This document shows, in pieces, positions 1-64,000 of a stretch of 64,000 nucleotides of DNA (within the stretch, counting starts at the first letter, position 1; the number at the start of each line of letters is the position of its first letter). The DNA is taken from contig NZ_JAIQDG010000012.1 of NCBI RefSeq assembly GCF_020037125.1, forward strand, positions 1 through 64,000. The letters are read 5' to 3'. The notes beneath the pieces are model-generated. The model was not told where the DNA came from, did no database searches, and saw only the letters and a list, made by a program, of their open reading frames with translations. The position numbers were made by a program, and so were the translations under genes. Origin of the DNA: Myxococcus sp. RHSTA-1-4 (GTDB lineage: Bacteria > Myxococcota > Myxococcia > Myxococcales > Myxococcaceae).

Positions 1-321
1 CTCACGGCGGCCACGTGCGGCCAGGGCAAGTCATCCTCCGGCCGGGGCACCAGGTCCGCGTCCAGACTCTCCTGCTCCTCCGGGGGCACCGCAGCGCCTT
101 CAGGCCGCTCGCCCGGAGGCAGGGCATAGGCCCCCTCCAGCCGCAGGCCCGTCATGGCCGAGAGAGCCTCTCCCGCCAACTGCGTCACCTCGGGCACCTC
201 GAGGTACTTCACGCAGGCCTCCATGGCCCCCACCCGACCGCTGAAGCCCAGCGCCCAGAGCGCCTGAGCACGCAACTCGGCGGACTCGAGCAAGCCCACC
301 AGCATGGACGCCTCCGTCTCG
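1..321 (-). pseudogene. TIGR02270-family (HEAT-like) protein, internal fragment
   Basis: Read on the minus strand, one open frame runs leftward off the window edge. It translates to a helical, leucine- and alanine-rich stretch with the pattern RAQALWALGFSGR, followed by AGEALSAMTGLRLEGAY and then an acidic, proline-rich linker. This pattern is characteristic of the myxobacterial TIGR02270 family, whose function is unknown and which is built of HEAT-like helical repeats. The frame is cut on its N-terminal side where the IS66 terminal repeat begins near base 322, so no start codon or N-terminal half is present here. The missing half was not found elsewhere in the window. The family call is from the motif pattern alone and is fairly secure; loss of function is inferred from the truncation. 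Confidence 0.6.
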
Positions 322-372
322 TCGTATCCAACCGGTCCTGCCATGCAGTGGCGGTGAACGAGGTGCCGCAGA

Positions 373-756
373 GTGCGCGGCATGATGACGACCAGCCTGG
401 CAGTGACGACGAAGACGGAGCCCGCGTGGTTGGTAGCCGCGCGGCAGCCGCGGTGGACACCGGAGGTGGCCGCGGAGGTGATGCGCGCGTGGAAGGCGGA
501 GGGAGGGACGCAGTCGGCGTTCATGCGCCGGTATGGGTTGCCGCGCGAGCGGCTGCGCTTCTGGACGAAGCGGGGTGAGGAGAAGGCGGAGGCGAAGCGC
601 GCGCCAGGCTTCGTGCCGGTGGAGGTGGCGTCGGCGGCGGTGCGCGAGGAGGCGGTGGTGGAGGTGGGCGGGGTGAGGGTGAGGGTGGACGGCGGCGCCA
701 GTCAGGAGTTGGTAACGCGGGTGCTGTGGGCGGTGAAAGAGGTGCAGGGGTGCTGA
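373..756 (+). CDS. tnpA: IS66-family accessory protein TnpA
   Basis: A protein of up to 127 residues with the usual TnpA layout of IS66 elements. An N-terminal helix-turn-helix-like segment (RAWKAEGGTQSAFMRRYGLP, then RLRFWTKR) is followed by a basic linker and a C-terminal beta-rich part ending in LVTRVLWAVKEVQGC. TnpA helps IS66 transposition together with TnpB and TnpC. It overlaps the start of tnpB by a few bases, as in complete elements. The exact start is uncertain, because the nearby ATG at residue 4 or 5 is equally plausible. The partner genes are truncated or absent, so the protein is probably non-functional here. Confidence 0.75.
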   Translation: MRGMMTTSLAVTTKTEPAWLVAARQPRWTPEVAAEVMRAWKAEGGTQSAFMRRYGLPRERLRFWTKRGEEKAEAKRAPGFVPVEVASAAVREEAVVEVGGVRVRVDGGASQELVTRVLWAVKEVQGC

Positions 757-802
757 GGCTGCCGGAGGGGGTGCGAATCTGGGTGGCGACGGCGCCGTGC
801 GA
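750..802 (+). pseudogene. tnpB: IS66 tnpB, 5' fragment
   Basis: A GTG at 750 starts the sequence LRLPEGVRIWVATAPCD, which is the N-terminus of IS66 TnpB (compare the same sequence in the inverted copy near 5545). Similarity ends after about 17 codons, where unrelated DNA carrying the 3' end of the NERD-helicase gene begins. It marks a deletion or recombination breakpoint. Confidence 0.65.
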
Positions 803-811
803 CAGAAGCCG

Positions 812-3604
812 TCAATCCTCATCCTCGGCGAGACCGTATTTCACGAGGTGGGCCGAATGAATGCGCATCAAGAACCTGGCTCGGTCGTACCCATCTCGTA
901 GACGGTCAGGAATCGGCTCCCAGGGGTTGGAGTCCTCGCCAAGCGTTGCCACAGATTCGAGCTGCTCTCCGCTAGGGAAGTCAACGTAGCACCAGTCGGA
1001 AGAGAGGACGGAGCCCGCCCCGAGAACCGACCCGTCTCGGTCAACTCGCTCGGTGGAGATCATCCTCTTGGATGACGAGACGCTGGAGACTCGAAACCAC
1101 CTTCCTCCAATGCTGACGAACTCGCCGACCCGCACGTTCATGGGCGGGCGATTCTCAAACGCTTCCTCCGCCGCAGTGAGCGCCTCCCAGAAGGTCTTCC
1201 CATCGACCCGCACGTCGTGCTTACTGATCATCGGAACTAGTCCTTCGCTGCCGTACACCGCACCGTCATATGCCTTCGGGTGAAGGCGCTTGAGCTCGGC
1301 GATGAAAGGCGGGAGCACCGAATCCCAGAGGCGGCTGTTAAAAACGTGGACCTTCTTCTCGGGAGCGGTAGCCATTGGTTCGAGCTCCATCGTCTTTGGA
1401 GGCAGCCTCTTCTGGAGATCCGGTAGGTGTCCCGCCGCGCGGGCGACCAGGCAGATCTCCCGGACCTTCGTCCCAAACCTCTCCCACCGGCTCTCGCCCG
1501 CACCCTTCACCCGAAGGAACTCCTCTCGGGAGATCGGAAGTGCGGTGGCGATGGCCAGGAGGGTTGCGTCGTTGAAGATGATGTAGGGCGGGACGTCGAG
1601 GCTTGAGGCCAGCTCACGGCGCCAACTCTTCAGCTCGGACAGCGCCAGCTCGCTGTGGCTGCTGGGGAGGACGTTGGTGACTGGCGCGACGTCACGCTCG
1701 GGGAGCCGGGCGGCGTGCGCGGCGAGGAAGTCGGAGTAGCGGCCGTCGCCGGTGTCGATCACGATGAGGTTGTGGCGGGCGCGGGTGATGGCGGTGTAGA
1801 CGAGCTCGTCCGAGGTGAAGGCTTCCTCGTGAGGTTCCGTGATCTCGCCGAGGATGAGGATGATGGTGTGGCCCTCCCAGCCCTTGAAGGAATGGATGGT
1901 GGAGAGCTTGACGGTGCCGGGGTTCATCCTGAAGTGGTGCTTGCTGGCTCTGCGGATGGTCTGGATGTCGAGCCAGAATTCCTCCGTCGCTTCCCCCAGA
2001 TGCCTGGCGAGTGCGCTGCGCGCTTCGACCGATGCGAGACGGGGGCTCTCTTTCTTGTAGCGATCGGTTTTATTCCCGTGGTGGGCGGCGAGGCGATCTC
2101 GTTCCTCGTTGGTCTCGAACGTGCGCGAGGCCATCTCGCCGGCGTTACGGAAGCCGTCGTAGAGGTCGCGAAGGACGTCGACGAGGGGGGAGACGACGAT
2201 GAGGTCGTTGGGGTGAATTCCGAGCGCAGCTGCCTGCCCCTGGATCAGACCGAAGAGCTCGCCGGCGGTGGCACCGGGGCGGTGGCCGTATGCGATGAAG
2301 GGGGGAGCGTCAAAGAGGTCAGGCTGGACGACGTTGACCTCGTCGTCGATGGCGTACTTGTCGGCGTAGACGGACTTCTGAAAGGCCTGTGCGAGGGCGA
2401 CGAGTTTGGCGTTGAGTCGGAACGAGTCGGTGAGTTCGTTCCAGCGGCCGGGGATGGTGGTGTTGGGGCGGCGCTCCTCGTCTAGCGGCTTGCCGTAGAC
2501 GTTCTGCTTCTCGTCGCCGAAGACCACGAACTCACCGTCCGGGGCGAGGAAGTAGCGCTTGAGAATGCGGAGCCAATTGGTCTCGTAGTCCTGGACCTCG
2601 TCGACAAAGATGGCGGGGTAGCGGGGAGTCCGGTCCTCGACGGACTCGAAGAACTCCACGTCGGAGCAGGTCTCGAGGAACGAGTCGGGATCGACCCTGA
2701 GGTTGAGGTTGTTGGCGGCCGATTTGAAGAACTGGTGGTAGTTGTCGATGTGGAATGCGTCCCAGGAAAAGGAGCGGCGGACCTCACTGATCCGGTCCTT
2801 GATGTAATTGCACAGGGTGATGTTGAAGGTGAGGATGAGAACCTTTTCGTCGGTACGGGCGTGAGCGTGGACGGCGCGTCCGGCCAGGACGTAGGTCTTC
2901 CCGCAACCTGCCACGCCGCGAATCTTCTGCTGAACGCCCGCGCGGCTCTCCACGAGCTCTTTCTGCTTGCCCCGGTAGATAATTGTTTTCCCTTCCTCCT
3001 CGGTGTGTCTGGGGGGCTGGAGGTAGCGACGGAGCGCGCGGTAAGTCGTGCTGTCCCAGGACTTCGAACCTTGGTGGAGATGACAGTCGCGAAGAAGGCT
3101 CCTCCACCGCTTCCTCGTGAGAGAGTCCCTTCCCAAGACATGCGTGTACTGTGGGTTACCACACCGCACGCGCGCGTCAGCCTCCGCGGCGTTGTGGAAG
3201 TAGACCGCCGTCGACACGAGTCTGGCGTTCCCGGAGTTCTCGATCTTCTTCTTCAGGAGCTGCCCGACGTGGAGGTTGAAGAGGTTCCACTTGTACGTCT
3301 CGACCTGGTCGACGGGCGAGCGGATGTGGGTTCCGTCCGAGACCAACTTCCAAGTCTTCGGGTCGACGTCTTTGTACCGAGAGAGGTCCCAGTCCTTGAC
3401 CTCGATAATGAGGACGCCGGCATCGGGGCGGACGAGAACAATGTCCGGGCGGTCTCCGTTGAAAAAGGGCTGGACGTAGAGCTCGTACTCATCGCTGAGC
3501 TCCTCACAGAGGAACGCGACGAGGTGAGCTTCGCCGGGCTCAAGGGGGACCTTGAGCGAGGCGAGCTTCTCCGGGCCAGGGTAGCAGCGGGGCGCGTTGG
3601 TCAT
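812..3604 (-). CDS. NERD nuclease - SF1 (UvrD/Rep-like) helicase - HRDC fusion, candidate defence protein
   Basis: This 930-residue protein has three recognisable parts. Residues about 20-140 look like a NERD domain (nuclease-related, PD-(D/E)XK fold), with D54 and the E68-V-K70 triad in strand context. Residues about 225-640 form an SF1A helicase: Walker A GVAGCGKT (230-237), Walker B FVDEVQD (333-339), motif III GDEKQN, STIHSFKGWEG near 570, and YTAITRARHN near 603. Residues about 650-720 resemble an HRDC nucleic-acid-binding domain. The last 190 residues match nothing I know. A strong GGAGG lies just upstream of the ATG, and the ATG overlaps the stop of an upstream frame as ATGA, so this looks like the second gene of an operon. 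Base composition is visibly less GC-biased than the trp genes. Together with the IS elements on both sides this suggests horizontal transfer. A role in phage or plasmid defence is inference from architecture and context; a repair helicase is the alternative. Confidence 0.75.
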   Translation of the reverse strand: MTNAPRCYPGPEKLASLKVPLEPGEAHLVAFLCEELSDEYELYVQPFFNGDRPDIVLVRPDAGVLIIEVKDWDLSRYKDVDPKTWKLVSDGTHIRSPVDQVETYKWNLFNLHVGQLLKKKIENSGNARLVSTAVYFHNAAEADARVRCGNPQYTHVLGRDSLTRKRWRSLLRDCHLHQGSKSWDSTTYRALRRYLQPPRHTEEEGKTIIYRGKQKELVESRAGVQQKIRGVAGCGKTYVLAGRAVHAHARTDEKVLILTFNITLCNYIKDRISEVRRSFSWDAFHIDNYHQFFKSAANNLNLRVDPDSFLETCSDVEFFESVEDRTPRYPAIFVDEVQDYETNWLRILKRYFLAPDGEFVVFGDEKQNVYGKPLDEERRPNTTIPGRWNELTDSFRLNAKLVALAQAFQKSVYADKYAIDDEVNVVQPDLFDAPPFIAYGHRPGATAGELFGLIQGQAAALGIHPNDLIVVSPLVDVLRDLYDGFRNAGEMASRTFETNEERDRLAAHHGNKTDRYKKESPRLASVEARSALARHLGEATEEFWLDIQTIRRASKHHFRMNPGTVKLSTIHSFKGWEGHTIILILGEITEPHEEAFTSDELVYTAITRARHNLIVIDTGDGRYSDFLAAHAARLPERDVAPVTNVLPSSHSELALSELKSWRRELASSLDVPPYIIFNDATLLAIATALPISREEFLRVKGAGESRWERFGTKVREICLVARAAGHLPDLQKRLPPKTMELEPMATAPEKKVHVFNSRLWDSVLPPFIAELKRLHPKAYDGAVYGSEGLVPMISKHDVRVDGKTFWEALTAAEEAFENRPPMNVRVGEFVSIGGRWFRVSSVSSSKRMISTERVDRDGSVLGAGSVLSSDWCYVDFPSGEQLESVATLGEDSNPWEPIPDRLRDGYDRARFLMRIHSAHLVKYGLAEDED

Positions 3605-3655
3605 GCAGCCTCCGCATCTGCGAGCGATCTCACCTCAGGCTCCTCGTTTCCTCTA
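3601..3655 (-). pseudogene. Tail of a truncated cistron coupled to the NERD helicase
   Basis: On the minus strand a frame ending RGNEEPEVRSLADAEAA stops with a TGA that overlaps the ATG of the NERD helicase as ATGA. Such overlaps mark co-translated operon partners. Upstream this frame runs into the IS630 element, whose left end I place after the TA at 3655-3656, since IS630 elements target TA. Only about 17 codons of the original partner would then remain. The identity of the lost gene cannot be told from this tail. Confidence 0.4.
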
Positions 3656-4768
3656 GTGGAGTGTCCTCGAAGTCCGTCGACATAGTCGCGGAGGATAAAT
3701 AGCTCTCCTGGATGAGGAGACGACCTCCGCGACTCATCCAACTGTCCCAAGAGGATACTGCCCTCTTGGAAGAGTTGGTGCACGACGGCCGCACCGAACA
3801 GCGCGTAGCACGCCGAGCACGCATCCTGCTGGCCATGACCGACCCGGACACCGTCGTGCAGGACCTGGCCGAGCACTTCGGTCTGGACCGAACCAGCATC
3901 TGGAGCCTGTGCCGCCGCTACGAAGCCTGGGGGCCCCTGGCAGTCTGGGATGCCCCTCGCTCTGGCCGCCCACCGCGGCTCTCCCCCCTGCAGCTCGTCG
4001 AAGTTGAGCAACTGGCCTGCTGTGAACCGGCAGGCGTGGGACTCCAGATGACCCACTGGAGTACGCGCTCGCTGGCGCGGGTGGCCCGCGAGTGCGGCAT
4101 CGCGCCTACCTTGGCGCACTCCAAGGTCGCCGTCATCCTCAAGCATGCAGAGTTGCAACCCCACCGCAGCCGTTACTGGAAGACGCCCACGTTGGACGCC
4201 GACTTCCGCAAGAAGGCGGCGGCCGTCCTCTGGTGCTACGAGCGGGCGCAGAACCTCGCCGAGCACGGCGAGGTCGTGCTGTGCGTGGACGAGAAACCCA
4301 ACATCCAGGTTCTTGAGCGCCGCTGTCCCATTCGGTTCGCGCGGCCGGGGCTCATCGAGCGGCGCGAGTTCGAGTACGTGCGCCATGGAACGGTGAACTT
4401 CCTGGCCTCCCTGCTGGTGCATGCGGGCACCATGCGCGGCTGGTGCCTGGAGAAGAACGACGGGGCCTGCCTGCGAGGCGTGCTGCCCCAACTGCTGCAC
4501 CCCTACCGCGAGGCTCGACGCATTCACCTCATCTGGGATGGAGGACCAAGCCATACCGCCCAGGACACCCGTGCGTTCCTTCGCGGCTACCGCAACGTGC
4601 GTCTGCTTGAGACTCCGCCCCATGCCTCCTGGCTCAATCAAGCCGAGTTGCTGCTGCGCGCCTTCGGTGCCCACTACCTGCAGCGCGGCGACTGGAAGAG
4701 CCGCCCCGATTTCGTCGCCCACCTGGAGGCCAGTTGGCCCGAGTATAACCGCCTCTACGCGCACCCCT
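3656..4768 (+). mobile_element. IS630-family element, 3' end missing
   Basis: The element contains one transposase gene and begins somewhere between 3655 and 3711; the exact left end is uncertain because no matching right terminal repeat survives. Its right side is replaced at 4769 by the terminal inverted repeat of the IS66 element, which removes the last codons of the transposase and the right end. The IS66 arrival is therefore later than the IS630 insertion. No TA duplication can be tested because one side is lost. Confidence 0.6.
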
Positions 4769-4845
4769 TCGTATCCGTCCGGTCCTGCCATGTCCTGACA
4801 TGGTGCCGGGAGCAGGGGAGCGTGGCAGGTTGGGGGCGTGAGTGA
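3712..4845 (+). CDS. IS630-family transposase, C-terminus replaced
   Basis: This 377-residue frame has the IS630/Tc1-mariner-type DDE layout. An N-terminal double helix-turn-helix (residues about 10-120, including QDLAEHFGLDRTSIW and WSTRSLARVARECGI) precedes a catalytic domain with D193 (VDEKP), D276 (IWDGGPSH) and E312 (LNQAE). The family usually ends a little after the NRLYAHPF motif. Here that motif is followed at base 4769 by an IS66 terminal repeat, so the last 25 or so residues are unrelated readthrough. The catalytic triad is complete but the element lacks its right end, so it is unlikely to transpose. Confidence 0.8.
   Translation: MRRRPPRLIQLSQEDTALLEELVHDGRTEQRVARRARILLAMTDPDTVVQDLAEHFGLDRTSIWSLCRRYEAWGPLAVWDAPRSGRPPRLSPLQLVEVEQLACCEPAGVGLQMTHWSTRSLARVARECGIAPTLAHSKVAVILKHAELQPHRSRYWKTPTLDADFRKKAAAVLWCYERAQNLAEHGEVVLCVDEKPNIQVLERRCPIRFARPGLIERREFEYVRHGTVNFLASLLVHAGTMRGWCLEKNDGACLRGVLPQLLHPYREARRIHLIWDGGPSHTAQDTRAFLRGYRNVRLLETPPHASWLNQAELLLRAFGAHYLQRGDWKSRPDFVAHLEASWPEYNRLYAHPFVSVRSCHVLTWCREQGSVAGWGRE
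4769..4793 (+). repeat. IS66 terminal inverted repeat, inner end
   Basis: The 25 bases starting TCGTATCCGTCCGGTCCTGC are the exact reverse complement of 5936-5960. This is the junction with the truncated IS630 transposase gene. Confidence 0.85.
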
Positions 4846-4861
4846 CGGCGCGTCGACGAGC

Positions 4862-5330
4862 CTATCGCTGCTGAGCCTGCTGCTGAGCCCACGTCTCGGG
4901 GAGGAGCTCGTCGAGACGGGAGGCCGGGAAGCGGGTGTCGCCGAGCTTGGGCAGCACGTCGCGCAAGGTGGCCCACGGGTCCACGCCCAGCCGGTAGCAG
5001 CTGAGCACGAGGGAGTAGACGTTCGCGGCACGGTGGCCGGCCTCAACGCTGCCCAGGAAGAGCCAGTTCTTCCTGCCCAGGGCAATCATCCGAATCAGCC
5101 GCTCGGCCTCTCCGTTATCCACCGGCACCCGCCCGTCCTCGAGGAAGCGGCCCAGGGGGACGTAGCGGTTTTGCGCGTAGGCAATCGCCTTGCCCAGCGG
5201 CGTTTTCGGAGGCACGTGGGGGGCCCACCGCGCCAGCAGCTCGAAGAGTTCCGCGTAGACGGAGCTCACCGGGCGGCTGCTGCTCGTCTTCCAGCGTGCC
5301 CCTCTCGTCGGCGGCTGTCTCGGGCGTCGT
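4862..5330 (-). pseudogene. tnpC: IS66 transposase tnpC, C-terminal fragment
   Basis: The 135-residue frame 4862-5269 contains the hallmark C-terminal region of IS66 transposases: LARWAPHVPPKTPLGKAIAY, VPVDNGEAERLIRMIALGRK, LFLGSVEAGHRAANVYSLV. A second short frame just upstream (to about 5330) begins MTTPETAADERG and could be the original tnpC start, joined out of frame after a large deletion. Most of the catalytic domain is gone, so it is inactive. Confidence 0.7.
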
Positions 5331-5379
5331 CATGCGCGCCCCATATGCAATGCACCGGGTAGGGCGCGCAACTGAAGAC

Positions 5380-5545
5380 TCAGTGCATGGGCCTGCGCCG
5401 TGCCGCGCACCCGGCCTCCACCAGCGCCAGCAATTCGGCCAGCTGCCGCGCCTCCAGGAGCGCGCTCAACCCGTCGGCTTGCTTGCGCATGTCGCACGGC
5501 GCCGTCGCCACCCAGATTCGCACCCCCTCCGGCAGCCTCAGCACC
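5380..5545 (-). pseudogene. tnpB: IS66 tnpB, shortened
   Basis: The frame starts with a GTG in the end of tnpA and reads LRLPEGVRIWVATAPCDMRK as in IS66 TnpB, then continues for about 35 residues before stopping. Normal TnpB proteins are roughly twice this length and end in a conserved W/Y-rich segment, which is missing. Confidence 0.6.
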
Positions 5546-5909
5546 CCTGCACCTCCTTCACCGCCCACAGCACCCGCGTTACCAACTCCTGACTGGCGCC
5601 GCCGTCCACCCTCACCCTCACCCCGCCCACCTCCACCACCGCCTCCTCGCGCACCGCCGCCGACGCCACCTCCACCGGCACGAAGCCTGGCGCGCGCTTC
5701 GCCTCCGCCTTCTCCTCACCCCGCTTCGTCCAGAAGCGCAGCCGCTCGCGCGGCAACCCATACCGGCGCATGAACGCCGACTGCGTCCCTCCCTCCGCCT
5801 TCCACGCGCGCACCACGTCCGGTGTCCACCGCGGCTGCCGCGCGGCGGCCAACCACGCGGGCTCCGTCTTCGTCGTCACTGCCAGGCTGGTTGTCATCAT
5901 GCCGCGCAC
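5538..5909 (-). CDS. tnpA: IS66-family accessory protein TnpA
   Basis: This 123-residue protein is nearly the same as the TnpA at 373-756. It differs by a four-residue deletion after WTP and a few substitutions, and has the same helix-turn-helix segment and the same C-terminus. It overlaps tnpB. The element has lost most of tnpC, so it has no cognate transposase in this window. Confidence 0.75.
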   Translation of the reverse strand: MRGMMTTSLAVTTKTEPAWLAAARQPRWTPDVVRAWKAEGGTQSAFMRRYGLPRERLRFWTKRGEEKAEAKRAPGFVPVEVASAAVREEAVVEVGGVRVRVDGGASQELVTRVLWAVKEVQGC

Positions 5910-5935
5910 TCTGCGGCGCCTCGTTCATCGCCACC

Positions 5936-5960
5936 ACATGGCAGGACCGGACGGATACGA
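5936..5960 (-). repeat. IS66 terminal inverted repeat, outer end
   Basis: This is an exact reverse complement of 4769-4793, and a version with three mismatches is found at 322-346. The three copies define the ends of the two IS66 remnants. Confidence 0.85.
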
Positions 5961-6049
5961 CGTGGCAGACCCGGTCAAAGGCGAAATACCGTGAGGCAAG
6001 GTCGGCTGCGAGGCTTGCGCTGGGCGGCCGCAATGCGCAGCTACGGTGT

Positions 6050-7297
6050 TCAGCGCCCCAAATCCAACAGCACCGCCTCCGCCGCGCGCCGGCCGGAGCC
6101 CAGGGCCCCATCAATGGACGCATTGTCCCGGTGGTCACCACAGACATACAGACCCGGGGACAGCCGCACCGGGCGGCGCGGAGGCTCCAGCGATTCCGGG
6201 AGCTGCGCGGGCAGTGCGCGGGCAATGACATACGTGCGCAGGTGCCGCCACGCGGACACCGCCGTGCCGAACCATCCCGCCAACTCCTCGCGCACGCGGG
6301 CCTCCACGGCCCCGGCGTCCGGCCACTCCCCCAGCACCGACACGGACACGAGCGACTGTCCCGGGGGCGCGTAGGCCGGAGACACCTCGCTCATCACCGC
6401 CACGTTGTTCACCACGCCCCTCCCCTCCCCGTTCAGCACCAGCCACGGGCCCTGGACGGGCGGCTCCGGCGCGGCGAAGTACAGGCACGTCACCCGGTTC
6501 ATCCGGGGCGCGAGCATCCCGGGCAGCAGCCCCACCGCGCTCAGCGGGTCCGCCGCCACCACCACCGCCTTCGCGCCAATCACCTCGCCGTCCGCCAGCC
6601 GCACGCGGTGGCCCCACACCTCCGACACGGGCGCGCGCCTCCGCAACGTGCCCGAGGGCAGTCCCGCGGCGAGCTGCTCGGGGATGGCGCCCATCCCCCG
6701 CCGCGGCACCACCGTGTCCCCGGTGGCGAACATGCGGAAGACGAACTCCAGGAAGCGGCTCGACGTGGCCAGCTCGCGCTCCAGGAAGATGCCCGCGAAG
6801 AACGGCCGGAGGAACCCCTCCAGCATCCCCTCCGTGAAGCCCAGCTCCTCCAGGTAGCGCGACGAGGCGCGCTGCGGCCGGTGCCACAAATCCTCCAGCT
6901 CGCCGGACACGGAGAGCTGCCGCAGCTCCAGCACCCTCAGCTTGTCCCCGAAGGTGCCCGGCCCGCGAAAGAGGTGCGACAGCGCCACCCCGGGCCGCCT
7001 CAGCGGGTCCGCCACCGTGTGCAACCCGCCGCCTCGCCACACCCTTGCGCCCGGCGTGAACCGGCAAAGGTCAAGTGCCCCGTAGTCCAGCACCCGCCGC
7101 CCCTCCGGGTAGGCGGTCAGGTACACCTGGAAGCCCCGGTCTAGAAGAAACCCCTCATGCGTGTCCGTGCGAACCCGGCCGCCAGGTGCGTCCCCGCCCT
7201 CCAGGAGCAGCACCTTCACCCTCGATGCAGCGAGGGCCCGCGCGCACGCCAGCCCGGCGAGCCCCGCGCCCACCACAATCACATCCGGGTTCGACAC
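6050..7297 (-). CDS. NAD(P)/FAD-dependent amine-oxidase-like oxidoreductase
   Basis: This 415-residue protein has an N-terminal Rossmann dinucleotide motif ([17 protein letters not shown]), then the GG-doublet motif of amine oxidases and phytoene-desaturase-like enzymes ([12 protein letters not shown]). The C-terminal FAD motif [20 protein letters not shown] is typical of the same superfamily. I chose the GTG at 7297, which has GGGAG nine bases upstream and gives the expected start [11 protein letters not shown]. The longer frame upstream reads through the aroF promoter region and is not supported. The substrate cannot be told; carotenoid- or protoporphyrinogen-oxidase-like chemistry is possible but unproven. 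It is divergently placed from aroF, about 200 bases away. Confidence 0.75.
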
Positions 7298-7449
7298 GCG
7301 CGTTTGCTCCCACACATCCCACCAGCACCGGAAACCCCGCCACCCTGGCTTGATAAGCCTCCCGGGCACAAGGGAGACTGCCGGGCGGTTCACGGGCAAC
7401 GGACACTTGGTGCTGAACCGAGTCAGCGTGCCCGTTAGCCTGGATACCT

Positions 7450-7471
7450 GGTGCCGGCCTTCCCCGGCACC
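7450..7471 (+). promoter_or_regulatory. Perfect hairpin upstream of aroF
   Basis: An 8-bp perfect stem (GGTGCCGG / CCGGCACC, loop CCTTCC) ends 28 bases before the aroF start codon. No T-run follows, so it is not a standard intrinsic terminator. It could be an operator or part of a leader attenuator for the aroF-trp operon. Function is inference. Confidence 0.35.
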
Positions 7472-7499
7472 TTCACTCGGAGAGAGAGCAGGAACCCCC

Positions 7500-8525
7500 A
7501 TGTTGATCGTGATGCGACCCGACGCGACGGCCCAGGACATCGAGCGTGTGAACGACGAGATCCGCCGTCGTGGCTGGCAACCGCACGCGATTCCAGGGGG
7601 CACTCGCACCGCCATCGGCATCACCGGCAACCCGGGCGCGGTGGAGCCGGAGCCCTTCCGCGTGCTGCCCGGCGTCGCGGACGCGGTGCCCATCTCCCAG
7701 CCGTTCAAGCTCGTCAGCCGCGAGGTGAAGCCGGACAACACGACCGTCCAGGTCGGCGGCCTCACCCTCGGCGGCGCGGCGTTCCACGTCATCGCCGGCC
7801 CCTGCTCCGTGGAGTCGCGCGAGCAGATTCTCTCCACCGCCGAGGCGGTGAAGAAGGCGGGCGCCACCATGCTGCGCGGCGGAGCCTTCAAGCCCCGCAC
7901 CAGCCCCTACGAGTTCCAGGGCCTCAAGGATGACGGCCTGGCGCTGCTGGCCGAGGCGCGCAAGGAGACGGGCCTGCTCGTCACCACCGAGGTGAAGGAC
8001 ACCGCGACGCTGGACGCGGTGTGCGACGCCACGGACATCCTCCAGGTTGGCGCGCGCAACATGCAGAACTTCAGCCTCCTGGAGGCGGTGGGCGAGCGCC
8101 GCAAGCCGGTGCTGCTCAAGCGCGGCATCAGCGCCACCATCAAGGAGCTGCTGATGGCGGCCGAGTACATCGTCGCCCGCGGCAACACCCAGGTCATCCT
8201 CTGCGAGCGCGGCATCCGCACCTTCGAGACGATGACGCGCAACACGTTGGATTTGAACGCGGTGCCGATGCTCAAGCAGCTCACGCACCTGCCCGTGTTC
8301 GTGGACCCGTCGCACGGCATCGGCGTGCGCAAGGCGGTGCCGGCGATGATGCGCGCGGCCACGGCGGTGGGCGCCGACGGCATCATCGTCGAGGTGCACC
8401 CCAATCCCCCGTGCGCGAAGTCGGACGGCTTCCAGTCACTGGACTTCCCGGAGTTCGAGAAGGCCATGAACGAGGTTCGCGCCATCGCCCAGGCGATGGG
8501 CCGCGAAGTCGTGAGGCTGGGGTAG
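7500..8525 (+). CDS. aroF: 3-deoxy-7-phosphoheptulonate synthase (DAHP synthase, type I-beta)
   Basis: This 341-residue enzyme catalyses the first step of the shikimate pathway, condensing phosphoenolpyruvate with erythrose 4-phosphate. The first 70 residues form a ferredoxin-like regulatory domain, as in the I-beta enzymes related to KDO8P synthase. The barrel follows with [41 protein letters not shown] and the metal ligands in VDPSHG. The start is the ATG at 7500, with an AG-rich ribosome-binding site (AGAGAGAGCAGG). The longer upstream frame is not conserved. It is followed three bases later by trpD, making it the lead gene of a tryptophan operon and coupling entry into aromatic synthesis to tryptophan production. 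Confidence 0.92.
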
Positions 8526-8528
8526 GCC

Positions 8529-9545
8529 ATGACGCTCAAGGAAGCGCTGGGCAAGGTGGTGGGCCGGCGCGACCTCACCCGCGAGGAGATGGCCCGAATC
8601 ATGGGCCTGATGCTCGCGGGAGAGGCTTCGCCTGCCCAGGTGGGCGCGCTGGCGACGGCGCTCAAGATGAAGGGTGAGACGGAGGACGAAATCCTCGGCG
8701 CGGCGGAGGCCATGCGGGCCTGCGCGGCGAAGCTCTCGCCCAGGGCGGAGGTGGTGCTCGACACCTGCGGTACGGGGGGTGACGGGGCGCACACCTTCAA
8801 CATCTCCACCGCGGTGGCCTTCGTGGCCGCCGGGGCGGGGGTGACGGTGGCCAAGCACGGCAACCGCGCCGTCTCCAGCCGCTGCGGAAGCGCGGACGTG
8901 CTGGCGGCGCTGGGCGTGTCCATGGAGCGCCCGCACGAGCACGTCGCGAGGGACATCGACGTGCACGGGGTGGGCTTCCTCTTCGCGCCCTCGCACCACA
9001 GCGCCATGCGGCACGTGGCGCAGGCGCGGCGGGACATGGGCTTCCACAGCGTGTTCAACCTGCTGGGCCCGCTGACCAACCCGGCCGGCGCGCGCTACCA
9101 GCTGCTGGGCACCTTCGACGGCAACCGCGTGGAGCAGACGGCGCGGGTGCTCGGGCGCCTGGGCAGCCGCCGCGCGTGGGTGGTGCACGGCGATGACGGG
9201 CTGGACGAAATCTCCCCCTGCGCACCGACGCGGGTGGCGGAGCTGCGCGAGGACGGCACCGTCCACACCTTCACGGTGACGCCGCGGGACGCGGGGCTGG
9301 AGGTGGTGCCTCGCGAAGCCATCGCCGGCGGCGACGCGGAGGAGAACGCGAAGCGGCTGCGCGAGCTGCTGGCGGGTGAGCGCTCCGGGCTGCGCACGGC
9401 GGTGGTGCTCAACGCGGCGGCGGCGCTGGTGGTGGTGGGCCTGGCGGCGGACCTGCGCGAGGGCGTGCGGAAGGCGGAGCACGCCATCGACTCGGGCCAG
9501 GCCGCGCGCAAGCTGGACGCGCTCATCCACGGGGGCGCGTCATGA
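8529..9545 (+). CDS. trpD: Anthranilate phosphoribosyltransferase
   Basis: This 338-residue enzyme transfers a phosphoribosyl group from PRPP to anthranilate, the second tryptophan-specific step. The PRPP-binding loop CGTGGDGAHTFNIST is complete, followed by VAKHGNRAVSSRCGSADVL. An N-terminal helical domain (REEMARIMGLMLAGEASPAQ) is as in the family. The length is normal for a stand-alone TrpD not fused to TrpG. Its stop overlaps the trpC start as ATGA, indicating translational coupling. Confidence 0.95.
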   Translation: MTLKEALGKVVGRRDLTREEMARIMGLMLAGEASPAQVGALATALKMKGETEDEILGAAEAMRACAAKLSPRAEVVLDTCGTGGDGAHTFNISTAVAFVAAGAGVTVAKHGNRAVSSRCGSADVLAALGVSMERPHEHVARDIDVHGVGFLFAPSHHSAMRHVAQARRDMGFHSVFNLLGPLTNPAGARYQLLGTFDGNRVEQTARVLGRLGSRRAWVVHGDDGLDEISPCAPTRVAELREDGTVHTFTVTPRDAGLEVVPREAIAGGDAEENAKRLRELLAGERSGLRTAVVLNAAAALVVVGLAADLREGVRKAEHAIDSGQAARKLDALIHGGAS

Positions 9546-10354
9546 GCGCGCCGCTGCGGGAGGGTGTGGCGGCCCCCGGGACGCTGGACCTCATCATGGC
9601 GCGCAAGCGCCGGGAGCTGGCCGCGCGTCCGCCCATGGCGCCGCGCCCGCGTCCGGCGCCTCGGGACTTCGCCGGGGCCCTGGTGGCGAAGGTGCCGGGG
9701 CGGCCGGTGAGCGTCATCGCGGAGGTGAAGCGCAAGAGCCCCTCGGGCGGCGCGTTTCCGCACGCGGACGTGGTGGCGGTGGCCCGGGCCTACGAGGCCG
9801 CGGGGGCCAGCGCCATCAGCGTGCTGACGGACGGGCCGGACTTCGGCGGCAGCCTGGAGGACCTGGTGGCGGTGCGGGCGGCGGTGTCCGTGCCGGTGCT
9901 GCGCAAGGACTTCCTGGTGGCCGCGCGCGAGGTGGAGGAGAGCGCGCTGTGGGGCGCGGACGCGGTGCTGCTCATCGCGGACGCGCTGGAGGACGGCGAG
10001 CTGCGGGAGATGGTGGCCGCGGCGCGCGAGATACGGGTGGCCGCGCTGGTGGAGGCGCACACGGAGGCGCACGCCGAGCGCGCGCTGGCCGCGGGCGCGG
10101 AGCTGGTGGGCATCAACAACCGCGACCTCGCCACGCTGAAGACGGACACGGGCACGGCGCTGCGGGTGATGCCGAAGCTGCGCTCCCGCGCCCGGGCGCT
10201 GGTGGCGGAGAGCGGGCTCAAGTCGCTGGCGGACCTGCTGGCGGCGCGCGAGGCGGGCGCGGACTCGGTGCTGGTGGGCGAGTCCCTGCTGCGCGAGGCG
10301 GAGCCCGGACGGGCGCTGAGGCGGCTGCTCGGCGCGGAGGGCCCCACGACGTGA
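9542..10354 (+). CDS. trpC: Indole-3-glycerol phosphate synthase
   Basis: This 270-residue TIM-barrel enzyme closes the indole ring by decarboxylating CdRP. The typical AEVKRKSPSGG, VPVLRKDFLV and INNRDLATLKTD motifs and the C-terminal phosphate-binding GADSVLVGESLLRE are all present. It is coupled by overlapping codons to trpD upstream and trpF downstream. It is a stand-alone protein, not fused to TrpF as in E. coli. Confidence 0.95.
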   Translation: MSAPLREGVAAPGTLDLIMARKRRELAARPPMAPRPRPAPRDFAGALVAKVPGRPVSVIAEVKRKSPSGGAFPHADVVAVARAYEAAGASAISVLTDGPDFGGSLEDLVAVRAAVSVPVLRKDFLVAAREVEESALWGADAVLLIADALEDGELREMVAAAREIRVAALVEAHTEAHAERALAAGAELVGINNRDLATLKTDTGTALRVMPKLRSRARALVAESGLKSLADLLAAREAGADSVLVGESLLREAEPGRALRRLLGAEGPTT

Positions 10355-10989
10355 GCGTCCGGGTGAAGGTGTGCGGAGTCACCCGCCTGGAGGACGCGAA
10401 GGCGGCGTGGGAGGCGGGCGCGGACGCGCTCGGCCTCAACTTCTACGAGAAGTCCCCCCGCTGCGTGGACGTGGCCACGGCCGCCGCGCTCGCCGCCACC
10501 CGGCCTCCGCTGGGCTCGGTGGTGGGCGTGTTCGTCAACGCGTCCCCGGAGGACATCCGGGCGAAGGTGCGGGCGTGCGGCCTCACGGCGGTGCAGCTCC
10601 ATGGAGACGAGCCGCCGGAGGCCTGCTCGAACTACGGCGTGCCCGTCATCAAGGCCCTGCGGGTGCGAGGCCCCGAGGACGTGGCGCGCGCCCGCGAGTA
10701 TGTGGGCGTGGGAGACGTGGCGGGGCTGCTGCTGGACGGGGCGGCTCCAGGGTATGGCGGCGGTGGTGTCGGCTTCGACTGGTCGCTGGTGGCGCAGCTC
10801 TCCGGGAGCGGCGTGCCCGTGCTGGTGGCGGGAGGACTGAAGCCGTCCAACGTGGCCGAGGCCGTGCGTGCGACGCGGCCATACGGCGTGGATGTGGCCA
10901 GCGGGGTGGAGTCGGCCCCCGGCATCAAGGACCTGGACGCGGTGCGCGCCTTCGTGCGGCTCGCGAAGTCCATCAACCTCTGGGAGTAA
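10351..10989 (+). CDS. trpF: Phosphoribosylanthranilate isomerase
   Basis: This 212-residue TIM-barrel enzyme isomerises phosphoribosylanthranilate to CdRP. It has VKVCGVTRLEDA with the catalytic cysteine near the N-terminus, the LGLNFYEKSPR segment, VQLHGDE, LLLDG and VASGVES phosphate-binding motifs. It starts at a GTG overlapping the trpC stop (GTGA). A much longer frame open upstream overlaps trpC and is not real. Confidence 0.93.
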   Translation: MSVRVKVCGVTRLEDAKAAWEAGADALGLNFYEKSPRCVDVATAAALAATRPPLGSVVGVFVNASPEDIRAKVRACGLTAVQLHGDEPPEACSNYGVPVIKALRVRGPEDVARAREYVGVGDVAGLLLDGAAPGYGGGGVGFDWSLVAQLSGSGVPVLVAGGLKPSNVAEAVRATRPYGVDVASGVESAPGIKDLDAVRAFVRLAKSINLWE

Positions 10990-10992
10990 GAG

Positions 10993-12198
10993 ATGACCAC
11001 GGAGACTACCGTCGGACGCTTCGGGCGCTACGGCGGGCGCTACGTGCCGGAGACGCTGGTGCCGGCGCTGCTGGAGCTGGAAGAGGCCTACGCGAAGGCG
11101 AGCGCGGACCCGTCCTTCGGTGAGGAAGTCGCGCGGGTGCTGAAGGAGTTCGTGGGACGGCCCACGACGCTGACGCCCGCCCGGCGGCTCACCGAGGCCT
11201 GGGGTGGCGCGGAGGTGTGGCTCAAGCGCGAAGATTTGGCGCACACGGGCGCGCACAAAATCAACAACACCGTGGGCCAGGTGCTGCTGGCGAAGCGGAT
11301 GGGGAAGAAGCGCATCATCGCGGAGACGGGCGCGGGCCAGCACGGCGTGGCCACGGCCACCGCGTGCGCCCTCTTCGGCCTGCCCTGCGAGGTGTACATG
11401 GGCGCGCTGGACGTGGAGCGGCAGGCGCTCAACGTCTTCCGCATGCGCGCGCTGGGCGCGGTGGTGAAGCCGGTGGAGTCCGGCTCGCGCACGCTGAAGG
11501 ACGCGATGAACGAGGCCATGCGCACCTGGGTGTCGCAGGTGGCGGACACGCACTACGTCATCGGCAGCGCGGCGGGGCCGCACCCGTACCCGACGATTGT
11601 GCGCGACTTCCAGTCCGTCATCGGCAAGGAGCTGAGGACGCAGGCGCTGGCGGCCTTCGGGAAGCTGCCGGACGCCATCATCGCGTGCGTGGGCGGCGGC
11701 TCGAATGCGATTGGCGCGCTGCACCCGTTCATCGGTGACAAGGGCGTGCGGCTGGTGGGCGTGGAGGCGGGAGGGCATGGCCTGGACTCGGGGCAGCACG
11801 GCGCGTCGCTGACGCTGGGGACGGAGGGCGTGCTGCACGGCTCGCGCTCGCTGGTGCTCCAGGACGCGGACGGCCAGATTCAGGAGGCGCACAGCATCTC
11901 CGCGGGCCTGGACTACCCGGGCGTGGGGCCGGAGCTGGCGTACCTGGCGAAGACGGGGCGGATGGAGGTGCGCACCGCCACGGACGACGAGGCGCTGGCG
12001 GCCTTCTACGAGGTGGCGCGGATGGAGGGCATCCTCCCGGCGCTGGAGACGTCCCACGCCTTCGCGCGCGGCCGGGAGCTGGCTCGCGAGCTGGGCAGGG
12101 GAAAGCACCTGGTCATCAACTGCTCGGGCCGCGGCGACAAGGACGTGGCGACGATTTCCGCGCGGGGCGTGCCGCCGCCGGTGGGGGTGAAGGCGTGA
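10993..12198 (+). CDS. trpB: Tryptophan synthase beta subunit
   Basis: This 401-residue PLP enzyme joins indole and serine. The PLP lysine lies in [13 protein letters not shown], and the phosphate-binding loop [10 protein letters not shown] and the [10 protein letters not shown]-terminal segment are all intact. The length matches the canonical TrpB1 form. A GGAGTAAGAG ribosome-binding site precedes the ATG. The final codons overlap the GTG of trpA, consistent with equal expression of the alpha2-beta2 complex. Confidence 0.95.
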
Positions 12199-12986
12199 GC
12201 GGAGAGATTGCACAGGCGTTCGCGAAGGCGAAGGCGCGCGGCGAGGGCGTGCTGGTGGCGTATGCCATGGCGGGCGACCCGGACCTGCCGCGCTCGGTGG
12301 ACGTGTTCGCCGCGCTGGTGGAGGGTGGCGCGGACATCGTGGAGATTGGCGTGGCGTTCAGCGACCCCATCGCCGACGGGCCCGTCATCCAGGGCGCGTC
12401 GGAGCGGGCGCTCAAGGCCGGCTCCACGCTGAAGCGCGTGCTGGATGAAGTCGTCCCCGAGGTGCGCCGGCGCTGCCCCCAGACGCCGCTGGTCATCATG
12501 ACGTACGTCAACGTCGTCATGGCCATGGGCGAGGAGCGCTTCGCGAAGCTGGCGCGTGAGCGCGGCGTGTCGGGCGCGATTCTGCCGGACCTGCCGCCCG
12601 AGGAGAGCGCGGACCTGCGGGCCACGTTCGACGCGGCGGGGCTGGACTTGATTCCGCTGTGCGCGCCCACGACGCCGCCGGCCCGGGCGGAGGCGATTGC
12701 CCGGGATGCCCGGGGCTTCGTCTACTGCGTGTCCGTGGCGGGTGTGACGGGCATGCGGGCGGAATTGCCGCCGGACCTGTCACAGCGGCTGGACCTGGTG
12801 CGCAGGGCCTCGCCGGTGCCGGTGGTGGCGGGCTTCGGCATCTCCACCGAGGAGCAGGCACGCACGCTGGCCGCGCACGCGGACGGTGTCGTGGTGGGCA
12901 GCGCGCTGGTGCGCGCGGCGCACGCGGACGGGCCGCAGGCGGCGAAAGCCCTCTGCGCCAACATCAAGCGCGGTCTGAAGCGCTGA
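12195..12986 (+). CDS. trpA: Tryptophan synthase alpha subunit
   Basis: This 263-residue TIM-barrel subunit cleaves indole-3-glycerol phosphate and channels indole to TrpB. The [17 protein letters not shown] active-site motif carries the catalytic glutamate and aspartate, and [18 protein letters not shown] and GFGIST follow. It starts at a GTG overlapping trpB (GTGA). It is the last gene of the aroF-trp operon, with a hairpin immediately downstream. Confidence 0.95.
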
Positions 12987-12994
12987 GCGGCGGT

Positions 12995-13020
12995 GGGAGG
13001 GCGGGGCTCCCTGCCCTCCC
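12995..13020 (+). terminator. Likely terminator after trpA
   Basis: An 8-bp GC-only inverted repeat (GGGAGGGC / GCCCTCCC, 10-base loop) begins nine bases after the trpA stop. The tract after it is pyrimidine-rich (TCCTCCCC) rather than a pure T-run, so this is a weak to moderate intrinsic terminator call. Confidence 0.5.
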
Positions 13021-13107
13021 TCCTCCCCGGTGCCGTCACGGAGAGTGTCCACCCTCGGGCGCTCGCGGCCAGGAAGTCCAGGGCCCTCCACTCCGCCGTC
13101 TGGCACG

Positions 13108-13713
13108 ATGCGCGGCATGAAGACCCGAGGACACCAACTGGTGCTCGTCCGGCACGGTGAGACGGATTGGAGCCGCAGTGGCCAGCACACGGGCCGCACG
13201 GACATTCCCCTGCTCGAAGACGGCCGGAGGATGGGAGAGCTGCTTGGAGCGCCGCTGCGTGCGTGGCGCTTCGCCGAGGTGTGGACGAGCCCGCTGAGCC
13301 GCGCCGCAGAGACGTGCGCGCTGGCCGGCTACGGCGGCGTGGCGCGGCGGCGGCCGGACCTCATGGAGTGGGACTACGGTGAATACGAAGGCCGTAGGGG
13401 GGACGACATCCGCGCGAGCCGCCCCGGCTGGTCCCTGTGGAAGGACGGAGCACCCAACGGCGAGACGGCGGCGGACGTGGGCGCCCGCGTGGACCGCGTC
13501 ATCGCGGACGTCCGGGCGGTGAAGGGAGACGTGCTCGTCTTCGCCCACGGCCACCTGCTGCGGGTGCTGGCTGCGCGGTGGCTGGGACTGCCGCCGGACA
13601 ACGGGCGCCTCTTCATGCTCGGCACCGCCTCCATCAGCGTCCTCAGCCTCGATGGAGACGGCACCCAGCCCGTCGTCGTCACCTGGAACGACACCACGCA
13701 CCTGCGCGGATGA
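13108..13713 (+). CDS. Histidine phosphatase (phosphoglycerate-mutase-like)
   Basis: This protein of about 201 residues has the branch-1 histidine phosphatase signature LVRHGETDW near the N-terminus, the second catalytic histidine in VFAHGHLLRVL, and the acid residue in MEWDYGEYEG. Related proteins dephosphorylate small phosphate esters such as phosphoglycerates, alpha-ribazole phosphate or pentose phosphates; the substrate is not clear here. Either ATG 13108 or ATG 13117 could be the start. Its stop lies three bases from the converging trpG stop. Confidence 0.8.
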   Translation: MRGMKTRGHQLVLVRHGETDWSRSGQHTGRTDIPLLEDGRRMGELLGAPLRAWRFAEVWTSPLSRAAETCALAGYGGVARRRPDLMEWDYGEYEGRRGDDIRASRPGWSLWKDGAPNGETAADVGARVDRVIADVRAVKGDVLVFAHGHLLRVLAARWLGLPPDNGRLFMLGTASISVLSLDGDGTQPVVVTWNDTTHLRG

Positions 13714-13716
13714 GCG

Positions 13717-14276
13717 CTACAGCCGCCCCTCCAGGAAGTTGCGCACCAGCTTCGGTCCCTCGGGGGTGAGCACGCTCTCCGGGTGGAACTGGAAGCCCAC
13801 CACGGGCCGCGAGCGGTGACGCAGCGCCATGATGAGGCCATCCTGGCTCCACGCGGTGGCCTCCAGGTCCGCGGGCAGCGACGACGCCTCCACCACCAGC
13901 GAGTGGTAGCGCGCCGCCTGGAAGCCCTGGCTCACCCCGGTGAACACGCCCGTCTCTCCATGCCGGATGTGCGCCGCCTTGCCGTGCACCGGCTCCGGTG
14001 CGCGAATCACCTTGCCGCCGAAGGCCGCGCCGATGGACTGGTGCCCCAGGCACACGCCCAGCACCGGCACGCGGGACTGGGCAATCGCCGCCACGCTGAC
14101 GCCGGCCTCGTGCGGCGTGCACGGGCCCGGCGAAATCACCAGGTGCGAGGCCCCCGTCGCCGCCACGCCCGCGGCATCCAGGTCGTCGTTGCGCACCACC
14201 TTCACCTCGGCGCCCAGCGTGTACAGCAACTGCACGAGGTTGAAGGTGAACGAGTCGTAGTTGTCGATGACGAGAA

Positions 14277-14280
<4 letters not shown>
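13717..14280 (-). CDS. trpG: Anthranilate synthase, glutamine amidotransferase subunit
   Basis: This 187-residue class I amidotransferase supplies ammonia from glutamine to TrpE. It has the ILVIDNYDSFTFNL start, the oxyanion segment ISPGPCTPHEAG, the nucleophile cysteine in GVCLGHQSIG and the catalytic His-Glu pair in QFHPESVLTPEG. It starts at GTG 14280, overlapping the trpE stop (GTGA). It may also serve 4-amino-4-deoxychorismate synthase, as some TrpG proteins do, but nothing here tests that. Confidence 0.93.
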
Positions 14281-15776
<1,496 letters not shown>

Positions 15777-15791
15777 GATTGACTCTGCCCC

Positions 15792-16736
15792 CTAGGGCTT
15801 CGTTTCCGCCACCGCGGAACCCGCGGGCTTCTCTTCGGAGAACACGCCGTCCGACAGCTTGTACCGGGTGCGCTCCGTCGTCTTCACTTCCTTGCCGGAC
15901 TCGTCCTCCTCTGTGTTCGTCCGAACCACCGTGAGGCCCTTCTGCTTCGGCTGGAACGAAACCTGGTACGAGGAGTGGGCGGGCGGGTCCGCCAGGCCGC
16001 CCAGTTCCAGGGCAATCTTCGCCTTGCCGAGCACGCCCTTCTTGTTGCCCGGCACCGTGTAGCTCACGTACGCGGTGCTGAAGTCTCCACACGCCTCGGG
16101 CGTGGAGTCCACCTGCACCAGGGGGAGGCCCGCCGTCTTCGCGGCGACGAGCCGCGCCTTCGCCGGGCCGCCATTCACGCTCAGGTAGGCCTGACCCGCG
16201 GGGGTGACGTCGATGCTGCTGACACGGCGGGGCGGCTTCACGTTGGGCTCCAGGACGCGGACGCGAATCTTGAAGTCCGCGCTCATCACCACCGTGGCCA
16301 CCTCCTGCTCGCCGTCCCCGTCGAAGTCCGCCTCGAAGCGGAGGGGCGTGAGCGTGTTGCCGAAGAGCCAGCCCCGGACGGGCGCGTCGTCCCCGGTGTC
16401 CGGGGTGCCCCTGGTGTCCATGTACTCCACCCGGTACCAGTGGTTGACGTACTCGCCCACCTTCTGGCGGTCCCTGCCGCGCTCCATCACCCGCACGGCG
16501 GCGCCCAGCGGCAGGACGGTGACGACCTTCGCGTCCGCGGCGGGGGACTCGCGGAGGTTCGCCTCATCCACCCCGACGAAGTGTTTCGCCTGCTTGCCGG
16601 TCGGCTCCCACACGGTGAAGTCGTAACGCTCCAGCGCGGGCTTCGTTCCCTCCGCCTCGGAAGCGGGGGCGGTGTAGTGGATGGAGGCGCCGGGCGGCTG
16701 GGAGAGCACCAGGGACAGCAGCAGGGCAGGCGTCAT
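15792..16736 (-). CDS. Secreted SH3-domain protein
   Basis: This 314-residue protein starts MTPALLLSLVLSQPPGA, which looks like a short signal peptide. Residues about 50-130 form a bacterial SH3-like domain (VDEANLRESPAADAKVVTVL, then WYRVEY and a GWLFGNTL strand). A segment with EADFDGDGEQEVATVV resembles an acidic calcium-binding or FG-GAP-type loop. The function is unknown; SH3 domains of this kind often bind peptidoglycan or other cell-wall polymers. I start it at ATG 16736; the very long frame beyond is antisense to the exonuclease gene. It is probably the lead gene of an operon with trpE and trpG, which is unexpected. Confidence 0.7.
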   Translation of the reverse strand: MTPALLLSLVLSQPPGASIHYTAPASEAEGTKPALERYDFTVWEPTGKQAKHFVGVDEANLRESPAADAKVVTVLPLGAAVRVMERGRDRQKVGEYVNHWYRVEYMDTRGTPDTGDDAPVRGWLFGNTLTPLRFEADFDGDGEQEVATVVMSADFKIRVRVLEPNVKPPRRVSSIDVTPAGQAYLSVNGGPAKARLVAAKTAGLPLVQVDSTPEACGDFSTAYVSYTVPGNKKGVLGKAKIALELGGLADPPAHSSYQVSFQPKQKGLTVVRTNTEEDESGKEVKTTERTRYKLSDGVFSEEKPAGSAVAETKP

Positions 16737-16898
16737 GCGGGGACCGTCCGGAAGGGAGGTGCCGGGGTTATCCCCTGTCCGGAAGCGCCGTCCAAGGGGC
16801 GCGGTATTCCCACGGGTTCCCCTCGGGCGCCCTCGTGACAGGGGTGTCAACGGAGCATCCCAGGGAGCAGCGGCCCGTCCGGTGGACGCACACCCCGG

Positions 16899-17963
16899 GT
16901 GGCCGCCTCCGGAGTGCCTCGCTATCTGAATGGGACCTTGAGCGCATCCTCTCCCTTCCAGGACAGACCGCCGCTCATCACCGTGACGCCGCTGGGACTC
17001 TACTGCGCTCCGGGCGACTTCCACATCGACCCCTGGCGCCCGGTGGACCGGGCCCTCATCACCCACGCGCATGGCGACCACGCCCGGGGCGGCAGCCGCC
17101 GATACCTGGGCGCCCGGGCAGGCGAGGGGCTGCTGCATCGGAGGCTGGGCGCGGACGCCACCATCGACACCCTGGAGTACGGCGAGCGGCTGCGCATCAA
17201 CGACGTCACCGTCAGCTTCCATCCCGCCGGCCACGTGCTGGGCAGCGCGCAGATTCGCATCGAGCACCGGGGCGAGGTGTGGGTCGTCTCCGGCGACTAC
17301 AAGCGCGCGCCGGACCCGACGTGCGCGCCCCTCGAGGTGGTGCGCTGCAACACCTTCATCAGCGAGGCCACCTTCGGCCTGCCCATCTACCGCTGGGACG
17401 ACACGCGCCTGGTGGCCGAGGACATCCTGCGGTGGTGGGACGCCAACCGCGCCGTGGGCCGCGCCGCGGTGCTGTTCTGCTACGCGCTGGGCAAGGCGCA
17501 GCGCATCCTCGCGGAGCTGGCGCGGCTGACGGACCGGCCGGCGTACGTGCACGGGGCCCTCAACAGCCTGGTGGCCGTGTACCACGAGGCGGGCGTGAGG
17601 ATGCTCCCCACGCAGCTCGTGTCCGAGACGGAGAAGGGCATGTCCTTCGCGGGCGCGCTGGTGCTGGCGCCGCCTGGCGCGGGGGGCTCCACGTGGATGC
17701 GCCGCTTCGGTGAGCACGAGACGGGCTTTGCCTCGGGGTGGATGCGGGTGCGGGGCAACCGGCGGCGGCGCGGGTTCGACCGGGGCTTCGTGCTGTCGGA
17801 CCACGCGGACTGGCCGGACCTCTTGCGCACGGTGGCGGACACGCGCGCGGAGCGGGTGCTGGTGACACACGGCTACTCGGACCCGCTGGCGCGCTACCTG
17901 AGGGAGAAGGGCGTGGACGCCGCCCCCCTGGCAACGCCCTTCGAGGGCGAGGCGGAGGACTGA
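16899..17963 (+). CDS. Ligase-associated DNA exonuclease (metallo-beta-lactamase fold)
   Basis: This protein of about 354 residues has the MBL/beta-CASP fold: HAHGDHARGG metal motif, FHPAGHVLGSAQI, VSGDYKRAPD, FCYALGKAQRIL, and the C-terminal LSDHADWPDLL and VTHGYSDPLARYL. The start IDPWRPVDRALITHAHGDH is highly typical of TIGR04122, the exonuclease encoded beside a bacterial ATP-dependent DNA ligase. The start codon is uncertain: GTG 16899, GTG 16914 and GTG 16981 are in frame, and none has a good ribosome-binding site. It lies three bases upstream of the ligase gene, fitting a small repair operon. Confidence 0.85.
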   Translation: MAASGVPRYLNGTLSASSPFQDRPPLITVTPLGLYCAPGDFHIDPWRPVDRALITHAHGDHARGGSRRYLGARAGEGLLHRRLGADATIDTLEYGERLRINDVTVSFHPAGHVLGSAQIRIEHRGEVWVVSGDYKRAPDPTCAPLEVVRCNTFISEATFGLPIYRWDDTRLVAEDILRWWDANRAVGRAAVLFCYALGKAQRILAELARLTDRPAYVHGALNSLVAVYHEAGVRMLPTQLVSETEKGMSFAGALVLAPPGAGGSTWMRRFGEHETGFASGWMRVRGNRRRRGFDRGFVLSDHADWPDLLRTVADTRAERVLVTHGYSDPLARYLREKGVDAAPLATPFEGEAED

Positions 17964-17966
17964 CGC

Positions 17967-19562
17967 GTGAGGCGGCTCGCGGACCTCTATGAAGCGCTGG
18001 ACCAGACCACGTCCACCAACGCCAAGGTGGACGCACTGGTGCGCTACTTCAAGGAAGCGCCTCCCGAGGACGCGGCGTGGGCGCTGTACTTCCTCACGGG
18101 CCAGAAGCTGAAGCGGCTGCTCACCACGAAGCTGCTGGTGGGGTGGACGCAGGAGCTGACGGGCATCCCCGACTGGCTCTTCGCGGAGGTCTACGCCTCC
18201 GTGGGAGACCTGGCGGAGGTGATTGCCCTGCTGCTGGACGGCCTGGAGCGCCCGGCCCGGCCCGAGGAGCTGCCGCTGTCCGTCTGGCTGGAGCAGCGCC
18301 TGCTGCCCCTGCGCGATTTGGACGCCGCCGAGCAGCGCGAGCGGGTGGTGTCCTGGTGGAAGGCGATGCCCCGGCGGGAGCTGTTCCTGCTCAACAAGAT
18401 GCTCACCGGCGAGCTGCGCGTGGGCGTCTCCGCCACGCTGGTGATTCGCGCGGTGGCGCAGGTGGCGGGGCTGCCGCCGCCTGGCGTGGCGCACCGGCTG
18501 ATGGGGACGTGGACGCCCTCGCCGGGCTTCTTCAAGCAGCTCGTGTCACCGGACGTCTCGGATGGGGACCGCTCGCGGCCCTATCCCTTCTACCTGGCAT
18601 CACCGCTGGAGCAGGCGCCGGAGTCTTTGGGCAAGCTCGAGGACTGGCTGGTGGAGTGGAAGTGGGACGGAATCCGCGGCCAGCTCATCCGCCGGCAGGG
18701 CGGCGTGTACCTGTGGAGCCGCGGCGAGGAGCTCATCACCGAGCGCTTCCCCGAAATCACCGAGGCCGCCTCGGCGCTGCCGGAGGGCACAGTGCTGGAC
18801 GGCGAGGTGCTGGCATACGAGGACGGCAGGCCCCTGCCCTTCGCGCGGCTCCAGCGGCGCATCGGCCGGCAGAAGCTGACCCCCAAGGTGCTGGCGGAGG
18901 CCCCCGCGGCCTTCATCGCCTTTGACCTGCTGGAGCTGGGTGGGAAGGACGTGCGCGAGCTGCCCCTGCGCGAGCGGCGCGCGAAGCTGGAGGCGCTGCT
19001 GAAGGACAGGCCGCGCTTCCCCATCTCCCCCTCGGTGAAGGCGGGCGCGTGGGAGGAGCTGGCCCGGGTGCGGGGTGAGGCCCGGGAGCGCAACGTCGAG
19101 GGCTTCATGCTCAAGCGCCTCGAGTCGGCATACCTCACCGGGCGCAAGCGCGGCGACTGGTGGAAGTGGAAGATGGACCCGTTCACCGTGGACGCGGTGC
19201 TGCTCTATGCGCACCCGGGCCATGGCCGGCGCTCGTCGCTGTACACCGACTACACCTTCGCCGTGTGGAACGGGCAGGAGCTGCAGCCGGTGACGAAGGC
19301 GTACTCCGGCCTCACGGACGAGGAGATAGCCCGGCTGGACCGGTGGATTCGCGCGCACACCCGGGAGAAGTACGGGCCGGTGCGCTCGGTGGAGCCCGAG
19401 CAGGTCTTCGAGCTGCACTTCGAGGGCATCCAGGCCTCGCCGCGCCACAAGTCGGGCGTGGCGCTGCGATTCCCCCGCATCGCCCGCTGGCGCACGGACA
19501 AGAAGCCCCAGGACGCGGACACGCTGGACTCACTCAAGGAACTGCTCCATGCCCACAGGTAG
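17967..19562 (+). CDS. ATP-dependent DNA ligase (PP_1105-type, repair-associated)
   Basis: This 531-residue ligase has an N-terminal helical DNA-binding domain (residues about 1-200), an adenylation domain with the KxDG-type motif WKWDGIRGQLI carrying the AMP-accepting lysine, FDLLELGGKDVRELPL, EGFMLKR and WWKWKMDPFTVDAVL (motif V), then an OB fold. It seals nicks using ATP and belongs to the family found with the exonuclease TIGR04122, a helicase and PdeM. The helicase gene is absent here. It starts at GTG 17967. Confidence 0.9.
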   Translation: MRRLADLYEALDQTTSTNAKVDALVRYFKEAPPEDAAWALYFLTGQKLKRLLTTKLLVGWTQELTGIPDWLFAEVYASVGDLAEVIALLLDGLERPARPEELPLSVWLEQRLLPLRDLDAAEQRERVVSWWKAMPRRELFLLNKMLTGELRVGVSATLVIRAVAQVAGLPPPGVAHRLMGTWTPSPGFFKQLVSPDVSDGDRSRPYPFYLASPLEQAPESLGKLEDWLVEWKWDGIRGQLIRRQGGVYLWSRGEELITERFPEITEAASALPEGTVLDGEVLAYEDGRPLPFARLQRRIGRQKLTPKVLAEAPAAFIAFDLLELGGKDVRELPLRERRAKLEALLKDRPRFPISPSVKAGAWEELARVRGEARERNVEGFMLKRLESAYLTGRKRGDWWKWKMDPFTVDAVLLYAHPGHGRRSSLYTDYTFAVWNGQELQPVTKAYSGLTDEEIARLDRWIRAHTREKYGPVRSVEPEQVFELHFEGIQASPRHKSGVALRFPRIARWRTDKKPQDADTLDSLKELLHAHR

Positions 19563-19989
19563 GTCGCGCTCGCTGCGGGCGCAGCTTGCCGCCCGGCGAA
19601 AGGCCCTGCGCTCCAACAACGAGGGAGGCGGCACGCCCGCCCTGCTGGAGCCGCCCGCGAAGAAACACCGTGCGGTGAGGCGCCGTCGCCGGGCCGCCGA
19701 GGCCACCGGACCGGAGACGACCGGCACACCCACCCACCTGGACGAGGGCCCCTTCCGTTTCGCCCACCACCCGGAGCCCGCTCCCGGCCGCTACGTGTGG
19801 GCGGGACACCTCCATCCCACGGTGCGCCTGTCCGGGGGTGGAGACCGGCTCCGCCTCCCCTGCTTCCATGTGGGCCGCGGCGTGGGTGTACTGCCGGCCT
19901 TCAGCGCCTTCACCGGCGGGCACGACGTCTCCCGCCGCCCCGGCGAGCGCGTCTTCGCCATCGCCGACCCCGCAGTGGTCGAGGTGTAG
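19549..19989 (+). CDS. PdeM-like phosphoesterase C-terminal half with a basic N-terminus (chimera or remnant)
   Basis: This 146-residue frame overlaps the ligase stop and has a fair ribosome-binding site. From about residue 67 it reads EGPFRFAHHPEPAPGRYVW, GHLHPTVRLSGGG, RLRLPCFHVGRGVGVLPAFS, FTGGH and VFAIADPAVVEV. This is a good match to the C-terminal half of PdeM (TIGR04123), the phosphoesterase of ligase-associated repair clusters. The N-terminal metal-binding motifs of that family (DxHxG, GDxxH, GNHD) are missing. They are replaced by about 66 arginine- and lysine-rich residues that look unstructured. It may be a deletion remnant that kept an in-frame start, or a new non-catalytic basic protein. 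Confidence 0.55.
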   Translation: MPTGRSRSLRAQLAARRKALRSNNEGGGTPALLEPPAKKHRAVRRRRRAAEATGPETTGTPTHLDEGPFRFAHHPEPAPGRYVWAGHLHPTVRLSGGGDRLRLPCFHVGRGVGVLPAFSAFTGGHDVSRRPGERVFAIADPAVVEV

Positions 19990-19990
19990 G

Positions 19991-20356
19991 ATGAGCACCG
20001 CCAAGCGCCGCCGCATCCTGGGCATCATCGCCACGGACAACACCTTCGAGCGCACCGAGCACCGGGGCCGCGAGGCGTGGCTCGGCAAGTGCCTCCACTG
20101 CAACGCGCACCTGCTGGTGGGGCTGGACGGCGAGCCCATCAGCCGCGCCACCATCGAGCACATCGTCCCGCAGACGGCGGGTGGCACGGACGACCCGGCC
20201 AACCTCGGCCTGGCCTGCGCCCGCTGCAACCAGGGCAAGGGCAGCCGGCATGACCCCCACTATCACCGCGACGCGCGCGTCCGGGAGCTGGTGGAGCGGC
20301 TGTTGGCCCGCCGCCGCGAGCGCTGGCGCGAGCCCGAGGATGAGGACTCGGAGTGA
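19991..20356 (+). CDS. HNH endonuclease
   Basis: This 121-residue protein has a clear HNH core: a zinc-knuckle CLHCNAHL, then IEHIVPQTAGGTDDPANLGLACARCNQGKG with the second cysteine pair, and a basic arginine-rich tail. It starts at ATG 19991, immediately after the PdeM-like gene, with a GAGGTGTAGG ribosome-binding site. Its place at the end of a DNA-ligase/exonuclease cassette suggests a role in DNA processing; the target is unknown. Confidence 0.8.
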   Translation: MSTAKRRRILGIIATDNTFERTEHRGREAWLGKCLHCNAHLLVGLDGEPISRATIEHIVPQTAGGTDDPANLGLACARCNQGKGSRHDPHYHRDARVRELVERLLARRRERWREPEDEDSE

Positions 20357-20857
20357 GCCCCCTCGCCGCTGATGGCTGGATTTACTTCCTCTGTCGCGGC
20401 CTGTAGCACGCGTCCAGCTCCGTACGCGGGGTGCGTCCGGAGGCGCGGGCCGCGCCTCCTGGGAGCCGCTGATCTCCTCCGGGGCGCGTGTCTCAAACGT
20501 CCCTTCCTTCCGCCAGAAGAGAGATTCATCCGCGCCCACCCGCGACTTTCCGCCATCGGGCGCGAAAATGGTATCCGACTGCCGCAACATCAGAATGGTT
20601 GACACTGCCGTGTCGATGCCCGATGGTCCCGCGCCGCGTCAGGGCTGGGAGATTTCGGAGGGCCCCGCCCGCGGCATTCTCATAGAGGTTTCGTTGGACG
20701 TGACTGCTTCGGATTCCGCGCGCCAGGAGCCGCCGCCCGCCCGCCCCATCGGGGCCGGGATCGCCCTCCCGCTCCCCGCGCCCGGCCACGTCCGCGCCTC
20801 TCTTCTGAGCCTTCCCGTCACTGTTGTCGTTGAAGCCCCCTTGCCCATGGTCCTGGT
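20357..20857. other. Intergenic stretch before the respiratory operon
   Basis: About 500 bases without a convincing gene. The frames open here are short and have no recognisable features. The promoter of the downstream act-cox operon should lie in it: a perfect TTGACA is at 20599-20604, but the sequence 16 to 18 bases further (GATGGT region) is a poor -10, so the promoter call is weak. No riboswitch or RNA gene was recognised. Confidence 0.4.
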
Positions 20858-21520
20858 ATGAGTGGCCCTCTCTTCCCACGCTGGACGAACACGGTGTCGC
20901 GGCTGTCCGCCGCGGCGCTCCTCGCCGTGCCCGCCATCGGCATTGGCGGCCTCATGGCCTACGTACGCTCGCCGTACGTCACCAACCAGCAGATGCCCTA
21001 CGAACAGCCGATTGAGTTCGACCACCGCCACCACGCGGGTGACGAGCAGATCGACTGCCGGTACTGCCACTGGACGGTGGAAGACTCGCCTTCGGCGGGC
21101 ATCCCCTCCACCACGGTGTGCATGTCCTGCCACGCGCAGGTCTGGAACAAGAGCCCGTACCTCGTCGAGGTGCGCAAGGCCTTCTTCGCGGACCAGCCCA
21201 TCCCCTGGGTGCGCGTCCACAACCTGCCGGACTTCGTCTACTTCAATCACGCCATCCACGTGAACAAGGGCGTGGGCTGCGCCACCTGCCACGGCCGCAT
21301 CGACCAGATGGGCGCCGTCGAGCAGCACGCGCCGCTGACCATGGCCTGGTGCCTGGATTGCCACCGCAATCCCGAGCCCAACCTCCGTCCGGCCGAGTTC
21401 ATCACCTCGATGACCTGGGTTCCGCCCTCTGACGCCGCCGAGGCCGCCGCGCTCGGCAAGAAGCTGGCGGAAGAGTACGACGTCCACTCGCGCACGAGCT
21501 GCTCCACATGCCACCGATGA
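20858..21520 (+). CDS. actA: Alternative Complex III subunit A, pentaheme cytochrome c
   Basis: This 220-residue protein has an N-terminal membrane anchor (residues about 15-38) and five CXXCH heme sites: CRYCH, CMSCH, CATCH, CLDCH and CSTCH. This matches ActA of Alternative Complex III, a quinol:electron-acceptor oxidoreductase that replaces the bc1 complex. It faces the periplasm and passes electrons to soluble or oxidase-linked cytochrome c. It is the first gene of a 12.8-kb operon, and its stop overlaps the actB start. Confidence 0.92.
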   Translation: MSGPLFPRWTNTVSRLSAAALLAVPAIGIGGLMAYVRSPYVTNQQMPYEQPIEFDHRHHAGDEQIDCRYCHWTVEDSPSAGIPSTTVCMSCHAQVWNKSPYLVEVRKAFFADQPIPWVRVHNLPDFVYFNHAIHVNKGVGCATCHGRIDQMGAVEQHAPLTMAWCLDCHRNPEPNLRPAEFITSMTWVPPSDAAEAAALGKKLAEEYDVHSRTSCSTCHR

Positions 21521-24500
21521 ACACGAAGCGCGACGGCGCCCCGTCGCAGGACACCTCTTCCTTCGCGCTCCCGGTCGTGTCGGACCGGCCCGCCGCCTCG
21601 GCTGACGCCGTGGGCGAGGCACTGGAGCACGCCGCCGCCAACGCCTCCCCCACCGAGCCCGGCTACGGCCGCGGCTACTGGCGGAGCCTCGAGGAGAAGC
21701 TCGGCACCTCCGAGTACCTGGAGGAGACGCGCCCCGAGTTCCCCGCGGGCGCGGACCTGCCCCCCTCCGGCGTGGCCCGCCGCGAGTTCATGCAGCTGCT
21801 GGGCGCCTCGATGGCCCTGGCCGGCGCCACGGCGTGCAGCACCCGTCCCTCGGACGAGCGCATCCTGCCGTACACCAAGACGCCGCCCGAGGTCACTCCG
21901 GGCAACCCGCTGCACTACGCGTCCGGCATGACGCTGGCCGGCCACACCTCCGGTCTGCTCATCACCGCCCGCGAGGGTCGCCCCATCAAGATCGAGGGCA
22001 ACCCCCAGCACCCCGTCAACCAGGGCGCCGCCGGCCCCTGGGAGCAGGCGTTCCTGCTGTCGCTCTATGACCCGAACCGCGCCCGCGTGCTGCGGCAGGG
22101 CAAGAGCCCGCGCGCCCTGCGCGTGCTGGCCGAGGACGTCTCCGCCCTGGTGAGCAAGGCCGCCGCCGCGGACGGTGGCGCCCGCCTGCGCTTCCTCGGC
22201 GAGCCCACCAACTCGCCGCTGATGGGCGACCTGCGCAACCGCATCCTGAAGAAGCTGCCCAACGCGCGCTTCTACAGCTACACGGCGATGACGCAGGACG
22301 CGGAGTCCGAGGCCACCCGCGCCCTCTTCGGCGGCCAGGCCGTCTCCGCCGTCTACGACTTCTCCAAGGCGGACGTCGTCCTGTCGCTGGACGCGGACTT
22401 CCTGGAGAGCCGCCCGGCGAACCTGGCCTACGCGCGCCAGTTCGCGGACCGCCGCGACCCGAAGAACGGCCCGCTCAACCGCCTCTACGTCGCCGAGGCC
22501 CGCTACTCCGTCACCGGCGGCATGGCGGACCACCGCCTGCGCGTGAAGTCGGCCGAGGTGCTCGCCGTCGCCGCCGCCGTGGCCCAGGCCATCGGTGGCC
22601 CCGCCGCCTCGCTGGCGGGCGCGGCCTCCGCCAAGGCGCAGCTCCGCGGTGACCTCAACGCCTGGGTGCAGGCCGTCGTCGCCGACCTGCGCGCCGCGAA
22701 CCCCGGCCGCACGCTGGTGGTCGCCGGTGAGCGTCAGCCGGCCGCGGTCCACGCCCTGGCCCACGCCATCAACGCCGCGCTCGGCGCCGCGGGCTCCACC
22801 GTCCGCTACGTGCAGGCCCCCATCGCGGAGCCCACCGGCCTGAGCCAGGTGCGCGCCCTCGTGGAGGACATCAAGGCCGGCCGCGTGGACACGCTGGTCA
22901 TCACCAGCTGGAACCCGCTGTACTCCCTGCCGGGCGACACGGGCCTGGCGGAGCTGCTGGACCCGGCGAAGAACCCCAACCGCACGAAGATGTCCGTGCT
23001 CTACACGGGCCTCTACGAGGACGAGACCAGCCAGTTCGTGGACTGGTTCGTTCCCGCGGCGCACCCGCTCGAGACGTGGAGCGACGGCCGCGCGGTGGAC
23101 GGCACGGTGGCCATTGCCCAGCCGCTCATCCAGCCGCTCTTCAACGGCGTGCCGGAGTCCGAGCTGCTGGCGATGTTCCTCGACGAGCCGTACCGCCCCG
23201 CCTACCAGCTCCTGCGCGAGTACTGGCAGGGCCAGGCTGCCGGGACGGCCACGACGGCCGGCGGCGCGAGCGACTTCGAGTCCCGCTGGGAAGTGTGGGT
23301 GTCCGAGGGCATCGTCGCCGGCACCGCGTCCCCCGCCGCCACGGCCACGCCGGACTTCGGCGCCGCCAGCGCCCTGGTGACGGGCTACACGCCGCCGGCC
23401 GCGGGTGAGCTCGAGCTGAACTTCGTCCACGACTACAAGGTCTTCGACGGCCGCTTCGCCAACAACGCGTGGCTCCAGGAGCTGCCGGACCTCATCACCA
23501 AGATGGTCTGGGACAACGCCGCCCTGGTGAGCCCGAAGACGGCCCAGGACAAGGGCCTGGAGCCGGGCAGCCTGGCCGAGCTGAGCTACGGCGGCCAGAA
23601 GCTGACGGTGCCGGTGTGGGTGACGCCGGGCCTGGCGGACGACACCGTCACGGTGGCGCTGGGCTACGGCCGCAGCGGCCTGCACGAGTCGGTGGCCAAG
23701 GGCGTGGGCTTCAACGCCAACGTCCTGCGCCGCGCCGCGGCCCCCTGGTTCGACGGCGGCGCCACGCTGACCAAGGCGCGCGGCAGCCACAAGTTCAGCC
23801 TCACCCAGACGCACTGGCGCATGGAAGGCCGCCCGGTGGCGCTGGACATGCCCATCAGCGAGCTGACCAGGCCCTCCGTGGAGACGCAGCACGTCCTCCA
23901 CCGCGTCCAGGGCGAGCTGAAGCCCACCATCCACGACAACCTGCCCGACTTCGACTACAGCAACGGCTACAAGTGGGGCATGGCCATCGACCTGTCCCGC
24001 TGCACCGGCTGCAGCGCGTGCGTGGTGGCCTGCCAGGCGGAGAACAACATCCCCGTCGTGGGCAAGGAGCAGGTCGCCCGCAGCCGTGAGATGCAGTGGC
24101 TGCGCATCGACCGGTACTTCGAGGGTCCCGAGAGCGACCCGAAGATGGTCATGCAGCCTGTCATGTGCGTGCACTGCGAGAAGGCCCCCTGCGAGTACGT
24201 GTGCCCGGTGAACGCCACCGTGCACTCGGACGAGGGCCTGAACGACATGGTGTACAACCGCTGCGTCGGCACCCGGTACTGCTCCAACAACTGCCCGTAC
24301 AAGGTGCGCCGCTTCAACTACCTGCACTACACGGCGGACAAGACCTCCACCGAGAAGATGCTGATGAACCCGGACGTCACGGTCCGCAACCGCGGCGTGA
24401 TGGAGAAGTGCACGTACTGCGTCCAGCGCATCGAGCGCGTGCGCATCAACGCCCGGGTGGAGAAGCGCCTCATCCAGGAGAAGGAGCTGATGACGGCCTG

Positions 24501-24711
24501 CCAGCAGACCTGCCCCACGCAGGCCATCGTCTTCGGCTCCCTCAACGACAAGCAGCAGCGCGTCACCCAGCTTCACGAGGACGAGCGCGCCTACAAGCTG
24601 CTCCACGAGCTGGGCACCCGCCCCCGCACCGCGCACCTCATCCGCGTGCGTAACCCCAACCCCGCCCTCGAGCCCGCGAAGTCCGCCGCGGCGACCGAAG
24701 GGAGCCACTAG
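21517..24711 (+). CDS. actB: Alternative Complex III subunit B (MopB-like plus iron-sulfur)
   Basis: A protein of about 1064 residues. A twin-arginine-type segment, [17 protein letters not shown], lies near residue 88. The central part resembles molybdopterin oxidoreductases but lacks cofactor ligation, as is known for ActB. The C-terminal third carries ferredoxin-type cysteine clusters: [51 protein letters not shown] and CQQTCPTQA. These wire the complex between quinol oxidation and ActA. I choose ATG 21517, which overlaps the actA stop (ATGA); ATG 21508 is the alternative. Confidence 0.93.
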
Positions 24712-24713
24712 TC

Positions 24714-26135
<1,422 letters not shown>

Positions 26136-26139
26136 AGCC

Positions 26140-26691
26140 ATGGCCGCTGCCACCACCACCCTCTATTCCTGGGTCCTGGCCGAGTTCGCGACGCCGGACG
26201 CCCTCGTGTCCGCCACCCGCCAGATGCGGGAGAAGGGCTTCGAGGGAATGGACACCTACTCTCCGTACCCGCTGCACGGCGGCTCGGAGGCCCTGGGCCT
26301 GCCCCCCTCGCGCGTGCCGTTCATCGCGCTGGGCGGCGGCCTCACCGGCCTCGCGACGGCGCTCGCCATGCAGACGTGGATGAACACCATCGACTACCCG
26401 CTCAACATCGGCGGCCGCCCGCTGATGTCGCTGCCCGCGTGGGTGCCGATTACGTTCGAGCTGAGCGTGCTGTTCGCCGCGTTCGGCATCTTCTTCGGCC
26501 TGCTGGCGCTCAGCCGGCTGCCGCAGCCGTATCACCCCGTCTTCGAGTCCGACGCCTTCCGCAGCGCGTCCACGCACGGCTACTGGCTGAGCGTGCCGCA
26601 TGCGACGGGCCAGGACGCCACCACCGTCATGGATCAGCTCAAGGCCCTGGGCGCCACCCAGGTGACCGTCGTCACGGGAGAGAAGGAATGA
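26140..26691 (+). CDS. actD: Alternative Complex III subunit D (DUF3341)
   Basis: This 183-residue protein has a cytoplasmic N-terminal domain (MAAATTTLYSWVLAEFATPD, REKGFEGMDTYSPYPLHG) and two transmembrane helices in the middle (PFIALGGGLTGLATALAMQ and PITFELSVLFAAFGIFFGL), as in ActD. The ATG at 26140 is preferred to an upstream start that would overlap actC. Its end overlaps the actE start (ATGA). Confidence 0.88.
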   Translation: MAAATTTLYSWVLAEFATPDALVSATRQMREKGFEGMDTYSPYPLHGGSEALGLPPSRVPFIALGGGLTGLATALAMQTWMNTIDYPLNIGGRPLMSLPAWVPITFELSVLFAAFGIFFGLLALSRLPQPYHPVFESDAFRSASTHGYWLSVPHATGQDATTVMDQLKALGATQVTVVTGEKE

Positions 26692-27254
26692 GGTGGCTCA
26701 TCCCCGCCGCCGGGCTCGTCGCGCTCACGGGCTGCGACGTTTCCTCCGAGTTCCTCCAGCGCATGGAGGCCCAGGCCAAGTACGAGTACTACGAGGCGTC
26801 CGACTTCTGGGCGGACGGCCGCGCCATGCGCACGCCCCCCGAGGGCACCGTGCCGCGGGAGCGCCCGGTGGGCAACCCCGGCATCTCCACCGGCCGCGCC
26901 AACGGCCAGCTCGTCAGCAACATCCCCGTCGAGGTGGACAAGGCGCTGCTGACCCTCGGTCAGAAGAAGTACAACATCGTCTGCTCGCAGTGCCATGGCG
27001 TGCTCGGCGACGGCAACAGCATCGTCGCGGAGAACATGTCGCTGCGCCTGCCGCCGTCCCTGCTGGAGCTGCAGGGCAAGCCGGCCGGTCACTTCTATGC
27101 CGCCATCAACGAGGGCTACGGCGTGATGCCGTCGTTCTCGGGTGAGCTGAACACGCGCGAGCGCTGGGCCGTGGTCGCCTACGTGCGCGCCCTCCAGGCG
27201 GCCCGCAACACGCGCACGGACGGGCAGCAGCCCGTTCCGCAGGAGAACCGATGA
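26688..27254 (+). CDS. actE: Alternative Complex III subunit E, monoheme cytochrome c lipoprotein
   Basis: This 188-residue protein starts with a lipoprotein signal peptide ending in the lipobox LTGC (lipid-attached C16). One CSQCH heme site lies near residue 105, with the likely methionine ligand in GYGVMPSF, as in class I cytochromes c and in ActE. It would be lipid-anchored on the periplasmic side. Overlapping start and stop codons join it to actD and actF. Confidence 0.9.
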   Translation: MRWLIPAAGLVALTGCDVSSEFLQRMEAQAKYEYYEASDFWADGRAMRTPPEGTVPRERPVGNPGISTGRANGQLVSNIPVEVDKALLTLGQKKYNIVCSQCHGVLGDGNSIVAENMSLRLPPSLLELQGKPAGHFYAAINEGYGVMPSFSGELNTRERWAVVAYVRALQAARNTRTDGQQPVPQENR

Positions 27255-28480
27255 GTCCCCCCGTCACCACCGCGCGCCTGTCCGACCTGGGGCGCTACAC
27301 CGCAACCCCGAAGCTGATGGTGCCGGCCTTCGGCCTCGGCGCCCTGGGCCTGCTGGCCACCCTGGCGGGCTACTTCACCGGCGCCACCGGCCAGGCCGCG
27401 CACAGCTACCTCATCGCCTTCGCCTACTGGCTGGGCATCAGCGTGGCCTTCCTCATCATGGTGGCCATCTTCCACACGGCCAAGGCGAAGTGGCTCATCG
27501 TCCTGCGCCGCACCATGGAGACGGGCGCCGCCTCGGTGGTCATCTTCATCCCGCTCTTCGTCGTGCTGCTCCTCATGACGAAGGACCTCTACCCCTGGTG
27601 GCCGGGCTCGCCGCTGGCGGCCCACATCACCGGGCTGGAGGCCGAGCACCTGTCCCACAAGCAGCACGGCTACCTGAACCCGACCTTCTTCTACATCCGT
27701 CAGGCCATCTACTTCGCGGTATGGGCGTTTGTCGCCTGGCGCCTGCGCTCGTGGAGCCTGAAGCAGGACGAGACGGGGGAGCTGGACCTCACGGTGAAGC
27801 AGCGGCGCTTCTCGCCCGGCTCTCTGCCGTTCCTTGCGCTCACCATCACCTTCGCTTCTTTCGACTGGCTGATGAGCCTCACGCCGCTGTGGCAGTCCAC
27901 CATCTTCGGCGTCTATTACTTCGCCGGAAGCTTCCTGGCCGCCTTCTGCATCCTGACGCTCACCACCGTCAACGCCACGGGGGCCAACCTCTACGGCAGC
28001 GTCGTGAAGCTGGACCACTTCCACAACCTGGGCAAGCTGATGCTCGCCTTCACCGCGTTCTGGGCCTACATCGCCTTCTCCCAGTTCCTGCTGGTGTGGA
28101 TTGCCAACATCCCTGAAGAGGCGCCCTGGTACGGCCTGCGCATCTTCGGCTCGTGGCGGCCGCTGTCCATTGCCCTGTTCTTCCTGCACTTCGTGCTGCC
28201 CTTCTTCACGCTGCTGTCGCGCAACCTGAAGCTGCAGCCGCGCAAGCTGGCGGTGGTGGCCGTCTACATCCTCGTCATCCACGCGGTGGACCTGTACTGG
28301 CTGGTGTGGCCGGCGCTGACGGGCACCGAGGGCCCCACCTTCCACTGGACGCTGGTGACGGCGTTCATCGGCGTGGGCGGCATCTCCGTGGGCTTCGCGC
28401 TGATGCAGGCCCGCAACCGCTTCACGCTCCCGGTGAAGGACCCCTACATCGCCGAGTCCCTGAGGTACGTGCAGCCATGA
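27251..28480 (+). CDS. actF: Alternative Complex III subunit F (NrfD-like)
   Basis: A 409-residue membrane protein with about ten transmembrane helices, paralogous to ActC and of the NrfD family. Characteristic segments are LTITFASFDWLMSLTPLWQS, TIFGVYYFAGSFLAAFCIL, FWAYIAFSQFLLVWIANIPE and LPFFTLLSRNLK. Starts at an ATG overlapping the actE stop. It completes the membrane core of the complex. Confidence 0.92.
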   Translation: MSPPVTTARLSDLGRYTATPKLMVPAFGLGALGLLATLAGYFTGATGQAAHSYLIAFAYWLGISVAFLIMVAIFHTAKAKWLIVLRRTMETGAASVVIFIPLFVVLLLMTKDLYPWWPGSPLAAHITGLEAEHLSHKQHGYLNPTFFYIRQAIYFAVWAFVAWRLRSWSLKQDETGELDLTVKQRRFSPGSLPFLALTITFASFDWLMSLTPLWQSTIFGVYYFAGSFLAAFCILTLTTVNATGANLYGSVVKLDHFHNLGKLMLAFTAFWAYIAFSQFLLVWIANIPEEAPWYGLRIFGSWRPLSIALFFLHFVLPFFTLLSRNLKLQPRKLAVVAVYILVIHAVDLYWLVWPALTGTEGPTFHWTLVTAFIGVGGISVGFALMQARNRFTLPVKDPYIAESLRYVQP

Positions 28481-28947
28481 AGAAGACCCAGTCGGAGTAC
28501 GAGTCGCGGGTCATCGTCGGTCCGCATGGCGTGGCCGCCGAGGAAGACCACCTTGTCATGGGCAAGGTGGTGGGCATCGGCGTGGGCGCGCTGGTCATCT
28601 TCGTGGCCGGCATGGTCTGGGCCTGGCGCATCCAGGTGCGGACCATGGCGGAGATGCAGCCGGACGGGCCGCCTCCCCGGCCCGCGGCCATGGGCCAGTA
28701 CGAGATTGGCATCGTCAACCAGCGCATCTTCGAGCAGGACTGGCACGCGGTGGACAAGATTGGCGGCCAGCAGCAGGCGCTCGGCGCCGGCTGGGGCGAC
28801 CAGCCCGGCGTGAAGGCGCACCCCAAGCTCGACGAGGCCATGGAGCGCGTCATCAACGAGGCGCGCACCCCGCCCCCGCCCCCGGCTCCGGCGCCTGCCC
28901 CGGAGACGGCCCCGGCGCCGGGCACCCCTGCGTCACCGAGGCAGTAG
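28477..28947 (+). CDS. Small single-helix membrane protein of the ACIII operon
   Basis: This 156-residue protein has one membrane helix (residues about 28-50, VVGIGVGALVIFVAGMVWAW), an extracytoplasmic part with IGIVNQRIFEQDWHAVDKIG, and a proline/alanine-rich C-terminus. Its start overlaps actF and it sits where an extra small subunit is found in other ACIII operons, so an accessory or ActG-like role is likely. I do not recognise a catalytic motif. Confidence 0.7.
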   Translation: MKKTQSEYESRVIVGPHGVAAEEDHLVMGKVVGIGVGALVIFVAGMVWAWRIQVRTMAEMQPDGPPPRPAAMGQYEIGIVNQRIFEQDWHAVDKIGGQQQALGAGWGDQPGVKAHPKLDEAMERVINEARTPPPPPAPAPAPETAPAPGTPASPRQ

Positions 28948-28983
28948 CTTCCGCCCTCCCCCTGGCGTAAGAGCCGTCCTGCA

Positions 28984-29862
28984 ATGAAGCCCGTTCTCCC
29001 CCACATCTCCCCACGCTCCACCGTCGCGGGCCTGTTCCTGGCGGGACTGGTGCTGGCCACGGCGCTGCCGGCGTCCGCCATGCCGGGTGCCGGCAAGACA
29101 CCGCGAGCCATCACCGAGGCCCAGCAGGACCTGCCGCCTGAGGTGAAGGGCGTGGACGTGCAGGAGCACCTGGGGGAGATGGTGCCGAAGGACGCGCGCT
29201 TCATGGACATGGAGGGGCGCGAGGTGAAGCTGGGCGACGTGCTTTCCAAGACGAAGCCCACCCTGCTGACGCTGGTGTATTACAACTGCCCCATGCTCTG
29301 TAACCTGGTCCTCAACGCCCAGGTGCAGGCCATGCGGGAGCTGGGGCTGGAGCTGGGGGAGGACTACGAGTCGGTGACTGTCAGCATCGACCCGGAGGAC
29401 ACCCCGGCGCAGAGCATGGAGCGCCGGCGGCGCCATCTGCAGTCCATGGGCAAGCCGGAGAGTGCCCCCTGGCACTTCCTCACCGGGACGGAGGGTGAAA
29501 TCCACCGGCTCGCGGAGGCGCTGGGCTTCAAGTACACGTATGACGCGAGCACGAAGCAGTATGCCCACCCCGCGGTGGTGCACGTGCTCACCCCCGAGGG
29601 CAGCATCTCCCGGTATCTCTACGGGACGACCTTCCCTCCCAAGGACATGAAGCTGGCGATTCTGGAGGCGGCCAACGGCCGCGTGGGCACCAGCTTCGAC
29701 CAGATTGTCATGTCCTGCTTCAAGTATGACACCGCCAGCCGGCGGTATGGCTTCTACATCTTCGGGTTCATCCGCCTGGGGGGGATTCTGGTGTTCACCG
29801 CCCTGGCGACGATGCTGATCTATTTCTGGAGGCGCGAGCTGAAGAAAGGCGCGGCGGCATGA
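28984..29862 (+). CDS. SCO1/SenC-family copper chaperone for cytochrome oxidase
   Basis: This 292-residue protein has a signal peptide, then a thioredoxin-like SCO domain with the copper-binding CPMLC motif (YYNCPMLCNLV) and the distal histidine in HPAVVHVL. A C-terminal transmembrane helix (GGILVFTALATMLIYFW) anchors it. SCO proteins deliver copper to the CuA site of oxidase subunit II, which is encoded by the next gene; the two genes overlap by four bases. The position between the ACIII and cox genes fits this role. Confidence 0.88.
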   Translation: MKPVLPHISPRSTVAGLFLAGLVLATALPASAMPGAGKTPRAITEAQQDLPPEVKGVDVQEHLGEMVPKDARFMDMEGREVKLGDVLSKTKPTLLTLVYYNCPMLCNLVLNAQVQAMRELGLELGEDYESVTVSIDPEDTPAQSMERRRRHLQSMGKPESAPWHFLTGTEGEIHRLAEALGFKYTYDASTKQYAHPAVVHVLTPEGSISRYLYGTTFPPKDMKLAILEAANGRVGTSFDQIVMSCFKYDTASRRYGFYIFGFIRLGGILVFTALATMLIYFWRRELKKGAAA

Positions 29863-30905
29863 GCGAGCTTCTCAACAACATCCTGTTCCTCCCGGAGGCC
29901 GCGTCCACGTTCGCGGAGCGGGTCGACATGCTGCATCACTTCGTCGTGGGTACGACGATGGTGATGTCGGCGGGCGTCGGCCTGGCGGCCCTGTTCTTCT
30001 TCTTCCGGTACCGCCGCCGTCTCCCGGCCCAGGCGACGGAGTACGTGGTCCCCACGCTGAAGACGGAGTTCCTCTTCGTCTCCGTGCCCCTCGTGTTCTT
30101 CCTGGCCTGGTTCGGCATCGGCTTCCGGGACTTCACCTTCGTCACCACGCCGCCCAAGGACTCGATGGATGTCTACGTCATGGGCAAGCAGTGGATGTGG
30201 AAGTTCGCCTACCCGGAGGGGCCCAACGGTGTGAATGTGCTTCACGTCCCGGCCAACCGCCCGGTGCGGCTGCTGATTACGTCCCGTGACGTGCTGCACT
30301 CCTTCTACGTCCCGTCCTTCCGCATCAAGATGGACGCGGTGCCGGGGCGCTACACGCAGATCTGGTTCGAGGCGACGAAGCCGGGCACGTACCAGGTGCT
30401 GTGCACCGAGTACTGCGGCCTGTCGCACTCGAAGATGCTGGCCGAGGTGGTGGTGCTCCCCCAGGAGGAGTTCGACGTCTGGATGAAGGAGCAGCGCCGC
30501 GGCCGGCTGCAGGACCGGCAGGACGCGCTGGCGGACACCTCGCTGGTGCCGCCGGTGGCCCGCATGGTGGAGCAGGGGCAGGTGCTCGCGGGCACCCAGG
30601 GCTGCCTGAAGTGCCACTCCGTGGACGGCTCGCAGCACATCGGCCCCACCTTCCTCGGCATGTATGACCGGGTGGAGCGGCTCCAGGACGGGCAGGACGT
30701 CCGCGTGGACGAGGCCTACATCACCCAGTCGATGATGGACCCGGGAGCCCACCTGGTCGTGGGCTACCAGAACGTGATGCCGACCTACCAGGGCAAGCTG
30801 CAGGGGCCGGAGACGGCCGCCATCGTCGAGTACATCAAGTCGCTGCGCACTCCGAACGTTCGCGAGAGCGCCTCCGAGGGACCCGCCTATGACGCCATCC
30901 AGTAG
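29859..30905 (+). CDS. coxB: Cytochrome c oxidase subunit II with fused cytochrome c (caa3 type)
   Basis: This 348-residue protein has two N-terminal transmembrane helices, a cupredoxin domain with CuA ligands (HSFYVPSF, then CTEYCGLSHSKM), and a C-terminal class I cytochrome c domain with the CLKCH heme site and NVMPTYQG as methionine ligand. The fusion is diagnostic of caa3-type A-family oxidases, which can take electrons directly from ACIII. It overlaps SCO1 at its start and coxA at its end. Confidence 0.94.
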   Translation: MSELLNNILFLPEAASTFAERVDMLHHFVVGTTMVMSAGVGLAALFFFFRYRRRLPAQATEYVVPTLKTEFLFVSVPLVFFLAWFGIGFRDFTFVTTPPKDSMDVYVMGKQWMWKFAYPEGPNGVNVLHVPANRPVRLLITSRDVLHSFYVPSFRIKMDAVPGRYTQIWFEATKPGTYQVLCTEYCGLSHSKMLAEVVVLPQEEFDVWMKEQRRGRLQDRQDALADTSLVPPVARMVEQGQVLAGTQGCLKCHSVDGSQHIGPTFLGMYDRVERLQDGQDVRVDEAYITQSMMDPGAHLVVGYQNVMPTYQGKLQGPETAAIVEYIKSLRTPNVRESASEGPAYDAIQ

Positions 30906-32559
30906 CATCGCAGCCCCGGGCGCCACCCCCGCGCACGAGGAGCACCACGACCACCACCCGAGCTACCTGGTCGACGGCACCACCATCCGTTCGTGGCTGC
31001 TGACCGTGGACCACAAGCGCATCGGGCTCATGTTCCTGTTCTGGGTCCTGCTGTTCTTCCTCGTGGGCGGCATCTTCGCGCTGCTCATCCGGGTGGAGCT
31101 GCTCACCCCGGGCCCGACCATCATGGACGCGATGACGTACAACCGTACGTTCACGCTCCATGGCCTGGTCATGATCTTCCTGTTCATGATTCCGGCCATC
31201 CCCGCCGTCTTCGGCAACTTCATGCTGCCGCTGATGCTGGGCGCCAAGGACGTGGCCTTCCCGCGGCTGAACCTGCTGTCGCTCTACATCTACCTGTTCG
31301 GCGCCGTGCTGGCGCTGTGGGGCATGCTCAACGGCGGCCTGGACACCGGGTGGACGTTCTACACGCCGTACAGCGCGCACACGACGACGACGGTGGCGCC
31401 GGTGCTCTTCGGCGCGTTCATCATCGGGTTCAGCTCCATCGTCACGGGCATCAACTTCATCGTCACCTGCCACACCATGCGGGCGCCGGGCATCACCTGG
31501 TTCAAGATGCCGCTGTTCGTGTGGGCCCTCTACGCCACGAGCTGCATCCAGGTGCTGGCCACGCCGGTCATCGGCCTGCTGCTGGTGCTGGTGGCGGTGG
31601 AGAACATCTCCGGTATCGGCATGTTCGACCCCGCGCGCGGCGGCGACCCGATGCTGTTCCAGCACCTGTTCTGGTTCTACAGCCACCCGGCCGTGTACAT
31701 CATGGTGCTGCCGGCCTTCGGTGTGATGAGCGAGGTGGTCGCCGCGTTCAGCCGGAAGAACATCTTCGGCTACCGCGCGGTGGCGTACTCCAGCCTGGGC
31801 ATCGCCTTCGTGGGCTTCTTCGCCTGGGGCCACCACATGTTCGTGTCCGGCCAGTCCACGTTCGCCGCCGGTATGTTCGGCGCGCTGACGATGCTGGTGG
31901 GCGTGTTCACCGCCATCAAGGTCTTCAACTGGGTGGGCACCGTCTACAAGGGCGCCGTGGACTTCAAGACGCCCTTCGCCTACTTCTGCGGCTTCCTGTT
32001 CTTCACCGTCTTCGGCGGCATGACGGGAATCGCGCTGGGCACGGTGTCGCTGGACGTCGCGTGGCACGACACCTACTTCGTGGTGGCGCACTTCCACTTC
32101 ATCATGGTGGGAGCGACCATCATGGCCTTCCTGGCGGCGCTCCACTACTGGTTCCCGAAGATGTTCGGGCGCATGTACCACGAGGGGTGGGGCCTGGTGT
32201 CCGCGGCGCTCATCATCCTGGGCTTCAACGCCACGTTCATCCCCCAGTTCCTGCTGGGCAACAACGGCATGCCGCGCCGCTACTACGAGTACCCCGAGCG
32301 CTTCCAGGCGCTGAACGTGGCCTCCACGGCGGGCGCCTCGCTGCTGGCCTTCGGCTTCATCATCATCGCCATGTACCTGACGTACGCGCTGGTGTACGGA
32401 AGGGCGGCCGGAAAGAACCCGTGGCGCAGCAAGGGCTACGAGTGGCTGACCGAGTCCCCGCCGCCGACCCACAACTTCGTGGGTCCGCAGCCGACCTACC
32501 CCGAGGAGCCGCACTTCTACGTGGATCCGAAGAAGGCCGAGGTGCCCGATGCAGTCTAG
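30889..32559 (+). CDS. coxA: Cytochrome c oxidase subunit I
   Basis: This 556-residue heme-copper oxidase subunit has twelve transmembrane helices. The heme and CuB ligands are in TLHGLVMIF, FWFYSHPAVYIMVLP, GHHMFV and VVAHFHFIMVG. The histidine-tyrosine crosslink region HPAVYIM is normal. It reduces oxygen to water and pumps protons. The ATG overlaps the end of coxB by 17 bases. The N-terminal extension is rich in histidine (HEEHHDHHPSY), which is unusual but outside the catalytic core. Confidence 0.95.
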   Translation: MTPSSSIAAPGATPAHEEHHDHHPSYLVDGTTIRSWLLTVDHKRIGLMFLFWVLLFFLVGGIFALLIRVELLTPGPTIMDAMTYNRTFTLHGLVMIFLFMIPAIPAVFGNFMLPLMLGAKDVAFPRLNLLSLYIYLFGAVLALWGMLNGGLDTGWTFYTPYSAHTTTTVAPVLFGAFIIGFSSIVTGINFIVTCHTMRAPGITWFKMPLFVWALYATSCIQVLATPVIGLLLVLVAVENISGIGMFDPARGGDPMLFQHLFWFYSHPAVYIMVLPAFGVMSEVVAAFSRKNIFGYRAVAYSSLGIAFVGFFAWGHHMFVSGQSTFAAGMFGALTMLVGVFTAIKVFNWVGTVYKGAVDFKTPFAYFCGFLFFTVFGGMTGIALGTVSLDVAWHDTYFVVAHFHFIMVGATIMAFLAALHYWFPKMFGRMYHEGWGLVSAALIILGFNATFIPQFLLGNNGMPRRYYEYPERFQALNVASTAGASLLAFGFIIIAMYLTYALVYGRAAGKNPWRSKGYEWLTESPPPTHNFVGPQPTYPEEPHFYVDPKKAEVPDAV

Positions 32560-33214
32560 TGTCTCCACCGCCGGGGCGGCGGCTCCCGTCCCTCGGCTCG
32601 CCATGCACTTCGCCTCGCTCGAGGTGCAGAACCATGCCGCGCGCCTGGGAATGTGGCTGTTCCTGGCGACGGAAATCCTGCTCTTCGCGGGCCTCTTCGT
32701 CTGCTACGGCGTCTACCGCTTCCTGTTCCCGGACGCGTGGGCCGCCAGCAGCCGCAGCCTGGACCTGACGCTGGGCACGGTGAACACCGTGGTGCTCATC
32801 ACCTCGTCGCTCACCGCGGCGCTCGCGGTGCACTACGCGAAGGAGGGGAAGAACAAGGCGGTGGCGGTGCAGATTGCCCTCACCCTGCTGATGGCCTGCG
32901 GCTTCCTCGTCATCAAGTACTTCGAGTACTCGCACAAGTTCCACATCGGCACGCTGCCGGGCCGCTACTACTTCTACGAAGGCATCCAGCTGCCGGGCGC
33001 GCCGCTGTACTTCACGGTGTACTTCTTCTCCACCGCCCTGCACGGCCTGCACGTCCTCATCGGGATGGCGGTGCTGACCTTCTCCATGGTGCGAGCGTTG
33101 AAGAAGGCGGACTTCGGTCCGAACAACTACACCATGGTCGAGCTGGGCAGCATGTACTGGCACCTCGTCGACCTCGTGTGGATCTTCCTCTTCCCGATGC
33201 TGTACCTCGTCTGA
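32549..33214 (+). CDS. coxC: Cytochrome c oxidase subunit III
   Basis: This 221-residue membrane protein has about five to six helices and the family segments LGMWLFLATEILLFAGLF, TVYFFSTALHGLHVLIGM and YWHLVDLVWIFLFPMLYLV. It begins inside the last codons of coxA and is followed by the subunit IV gene. It supports the catalytic subunit in the bacterial caa3 oxidase. Confidence 0.93.
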   Translation: MQSSVSTAGAAAPVPRLAMHFASLEVQNHAARLGMWLFLATEILLFAGLFVCYGVYRFLFPDAWAASSRSLDLTLGTVNTVVLITSSLTAALAVHYAKEGKNKAVAVQIALTLLMACGFLVIKYFEYSHKFHIGTLPGRYYFYEGIQLPGAPLYFTVYFFSTALHGLHVLIGMAVLTFSMVRALKKADFGPNNYTMVELGSMYWHLVDLVWIFLFPMLYLV

Positions 33215-33228
33215 AGGGCTGCCCGACC

Positions 33229-33672
33229 ATGGCCATTGCCAACGAATCCCGCCAGGAAGACCGCAACATGCGCGAGGAGCATCACGGCGCCGGGCGCTAC
33301 TGGGTCATCTGGGCCGCGCTGCTGGTGCTGACGGCCATCACCTACGTCACCGGCCGCATGCACATGCCGACCTTCGGCCTGCTGCTGGCGCTCATCATCG
33401 CCACGACGAAGGGCACGCTGGTGGCGCTGTACTTCATGCACCTGGCCGATCACCGGGGCGCCAACCGGCTGGTGTTCGCCGTCTCCATCCTCTTCGTGAT
33501 TCTGATGCTGATTGCGCCGCTGGCGGACGTCGGTACCCGCTACCGCGGCTCCAACCCGCCGGGCTCGCAGTACAGCGACCTGCAGGCGGTGGACATCGGC
33601 GCCAACGCGCAGCAGGGCCGGTACGGCGGCCAGAACAAGCCGGACACCTCCGAGCAGTCCGAGGGCCACTAG
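33229..33672 (+). CDS. coxD: Cytochrome c oxidase subunit IV (CtaF/CoxD-like)
   Basis: This 147-residue protein has three membrane helices (YWVIWAALLVLTAITYV, FGLLLALIIATTKGTLVALY and LVFAVSILFVILMLIAPLA) with the family motif TKGTLVALYFMHL. A hydrophilic glutamine- and glycine-rich tail follows. It is the last gene of the operon, ahead of a strong terminator. Confidence 0.85.
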   Translation: MAIANESRQEDRNMREEHHGAGRYWVIWAALLVLTAITYVTGRMHMPTFGLLLALIIATTKGTLVALYFMHLADHRGANRLVFAVSILFVILMLIAPLADVGTRYRGSNPPGSQYSDLQAVDIGANAQQGRYGGQNKPDTSEQSEGH

Positions 33673-33706
33673 CCCTCCGTGGGGCGGGGTGCCCCACCCC
33701 ACGCAC

Positions 33707-33744
33707 GCGGCGCCGAGGGACCTCCCCGGCGCCGCGTTGCTTTT
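33707..33744 (+). terminator. Terminator of the act-cox operon
   Basis: An 8-bp perfect stem (GCGGCGCC / GGCGCCGC) with a 13-base loop is followed by GTTGCTTTT. This is a strong intrinsic terminator, 34 bases after the last oxidase gene, and it may also serve the converging gene at its other side. Confidence 0.8.
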
Positions 33745-33749
33745 GCGGG

Positions 33750-34751
33750 CTACAGCTTCACCTCGAGGTTGAGGGCCAGCGCGGTGTCGGTGGACACCTT
33801 GCCCTGGGGCGGCTCGCTGTCGTGCTTCACCTGGAAGCTGGTGCTCAGCGACAGGGCCTCCGTCAGCCCCACGGAGAGCTGCGTCTGGCTGTTGAGCAGC
33901 ATGCGCGAGTCGCCGATGACGCTGACAATCACTTCCACGTCCTCCTTGAAGAGGACGTCCTTGCTGAGGCCGTAGCGGAACACCGCGCCGAAGCGGGGGC
34001 CGCCCAGGTCCACGTCCTCCAAATCCAGCCGCGTGGGGTAGTACTGGAAGCGCGTCTCGTAGGCGTAGCGGAAGGCGGCGTCCGTGCGGAGGTAGGACTC
34101 CTTGCCCTCCGGCGACTTCTCGTCCCACCACAGCACGCCGAGACCGCCTTCACCGTAGCTGCGCGACTCCACGCTCTTCACGTGGTCCGTCTCGGCGCCG
34201 CCCAGCAGGTAGCCGCTGAGCACCTGGGTGAAGCGGCGGTCTCCGCGAATCTCCACGCCCGCGTTGAGGGCCACCACCTGGGAGACGGCCTCGTCGCCCT
34301 CCACCTCGGGCGGGCGGCTGCGGCCGTAGGCGCCGAACGCCTTGACGGCGTAGATCCAGTGCTCCGTCTTGCGCTGCGCGCTGGCGAGGCCGCTGAAGGT
34401 GAAGGTGGAGGCATTGCCCGTCAGCGAGATGAGGCCCGCGCCCAGGGTGACGTCCCACACGTCCTTCCTCTCGGCGGGGGCGGCGGCCGCGGGCGCGGCG
34501 GGGGCAGCGGCACCGGGGGCGGGAGGCGGGGCGGCGGCCGTGGCGGCGCGCTCGGCGGCCTCGGCGGCGCGGGCGCTGGCCTCGGCGGCGCGCTCGGCGG
34601 CGGCGGCGGCACGCTCGGCGGCGGCGGCGGCGCGCTCCTCGGGGCTGGCGGGGGCGGCCTCGGCGGCCGGGGCCGCGGGCGCGGCGGGCGGAGTGGGAGC
34701 AGGCGCCTGGGCCTGCAGGGACGTGGCAATCAACAGCGCGGCGGAAAGCAT
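33750..34751 (-). CDS. DUF481-type outer-membrane protein with Ala/Glu/Arg-rich stalk
   Basis: This 333-residue protein has a signal peptide (MLSAALLIATSLQAQA), then about 85 residues of low-complexity alanine/proline and imperfect AAERAA repeats that predict a helical stalk. The C-terminal 225 residues are beta-rich, ending NLEVKL. Repeated aromatic strands (FAYRYAYETRF-like, YEGGLGVLWWDE) match DUF481 outer-membrane beta-barrels. It may tether the barrel to peptidoglycan or space it from the surface. The start is ATG 34751. Confidence 0.65.
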   Translation of the reverse strand: MLSAALLIATSLQAQAPAPTPPAAPAAPAAEAAPASPEERAAAAAERAAAAAERAAEASARAAEAAERAATAAAPPPAPGAAAPAAPAAAAPAERKDVWDVTLGAGLISLTGNASTFTFSGLASAQRKTEHWIYAVKAFGAYGRSRPPEVEGDEAVSQVVALNAGVEIRGDRRFTQVLSGYLLGGAETDHVKSVESRSYGEGGLGVLWWDEKSPEGKESYLRTDAAFRYAYETRFQYYPTRLDLEDVDLGGPRFGAVFRYGLSKDVLFKEDVEVIVSVIGDSRMLLNSQTQLSVGLTEALSLSTSFQVKHDSEPPQGKVSTDTALALNLEVKL

Positions 34752-34872
34752 CGAGTCTCCAGGTTGAGCTGCCGGTAGTACCGGCGCGGCCCCTTCCTGC
34801 TCAAAGAGGGCCCGTGATTCAATCCTCAATGTGGTTGATTCAGCCGCCCCGGCCCTCCGAGGAGGCCCTCCG

Positions 34873-35538
34873 ATGAGCCCCGCCCGACTCCTGCTGCTGT
34901 CCCTCCTGCTGCTGCCGGGCCTGGCCGCCGCCCAGCGCGTCACCGTCCCCGTGGACGTGGGCGTGGGCCCCGCCGCATTCCTCTTCTTCGGGCCTGTCTT
35001 CGAGGACCAGCCCATCCACACCGGCCTGAAGCTGTCCGTGGACGCGGTGCTGGACCGGGAGTGGCTGAGGAAGAACCAGCGCCTCATCCCCAGGCGCTAC
35101 CGGAAACAGGCACAGCAGATGGACGAGATTCGCATCTCCCCGTCCATCCTCATCCCGGACTCGCTCATCATCTCCCCCAAGCTGCGCGACACCGGCATGT
35201 ACGGCGCCACGTGGAAGCCGCTGTCGCTGGGCCTGCCGCTGTCCTCCAGCCCGGCGCGCTTCTCCGTGGGGGCGGGGCTGCTGCTGACGTACGCCTACCT
35301 GCACTCGGACACGCTGGAGGACACCCACTTCCTGCGGCCCGGCGCGTCGCTGGGCGTGGACCTGGAGCTCCAGCTCTCCAAGAGCTTCCTCGTCGGCGTG
35401 GGCTGGGAGTCCGCCTTCTACGTGCCGCAGGAGCTGGGCGGGCTCGGGCTGCCGGAGCGCCTGCGCGACGGCATCTTCCACGTGGGACAGGCGTACCTGC
35501 AGCTCCACTTCCGCTTCCCCTACACCACCCGGCTGTGA
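34873..35538 (+). CDS. Secreted beta-rich outer-membrane protein
   Basis: This 221-residue protein has a clear signal peptide (ARLLLLSLLLLPGLAAAQ). Afterwards come alternating hydrophobic and polar strands with glycine and aromatic ends, finishing LHFRFPYTTRL, which fits a small outer-membrane barrel. The start has AGGAGG seven bases upstream. It is divergent from the DUF481 gene, so both could be regulated from the shared 120-base gap. The function is unknown. Confidence 0.55.
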   Translation: MSPARLLLLSLLLLPGLAAAQRVTVPVDVGVGPAAFLFFGPVFEDQPIHTGLKLSVDAVLDREWLRKNQRLIPRRYRKQAQQMDEIRISPSILIPDSLIISPKLRDTGMYGATWKPLSLGLPLSSSPARFSVGAGLLLTYAYLHSDTLEDTHFLRPGASLGVDLELQLSKSFLVGVGWESAFYVPQELGGLGLPERLRDGIFHVGQAYLQLHFRFPYTTRL

Positions 35539-35547
35539 GCCCCCGCC

Positions 35548-36504
35548 ATGCACCTGGTCCTTGCCACCGAATCCCAGAAGGCCGAGAGAGACCGCGTCAC
35601 CCACTCCGCCTGGGGCTCTCCGCTCACCGTGGAGCAGTTCCACCAGCGGGAGGTGCGGCTGCGCGCCCACCCCTGGTGCCGCGAGGGCATGCGCACGTGG
35701 CTGCTTCAAGCGGATGACGGGCGCGTGCTGGCCTCGTGCGAGAGCTTCCACAACGACAGCTACCTGCGCGGCCCGGACGGCGGGTACACCGCCGGCGACA
35801 GCTTCTCCATCGCCAGCGTCTTCACCGAGGAGTCCCTGCGCGGCCACGGCCATGCCTCGCGGCTGATGGACCTCGTGGCCGCCGAGCTGGAGCGCGCCTC
35901 GCCGCGGGGCCATGCCGCGGTCCTCTTCTCGGACGTGGGGGCGCCGCTCTACCGCCGCTCCGGCTACGTGGAGGCCCCCGCGTGGGACTGGCACCTGCCG
36001 GCCCGCGAGGGCCTGTCCACCCGCCGCGTGGACTCGCTGCTGAAGGACGCGGACGTGACGGCGGCGCTGGAGCGGATGCGGCGGCCGAGCGTGCCCTTCT
36101 TCCTCTGGCCGAGCCCGGCGCAGGTGGACTGGCACCTGGAGCGGGAGCGCATCTACGCGGAGCTGCTCCGCCGTCCCCGCCCCGAGGCGTGTGGCGCGGC
36201 GGTGGGCGACTCCACCGCGCTGTGGGCGATGATGGCCCGCTACGGCGAGCTGGTGGTGCTGATGCTCGACGCGCGCTCCGAGGAGGACGCCGCCGCGCTG
36301 CTGGAGACGGCCGGGGCCCTGGCGCACCGGGCCGGGCTGGCGAAGGTGGTGCTGTGGGAGGAGCCGAACACCCTGCCCTGGGTGACCCGGGTCCCCGGCG
36401 CCACCCGCGTGGCGAGGGACGGCGCCCTGCCCATGCTGCGGCCCCTGCGCCCCGGGCTGCCGGCCGCCCCGGACGTCCCCTTCCCTCGCGCGCTCTGGGT
36501 GTGA
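35548..36504 (+). CDS. GNAT-like N-acetyltransferase, two-domain
   Basis: This 318-residue protein has an N-terminal GNAT fold: FSIASVFTEESLRGHGHASRLM contains the acetyl-CoA-binding R/Q-x-x-G-x-G/A loop, followed by AAVLFSDVGAPLYRRSGY, the usual beta5-alpha4 region. The C-terminal half is a second mixed domain without a clear motif. The overall layout recalls the fungal lysine acetyltransferase LYC1, but this is a weak guess. It starts nine bases after the preceding stop. Confidence 0.65.
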   Translation: MHLVLATESQKAERDRVTHSAWGSPLTVEQFHQREVRLRAHPWCREGMRTWLLQADDGRVLASCESFHNDSYLRGPDGGYTAGDSFSIASVFTEESLRGHGHASRLMDLVAAELERASPRGHAAVLFSDVGAPLYRRSGYVEAPAWDWHLPAREGLSTRRVDSLLKDADVTAALERMRRPSVPFFLWPSPAQVDWHLERERIYAELLRRPRPEACGAAVGDSTALWAMMARYGELVVLMLDARSEEDAAALLETAGALAHRAGLAKVVLWEEPNTLPWVTRVPGATRVARDGALPMLRPLRPGLPAAPDVPFPRALWV

Positions 36505-36524
36505 GCGCCGGATAGGATGGGGCC

Positions 36525-37667
36525 ATGGCCAAGCGCACCCGCATCATCGAGGGGACCTGGAACTGCACGTCCTGTGACACGAAGGGCATCCCCGCGCGCC
36601 ACAAGGTATGCCCGAGCTGCGGCAACCCGCGCGAGCTGACGGGGAAGGAGTCGGAGTTCGACTTCGGCGGGGTGGACGCGAAGAGCGGCAAGTCGCTGCG
36701 CGAGGGCGTCACGGACGAGCCGGCGCTGGAGCTGGCCGCCGCGGGCGAGGACTGGTTCTGCGCCTATTGCGGCGCCTCCAACCGGGGAGACCTGCCCCGC
36801 TGCAAGCAGTGCAACGCGGAGCGCACGGACGACGCGAAGGCGGCGGTGAGCCGGGAGCTGCCCTCCCCCGCGGAGGCCCCGCCCGCGCCCCCGCCGAAGA
36901 AGGGCCTGGGGAAGAAGGCGTGGCTCGCGCTGGGCCTGCTGTTCTCCTGCTGCTTCGGCACCGGCGTGTTCGGCATCTGGGCCGGCAGCACACACGAGTA
37001 CCCCGGAAGCGTGACGGGCACCGCGTGGCAGCGCTCCGTGGTGCGCGAGCGCTTCAGCCCGGTGGTGAAGACGGGCTGGCGGGACGAGCTGAGCACCACC
37101 GCCCCCCGCATGCCCGTCAACGGCGCCGGCGAGGTGGCGGGCGTGGCCAACATGCGTGACTGCGTGTCGCGCCAGCGAGGCACGCGCCGGGTGGCGGACG
37201 GCACGGAGCGGGTGTGCCGGACGAAGACGCGGAAGGTGGCCTGCGGCACGGAGGAGAAGTGCCGCCGCCGCGACAAGGGCAACGGCTTCGTGGAGGAGGT
37301 GTGCGAGGACGTCACGAAGTACTGCAGCGAGAGCTACGAGGACTGCCAGAACGAGACGCGCTACCGCACCGAGCCCGTCTACGCGCTCCAATGCGCCTAC
37401 GACACCTACGAGTGGAAGGAAGTGGACCGCCGCGAGACGTCCGGCACGGATGACCGGCCGCGCTGGCCGGAGCTGACGGCGAGCGGCGTGGACCGGCTGC
37501 GCCGCGAGGAGAAGTACTCCGTGCGCATCCGCTACGAGGACGACGGCGAGAAGGAGCACGTGCTGGAGCCGAAGAGCGAGCAGGAGTTCCTCACGTGGAA
37601 GAAGGGCCAGGGCGCCACCCTCACGGTGACGAACCTGGGGAAGGTGGAGCAGGCCGTCCCGCGTTGA
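36525..37667 (+). CDS. Tandem zinc-ribbon membrane protein with cysteine-rich exterior
   Basis: This 380-residue protein has two zinc-ribbon motifs of the RanBP2-like type: CTSCDTKG...CPSCGNPRE (residues about 13-37) and CAYCGAS...CKQCNAER (about 84-103). One transmembrane helix follows near residue 130-150 (WLALGLLFSCCFGTGVFGIW). The C-terminal domain of about 230 residues contains about nine cysteines and many charged residues. A protein with cytosolic zinc fingers and a disulfide-capable outer domain could be a membrane sensor or receptor, but no known family was recognised. Confidence 0.6.
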   Translation: MAKRTRIIEGTWNCTSCDTKGIPARHKVCPSCGNPRELTGKESEFDFGGVDAKSGKSLREGVTDEPALELAAAGEDWFCAYCGASNRGDLPRCKQCNAERTDDAKAAVSRELPSPAEAPPAPPPKKGLGKKAWLALGLLFSCCFGTGVFGIWAGSTHEYPGSVTGTAWQRSVVRERFSPVVKTGWRDELSTTAPRMPVNGAGEVAGVANMRDCVSRQRGTRRVADGTERVCRTKTRKVACGTEEKCRRRDKGNGFVEEVCEDVTKYCSESYEDCQNETRYRTEPVYALQCAYDTYEWKEVDRRETSGTDDRPRWPELTASGVDRLRREEKYSVRIRYEDDGEKEHVLEPKSEQEFLTWKKGQGATLTVTNLGKVEQAVPR

Positions 37668-37682
37668 GTCACCGAGTCACCG

Positions 37683-37729
37683 AGCCCCGTGCGCGAGGCG
37701 CACCCAAGCCCCGTGCGCGAGGCGCACCC
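37683..37729 (+). repeat. Tandem 23-bp repeat, each containing a hairpin
   Basis: Two identical 23-base copies (37683-37705 and 37707-37729) are separated by one base. Each carries a six-base inverted repeat (GTGCGC gag GCGCAC). They sit between the zinc-ribbon gene and the YkgJ gene, and just before them GAGTCACC is also repeated. They could act as a terminator pair, a protein-binding site, or be the scar of a slippage duplication. Confidence 0.7.
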
Positions 37730-37744
37730 GAGGTTTCCCAACCC

Positions 37745-38083
37745 ATGGAGTGCACCCGCTGTGGCGCCTGCTGCGTGGCGCCCGACATCGCCGCGCTGGA
37801 CAAGCCGCTGGGCCTGCGCTGCCCGCACCTCACCGAGGACAACCTCTGCGGCGTGTACGAGCAGCGGCCGTCCGTCTGCCGCGCCTACGAGGCGGACGAG
37901 GTCTGCCGCCTCATCGAGGCGCCGACGCTGGAGGAGCGCGTGCGCAAGTACCTGGACCTCTTCGGCCTCGCCGCCGAGGCCGAGGCCGTGCGCGAGCAGG
38001 GCTGCCCCTCCATGCGCGCCGCCCGCCGCCTGGCCTCCGGGCGGCCGGTGGAAGGCGTGCCTCCCGGCAACCGCCGCGAGTAG
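37745..38083 (+). CDS. YkgJ-family cysteine cluster protein
   Basis: This 112-residue protein begins MECTRCGACCVAPDI, the CxxCxxCC motif of the YkgJ/UPF0153 family, and continues LRCPHLTEDNLCGVYEQRPSVCRAYE, with further conserved cysteines. The family is thought to bind a metal or iron-sulfur cluster; its role is not known. It starts at ATG 37745. Confidence 0.85.
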   Translation: MECTRCGACCVAPDIAALDKPLGLRCPHLTEDNLCGVYEQRPSVCRAYEADEVCRLIEAPTLEERVRKYLDLFGLAAEAEAVREQGCPSMRAARRLASGRPVEGVPPGNRRE

Positions 38084-38138
38084 ACGCTCCACGGCGTCGT
38101 CCCTTGTCCCCGGCGCGCGCGGGCGTTAAGCCCCGGCC

Positions 38139-39110
38139 GTGCGATTCCAACCCAACCAGCCCTTCGTTCCCGCGTCCGGACTGGCCAACGAGCATGCGCA
38201 GACCATCTACGCCTCGCTCGTGCGCCCCACCCACGCACCCATGGTGCGCCGCGAGCGCCGCGAGCTGCCCGACGGGGACTTCGTCGACCTGGACACCTTC
38301 GACGGCCCACGTGGCGCGCCGCACGTGGTGGCGCTCCATGGCCTGGAGGGCTCGTCCCGGGCCGGGTACGTCACCGCCATCCTCCGCGGCGCCGCCGAGC
38401 GCGGCTGGGGCGCCACCGCGCTCAACTTCCGCTCGTGCAGCGGTGAGCCCAACCGGATGGTGCGCCTGTACCACTCGGGTGACACCGGAGACGCGCTGCT
38501 CGTGTTGCGCGAGCTGCGCGCCCGCGTCACCGGTCCCCTCTTCGCCGTGGGCTTCTCGCTGGGCGCCAACGTGCTGTGCCGGCTGCTGGAGGACCAGGGC
38601 GAGGCCGCGCCCGTGGACGCCGCCGCCTCCGTCAGCGCGCCCTATGACCTGGACGCCTGCTGCCGGAGAATCGACGGCTCGAGCCCGTTCGCCCTGCTCT
38701 ACCGGGAGCGCTTCCTGCGCTCGCTGAAGAAGAAGGCGCGCGAGAAGCTGCGGCGCTTCCCCGACGCCTTCGACCGCCGGGCCATGGAGGCCGCGCGCAC
38801 CCTCCGCGCCTTCGACACCGCCGTCACCGCGGCGCTGCATGGTTTCCGCGACGCCGAGCACTACTACGCCGAGGCCGCCTCGGGTCCCCGGCTGGGCGAC
38901 ATCCGCAAGCCCACGCTGCTCCTGAGCGCGGCGGATGACCCGATGCTCGAGGACCCCGTCATCCCTCGCAGCGCCACGGACAACCCGCGCCTGAACGTGG
39001 TGCTGACCGAGCGCGGGGGACACGTGGGCTTCGTCGGGGGCCACTTGCACCGGCCGCACTTCTGGGCGGAGCACCAGGTGCTCGAGTTCTTCGGCACCCT
39101 CGCGCGCTAA
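38139..39110 (+). CDS. YheT-family alpha/beta hydrolase
   Basis: This 323-residue hydrolase has the family start PASGLANEHAQTIYASLVRP, the oxyanion region VALHGLEGSSRAGY, the nucleophile elbow GFSLGANVLCRLLE, the acid in LSAADDPMLED and the catalytic histidine in ERGGHVGFVGG. YheT-like enzymes are predicted esterases of unknown physiological substrate. It starts at GTG 38139. Its stop overlaps the stop of the converging gene by four bases. Confidence 0.88.
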   Translation: MRFQPNQPFVPASGLANEHAQTIYASLVRPTHAPMVRRERRELPDGDFVDLDTFDGPRGAPHVVALHGLEGSSRAGYVTAILRGAAERGWGATALNFRSCSGEPNRMVRLYHSGDTGDALLVLRELRARVTGPLFAVGFSLGANVLCRLLEDQGEAAPVDAAASVSAPYDLDACCRRIDGSSPFALLYRERFLRSLKKKAREKLRRFPDAFDRRAMEAARTLRAFDTAVTAALHGFRDAEHYYAEAASGPRLGDIRKPTLLLSAADDPMLEDPVIPRSATDNPRLNVVLTERGGHVGFVGGHLHRPHFWAEHQVLEFFGTLAR

Positions 39111-39727
39111 CCGAAGGACAGGAGGATGCCCAGCTTCGCGGTGGGCCGCACGCCACGCAGCCTCCAGGGCCGGGCCTCCTCGGGCGCCAACACGCCGCGG
39201 AACGGCTCGTCCAGGTCCTCCATGCCGGGGCCGAACAGCTCCAGGACGCTGAACCCGCCGCGGACGAAGAAGGTGAGCCGCCGGGGCATCCGCACCTCGA
39301 AGCCGAGGAGCGCGCTCGCGTAGTTGTAGCCCACCCGCTCCAGGGAAGGGCTGGGCGGCAGCGTGCGGTCCGCCAGCCTGCGCTCGAGGCCGCGCGCATC
39401 CGCGGGCTCCGCATGGCCCAGCTCCAGGCTCAGCGCCGGCGTCAGCCACCCGCGCATCGGCAGCAACGTGAGCCCCGCGCGCGCGCCGGGGCGGATGCCG
39501 TTGTGCGTGCCGCCCAGGTGCAGCCGCACCATCCTCGTCGGCTGGAAGGACACGGAGAGTCCCGCGCCCTCCGTGACTCCCGCGTCCAGCATCAACCCGA
39601 AGGGCGCGAGCCGCTCCGGGTCCTGCGTCCTGCGCCGGACCTCCCTCAATGGCGCAGGGTCCGCGGCCGGCGCCACCTGCGCTGTCAGCAACACACCCAA
39701 CGCCGTGAGCGCGGACACCGCCCCCAT
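39107..39727 (-). CDS. Secreted beta-barrel-like protein
   Basis: This 206-residue protein starts at ATG 39727, with GGGGAGG eight bases upstream and a signal peptide MGAVSALTALGVLLTAQVAP. The rest has repeated glycine/arginine-rich amphipathic strands with LLSFG at the end, typical of a small outer-membrane barrel. I see no enzyme motif. The upstream frame continues with an unlikely arginine-rich stretch that I exclude. Confidence 0.55.
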   Translation of the reverse strand: MGAVSALTALGVLLTAQVAPAADPAPLREVRRRTQDPERLAPFGLMLDAGVTEGAGLSVSFQPTRMVRLHLGGTHNGIRPGARAGLTLLPMRGWLTPALSLELGHAEPADARGLERRLADRTLPPSPSLERVGYNYASALLGFEVRMPRRLTFFVRGGFSVLELFGPGMEDLDEPFRGVLAPEEARPWRLRGVRPTAKLGILLSFG

Positions 39728-40024
39728 GAACCGCCTCCCCCTCCACACCGCCGCCACCGCCCGACCACGCCGAGCGAACCGTTGCACCCACTGGAGGTGG
39801 ACCGCCCTGCCCCACCGGCCACCCGCCGTGCCCAACGCCCCTGGCCAAAGCATCCGCCGTGCCGAGCCATCGCACGTGAGGAAAGCCTCGCGGCATCAGG
39901 AGGTTATGGCGCGTGTCGCCAGGGCCGCGGGCCCGCGCCAGGGGTGGAACCGGAAAAAACTCCGGCCCTCCAGGGTGACCGTCCTAACGTCCGGTGGGTC
40001 TGTTGATGAGGAGGAACTCCCCCC
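39728..40024. other. Divergent intergenic region
   Basis: This 297-base gap lies between two genes transcribed away from each other. No gene is visible. It has a GC-rich inverted repeat (GCCGCGGGCCCGCGCC near 39925) and, near 39950, a CCGGAAAAAACTCCGG block. Promoters for both genes should lie here; I could not place clear -35 and -10 boxes. Confidence 0.35.
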
Positions 40025-43000
40025 TTGCGCCTGCCAGTCGCCGCAGCCCTGCTCACCCTCGTCGCATGCTCCAAGACGACGGAAGGCCCCACACCCAAAG
40101 TGATTGGGGCCATCAACCCGCTCACCCGGAACGTCACCCCGCCACGCGTCTGCAACGCCCAAGGAGGCGAGCGAGGCTGGCGCATGGAGGTGGCGGGTGA
40201 GCGCTTCGCCCCGATGCCCGGGGACGTGCTCACCGACAATCCGACGGTGGCCATGCCCGAGGTGACGCTCCGCGGCCCCGCCACCCTCACGCTGTCGAGG
40301 GACCGCGTGTTCTTCGTGCGCCCGGAGCTGCTGCTGCTGGACGTGCCCACCCGGGACAGCACGCCCGCGACCGATTTGCCCCCCGGCAGCTACGCGGTGG
40401 AGGTGAAGAACCCCGTGGGCGGCACCGGCTCGCTGCCGGATGCGCTCGTGGTGGTGCCGCCTCCCACGGTGACGCGGGTGCTGCCGCCGCCCAACGGGTA
40501 CTCCTTCGCCTCGGCCAGCCCCATCGTCATCGAGGGGACGGAATTCCAGCCCAACACCTACCCGGCCATCGTCCTGCGCCGGGCGGGCGTGCCCGACCAG
40601 CCGCTGTTCGTCGTCAACGTGGTCTCGCCCACGAGAATCGAGTCGGAGATTCCCCCCGGCACACCCGAGGGCACCTATGACCTGGTGCTCACCAACCCGG
40701 AGGGGTGCTCCTTCACGCTGCCCCAGGCCATCACCATCACCTACGCGAGACTTGGGACGCTGACGCTGGACCCGCGCTTCGGCTGGCAGCTGCGCAACCA
40801 GGCCGTCACCCTCTACAACGCGCCCACCGGCGACGAGCGCACCTTCGCGGCCGGCGCTCCGGACATCTTCCTGGTGGCGCCGCTCAAGACGGCCCCGACG
40901 GAGCTGGTGGACATCCCCCTGCGCCGCGTGGCGGTCGTCTCCCCCAACGAGGTGACGGCGGTGGTGCCCACGTGCTCGGGCCTCGGGGCGGCGCCCATCA
41001 CCGCCCCCGAGTGCCCCAACGGCATCGTCCCCGGCGGCCCCTATGCGCTCCGGGTGGTGGACACCAGCGGCGCCGTGGGCGAGGTGCCGGCCTCCGCCGG
41101 CTTCACCGTGCTGGCCGAGCCCCCGCCCGTCATCAGCTCCATCACCCCCGGCTCCACGGAAGCCGGAGGCCTGGGCAGCGCCCCGCTGACGGTGCTGGGC
41201 GAGAACTTCGGCGCGGGCGCGAAGGTGCAGCTGCTGAAGCAGCTCGCGAGCGGCAACGTGCTGGCGTGTGACCTGCCCTCCACCGGCACCCCCACCGCCA
41301 CGCAGCTCCAGGCGCTGGTGCCCGGCACCGTCGCGGCCACCAGCTGCGTCCAGTACACGTCCACCGGCACGCAGGTGGAGGGCAACACGGAGGCGCTCAC
41401 CCTCGCCCCCGGCCTCTACGTGGTGCGCGTGCAGAACACCACCGACCCGGCCTTCGCCAACTACTCGGGCCTGGTCGTCACCAACGCGTCCGCCAACCCG
41501 CTGGTGGGCCCCCGCTTCAGCACGCGCATGGGCACGGCGCGCGCGGACTTCCCGCTCGTCACCGCCACGGACGACCTGGGCCAGCCCTTCATGTACGCCC
41601 TGGGCGGCGTCACCCGCGAGGTGGTGGACGGCGCGGGGCAGCTGCGCACGCTGTCCTCGGTGGAGGTGGCGCAGGTGACGCTCTTCGGTGACCTGGCCGG
41701 CGCGTGCGAGGGCACCACCTGCACCTTCCGCACGCTGGCCTCCACGCCGCTCGGCGTGGGCCGGCGGCTCGCGGCGGACGGCTCGGGCACCCCGAACGCG
41801 ACGCCCACGCCCCGAAGTGGCCACACCGCGGTGGTGCGGACCGTGAAGGGGGACACCTCGTACCTCTTCCTCATCGGCGGCGTGGACGAGACGGGCGCGG
41901 CGCAGTCCTTCGTGGAGCGCGCGCAGGTGCTGCGCGCCGCGGACGCTCCGGCGCTGGCGCAGCCCGCGACGACCACGGAGGAGGGAGCCACGCTGCCCGC
42001 GGGCACCTTCTACTACCGGGTGTCCGCGCTGCTGCGTGAGGACGACCCGAAGAACCCCGGCGGAGAGACACTGCCGTCGGACGAGTACTCGGTGAAGAAC
42101 CTGAGCACGGGCACCGTGGTGCAGCTGGCCTGGCCGTGTCAGCCGGCGGCGGCGCGGTACCGCGTCTACCGCACGGCCACCCCGGACCAGACCTCCGGCA
42201 CCGAGGTGCTCCTGGACGAGGTGGCCGCTCCGGACTGCGCCGGCACGCCGCTGCCCCAGGTGACGTGGCGGGACACCGGCGCGCTCCAGCCGCAGGACGG
42301 CGCGCCCCGCCCGCTGCCTCCCGGGGCCCTGGGCCGCTGGGTGCGCTTCGCCAACGGGCTCAACGTGGCGCGCGGCCAGGCGGCCACGCAGCCGGTGGGA
42401 GACGAGGTGTACGTCACCGGCGGCTTCTGCTCGACGGTGGACGCCAACTGCCCCGGCGCGGGCGCCTCGGTCGCCAGCCTGGAGCGGGCCACCTTCGTCG
42501 ACGACGCGACGACGGGCCCGCGCCTGGGAGACTTCACCCTGCTCTCGGCCGGTAACTCGCTGAACGCGGCGCGGCGCCGTCACTCGCTCGCCGTGGCCAG
42601 CGCCACCACCGCTCCGGCGTCCTTCGCTTCCACCAGCCCGGACAACCGGCAGGACGTGTGGCTGGTGGTGGTGGGCGGAGACCAGGGCGGCGCGCCGCTG
42701 AACAACGCGACGGCTCCCGACGCTGTCTTCGAGGTGGCGAAGGTGAGGGACGCGAGCGGCCTCGTCGCCGCGCCCACCTTCACCGGCATCGACAACCGCA
42801 ACAGCGCGAACCACGGCGGCTGGGCGTACGTGGCGGCCAACGGCCTCTTCGTGGGCGGCGCCACCGGAGGGACGACCGCGGCCTTCCGCTCCGGCAACCT
42901 GTGCCCGGCGGGCAACGCTCCGGTGCCGTGTGCCAACGCCGGCAGCTTCAACGACAACCTGAACGCCACGGGGTTGGGCGGCAGCTACCAGGACGGCGCC

Positions 43001-43123
43001 GCGCGCTACCTCAACGGCAACGTCCTCTTCCGCGCCTACATCTACGTGGCCGGCGGCTTCCCCGGAGACACCCAGCTCCAGGGCGCCACTCCCTCGGCCA
43101 CCGTGGAATCCCTGCTGTACTAG
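40025..43123 (+). CDS. Large IPT/TIG and Kelch-like surface lipoprotein
   Basis: This 1032-residue lipoprotein starts at a TTG with AGGAGGAA ten bases upstream. Its signal peptide ends in LTLVAC, so cysteine 15 is the likely lipid anchor. Residues about 140-480 carry IPT/TIG-like immunoglobulin-fold repeats (e.g. VISSITPGSTEAGGLGSAPL, LTVLGENFGAGA). The C-terminal half has Kelch-like segments (FMYALGGVTREV, YLFLIGGVDETG, YIYVAGGFPGD) and an FYYRVSALL Fn3-like stretch. It is probably a surface-exposed binding or adhesion protein. A small barrel protein is encoded next, possibly for its display. Confidence 0.7.
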   Translation: MRLPVAAALLTLVACSKTTEGPTPKVIGAINPLTRNVTPPRVCNAQGGERGWRMEVAGERFAPMPGDVLTDNPTVAMPEVTLRGPATLTLSRDRVFFVRPELLLLDVPTRDSTPATDLPPGSYAVEVKNPVGGTGSLPDALVVVPPPTVTRVLPPPNGYSFASASPIVIEGTEFQPNTYPAIVLRRAGVPDQPLFVVNVVSPTRIESEIPPGTPEGTYDLVLTNPEGCSFTLPQAITITYARLGTLTLDPRFGWQLRNQAVTLYNAPTGDERTFAAGAPDIFLVAPLKTAPTELVDIPLRRVAVVSPNEVTAVVPTCSGLGAAPITAPECPNGIVPGGPYALRVVDTSGAVGEVPASAGFTVLAEPPPVISSITPGSTEAGGLGSAPLTVLGENFGAGAKVQLLKQLASGNVLACDLPSTGTPTATQLQALVPGTVAATSCVQYTSTGTQVEGNTEALTLAPGLYVVRVQNTTDPAFANYSGLVVTNASANPLVGPRFSTRMGTARADFPLVTATDDLGQPFMYALGGVTREVVDGAGQLRTLSSVEVAQVTLFGDLAGACEGTTCTFRTLASTPLGVGRRLAADGSGTPNATPTPRSGHTAVVRTVKGDTSYLFLIGGVDETGAAQSFVERAQVLRAADAPALAQPATTTEEGATLPAGTFYYRVSALLREDDPKNPGGETLPSDEYSVKNLSTGTVVQLAWPCQPAAARYRVYRTATPDQTSGTEVLLDEVAAPDCAGTPLPQVTWRDTGALQPQDGAPRPLPPGALGRWVRFANGLNVARGQAATQPVGDEVYVTGGFCSTVDANCPGAGASVASLERATFVDDATTGPRLGDFTLLSAGNSLNAARRRHSLAVASATTAPASFASTSPDNRQDVWLVVVGGDQGGAPLNNATAPDAVFEVAKVRDASGLVAAPTFTGIDNRNSANHGGWAYVAANGLFVGGATGGTTAAFRSGNLCPAGNAPVPCANAGSFNDNLNATGLGGSYQDGAARYLNGNVLFRAYIYVAGGFPGDTQLQGATPSATVESLLY

Positions 43124-43144
43124 CCCTCGCGGAGCGACTGAACC

Positions 43145-43780
43145 ATGAACGCCCTTGCCCTGCTCGTCGCGCTCACCGCACTCGCCTCCGCCGAACCCGG
43201 GTCACCACCCGAGGCCACGGCGGACTCCACGCCCCCGGCTGGCAGCATCCTGCTCGCCCCCAAGGTGGGCGTCTTCAAGTCCACCACGCCGCTGGACGCC
43301 GACCTCTTCCTCGCCGCGGAGGTGGGCTACGTCACCCCGCTGCTGGAGCGGCGCCTCGCGGTGGTGCTGGAGGTGAACTACCACCGGCCCAAGGTGTCGG
43401 GCACGCTGACGGACCCGCAGCTCGGCGGCTTCGACGCGGAGCCTCCGGATGGGAGCTACTCGGTCGCCGTGCGCGAGGTGGCCTTCCTGCTGTCGGCCGT
43501 GTTCCGCTTCGAGCAGGCGCTCGGCTCGCTCACGCCCTACGTGGGTGGCGGGCCCGGCCTCTACCTGCACCGCGCCACCTCGGACATGTTCGGCACCGTG
43601 GCCTCGGAGAGCGACGGTGGCTTCGGCCTGCAGGCGCTGGCCGGACTGGAGATGCCGCTGGGCCCCGGCGGCGCCTTCTTCGAGGCGCACTACCACTTCT
43701 CCCCGGTGGACTTCGTCTCCACGGGCGACGTGAATGTGGGCGGCTTCCTCGCGAGCGTGGGCTACCGCCTGCGGCTGTAG
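43145..43780 (+). CDS. Outer-membrane beta-barrel protein
   Basis: This 211-residue protein has a signal peptide (MNALALLVALTALASAEP). Its strands alternate as in small outer-membrane barrels, with LTPYVGGGPGLYLHRAT and a C-terminal VGYRLRL. It starts 21 bases after the TIG lipoprotein with GGAGCG upstream, so the two genes are likely co-transcribed. Its function is unknown. Confidence 0.6.
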   Translation: MNALALLVALTALASAEPGSPPEATADSTPPAGSILLAPKVGVFKSTTPLDADLFLAAEVGYVTPLLERRLAVVLEVNYHRPKVSGTLTDPQLGGFDAEPPDGSYSVAVREVAFLLSAVFRFEQALGSLTPYVGGGPGLYLHRATSDMFGTVASESDGGFGLQALAGLEMPLGPGGAFFEAHYHFSPVDFVSTGDVNVGGFLASVGYRLRL

Positions 43781-43790
43781 GCCGGCGCCG

Positions 43791-44786
43791 TCAGAAGCTC
43801 CCCGCCATCCCTCCGACGAGGCTCCCACCCGGCGTGGCGCCCAGCATGGGCGTCACCCGCACGCCGGAAGGCCGCTCCGTGAGCAGCGAGGCCTTCCGGC
43901 GTGAAAAGTGATGGGAGACCTCGTAGCCGATGGCCGCGCCCAGCACGGCGCCAATCGGGCCGGCGATGGCGAGGGCGGTGCCGTTGCCAAAGGCGATGGT
44001 GGGCATGGTTCCGACGACGCCGATGCCCATCCCCATCGCCGAGCCGAGGTAGGCCGCCCAGAGCTTCCCCTCGCCGCCCAGCAGGCTCCCCATCGCCCAG
44101 GCTCCAACGGGCGCTGTGGCCGAGACGCTCAGCATGGTGACGAGGAACGACGTGAGCACGCACATCCGCTCCTGCGTCCGGAGGCATTCGGTCCCGGTGA
44201 GGAGCTCCACCAGGGCCAGGCCGCCCAGCGTCGCCGCGCCGGCCCCCGCCACGTCGAGGAGGGAACGGAACATCGGCACCGCCAACGGCTCCTGCACCAG
44301 GCGCGGAGAGAACCGGGGTGCCGGTGACGCCGGGAGGAGCCCCGGTCTGGTGGGAGCGTCCTCCGCGGAGTCACCGAGGGGCTCGGTGGGGACGTCCTCC
44401 GAGAAGTCACCAAGGGGCTCGGCAGGGACGTCATTCCCAGGGTCACCGCGGGGCTCGGCGGGCGTGTCCCACGCGGAGTCGCCGATGGAACCGGAGGGGG
44501 CATCCTCCGCGGTGTGTCGCGGAAACTCAGCGGGCGCGTCCTCCTCGGTGTGGTGGGCGGGCACGGACGGCGACTCTTCCATGAGCGGAGGCAGCGGCGC
44601 TCCGGGGTAGCCGAGGGGCTCGAACGGCGCATCATCTCCGGACGTGGACTCCGGCGCCGCTCCAGCCTCCGGATACGGGCTCCATGCGTCGTCTCGCACG
44701 GCCGGCTCCTCCGGGGTCTGCGCCCGGCCGAGTCCCGGGACGAACACGAGGACCAGCAGGAGCATCGCGAGGCGGGAAACACTCAT
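43791..44786 (-). CDS. Secreted protein with acidic D-x-P repeats and glycine-rich membrane-like C-terminus
   Basis: This 331-residue protein has a signal peptide (SRLAMLLLVLVFVPGLGRAQ). Residues about 70-145 contain imperfect decapeptide-like repeats around EDVPTEPLGDSAED and DVPAEPLGDFSED. The C-terminal half is rich in glycine and alanine with four hydrophobic stretches, including GVVGTMPTIAFGNGTALAI and GPIGAVLGAAIGYEV, which could insert in a membrane. I recognise no family. Confidence 0.5.
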   Translation of the reverse strand: MSVSRLAMLLLVLVFVPGLGRAQTPEEPAVRDDAWSPYPEAGAAPESTSGDDAPFEPLGYPGAPLPPLMEESPSVPAHHTEEDAPAEFPRHTAEDAPSGSIGDSAWDTPAEPRGDPGNDVPAEPLGDFSEDVPTEPLGDSAEDAPTRPGLLPASPAPRFSPRLVQEPLAVPMFRSLLDVAGAGAATLGGLALVELLTGTECLRTQERMCVLTSFLVTMLSVSATAPVGAWAMGSLLGGEGKLWAAYLGSAMGMGIGVVGTMPTIAFGNGTALAIAGPIGAVLGAAIGYEVSHHFSRRKASLLTERPSGVRVTPMLGATPGGSLVGGMAGSF

Positions 44787-44886
44787 GGCCTCAGCGTAGC
44801 CGCGAGCACCGGCGGGTGCCTATGCCACCCCAGGTCCTTGGGCGTCCAACCTCCTCGCCGGCCGAGCCCCCCGGGACGCGCTCGCG

Positions 44887-45294
44887 TCAGGCCCGCCCGA
44901 CGGGAGTGCGCAGCACGCGAATCAGGTCCTGCGCAAGCAGGTCCTGCATGGCCTGCTTCAGCGCGCCGAGCATCTGGTGGAGCGCCTCGGCGGTATCGCC
45001 GTAGGCCTCGCGCACCCGCTCGTGACGGCCGTCGAAGATGCGCAGGCGTCCCGGCACGAGCGCGATGACGGGCAGCCCGGGGTGGCGCTTGCGCAGCAGT
45101 CCGAGGAAGAGCGGGTGGTCCTCGTCCGGCCTGCGGAGGTCCACCACCACCAGCGCCGGTGGCGTGGTGGTGATGGCGGCGAAGGCGTCATCCGTGTCCC
45201 CCGTCGCGGAGACGGACAGCCCCGGCTCCGCGAGCATGCGCCTCAGCAATTCGCGCGAGGCGCTGTGGGGACTGACGATGAGGACACGACGCAT
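44887..45294 (-). CDS. Response-regulator receiver-like protein
   Basis: This 135-residue single-domain protein starts MRRVLIVSPHSASRELLRRM and has a receiver pattern: a beta-strand, an aspartate in VVVDLRRPDE as the likely phosphorylation site, and PVIALVPGRL. A C-terminal helical extension replaces the usual lysine-containing loop. No partner kinase is encoded next to it. Whether it is phosphorylated is uncertain because the N-terminal acidic pair of typical receivers is S-P-H here. Confidence 0.6.
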   Translation of the reverse strand: MRRVLIVSPHSASRELLRRMLAEPGLSVSATGDTDDAFAAITTTPPALVVVDLRRPDEDHPLFLGLLRKRHPGLPVIALVPGRLRIFDGRHERVREAYGDTAEALHQMLGALKQAMQDLLAQDLIRVLRTPVGRA

Positions 45295-45307
45295 CTTGCC
45301 GCTGAAT

Positions 45308-45760
45308 CTAGCCCTTCCACACCGCGATTGCGGCGCCCGCGAAGGCGACCGCCGAGCCCAGCACCCGGGCGAGCGTGGCCGGACGCCCTTCCACCAGGGC
45401 GTCCCAGATGAGGCTGGTGAGGAGCTGCGCGGCCATCAGCAGGAGCACGGACTGCACCGCGCCCAGCCGCCCGATGGCCGCCGGCATTCCGAGGACGATG
45501 AGCACACCGCACAGGCCCGGCAGCAGGTGCCACGGGGTGAAGCCGTCGAAGAAGCGGCCCTGGGCACCCGAGGAATCGGCCATCAGCCCTGGCACATAGC
45601 GTGCGACCGCGTACACACCGAAGGTGGCCACGGTCGCCACAACCATGTTCACGAGGACGGCGCTGAGCAGGCCCCATTGGCCGGCGAAGCGGCGGTTGAG
45701 ACCGGCCTGAGCCACCACGGCCAGGCCACACAGCAGGGGAACGAGCGAGATGAGACGCAT
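45308..45760 (-). CDS. YdcZ/DUF606-family membrane transporter
   Basis: This 150-residue protein has four to five hydrophobic helices and the motifs GLNRRFAGQWG, TPWHLLPGLCGVLIVLGMPA and QLLTSLIWDALVEG. This matches the small drug/metabolite-type DMT proteins of the YdcZ (DUF606) family. I start it at ATG 45760. It is 13 bases from the receiver-like gene on the same strand, so they may be co-expressed. Confidence 0.7.
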   Translation of the reverse strand: MRLISLVPLLCGLAVVAQAGLNRRFAGQWGLLSAVLVNMVVATVATFGVYAVARYVPGLMADSSGAQGRFFDGFTPWHLLPGLCGVLIVLGMPAAIGRLGAVQSVLLLMAAQLLTSLIWDALVEGRPATLARVLGSAVAFAGAAIAVWKG

Positions 45761-45907
45761 GCCGCGCGCTGGGTACCGTGAACGCCTGCTCGCCGCAAGC
45801 AACGGCTGAGGCCCAGGGTGCCGAGGGGACGGGCGATGGCCCTACCTTCCAGGTATTCTTGGTGGTGGCGAAACGCGGCTTGACGGGCTACTTCCCCCAC
45901 CGCGCGA

Positions 45908-47287
45908 ATGGCCAACCCCACCGAGCTCCACTTCGACTGCGGCACCCTGGTGGTACCCGTCCTGCCGGATGACGCACGCCTGCTCGCCCTGTTCCAGAAG
46001 GACGGGCGCACCGGGGTGTACCGCGCGCCGGCATGGCACTACCGCGACGTGGTGCTGCGGCTGCGCGAGCTGGGCCTGCCGTACGAGGACAAGGCGAAGC
46101 GCTTCGAGCCGCTGGAGCTGGCCCTCACCTCCCCCATCAACCCCTTCCCCCATCAGCGCGCGGCGCTGGACGCGTGGACGCGGGCGGGAGGCAGGGGCCT
46201 GGTGGAGCTGCCCACGGGCGCGGGCAAGACGCTGCTGGCGGTGCTGGCCATTGCCCACGTGAAGCGCCCCACCCTGGTCGTCGTCCCCACTCTGGACTTG
46301 ATGGCGCAGTGGCAGGGCGTGCTGTCCCGCCACTTCTCCGTGCCGGTGGGCCTGCTGGGGGGGGGCGTGAGTGACAGGCAGCCGCTGACGGTGACGACGT
46401 ACGACTCGGCGGCCTTGCAGACGGAGTTCCACGGCAACCGCTTCGGGCTGCTCATCTGCGACGAGTGCCACCACCTGCCGGCACCCAGCTACCGCTTCGT
46501 GGCGGAGGGCTCGCTGGCGCCGTACCGGCTGGGCCTCACCGCGACGCTGGAGCGCACGGACGGTGGCGAGCGCGTCTGCGAGGAGTTGCTGGGCCCGCGC
46601 GTGCACCGCTCGGACATCCGCGAGCTGCAAGGGGAGTACCTGGCGCCCTACGAGGTGAAGCGGGTGGAGGTGCCGCTGACGCCGGACGAGAAGGCCCGCT
46701 ACGACGCGGCGCGCGCGCTCTACGTGGGCTTCGTGCGGAGGCTGGGGGTGCAGCTCTCCGCGCCGGACGGGTGGGCGCGCTTCCTGGCGCAGAGCCAGCG
46801 CAGCGACGAGGGCCGCGCCGCGTACCGGGCCTACCGCGAGCAGCGCCGGATTGCCCTCACCTCCAGCGCCAAGCAGGAGGTGCTGTGGCGCATCCTGCTG
46901 GAGCACCGCGAGGACCGCGTCCTCGTCTTCACCGACGACAACGAGACCGTCTACACGCTGGCGCGGCGTCTCTTGCTGCCCGCCCTCACGCACCACACGC
47001 CGGTGCCGGAGCGCAAGGCGCTGCTGGCGGCCTTCGCGAGCGGCGAGTTGCCGGTGCTCCTCACGTCGCGCGTGCTCAACGAGGGCGTGGACGTGCCGGA
47101 CGCGCGCGTGGGCGTGGTGCTCAGCGGCAGCGGCAGCGTGCGCGAGCACGTGCAGCGGCTGGGGCGCATCCTCCGCAAGCGCCCGGGAAAGCGGGCGCTG
47201 CTGTACGAGGTGTGCTCGGCGCAGACGGCGGAGAGCGGCATCAGCGAGCGGCGGCGTCAGCACGGCGCCTACCAGGGGGAGGCCTGA
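45908..47287 (+). CDS. XPB-like SF2 DNA helicase
   Basis: This 459-residue helicase has SF2 motifs: Q-like NPFPHQRAALDAW, Walker A LPTGAGKTLL, motif II ICDECHHL (DECH), GLTATLERTDG, and the C-terminal VLTSRVLNEGVDVP and QRLGRILRKRPGK. The compact length and the XPB-like order match the archaeal/bacterial XPB enzymes. The next gene encodes DUF790, the Bax1 nuclease partner of archaeal XPB, so the two probably form a helicase-nuclease pair for repair. Confidence 0.85.
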   Translation: MANPTELHFDCGTLVVPVLPDDARLLALFQKDGRTGVYRAPAWHYRDVVLRLRELGLPYEDKAKRFEPLELALTSPINPFPHQRAALDAWTRAGGRGLVELPTGAGKTLLAVLAIAHVKRPTLVVVPTLDLMAQWQGVLSRHFSVPVGLLGGGVSDRQPLTVTTYDSAALQTEFHGNRFGLLICDECHHLPAPSYRFVAEGSLAPYRLGLTATLERTDGGERVCEELLGPRVHRSDIRELQGEYLAPYEVKRVEVPLTPDEKARYDAARALYVGFVRRLGVQLSAPDGWARFLAQSQRSDEGRAAYRAYREQRRIALTSSAKQEVLWRILLEHREDRVLVFTDDNETVYTLARRLLLPALTHHTPVPERKALLAAFASGELPVLLTSRVLNEGVDVPDARVGVVLSGSGSVREHVQRLGRILRKRPGKRALLYEVCSAQTAESGISERRRQHGAYQGEA

Positions 47288-47288
47288 C

Positions 47289-48500
47289 GTGCTGACGCGG
47301 GAGCTGCTCAACTTCCGGGTGCGCGAGGGCATGCTGCGTCCCGCCTTCGTGAAGCGCACCGACGCGGCGCTGCTGGCCCTGGCCGGGGAGCTGCTCGCGG
47401 AGGTGGAGGCCTCACGCGGTGCACGGCTGGACGACCTGGAGGAGTCGCTCGGGCTGAAGGCCGGCGCCTTCACCCGGCCCAAGGTGGCCCGCGGGCTGGT
47501 GAAGCTGCTGCTGGACCGGCTCCTCTTCGACGAGCCCTCACCGGGCGTGGGTGAGGCGCGCTGGGAGCGGCTGAAGGCCGCGGCCCGGGTGCTGCGCGCG
47601 CTGCCGCCGGACGCGACGGTGGAGTCCTACGAGGCGCGGCTGGCGGAGGCGCTGCCCGTGCCGCTGCCCGAGGCGCGCGAGGCGCTCTACGCGGACCTCC
47701 CCGGGAATCGGCGGCTGGTGGGCTGGGACGGCGAGCCCCTCGGCGCGCAGGCGCTGGTGGACCGCTACAACCTGGCGCTGGCACAGGGACCGCTGCTGAC
47801 GGCGCGGCGCCTCACGCTGCGGGCGCTCGCGCCGGAGCTGCTGCGGGTGCGAAAGGTGCTGCGGTGGCTGAAGTTCTGCCGGCTGGTGGCGGAGGTGAAG
47901 CGCGTCGGCGAGGACTGGACGCTGGACGTCGAGGGGCCGGGAGCCATGCTGGCCTTGCAGAAGAAGTATGGCCTGCAGCTCGCCTCGTTCCTGTCGGTGG
48001 TGCCGGTGTTGAAGCACTGGGAGCTGACGGCCACGGTGGAGACGGCGCGCACGCAGGCCACGCTGGCGCTGAGCGACAAGGACCCGCTGGTATCGCCGCT
48101 GCCCACCGCGCTGGGCCACGTGCCGGAGGAGGTGGCGTCGCTGGCGGAGGGCTTCGCGGATGACGCGTGGGAGGTGGACCTGACGCCGCTGCCCCGGCAC
48201 ATGGGAGCCGCCGGGCTGTGCGTGCCGGACCTGACCTTCCGTCACCGCGAGTCGCGGCGCGAGGTGGCGCTGGAGCTGTTCCACGCGTGGCACGCGAGGC
48301 CGCTGGCGCGCAGGCTGGAGGAGCTGCGCTCGCGGCCGGACGGAGGGCTGCTGCTGGGCGTGGACCGCGCGCTGGCGAAGGAGTCGGGGGAGCGAGAGGC
48401 GCTGGAGGCCCACCCGCAGGTGGTCCTCTTCAACGGCTTTCCGTCGGCGCGGAGGCTGCGCGAGCGGCTCGCGCGGATGGTGGAGGGGCCCGGGAGATGA
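47289..48500 (+). CDS. Bax1-like nuclease (DUF790)
   Basis: This 403-residue protein belongs to DUF790/Bax1. It starts LTRELLNFRVREGMLRPAFV and has the family PD-(D/E)XK-type core near residue 315-335 (VPDLTFRHRESRREVALELF), with aspartate, glutamate and glutamate in the right places. Bax1 binds XPB helicase and cuts the DNA that XPB unwinds. It begins with a GTG one base after the XPB stop. The C-terminus carries VLFNGFPSARRLRERL. Confidence 0.8.
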   Translation: MLTRELLNFRVREGMLRPAFVKRTDAALLALAGELLAEVEASRGARLDDLEESLGLKAGAFTRPKVARGLVKLLLDRLLFDEPSPGVGEARWERLKAAARVLRALPPDATVESYEARLAEALPVPLPEAREALYADLPGNRRLVGWDGEPLGAQALVDRYNLALAQGPLLTARRLTLRALAPELLRVRKVLRWLKFCRLVAEVKRVGEDWTLDVEGPGAMLALQKKYGLQLASFLSVVPVLKHWELTATVETARTQATLALSDKDPLVSPLPTALGHVPEEVASLAEGFADDAWEVDLTPLPRHMGAAGLCVPDLTFRHRESRREVALELFHAWHARPLARRLEELRSRPDGGLLLGVDRALAKESGEREALEAHPQVVLFNGFPSARRLRERLARMVEGPGR

Positions 48501-48517
48501 GCGCCGTGGCGGCGGCT

Positions 48518-48886
48518 TCAGCTCCCCTTCGGTTTGAACTGCGCGGCGAGCACGCTGAGGATGCGGATGGAGCTGCGGTCCAGCTGGCGGGCGCGACGCA
48601 TGAGGCGGCGCAGCTCGGCGGACTCGCCGTAGTCGCTCGGCGGTTCGGCGGCCCACTTCACTTCCTGCGACGGCTTCAGGCCCAGCGCCTCGTCGGCGGA
48701 GATGGAGAGCACCACGCACAGCCTGCGGAACGTCTGGATGCTGGGCAGCATGTGGCCGCGCTCCAGTCGCCCGTAGACTTCGCTCGCGATGCCGATGCGC
48801 TCCGCGACGTCTGCCTGCGTCAGGTTCAGGCGGGTCCGTGCGAGGCGCGCTGCTCCTCCGAGCCGGGATGCGAGGGTCTTTTCCAT
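48518..48886 (-). CDS. XRE-family transcriptional regulator
   Basis: This 122-residue protein has an N-terminal helix-turn-helix of the XRE/Cro type: LARTRLNLTQADVAERIGIA followed by SEVYGRLERGHMLPSIQTFRRL. A C-terminal helical part (LRRLMRRARQLDRSSIRIL) may dimerise. It is divergent from the receiver gene and separated from it by a short regulatory gap, so it may control that gene. No target is proven. Confidence 0.82.
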   Translation of the reverse strand: MEKTLASRLGGAARLARTRLNLTQADVAERIGIASEVYGRLERGHMLPSIQTFRRLCVVLSISADEALGLKPSQEVKWAAEPPSDYGESAELRRLMRRARQLDRSSIRILSVLAAQFKPKGS

Positions 48887-48932
48887 GGTCGTTAACCTAC
48901 CGGGTCCGCCTATGTCGATATGACTTGAGAGG

Positions 48933-48961
48933 TTGGCATCCAAGAACTTCCTGGGTAGTCT
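48933..48961 (+). promoter_or_regulatory. Possible sigma-70-like promoter for the receiver gene
   Basis: A TTGGCA (48933-48938) and a TAGTCT (48956-48961) are separated by 17 bases, in the gap between the XRE regulator and the receiver gene. An imperfect palindrome (GTCGATATGAC) lies just upstream near 48914 and could be an operator for the XRE protein. Confidence 0.3.
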
Positions 48962-49012
48962 TGTAGGCAAGCAACCTCGTGCATCGCGCCAGTCGCACGG
49001 GCTCTCGCGGTG

Positions 49013-49390
49013 ATGGACTCGAAGAAAATGCTGACCTTCCTGTTCGTGGACGAAGACCCGCGCTCGCTCGCGGCGCTGCGGCGTCTGGTGAGAGACCTGC
49101 CGGGCTGCAAGCGCTTCGCGCGAGGCGCGGCGGAGGCGCTCGCCCTCGTGAGGGAGGAGGCTCCGGCGGTGGTGGTGAGCGGTGATTTGTTGCCGGATGG
49201 TGACGGACTGGGGCTGCTGGAGCTGGTGCGGGCGCGCTACCCGCGCACGGCCTGCGCGCTGCACGCGGTGACGCCCCCCGTGACTCCGCGCGCCCGCGGC
49301 ATCACCTGGATGGACCGCGCCGCGCCACCCGCGGAGGTGCATGCCCTGTTGCGCGCGCTGGGGTCGGGGAGGGTGCTCCGGCCTGCTTGA
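49013..49390 (+). CDS. Single-domain response-regulator receiver protein
   Basis: This 125-residue protein has an acidic pair in FLFVDEDPRSL, the phosphoacceptor aspartate in SGDLLPDGDGLGLLELV, and a C-terminal helix. The conserved threonine/serine and lysine of receivers are poorly conserved (ALHAVTPP, then TWMDRAAPP). It may therefore be a weak or phosphate-independent receiver. The giant hybrid kinase starts 126 bases downstream on the same strand. Confidence 0.7.
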   Translation: MDSKKMLTFLFVDEDPRSLAALRRLVRDLPGCKRFARGAAEALALVREEAPAVVVSGDLLPDGDGLGLLELVRARYPRTACALHAVTPPVTPRARGITWMDRAAPPAEVHALLRALGSGRVLRPA

Positions 49391-49515
49391 CGGGTTGGGT
49401 GGGCGGGGGCGCAGGAGGCTGGGGGCAGCCGGCGCTCCAGCCCGTCCCTCGGCGCGGCCGGCCATGGGAGCGGGCATTACGGACGCCCCGAGCGTGTCTA
49501 ATTCATGACGTTCCC

Positions 49516-52500
49516 ATGTACACGGTCACCGAGACGCTTCATGAGAGCAGCCGGACGCTCCTCTACCGGGGGCTCCGGGACAGCGATCGGCGCCCCGTCG
49601 TGCTCAAGGTGCTCGCGCCCGGGCACCGCCCGCAGGACCTCGAGCGCCTGAGACACGAGTACCAGCTCCTCGGCACGCTCCACCTCCCGCCCGCGGTAGC
49701 TCCCCTCGCGCTCGACACGTTTCGCGGCATGCCCGCGCTGGTCATGGAGGATTTCGGCGGCGCGTCGCTCGACGGCCAGCTCGGCCCCCCCATGGAGACG
49801 GGGCGGTTCCTTCCGCTCGCGATACGGCTCACAGCGGCGGTCGCGGAGCTCCACCAGCGCAACGTCATCCACAAGGACCTGAAGCCGCAGAACGTCCTGG
49901 TCCACCCCGGCACGGGAGAGGTGAAGCTCGTGGACTTCGGCATCGCCTCGCGCCTGCCGGATGAACATGGGCCCATTGGAAGCACGAGATGGATCGAGGG
50001 CTCGCTCCCCTACATGTCTCCCGAGCAGACGGGGCGCATGAACCGGAGCCTCGATCAGCGCAGCGACCTGTATTCGCTGGGCATCACGTTCTACGAGATG
50101 CTGACCGGGAGGCTGCCTTTCGAGGCGGAGGATCCGCTCGAGTGGGTGCACTGCCACATCGCCCGGTCGCCTCTGCCCCCGGCGGACGTGCTCGCAACGG
50201 TGCCCGAGGCCATCTCGGCCATCGTGATGAAGCTGCTCGCGAAGCAGCCCGAAGAACGCTTCCAGAGCGCAGCCGGGCTGCAACGCGACCTCGAGACCTG
50301 CCTCGCGCAATGGCGCGCGAGCGGGAGCATTGCGCCGTTTCCGCCAGGCGAACGCGACGACGGGGCCGACCGCTTCCAGATTCCGCGGAAGCTGTATGGG
50401 CGCAACGAGGAGCAGGCCGCCCTGCTGGCCGCCTTCGAGCGGGTCGTCGCCACGGGGACGCCGGAGCTGATGAAGGTCTCCGGGTACGCGGGCATTGGAA
50501 AGTCCTCACTGGTCCACGAGCTTCACAAGCCCATCGTCGCCGCTCGGGGACTCTTCGCGTCCGGGAAGGCCGCCCCCTATCAGCGCGACATTCCGTATGC
50601 GCTGGGGGTCCAGGCAGTCCGGGAGCTCGTGTTGGACGTCCTCGCCGGGAGCGAGGAGAGCATCGCCGAATGGAAGCAGCGGCTTCAGGCCGCACTCGGG
50701 AACCATGGCCAGCTCATCGTGGACGTGATTCCACCGGTGGAGCACATCATCGGCCGGCAGCCGCCGGTTCCCGAGCTGCCACCGACCGAGGCGCACAACC
50801 GCTTCCGTACCGTGTTCCGGCACTTCATTGGCGTCTTCGCACAGAAGCCACACCCCCTCACCCTCTTCCTCGACGACCTCCAATGGGCCGACTCCGGAAG
50901 CCTCGCACTGCTCGTGGATCTACTGACCCATCCCGAGCTGCGGTACCTCTTTGTCGTCGGGGCCTATCGCGACAATGAAGTGTCCGCCAGCCATCCCTTG
51001 ATGCTGATGCTGGAGCGCCTGCGGAAGGCCGCCGCGCATGTCTCGAGCATCGTGCTCCGTCCACTCCAGGAGGCGCACCTCGCCGCCTTCCTCGGCGATG
51101 CGCTGCACTGCCTCCCCGAAGAAGCGGGGCCGCTCGCGAGGCTCCTGGAGGAGAAGACGGCGGGCAATCCGTTCTTCGCCATCCAGTTCCTCACCGCGCT
51201 CCATGACGAGCACCTCATCGCGTTCGATGCTTCCTCCAGGGCGTGGCATTGGGACATCGAGAAGATCCGCGCCAAGGGCTTCACGGACAATGTCGCCGAG
51301 CTCATGGCGGGCAAGCTCCAGCGGCTCCCCACTGCCACCCAGGAGGCCCTGAAGCTCGCCGCCGGCGCGGGCAGCAGCGTGGAGCTCGAGTTGCCCGCCA
51401 CGCTGCTCGGCCGCGACGAGGAGGAGACCCGGACGGCCCTGTGGGAAGCCGTCCGTGCGGGCCTCCTCGTCTGCGCCGGGCGCCGTTACACGTTCGTCCA
51501 CGATCGCGTGCGGGAAGCGGCCTATGCGCTCATCCCGGAGGAGTCGCGGGCCGCCGTCCATCTGCGGATTGGCCGGTTCCTGATGTCGCGATTCGGGGAG
51601 GCCCCGGCCGACGAGCGGCTGTTCGACCTGGTCACCCAGCTCAACCGCGGGGCCGGGCTCATCGTCGACGAGCGTGAGCGGGCCCTGCTCTGCCGGCTGG
51701 ACTTCCGGGCCGGGCGGAGGGCGAAGGCGTCCAGCGCCTACGCGTCGGCCGTTGGCTACCTCACCCAGGCGGCGCGGCTGTTGCCGCCAGAGGCGTGGAG
51801 CACGCACTACGAAGAGACGCTCGCACTCCACCTGGAGCTCGCGGAGAGTGAGGTCCTGGTCGGCCACTTCCAGCAGGCCGACATGCTGTTCAGCCTGATG
51901 CTCGAGAAGGCGCGGACCCATCTTGATCGCGTCGAGGTCTGGACCCTCCGGATGCGCATGTATCAGGTCATCGGCAGACCGGGGGACGGGGTGACGTTGA
52001 TGCTCGAGGGGCTCCGGCTCTTCGGGATGAGCCTCCCGGACGAGGACTCGGCCCTCGGGGGAGCGCTGGAAGCGGAGCAGCGGGAGGTCTCGCTCAACCT
52101 GCGGGGGCGCCGCATCGCCGACCTCGTGGACGCTCCGGTCGCGACCGACCCCAACGTGCGCGCCATCATCCGGCTGCTCGTCACGGCCATGCCCTGCGCG
52201 AACATCGGCCGGCCCAGGGTCTTCCCCCTGATTGTCATGCGGGCGTTGAACCTCTCCCTGCGGCACGGGAACACCGAGGACTCCTGCTTCACGTACAGCG
52301 CCTACGGCACGCTGCTCATCTCGGTCTTCGGCGACATTCCCTCCGCCTTCGAGTTCTCCGAGATGTCGATCCGGTTGAACGAGAAGTTCGGCGACCTCCG
52401 GCAGCGGGGAATCATCCTCTACCTGCATGCGCACTTCATCCACTGCTGGCGCAAGCCGATGTCCACCGTCACCCCCATCCTGGAGAGGGTCCTGCCCGCC

Positions 52501-55200
52501 TTTCTGGACGTCGGGGAGTTCGTGTTCGCCTCGTACCATGGCTTCTGGTCGACCTGGCTGGCGGTGGAGCGGGGCGACACGCTCGATGACGTTCTCCGGG
52601 AGGCCCGCAAATACGTGGCGTTCGCGCGCGAATCCCACAACGACGTCATGAGGGAGCTCATCACCGCGGAGCAGCAGTTCGTGGCAAGCCTGAAGGGACG
52701 GACGCGGGAGCTGGCGAGCTTCGACGATGAGCAGTTCAGCGAATCCGAATGCCATGCGAAGCTGGTCCGGGCGAACTTCGGCACCGGGCTCGTCGCCCTC
52801 CAGATTGCGAAGCAGGTCTCCGCCTTCATCTTCGGGCGGTACGACGAGGCGCTGGCATGCGCCGGGCGGGTGGCGCCGGAAATCGGGGCCGTGCTGGCCA
52901 CGACCATCGAGGCCACCCACCACTTCTACCACGCGCTCACCCTGGCAGCGCTCCATCCGCGGGTCTCCGAGGAGCGGCAGCGCGAGTTCGCACGGCTCCT
53001 CACGGAGGAACTACGGAGACACGAGCTCTGGGCGCGGCACTGTCCCGAGAACTATCAGAACCGGTTTGCCCTGGTGTCCGCCGAGGTCGCGCGCATCGAA
53101 GGACGGGAGCTCGATGCCGAGCGCCGCTACGAGGAGGCCATCCGCTCCGCGCGGGACAACGGCTTCGTGCAGAACGAAGCGCTCGCGTGCGAGCTCGCGT
53201 CGAAGTTCTACCGGGGGCGAGGATTGCCGTTCGCCGCCGATGCCTACCTCCGCGAGGCCCGCTCGTGCTACTCGCGGTGGGGCGCCGATGAGAAGGTGCG
53301 GCAGCTCGACCAGCACCATCCCCAGGTCCGCGAGTCGCAGGCGCTCGCCCCCGCTGCCACGTTCGCCGCCCGGGCCGAGCAGCTCGACCTCCTCTCGGTG
53401 GTCAAGGCGTCGCAGACCATCTCCGGGGAGCTCGTCCTCGACAAGCTCGTGCGAACGCTGCTCCAGGTCGTGCTCGAGCAGTGCGGCGCACGGAGAGGCG
53501 CGCTCATCATTCCCAGGGACGGCGAGCTGACCCTCGAAGCGGAGGCCGCCTTCGACGAGCAGGGCGTGACGACGAAGCTGCTGCCGTCGGTGCCGGCCGC
53601 ATCGTCCTCGCGCGTCCCGATTTCGCTCATCCAGTACGTGCGGCGGACGCGGGAGCGCGTGATTTTGAATGACGCCGTGCGGGCGCGGTATGCGTCGGAC
53701 CCGTATCTTGCCCGCGAGAAGCCGAGGTCGGTGTTGTGCCTGCCCGTCCTCCGGCAGGCGGAGGTCGTCGCCATTCTGTACCTCGAGAACAACCTCGTCT
53801 CCGACGCATTCACGCCGGAGCGGCTGGCGACCCTGGAGCTGCTCGCCACCCAGGCGGCCATCTCGTTGGAGAATGCGCTGCTGCTGGCCAAGGAGCAGGC
53901 GGCACGGACGGCAGCGGAGGAAGCCGAACGCCGCGCGGCGTTTCTCGCCGAGGCAGGACAGCTCCTGTCCGAATCACTCGACTCCGGGGAAATCCTCGCG
54001 CGATTCAGCCGGCTCTGCGTGCGCTCATTCGCGGACTGGTGTCTGCTGGACGTGCTCGAGGCGGGCGGAGAGCTCCAGCGGGTGGCGGCGGCACATTCCG
54101 ACGCCCAGCAGCGGAGTCCCCCCGGCTGGGACTCCCCCCCACCCGCCCTCTCCCTGGGCATCCAGCAGGCAGTGGAGCCGTCCCTCCTCCCGGAGGTTTC
54201 GGATGCGTCACTGCGAACGTCGCCCCTGGATGAGTCCTCGCGCGCGCTCCTCCAGGCGCTGGGCGCACACACGGCGATGGTCGTCCCGCTCGTGGCTCGA
54301 GGACAGCACCTCGGGGTGCTCACGCTCGCCTCGGCGAAGCCCGGCCGCCCATATGGGCGTGAGGACCTGGAGCTTGCCCGGGAGTTGGCTCAGCGCGCGG
54401 CGATCGCCATCGACAACACGCGGCTGCACCGCCGCACCCTCGAGGCCCTGCGCCTTCGCGAGGAGTTCCTCTCGGTCGCCTCCCACGAGCTCAACACCCC
54501 CATGACGTCGCTGTCGCTCTCGTTGCAGAGCGTGCTCCGCGCGACCCGGAAGGGGCGGACTCTCGAGCCCGACCTCCTGGACAGAACGGTCGACCTTGCA
54601 TGGCGGCAGGGACAGCGGCTCAACCGCCTCATTGGCGAGCTGCTGGACGTGTCACGAATCGAGTCCGGGAGCCTCGTCCTGGAGCTCTCCGAGGTGGACC
54701 TCGCGTCCCTCGCGCGTGAGGTGGTCCAGCGGTTCACATCGGATCTCACCCAGACCCAGTCCTCCGTGACGATTCGAGGCGCGCCCTCGGTCATGGGCCG
54801 GTGGGACCGCTCACGCATCGACCAGGTGCTGACGAACCTGCTCTCGAATGCCCTGAAGTTCGGCGGTGGGAAACCCATCGAAATCGACATCACACAGGAC
54901 AACGGGACGGCGCGCCTCGCCGTGACGGACCGGGGCATCGGCATCGACTCGTCCCGGCAGGCCCGGATCTTCGAGCGCTTCGAGCGAGCGGTTTCAGTGC
55001 GCCACTACGGCGGTCTCGGGCTGGGTCTGTACATCTGCCGGAGAATCGTCGAGGCCCATGGCGGCTCCATCCGGGTCGAAAGCCATCCGGCGCAAGGTGC
55101 CACCTTCACGGTCGAGCTCCCCCGCATGCCGCCGCCGGAAGCCGCGGACACGCGGCCCGCTTCGACGCACCTGCGTGCTCCGGGCGAGCTCGAGCACTGA
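49516..55200 (+). CDS. Giant hybrid Ser/Thr kinase - AAA ATPase - TPR - GAF - histidine kinase
   Basis: This 1894-residue protein joins several signalling modules. Residues about 1-270 are a Ser/Thr kinase with VLKVLAPG, HKDLKPQN (119-126), DFGIASRL (140) and SLPYMSPEQTG. An AAA-type ATPase follows, with P-loop GYAGIGKSS (about 323-331) and Walker B LTLFLDDLQWAD (about 450). Residues about 700-1270 are helical and TPR-like. Two GAF domains lie near 1295-1455 and 1475-1640. The C-terminus is a histidine kinase with the SHELNTPMTS H-box (about 1656-1665), the TNLLSNALKFGG N-box and GGLGLGLYICRRIVEAHGG. Such Ser/Thr-plus-His hybrids are known in cyanobacteria and myxobacteria. No receiver is fused; nearby candidates are at 49013 and 44887. 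The start at 49516 lacks a good ribosome-binding site. Confidence 0.9.
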   Translation: MYTVTETLHESSRTLLYRGLRDSDRRPVVLKVLAPGHRPQDLERLRHEYQLLGTLHLPPAVAPLALDTFRGMPALVMEDFGGASLDGQLGPPMETGRFLPLAIRLTAAVAELHQRNVIHKDLKPQNVLVHPGTGEVKLVDFGIASRLPDEHGPIGSTRWIEGSLPYMSPEQTGRMNRSLDQRSDLYSLGITFYEMLTGRLPFEAEDPLEWVHCHIARSPLPPADVLATVPEAISAIVMKLLAKQPEERFQSAAGLQRDLETCLAQWRASGSIAPFPPGERDDGADRFQIPRKLYGRNEEQAALLAAFERVVATGTPELMKVSGYAGIGKSSLVHELHKPIVAARGLFASGKAAPYQRDIPYALGVQAVRELVLDVLAGSEESIAEWKQRLQAALGNHGQLIVDVIPPVEHIIGRQPPVPELPPTEAHNRFRTVFRHFIGVFAQKPHPLTLFLDDLQWADSGSLALLVDLLTHPELRYLFVVGAYRDNEVSASHPLMLMLERLRKAAAHVSSIVLRPLQEAHLAAFLGDALHCLPEEAGPLARLLEEKTAGNPFFAIQFLTALHDEHLIAFDASSRAWHWDIEKIRAKGFTDNVAELMAGKLQRLPTATQEALKLAAGAGSSVELELPATLLGRDEEETRTALWEAVRAGLLVCAGRRYTFVHDRVREAAYALIPEESRAAVHLRIGRFLMSRFGEAPADERLFDLVTQLNRGAGLIVDERERALLCRLDFRAGRRAKASSAYASAVGYLTQAARLLPPEAWSTHYEETLALHLELAESEVLVGHFQQADMLFSLMLEKARTHLDRVEVWTLRMRMYQVIGRPGDGVTLMLEGLRLFGMSLPDEDSALGGALEAEQREVSLNLRGRRIADLVDAPVATDPNVRAIIRLLVTAMPCANIGRPRVFPLIVMRALNLSLRHGNTEDSCFTYSAYGTLLISVFGDIPSAFEFSEMSIRLNEKFGDLRQRGIILYLHAHFIHCWRKPMSTVTPILERVLPAFLDVGEFVFASYHGFWSTWLAVERGDTLDDVLREARKYVAFARESHNDVMRELITAEQQFVASLKGRTRELASFDDEQFSESECHAKLVRANFGTGLVALQIAKQVSAFIFGRYDEALACAGRVAPEIGAVLATTIEATHHFYHALTLAALHPRVSEERQREFARLLTEELRRHELWARHCPENYQNRFALVSAEVARIEGRELDAERRYEEAIRSARDNGFVQNEALACELASKFYRGRGLPFAADAYLREARSCYSRWGADEKVRQLDQHHPQVRESQALAPAATFAARAEQLDLLSVVKASQTISGELVLDKLVRTLLQVVLEQCGARRGALIIPRDGELTLEAEAAFDEQGVTTKLLPSVPAASSSRVPISLIQYVRRTRERVILNDAVRARYASDPYLAREKPRSVLCLPVLRQAEVVAILYLENNLVSDAFTPERLATLELLATQAAISLENALLLAKEQAARTAAEEAERRAAFLAEAGQLLSESLDSGEILARFSRLCVRSFADWCLLDVLEAGGELQRVAAAHSDAQQRSPPGWDSPPPALSLGIQQAVEPSLLPEVSDASLRTSPLDESSRALLQALGAHTAMVVPLVARGQHLGVLTLASAKPGRPYGREDLELARELAQRAAIAIDNTRLHRRTLEALRLREEFLSVASHELNTPMTSLSLSLQSVLRATRKGRTLEPDLLDRTVDLAWRQGQRLNRLIGELLDVSRIESGSLVLELSEVDLASLAREVVQRFTSDLTQTQSSVTIRGAPSVMGRWDRSRIDQVLTNLLSNALKFGGGKPIEIDITQDNGTARLAVTDRGIGIDSSRQARIFERFERAVSVRHYGGLGLGLYICRRIVEAHGGSIRVESHPAQGATFTVELPRMPPPEAADTRPASTHLRAPGELEH

Positions 55201-55215
55201 TTCCACCGGGGAAAA

Positions 55216-55753
55216 GTGAGGCAGCGCGCGTTGGTCGACGGCTGGCGGCAGGTCAGCAAGAAGATCGTGCCCGGCGCGAAGCTCATCGCCACCGATGCCA
55301 GGTGCTACTCCGTCATGCAGTTGAACGTAGCCCTCAACGAGGCGGAGCGAGACGAAGGGCGCTCATTGCTCGCGTCCTCGGGCGGCTACGTCGACGGAGC
55401 GCAAGGCAGGAACACGCCCTCGTCGTACGAGCGAATCTGCCAGCGGCAGAGCGACCCGGACGGATGCCTCCGTCTCATTACAGGAGGCTTCACCTTCGGC
55501 CCGATGGAGCGGCGCATGATGGCGCTCTACTTCGCCATCGATACCGTCTGGGATGGAGTGGAAGAAGCCATCAAGGACCATGCGAACCCGACCGCACTCC
55601 GCGCGTTGGTGACGACCCTGATAGGAAGGGCGCTCGTCACGTTGGTGGCACCCGAGCCCATCATGAAGTTCGTCGCTATCGCCCTGACAGCATCCCTCAT
55701 CGCAGGAAGGAACCCTGCTGCGTCAACTCATCACGAAGGACCCCGGAGCCTGA
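55216..55753 (+). pseudogene. SitA-like polymorphic toxin, truncated and internally deleted
   Basis: The frame from 55216 includes GGFTFGPMERRMMALYFAID, TVWDGVEEAIKDHANPTALR and LVTLVAPEPIMKFVAIALTA. This is the conserved middle section of SitA-type myxobacterial polymorphic toxin lipoproteins. No lipobox or signal peptide is present and the frame lacks the usual toxin C-terminal half. The open frame then leaves the expected sequence near IAGRNPAASTH and runs into the immunity gene. In the +1 frame a tail LRQLITKDPGA stops at 55753, four bases before the immunity start; this may be the original C-terminus left after a deletion. It looks like a dead toxin. Confidence 0.5.
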
Positions 55754-55756
55754 AAC

Positions 55757-56329
55757 ATGGCAAGGCGCTTCTTTGACCTGAAGATCGATGTGAATGTGCC
55801 AGGGCGTTGGTATCTAGCGGAGCCGACCAACCTCGCAGGAGAGGAAGTAGAAGACATCTGGGCATTCATGCAGGGGCGACCGGTTGAGATAACCGAACGG
55901 CTGCGCATTCCCATCTTCAGGCCCGGCAAGCCGCTTGACATCGAGTTTGCCGGAGCTGGGCAAACCCCGATCATCAGTGGGCGGGTGGCGTCCGTATTCC
56001 GCGAGATGGCGCCCCAAGACGTACAGCTCTTCCCTGTTGAGGTCGAGGGTCAATCAGAGCCCTACTTCTTGCTGAACGTCGCGCGGGAAATCCGGTGCAT
56101 CGATGATGCAGCCTGCGAGGCGGTGCAGTACTTCACCAAGGAAGATGTGCGCTCGGACAAGGCCGGGCAATACCGGTCTGTCGCCGGCCTGCGCATAGAC
56201 ACATCGAAAGTCGGTGACGCCCGCGTGTTCCGGCTCTGGGGCTACCACGTGTCCATCATCGTCAACGAAGAGCTCAAGGAAGCCCTGGAGCGGGTCGGCA
56301 TCCTCGGTGGCCGTTTCGACGAGGTCTGA
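55757..56329 (+). CDS. Imm11-family (DUF1629) immunity protein
   Basis: This 190-residue protein has the Imm11 signature seen in myxobacterial toxin-immunity pairs: YLAEPTNLAGEEVEDIWAF, GKPLDIEFAGAGQTPIISGR, VASVFREMAPQDVQLFPVEV and LLNVAREIRCIDDA. The family neutralises cognate SitA-like toxins delivered between Myxococcus cells after outer-membrane exchange. It has GGAG upstream of the ATG. The adjacent toxin gene is decayed, so it may be an orphan that protects against toxin from neighbours. Confidence 0.75.
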   Translation: MARRFFDLKIDVNVPGRWYLAEPTNLAGEEVEDIWAFMQGRPVEITERLRIPIFRPGKPLDIEFAGAGQTPIISGRVASVFREMAPQDVQLFPVEVEGQSEPYFLLNVAREIRCIDDAACEAVQYFTKEDVRSDKAGQYRSVAGLRIDTSKVGDARVFRLWGYHVSIIVNEELKEALERVGILGGRFDEV

Positions 56330-56614
56330 ATCGGTCCGCGTCCGTACGGTCGACCGGACTTTCCCGGAGGATATTGGCCGCCTCCCACAGATGGGACTCC
56401 AGTTCCCCGAGCGTCACGGGACCGGGCGCTGGGTCTTGCGTCTTTGGGGGGGCTGCCACCGCCGAATGAACGAGCTGTTCCGGCCGGGCCTTCATTCGTT
56501 TCTGGGTACACATGACGTGGAGGCTTAGAGCTGCACTCCTCTATCAGGAGTTGCCCGGCTTCGCCGATGGGTCCGCGCAGGCAGGGTACCTTCCCGCGGC
56601 CAACGGGGAGAGCC
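56330..56614. other. Intergenic region after the immunity gene
   Basis: About 285 bases without a recognised gene. An inverted repeat, ACTCCT-ctatc-AGGAGT (56535-56551), could be a hairpin regulatory element or weak terminator. The region ends at the small ORF's ribosome-binding site (GGGGAG). Confidence 0.35.
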
Positions 56615-56695
56615 ATGCACTGGAAGACGGCCGTGAGGTGGTTGCTGGCGAATCCCGAGAAAGCCGCAGCGCAAATCACCGAGGACGAGGAGTGA
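56615..56695 (+). CDS. 26-residue small protein, coupled to the cysteine-rich gene
   Basis: The ATG at 56615 has GGGGAG seven bases upstream and opens a 26-codon frame that reads MHWKTAVRWLLANPEK, then AAAQITEDEE. Its TGA overlaps the GTG start of the next gene. It is amphipathic and helix-prone. It is too short for most gene finders, yet has the strongest ribosome-binding site in this stretch. It may be a leader peptide that couples translation of the next gene or a small functional protein. Confidence 0.45.
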   Translation: MHWKTAVRWLLANPEKAAAQITEDEE

Positions 56696-57579
56696 GCACG
56701 CGCGCGATAGCTGGCGCGGTCATCGGCCTGCTACTGCCCTTGCCTCTGGTGTTGCTGCTGCTCAACGCGGGAAGCCCCCCTCAACCTCCGCCCGAGCCAG
56801 GAGCCCTGCCCGTCAGCCCGGTCCTCGAGTTCGAGGAGAAGATGCGCCTGCAGACGTACCACCGCCACTGCCGCGACGGCTCGGAGTGTGAGCCGCCGCT
56901 GAGCTGCCTGTCCGACATCCGGAGGCGGTGGACCTGGTGTACCGACAGCCAGTGCATGACGGACGTGCAATGCCCCGAAGGAGAGGTCTGCCGGAGCGTG
57001 GAGGCCGTGGGCGGAGGGCGGCTGGTACGGCTTTGCGTCACCGTGGGCGAGCGCCAGGAGGGTCAGCCATGCTGGAGCACGCCCACCACCCGGGATACCG
57101 CATGCGGCTCAGAGCTGCTGTGCGGAGGGGAAGGCTGGTGCGCCCGGCCCTGCGGGAGGCAAGGCACGCCCCCCTGCCCGGAAGGCTTCTTCTGCGCCAA
57201 CGTGGCGCCCGAACCCCTCTGCCTTCCGACCTGTGAGGGACGAAGCTGCCCCGAGGGCCAGCGGTGCGTGCGGCATGATGACGGGGTTTCAGCGTGCGCC
57301 GTCGTGTATGGCCACAACTGTCAGGACGACCCCACCTGCACGGAGTGCGACGTGGCCGCCTTCCCACAATCCCCCGGACAGGTGTGGATGGAGTGCGTCC
57401 GGCGATGCGACCTGGACGGCCTCCCACCCTGCCCCGAGGGGAGCGCCTGCGGCTGGCTGCAATGCCGCCCGACCTGTACCGCGAAGCCCAACTCCTGCGG
57501 CAAGGGGTTCTACTGCGCGCGAGCCGACGAGGACCGCCCCCCGATCTGCATGCCGGAGTGGATGAGGTCCAAGGATTGA
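56692..57579 (+). CDS. Membrane-anchored cysteine-rich protein
   Basis: This 295-residue protein starts at GTG 56692 with a membrane anchor (AIAGAVIGLLLPLPLVLLLL). The outer part contains about 32 cysteines arranged in repeats around CPEGEVC, CPEGFFC, CPEGQRC and CPEGSAC, typical of disulfide-rich extracellular modules. I see no catalytic motif. Adhesion, or binding another protein at the cell surface, is the likeliest role. An alternative start further upstream would bypass the 26-residue ORF. Confidence 0.65.
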   Translation: MSTRAIAGAVIGLLLPLPLVLLLLNAGSPPQPPPEPGALPVSPVLEFEEKMRLQTYHRHCRDGSECEPPLSCLSDIRRRWTWCTDSQCMTDVQCPEGEVCRSVEAVGGGRLVRLCVTVGERQEGQPCWSTPTTRDTACGSELLCGGEGWCARPCGRQGTPPCPEGFFCANVAPEPLCLPTCEGRSCPEGQRCVRHDDGVSACAVVYGHNCQDDPTCTECDVAAFPQSPGQVWMECVRRCDLDGLPPCPEGSACGWLQCRPTCTAKPNSCGKGFYCARADEDRPPICMPEWMRSKD

Positions 57580-57652
57580 CCGCGGCGGCCTCACTCTACC
57601 CACTACGTCCAGTCCATGTTAATCAACCTTCCCGGGCAGGTGCCCTCCCGTC

Positions 57653-59617
57653 ATGGAGGCTCACGCCACCCGCCCCCGGCTCGGGAGGTTGCGTCACATG
57701 GGACAGGGCGCCAGGAAGGTGGGAGTGGGCGTGTGGCACCTGCTGGCCGTGCCGGACGGCACCGACATCGGCGGCTTCACGGTGGAGGGGCTGCTGGGCA
57801 CGGGGGCCTCCGGCGCGGTCTACCGGGCCCGGCGCGGCGGAGCGCATTTCGCCCTCAAGCTCCAGCCCCTGAAAGGGCTCGCTGGCTGGGCCGAGCGCGA
57901 GGTCTCCATCCTCCTGCGCCTCAAGCACCCCAACGTGGTGGGCTTCCGTGCCTGCGGCACGTGGCCGGACCTCGCGCCCCGCGGGTTCTACCTGGCCATG
58001 GAGCTGGTGGAGGGCCGGCCCCTGCACCTGTGGATGCACGAGGAGCCCCTCGACGCGCGCCGGGCCCTCCTCCTCCTGCGGGGGCTGGCTCGGGGGCTGG
58101 AGGTCGTCCACGCGGCGGGGGTACTGCACCGCGACATCAAGGAGTCCAACATCGTGATTCGCGCGTCGGACAGCGAGCCGGTGCTGGTGGACTTCGGCGT
58201 GGGCGACTACCCCGGCGCTCCGCGCCTCACGCAGGGGGTGCTGCCTCCAGGCACCCCGCTCTACCGCAGCCCGGAGGCCCTGGCCTTCCGCGAGACGCAC
58301 TGGCGCCAGCCCGAGGCCCGCTACACGTCCGCGCCCACGGACGACCTGTTCGCGCTGGGGGTCGTCCTCTACCGCGTGCTCACCCGGCAGTACCCCTTCC
58401 CCGACGTGGACTTCGCCGGAGCGGCGGCGCTCGAAGCTCCGCCCATCCCTCCGCATGAGGCCAATTCCCGGGTGCCCCAGGTGCTGAGCACGCTGTGTCT
58501 CCGGCTCCTCTCCCGGGAGCCCGGGGAGCGCGGCAGCGCCCAGGCGCTCCGCGAAGAGGTGGAAGCGCTGCTGGCGGGCGTGGACACCCACTGGGAGGTG
58601 CCGCTGCACGACAGGGCCCCGGAAGGGCCCGTGGCCGGCCTCCGGAGCACACCTCGAGTGATGAAGGCGGGGAGCCCAGGCCCACGAGACCACCGGACCC
58701 GCACCGTGGACGGGCTCGTGGAGCCGGAAGCGGGCCCCTCAGGCCCGCGCATGGAAGCATTCGCGCAGCCCGCGCCGCTCAGGCCTTCAGAGACGCCACG
58801 AGCGGGCGTCGCGCGGAAGCCTACCGGCCGCTCGAAGAGGACTCGGGTCTGGCTCCGGACAGGGGTGCTCGCTGGACTGGGGGTGTACCTGACGGCGGTC
58901 CTCGCACAGGCGCCCTCCGAGGAGCCCAGGAAACAAGAGGAGCCACCGGACACGAGCGCCGTGGTGAATCGGGAAGTGGCGCGCGCCGCCCGAGGGCTGG
59001 AACCTGCCGAAGCCGCGCCGCCGCCCCTGGCGGTGTCCACCTCCGCGGCCGCCGCTCCGGCGGCGTCACAGCAGGAGCCCGACATGCCCATGAAGCCGTC
59101 CCCTTCCACCGATACGCCCACGCCCCCGGGAGGATGGGGGCCGCTGGGGCGCACCCTGGCCGCCGCCGCCGCTTGCACGGGGCTGGCCTGCTCCAGCGGG
59201 CCCCAGATGAGGCCGCCGCCTCGCTCCGAGCCGTGTCCCCCGGGCGCGGTGGAGGCCATGCAGGAGCTCGGCATTGATGTCGAGAGCGGGCAGGACGGCT
59301 CCGCCACGTTCGCCACATCCAAGCAACCGAACCATGTGCTCACCGTGCGTGACGGGCCTGTCCGGATCCGGGTGGGCATCGGCCTCGGCCGGCTGAACAA
59401 CGGCACGGTGTCCGGGCGGCTCTTCGTGTCGGACCGGGTGTACGGCTACTTCGACCAGGGGAGCACCCGAGACGGACAGACCTACCCGGTATGCTTCATC
59501 TTGAGAACTGCGCCGGTGCGTGACCGGGGAGTCCCCAGGGAGCCCGGAGACGACAGCCCCGACTCCGCCCGCATCTACTCCGAGGTGGAACTGGAGGCGG
59601 TCCCCCGCTTCGAGTGA
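57653..59617 (+). CDS. Membrane Ser/Thr protein kinase with DUF2381-type context
   Basis: This 654-residue kinase has an N-terminal catalytic domain with GTGASGAVYRARRGG, ALKLQP, the catalytic loop HRDIKESNIV and DFGVGDYP. A single transmembrane helix (VLAGLGVYLTAVLAQ) follows near residue 405. The C-terminal 230 residues are proline-rich and then form an extracytoplasmic beta-rich domain (VRIRVGIGLGRLNNGTVSGR). The activation loop is short. The next gene encodes a DUF2381 protein and overlaps its stop, as is usual for this kinase group in myxobacteria. ATG 57698 is an alternative start. Confidence 0.85.
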   Translation: MEAHATRPRLGRLRHMGQGARKVGVGVWHLLAVPDGTDIGGFTVEGLLGTGASGAVYRARRGGAHFALKLQPLKGLAGWAEREVSILLRLKHPNVVGFRACGTWPDLAPRGFYLAMELVEGRPLHLWMHEEPLDARRALLLLRGLARGLEVVHAAGVLHRDIKESNIVIRASDSEPVLVDFGVGDYPGAPRLTQGVLPPGTPLYRSPEALAFRETHWRQPEARYTSAPTDDLFALGVVLYRVLTRQYPFPDVDFAGAAALEAPPIPPHEANSRVPQVLSTLCLRLLSREPGERGSAQALREEVEALLAGVDTHWEVPLHDRAPEGPVAGLRSTPRVMKAGSPGPRDHRTRTVDGLVEPEAGPSGPRMEAFAQPAPLRPSETPRAGVARKPTGRSKRTRVWLRTGVLAGLGVYLTAVLAQAPSEEPRKQEEPPDTSAVVNREVARAARGLEPAEAAPPPLAVSTSAAAAPAASQQEPDMPMKPSPSTDTPTPPGGWGPLGRTLAAAAACTGLACSSGPQMRPPPRSEPCPPGAVEAMQELGIDVESGQDGSATFATSKQPNHVLTVRDGPVRIRVGIGLGRLNNGTVSGRLFVSDRVYGYFDQGSTRDGQTYPVCFILRTAPVRDRGVPREPGDDSPDSARIYSEVELEAVPRFE

Positions 59618-60582
59618 GTCCAACGCTCATGTCCCGCGCTCCTCCCCTTCCCCTCCTCGTGCTCTCGCTGCTCCTTGCCGCCAGTGCCGCCGGACAATCC
59701 GCCGTGGGGAAGAGGGGGGAAGGAGCGCGCGTCATCGAGCTGGGCGCGGAGCCCGCGCGTCAGCCGCCAGAGCTACGCATCAGCCCCACCCTCAGCACCG
59801 TGGTGCTTTTCGACACGCCCCCGACAAGCGTAGAGGTGAAGGAGCCCCGGCACTTCCGCCGCGTACGACTGGCCGGAGACACCCTCACCCTGGTGCCGTC
59901 CGCAGGGCTTACGGAGGGAGCACGATTGACGCTGACTCTGCACTTTCAGGATGGCCAGATGCAGGAGCGCGCGGTGTTGACGCTGCTGGTGGACGAGGAC
60001 GCGGCTGAGCGAGAGGTGGAGGTGCGTCGCCGCCCGCGGCCCAGGGAGCGCGACCCGATGCAGCTGGAGGACCTGCACGAGGAGAACCAGCAACTGCGGC
60101 AGGCCCTGGAGGCGCTGCGCGAAGAGAACCGACGGCTGCGACAAGACATGGGCCCTCTTTTCTCCGCACGGGATTGCTCCGTCGGTCTCGGCGGGTTGTT
60201 CACGAACGGGCCGCTGAAGAAAGCAGACCTTGCCGTGCGTCCGCTCGCGACCCGGAACATCAGTCTCCCGGAGCAGCCCATCGAGGTACGTGCGGCCTGG
60301 ACCTATCGCCTCGGCTCACAGGCGGCGTTGCTGCTGGAGTTGGAGAACACCTCCAGCGCCCAGTCCTGGCAGGCCGGAGGCGCGCGACTGGAGAGTCCGG
60401 AGGGCGCGAATGTGAAGACGCTGGACGTATGGATGGAAGCGAACCTGGGACCGGGCGAACGGGGGCACCTCGTCCTGGGGGTGGAACCCAGGGGAAACGA
60501 GTTGCGAGGCTCGTTCACGCTGAAGCTCCAGGATTCGGAGGGAGGCCAGACCGTCACGCTACGCGACGTCGTCTTTCCGTGA
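59614..60582 (+). CDS. DUF2381 (TIGR02268) family protein
   Basis: This 322-residue protein has a signal peptide (PLPLLVLSLLLAASAAG). The N-terminal third includes RISPTLSTVVLFDTPPTS. A central coiled coil (LHEENQQLRQALEALREENR) precedes a C-terminal beta-rich part ending in VTLRDVVFP. These features match the myxobacterial family TIGR02268/DUF2381, commonly encoded beside Ser/Thr kinases. Its role is unknown. It starts at GTG 59614, overlapping the kinase stop, or at ATG 59629. Confidence 0.8.
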   Translation: MSPTLMSRAPPLPLLVLSLLLAASAAGQSAVGKRGEGARVIELGAEPARQPPELRISPTLSTVVLFDTPPTSVEVKEPRHFRRVRLAGDTLTLVPSAGLTEGARLTLTLHFQDGQMQERAVLTLLVDEDAAEREVEVRRRPRPRERDPMQLEDLHEENQQLRQALEALREENRRLRQDMGPLFSARDCSVGLGGLFTNGPLKKADLAVRPLATRNISLPEQPIEVRAAWTYRLGSQAALLLELENTSSAQSWQAGGARLESPEGANVKTLDVWMEANLGPGERGHLVLGVEPRGNELRGSFTLKLQDSEGGQTVTLRDVVFP

Positions 60583-60601
60583 CTTCACCACCGCGCCCAG
60601 G

Positions 60602-61264
60602 TCACGCGACCTCTTCGTCCCGCGTGCCCATGCGCGCGTCCTCGATGACCACGTAGCCCTGCTCGCGCACGACGCGGCACCGGCTCCCCGCGCGCACGGC
60701 GTCGAGCGCTTCCGGCAGCACCTCTGGACGCGCCGCGAGCAACAAGGGGACGTAGCGGCCCGCCGCGACGTTCTCCAGCGCGCCGGACACCTCGTAGAGC
60801 GTCGGTGTGCTCAGGTCCGGCTCGCACTCCAGGTGGCAGAAGGACGCTTCCAGCGCACGACTCATGGCCAGGAAGAGCCCCCGGGCCCGCGCCCAGGCGG
60901 CGGGGTGCTCCTTCTGCCAGGTGAACCGCTCCGAGTCCTCATAGACGGCCACGGTGGTCAGGTCCGACCGGTGGTAGTTCCAGAGCAGCACGGCCAGAGA
61001 GCCCCGGAGGTGCTCGCGGGCATACCGGAAGTGAACGGCCACGCCCTGCCAGCCCTCCGCCTGCTTCAGCGCGTCCGCGACGCTCCGGCACGGCTCGGTC
61101 CTCCCCGTCCAGACATGCATCTGGAGCCGGGCCTCCAGCGCCAGCTCCTCGCACTCGTCCTCGGCGAGGACGAGGTCCTCGACCTGGAGGACGGGCTCGA
61201 GCCGATGCATGACGTCCGACCGGGTCATCGGCAGGGCGGGAAAACGTACGTAGTAGTCCTTCAC
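60602..61264 (-). CDS. Conserved-looking hypothetical protein
   Basis: This 220-residue protein starts at a GTG at 61264 with AGGGGG nine bases upstream (an earlier in-frame GTG at 61288 is the alternative). It is mixed alpha/beta with many acidic residues and three cysteines. Segments such as YYVRFPALPMTRSDVMHRL and HFRYAREHLRGSLAVLLWNY do not match any family I know. It converges with the DUF2381 gene. Confidence 0.55.
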   Translation of the reverse strand: MKDYYVRFPALPMTRSDVMHRLEPVLQVEDLVLAEDECEELALEARLQMHVWTGRTEPCRSVADALKQAEGWQGVAVHFRYAREHLRGSLAVLLWNYHRSDLTTVAVYEDSERFTWQKEHPAAWARARGLFLAMSRALEASFCHLECEPDLSTPTLYEVSGALENVAAGRYVPLLLAARPEVLPEALDAVRAGSRCRVVREQGYVVIEDARMGTRDEEVA

Positions 61265-61379
61265 TCCAGGAGTCCCCCTTCCGGGCACGGCGGATCATGA
61301 CCCAACCCGGCGACAATCCGAAGGGCAAGCCGGTGACGACGCCCGCCCTCTCGCGCGCTAAGGTGGCGGGCTTCGCGCC

Positions 61380-62216
61380 ATGAAGCTCTACGCCATCAGT
61401 GACCTGCACCTGCGCCACACCGACAACCGTCAGGCGCTCCAAGCGCTCCCCGCCCACCCGGACGACTGGCTCATCGTCGCCGGTGACGTCGGGGAGACGC
61501 TGGCCGAGATGGAGCTGATGCTGCGCACCCTGACCGAGCGCTTCCGGCAGGTCATCTGGGTGCCGGGCAACCACGAGCTGTGGACGCTGCCCTCGGAGCA
61601 GCCCCCCTTGCGCGGAGAGGCGCGCTACCAGCGGCTGGTGTCACTGTGCCGGAGCTACGGCGCGCTCACGCCGGAGGACCCCTACCCGCGCTGGCCCGGC
61701 GAGGGGCCGCCGCGCGTCCTCGTCCCCATGTTCCTGGGCTACGACTACTCGTTCCGCCCGGACCACGTGCCCGAGGGCAAGGCGCTGGAGTGGGCGTGGG
61801 AGGAGGACCTGCTGTGCACGGACGAGGTGCTCCTGCACCCCGAGCCGTACCTCAGCCGCTCCGCCTGGTGCGCCGCGCGCGTGGAGTCCACGCTGGCACG
61901 CCTGCAGGCGCTGCCCCCCGACTGCTCCACCATCCTCATCAACCACTACCCGCTGCGCTACGAGCACGTGCGCCTGCCGCGCATCCCCCGCTTCTCCATC
62001 TGGTGCGGGACGAAGCGCACCGAGGACTGGCACACCCGCTTCCGCGCGGAGGTGGTCGTCTCCGGGCACCTCCACATGCCGGCCACGCTCTGGCGCGACG
62101 GCGTGCGCTTCGAGGAGGTGTCGCTCGGCTACCCCATGCAGTGGAAGTACCGCGGAATGACGCTGGAACGCGGCCTGCGGGAAATCCTCCCCGGTCCGGC
62201 GGTGCGGCCGCTCTGA
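61380..62216 (+). CDS. Metallophosphoesterase
   Basis: This 278-residue protein has the calcineurin-like motifs AISDLHL (D8, H10), AGDVGET, PGNHELWTLPSEQPP, INHYPLRYEH and SGHLHMP, giving a complete two-metal site. A long insertion between the GNHE and NHYP motifs includes MFLGYDYSFRPDHV. Proteins of this type are found in actinobacteria and myxobacteria, sometimes near phosphopantetheinyl transferases; none is next to it here. The substrate is unknown. Confidence 0.85.
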   Translation: MKLYAISDLHLRHTDNRQALQALPAHPDDWLIVAGDVGETLAEMELMLRTLTERFRQVIWVPGNHELWTLPSEQPPLRGEARYQRLVSLCRSYGALTPEDPYPRWPGEGPPRVLVPMFLGYDYSFRPDHVPEGKALEWAWEEDLLCTDEVLLHPEPYLSRSAWCAARVESTLARLQALPPDCSTILINHYPLRYEHVRLPRIPRFSIWCGTKRTEDWHTRFRAEVVVSGHLHMPATLWRDGVRFEEVSLGYPMQWKYRGMTLERGLREILPGPAVRPL

Positions 62217-62250
62217 CGCTTGCAAGCCCGGCTGCTGCTACCTTCAGCAC

Positions 62251-62637
62251 ATGACCGACTCGGGTAACTCGCCGCCCTCCGACCCGTTCGACGCGCTCAT
62301 CCGTGAACTGCGCGCATTCGCCGCCGAACGAGAGTGGGCGAAGTTCCACGACCCCAAGAACCTTTCGATGGCAGTTGCCTCGGAGGCAGGGGAACTCGTT
62401 GCCATTTTACGCTGGATTCGCAACGAGGAGGCAGACGCCTTCGCCCGGGATCCCGAGAACCACGCGCGTCTCAAGGCGGAGATCGCGGACGTCGCCATCT
62501 CACTCCTGCTGCTATGCGATCGCACCAGCATCGACCTTCGGCAGGCCATCCTCGACAAGCTTGAGGTCAATCGCAGGAACTATCCCGTCGAAAGTTCCAG
62601 AGGCCGGTCGGACAGGCCCGGGCGCTCCAGGTCATGA
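62251..62637 (+). CDS. MazG-like nucleotide pyrophosphohydrolase
   Basis: This 128-residue protein is an all-alpha NTP-PPase of the MazG/RS21-C6 superfamily. The metal-binding acidic residues appear in LSMAVASEAGELVAI and EIADVAISLLLL. It probably hydrolyses modified or excess (d)NTPs, such as dCTP, to the monophosphate. Base composition drops relative to upstream genes. It lies about 150 bases before the HNH nuclease gene on the same strand. Confidence 0.8.
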   Translation: MTDSGNSPPSDPFDALIRELRAFAAEREWAKFHDPKNLSMAVASEAGELVAILRWIRNEEADAFARDPENHARLKAEIADVAISLLLLCDRTSIDLRQAILDKLEVNRRNYPVESSRGRSDRPGRSRS

Positions 62638-62791
62638 AGCCAGCCAGAGTGACACGTTCCGTGCGTGTGCCCCCATAGGGCATGTGCGTATGAGATGACC
62701 TTGGGAGTCCTGGTGAGCAATCCAGCGCTCCACTCCTGTACGGGCTGGCCAGCCTCCACGGCTGGCTTCTGGCGCCCCGCCAGGAGGCCCC

Positions 62792-63769
62792 GTGTCCGTC
62801 TACCTTGTTCCAGCAGACCGCAAGAACCTGGATAAATCGATCGAGAGGGACGTTCCTCCAAATCTGCTCACCGATGTGCCCAAAGACATTGTCATGGAGA
62901 TCCAGGCCAGGGCTGGAGCGGAGGGGATCCGCTGCTGGGCGATGACCTCAGCCCTGCGCGCCTCTTTCGAGAAGATGCAGCCGGGGGATCTCGTTCTTCT
63001 GTCGGAATCGGGCACAGGGCGCTTCACGTATGCCGCATGGGTGACCTTCAAGCTGGAGAACAAGACGCTGGGTGACGCCCTTTGGCCGTTCAAAGGCCAG
63101 AACTCCTGGGAACTCATCTACTTCCTGCGCGACATCCAGCCGCTCGACGTCCCCAAAGCCGACCTCGTCAAGCAACTCGGCTACCAGGACAACTACAAGG
63201 TCTACAGCACGATTCGCGTGCAGGACACGAAGCTCCAAGCCTTTGAGGACCAACATGGCTCGCTAACGGAGTGGCTGAGGATCTTCGAACTTCCTCCGCA
63301 ATTCGAGGAGCCTGCCGGCCCCCTTCCCATCGCGGCCGAACCAGCGGCAACGGACTACTCGGCCTCCGACATCACCGGGAAGGCGAAGCGGCGACAGAGG
63401 TACGCTCAGTTCGCAAAGAAGGTGAAGGCGAACTACCAGAACGCTTGCGCGATGTGTGGCATCACCGAGAAAGAGTTCCTCGTCGCAGGGCACATCGTCG
63501 CCTGGGCCATGGATGAGCAGCAGCGACTCAATCCCGCCAATTGCATGTGCCTCTGTGTCCTTCATGACCGCGCCTTCGAACGAGGATTCATCATCCTTGA
63601 TGAGGAGTTCCACATACGGCTGACCCACCGAGTCGACCGCGCCTCGCACCTGGGCACTCGATTGAAAGAAGTCGAGGGCCAACGCATCCGACTTCCAGTT
63701 GGACCTCAACCATCACGCGACCTGCTCAAACGACATCGGGAGCTGTGCCTGCGAATGCCCGCGCGATGA
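62792..63769 (+). CDS. PUA/EVE-like domain fused to HNH nuclease, candidate modification-dependent restriction enzyme
   Basis: This 325-residue protein has two parts. Residues about 1-140 resemble the PUA-fold EVE/YTH-like domains that read modified bases (SALRASFEKMQPGDLVLLSE, TYAAWVTFKLENK, ELIYFLRDIQPL). Residues about 200-325 are an HNH nuclease with C219-x2-C222, H234 in AGHIVAWA, NPANCMCLC and LHDRAFERGFI. This domain order is that of modification-dependent (type IV) restriction endonucleases. It starts at GTG 62792 with AGGAGG five bases upstream. It is less GC-rich than the core genes around it, suggesting recent acquisition. The modified base it reads is unknown. Confidence 0.7.
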   Translation: MSVYLVPADRKNLDKSIERDVPPNLLTDVPKDIVMEIQARAGAEGIRCWAMTSALRASFEKMQPGDLVLLSESGTGRFTYAAWVTFKLENKTLGDALWPFKGQNSWELIYFLRDIQPLDVPKADLVKQLGYQDNYKVYSTIRVQDTKLQAFEDQHGSLTEWLRIFELPPQFEEPAGPLPIAAEPAATDYSASDITGKAKRRQRYAQFAKKVKANYQNACAMCGITEKEFLVAGHIVAWAMDEQQRLNPANCMCLCVLHDRAFERGFIILDEEFHIRLTHRVDRASHLGTRLKEVEGQRIRLPVGPQPSRDLLKRHRELCLRMPAR

Positions 63770-63885
63770 GTTCCCGGCCACGCCGCTCATGACGCAGAGC
63801 AGCGCGGTGTGGGCCCGTGGGATGACGCGAACGCGGAGAGTTCGCCTGGGTTGACGGTGGGCGGAGGGTTGCGTCTGCTGGGCGC

Positions 63886-64000
63886 ATGGCCGACTCGCCT
63901 CCTGCCGTGCCGGATGCCAGCGCCACCCGCCCGGTGGATGCCGCCGAGCGCATCGTCCTCCTGGACGTGCTGCGCGGCTTCGCGCTCTGCGGGGTCTTCC
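63886..64000 (+). CDS. DUF418 membrane protein, N-terminal fragment at window edge
   Basis: The frame from ATG 63886 reads through DAAERIVLLDVLRGFALCGVF, the highly conserved start of DUF418/YeiB-type multi-pass membrane proteins. It runs off the right edge of the window. Most of the protein and its helices are outside. Function unknown. Confidence 0.75.
   Translation, partial: MADSPPAVPDASATRPVDAAERIVLLDVLRGFALCGVF

What the first reader, a model, noticed from the sequence alone, without database searches (positions are those of the whole stretch)
812..3655. NERD-SF1 helicase-HRDC gene is the survivor of a broken two-gene cassette
The sequence shows a 930-residue NERD plus helicase plus HRDC fusion whose ATG overlaps the stop of a preceding frame (ATGA). 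That preceding frame is cut by an IS630 element, so the cassette originally had at least one more gene. NERD domains are PD-(D/E)XK-like and fused to helicases they resemble single-protein nuclease-helicase immunity (for example Nhi-type logic). The flanking IS debris and lower GC fit a mobile defence island. The last 190 residues match no domain I know and could be a specificity or sensor module.
Basis: partly seen in the sequence, partly recalled or inferred. Interest (0 to 1): 0.78.

Follow-up and report, generated by a model that had tools for sequence, protein, structure and literature searches.

The report
Nuclease-helicase fused to RecQ's tail
A myxobacterial genome carries an intact gene for a DNA-cutting, DNA-unwinding protein of a family that lives on mobile elements and in anti-virus gene neighbourhoods, and this copy alone has gained the DNA-binding tail of the bacterium's own RecQ repair helicase plus a further module; the claimed lost partner gene has no support.

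Summary
The 930-aa minus-strand ORF (812-3604) is real. It encodes NERD nuclease + UvrD-like SF1 helicase + HRDC + ~190 aa, with all catalytic motifs intact. IS remnants flank it: IS66 ends 8 bp after the stop, IS630 starts ~50 bp before the ATG. The two-gene-cassette reading is not supported. The 'preceding frame' has only 17 non-IS codons, an open length expected by chance 47-83% of the time. The ATG has its own Shine-Dalgarno, and of ten homologues none shows a recurring upstream partner. NERD+helicase alone is a known kind: all 11 copies match PADLOC's candidate 'NERD+UvrD' model, often on plasmids beside Druantia, CBASS, CRISPR-III or candidate defence genes. What is unusual is the tail. 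The 74%-identical relative in the same family stops at residue 635. Residues 646-735 are the C-terminus of a Myxococcaceae RecQ (57-69% identity within most of the family, mostly 31-49% outside; nested there in a tree). Residues ~741-930 are related to stand-alone small proteins, one sitting upstream of IteA/IteS-like anti-phage genes. Best reading: a single-gene, probably anti-MGE, nuclease-helicase retargeted by capturing RecQ's HRDC. Function is inferred, and the gene may be silent because IS630 lies where its promoter should be.

The parts
812..3604 (-). 930-aa NERD + SF1 helicase + HRDC + C-terminal module gene
   Evidence: ORF; domains; catalytic and helicase motifs located; dN/dS ~0.27 against the G121 homologue over residues 1-635
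3239..3535 (-). NERD nuclease domain (residues 24-122), PD-(D/E)XK residues D54, E68, K70 present
   Evidence: Pfam PF08378 E 1.2e-8; D54 invariant and E68/K70 nearly invariant over 11 homologues
1745..2998 (-). UvrD-like SF1 helicase core (about residues 203-620), motifs Q, I, Ia, II, III, IV, V, VI intact
   Evidence: Pfam; motif positions; alignment
1400..1669 (-). HRDC region (residues 646-735) homologous to the C-terminal end of Myxococcaceae RecQ
   Evidence: Pfam HRDC E 1.2e-16; alignment with 14 RecQ tails; identities; tree
815..1384 (-). C-terminal module (residues 741-930): helical part, predicted strands, final helix; relatives are stand-alone ORFs
   Evidence: no Pfam or PDB match; relatives in G034 and G057; weak AF2 model, mean pLDDT 47
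3601..3653 (-). 17-codon stretch with ATGA overlap and GGAGG Shine-Dalgarno; no evidence that it is the end of a gene
3653..4770 (+). IS630-family element, left end ~50 bp upstream of the ATG, right end cut by the IS66 remnant
   Evidence: NCBIfam transpos_IS630 E 3e-45; boundaries from copies in the family
4769..5960 (-). degraded IS66-type element abutting the IS630; ends share a 25-bp inverted sequence
   Evidence: DDE_Tnp_IS66; inverted repeat I4
313..804 (+). second IS66 fragment, inverted copy of 5490-5969, ends 8 bp downstream of the stop codon
   Evidence: inverted repeats I1 and I2

Best explanation
The gene encodes a single-protein nuclease-helicase of the NERD+UvrD kind that has been extended at its C-terminus by two acquired modules: the HRDC-bearing tail of a Myxococcaceae RecQ helicase and a module that otherwise exists as a small separate protein. 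Likely working (inferred): the SF1 helicase loads on and moves along single-stranded DNA; the HRDC (in RecQ a structure-selective DNA-binding domain) and the C-terminal module steer it to forks, flaps or protein-coated intermediates of invading replicating DNA; the NERD PD-(D/E)XK site cuts the DNA there. It works as one gene without a co-transcribed partner and protects against phages or plasmids. Shown here: the architecture, intact catalytic motifs, purifying selection on NERD+helicase, the origin of the HRDC, and defence-type neighbourhoods of several distant homologues. Inferred: DNA cutting, direction of movement, target choice, anti-phage role.
For: Domains and motifs. Constraint: dN 0.18, dS 0.65 against the G121 homologue. 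All 11 homologues match PADLOC 'NERD+UvrD' and all 10 others lack HRDC, ending at or within about 40 residues of the helicase end, one after a short unrelated tail. G121, ~74% identical, ends at the residue equivalent to 635. The HRDC part is 57-69% identical to RecQ tails of most of the family and mostly 31-49% outside it; it nests in the family behind a 99/100 branch and is homologous up to RecQ's own C-terminus. Module relatives are stand-alone ORFs, one upstream of IteA/IteS-like genes. Homologues sit on plasmids near DruE and csm genes, 4TM effector and Ppl-like, PDC-S06, SNF2/ZacB-like proteins.
Against: The neighbours of this copy are IS debris and core genes, not defence genes. No experiment on any member of this family was found. 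Defence neighbourhoods were checked for a handful of plasmid homologues, without a statistical control. The C-terminal fold is unknown (pLDDT 45-47). IS630 sits ~50 bp upstream of the ATG and may have removed the promoter.
Confidence: 0.6

Rival explanations
1. A stranded, transcriptionally silent or decaying remnant: an intact reading frame whose promoter was removed by IS630 and whose 3' end was touched by the IS66 junction.
For: IS630 begins ~50 bp before the ATG; IS66 ends 8 bp after the stop; the last six codons lie in a 19-nt inverted repeat of an internal sequence, unexpected by codon shuffling; C-terminal GC3 is lower (0.72); the gene is absent from all other genomes of the phylum that were searched.
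Against: 930 codons without a stop and all motifs intact; a good Shine-Dalgarno (GGAGG) remains; the IS630 end may supply a promoter.
Confidence: 0.3
2. A DNA-repair helicase-nuclease (RecQ-like accessory) rather than a defence protein.
For: The HRDC comes from RecQ.
Against: Patchy occurrence: full-length only in this genome and the NERD+helicase part at E<=1e-40 in 3 of 195 genomes of the phylum; homologues on plasmids and beside defence genes.
Confidence: 0.15
3. One reading: second gene of a two-gene cassette whose first gene was cut by IS630.
For: ATGA overlap; a 17-codon open frame up to the IS630 end.
Against: The open frame is expected by chance in 47-83% of cases. No recurring upstream gene: divergent gene in G121, IS3 and IS1 transposases upstream in two plasmid copies, unrelated genes or gaps in others; in the Bacteroidales locus the gene just upstream is a DUF1848 protein, found nowhere else here.
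Confidence: 0.06

Closest known systems
PADLOC candidate protein C3a187 (NERD+UvrD, PDLC01087)
   Same: Same order and extent of NERD and SF1 helicase domains; E 4e-54 over residues 14-623; all ten homologues match too
   Different: The model ends where the helicase ends; no HRDC and no C-terminal module
NERD+UvrD homologue in genome G121, same family (L023)
   Same: ~74% identical over residues 7-635
   Different: Ends at the equivalent of residue 635; lies alone beside other genes; no HRDC, no module
Nhi / Nhi-like single-gene nuclease-helicase immunity
   Same: One protein with nuclease and helicase; a review lists NERD (PF08378) for Nhi-like (PMC10952713); Nhi is described as nicking and unwinding DNA, with phage SSB as trigger (PMC12904381)
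RTasNERD-Hel of DRT systems and GajB of Gabija (PADLOC)
   Same: Related SF1 helicase and, for RTasNERD-Hel, the NERD association
   Different: Much weaker match (E 5e-19 and weaker); no reverse transcriptase or GajA gene next to this gene in the window
RecQ of Myxococcaceae
   Same: C-terminal HRDC region 57-69% identical in most of the family
   Different: RecQ is an SF2 helicase without a NERD domain; only the tail is shared

Membership tests
PADLOC C3a187 (NERD+UvrD) | NERD domain followed by UvrD-like helicase in one chain | tested here: met
   E 4.2e-54, profile positions 8-549 of 559
PADLOC C3a187 (NERD+UvrD) | proven anti-phage function | not testable with these tools
   The model is listed without a function beyond NERD+UvrD; no experimental paper found in the library
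Nhi (nuclease-helicase immunity) | sequence homology to S. epidermidis Nhi over nuclease and helicase | not tested
   No Nhi sequence was at hand; no model named Nhi among the 25 best PADLOC matches
Nhi (nuclease-helicase immunity) | single protein carrying both nuclease and helicase | tested here: met
Gabija | GajA OLD-family nuclease gene next to the UvrD helicase | tested here: not met
   Neighbours are IS66 and IS630 remnants; the contig ends at window base 1, so one side is only partly visible
DRT RT-associated NERD-helicase | adjacent reverse transcriptase | tested here: not met
   No other intact gene between 813 and 6049 except the IS630 transposase; one side ends at the contig end
two-gene cassette with an upstream partner (reader) | conserved upstream overlapping gene in homologues | tested here: not met
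RecQ | SF2 DEAH helicase core with RQC and HRDC | tested here: not met
   Helicase core is SF1 UvrD-type; only the HRDC tail is shared

The most novel reading that the evidence does not exclude
A mobile nuclease-helicase changed its targeting by capturing the structure-sensing tail of the host's own RecQ, plus a module otherwise found as a small protein in defence islands; RecQ's HRDC thereby became the sensor of an immune enzyme that attacks replication or recombination intermediates of invaders.
Probability: 0.3. Interest if true: 0.6.

Novelty: new variant of a known kind. Interest (0 to 1): 0.42.

Why it matters
Nuclease-helicase immune proteins must tell foreign DNA from their own, and how the single-gene ones do so is mostly open. 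A pair of close relatives, one without extra domains (G121) and one with a RecQ-derived HRDC and an extra module, is a ready-made comparison to ask whether adding a DNA-structure-reading domain changes what such an enzyme attacks. It is also an example of a defence-type protein being built from host repair parts.

Tried and rejected
Lost partner gene: rejected (17-codon frame uninformative, no recurring partner). Full-length homologues (HRDC plus module) elsewhere: none in 195 genomes of the phylum, plasmids, phages, viral contigs or the pattern scan of genome contigs; the last two only find close relatives. C-terminal module: no Pfam or PDB match; single-sequence AF2 models too weak for a fold search (pLDDT 47.0 and 44.6), so none was run; the weak match to a Marinomonas EAL-domain protein (39% over 62 residues, E 0.01) was judged chance. 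Viral relatives found with the family profile are 23-27% identical and were not followed. Literature: no paper on a NERD-UvrD-HRDC protein was found. Empty-site comparison: the four sister genomes compared break synteny exactly at 6049 and have varied genes beyond, so the inserted unit could not be delimited, also because the contig ends at base 1.

Full report
What was checked. The finding describes a 930-residue NERD-helicase-HRDC protein. The ORF exists on the minus strand at 812-3604. Pfam finds NERD (24-122), UvrD-helicase/AAA_19/UvrD_C_2 (about 227-616) and HRDC (655-714) above their cut-offs. The NERD catalytic residues (D54, E68, K70) and SF1 motifs I-VI are present and conserved among homologues.

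Surroundings. The window starts at the first base of contig C33 of an 11.2-Mb genome. Going right: bases 3-323 (-) encode part of a TIGR02270 protein; 313-804 is an IS66 fragment, the inverted copy of 5490-5969; then the gene; then an IS630 element from ~3653 to 4770, with left end defined by 74% identical copies in other genomes of the family; then a degraded IS66 element 4769-5960; then an oxidoreductase gene (6050-~7370) and aro/trp genes (named from their translations) that are syntenic in sister genomes, where conservation stops exactly at 6049. The non-IS island is thus essentially this one gene, 8 bp from IS66 on one side and ~50 bp from IS630 on the other.

The supposed first gene. Only 17 codons lie between the ATGA and the IS630 end. 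A frame of this length is open in 47% of composition-matched random sequences and in 78-83% of 17-codon stretches of the window. GGAGG five bases before the ATG explains initiation by itself. Homologues: G121 has a divergent neighbour upstream; two plasmid copies have IS3 or IS1 transposase genes upstream; the others have divergent genes, or same-strand neighbours at a distance; a Bacteroidales homologue is preceded by DUF1848 and 2OG-Fe(II) oxygenase genes. There is no recurring partner. The cassette reading is not supported.

What the protein is. Homologues (about 570-670 aa; one of 882 aa with a different N-terminus and a degenerate NERD region) end at or within about 40 residues of the helicase end, and none of the ten others shows an HRDC. 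All 11 match PADLOC's NERD+UvrD candidate C3a187. The name may denote a type III CRISPR accessory cluster; that is a guess, though one homologue does lie beside csm genes. Several lie on plasmids next to defence genes: DruE and type III-A csm genes (Deinococcus), CBASS 4TM effector and Ppl-like protein (Citrobacter), PDC-S06 (Vibrio), SNF2/ZacB-like proteins (Pantoea). This was a look at a few loci, not an enrichment test. The nearest relative, in the same family (G121), is 74% identical in aligned positions with dN 0.18 and dS 0.65, i.e. purifying selection, and ends at the residue matching 635.

Where the tail comes from. Residues ~646-735 align with the last ~90 residues of RecQ from the same family. 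Identity is 57-69% to RecQ of most of the family's genomes (down to 34-52% in a few divergent members) and mostly 31-49% to HRDC regions of other families. In a tree of 25 HRDC regions the fusion lies inside the family, which is separated from the outgroup by a 99/100 branch, next to G145 and G152 (support 86, moderate) rather than with its own genome's RecQ. So the tail was taken from a RecQ of the family, not recently from the resident gene: dS to the own RecQ is 1.05. Calling the family Myxococcaceae rests on general knowledge of myxobacterial genomes, since the genomes searched carry group codes only. Residues ~741-930 have relatives that are separate small ORFs: 216 aa in G034, ~166 aa in G057, and a more distant one in G038. 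The G057 copy lies ~1.1 kb upstream of IteA- and IteS-like anti-phage genes. AF2 on the single sequence suggests helices, four strands and a final helix, with low confidence; no fold is claimed.

Mechanism. The most likely reading is a one-gene nuclease-helicase that attacks invading DNA, with the HRDC and the end module choosing the substrate. HRDC as a structure-selective DNA-binding domain is established knowledge for RecQ; its role here is inferred. Related single-gene nuclease-helicases are reported to respond to phage SSB: Nhi (PMC12904381) and Hna (PMC13381803). That is a lead, not a test.

Limits. Expression is unknown, and IS630 may have removed the promoter. The contig end hides one side. 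Genome collections were searched within one phylum, plus plasmids, phages and viral contigs, so absence of other full-length copies is only for those. Nhi homology was not tested.

Noticed in passing
815-833 and 1843-1861: 19-nt exact inverted repeat inside the gene; the longest in 200 codon-shuffled versions was 15 nt. The first arm encodes the last six residues next to the IS66 junction, so the 3' end may have been rewritten when the IS66 fragment joined.
   Followed up: partly
3-323 (-): Fragment of a TIGR02270 family protein (E 5.7e-20) interrupted by the IS66 fragment at the contig end.
   Followed up: partly
L044 (G057:C1243) 5455-15972: Island with an RNase J-like protein, a DNA polymerase III alpha-like ORF, the stand-alone relative of the C-terminal module, an excisionase-like HTH ORF, IteA- and IteS-like genes and a large helicase.
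   Followed up: partly
L024 (G000:C90) 9375-11390 (-): A second NERD+UvrD gene in the same genome, 32% identical, without HRDC, with a transposase nearby.
   Followed up: partly
L007 7062-9710 (+): Bacteroidales homologue with a ~300-aa N-terminal extension and a degenerate NERD catalytic motif, in a locus with an HsdR-like gene and an integrase.
   Followed up: no
G034:C7:360380-360634: A second HRDC-like region (38% identity) in a 532-aa frame of a relative's genome; not identified.
   Followed up: no
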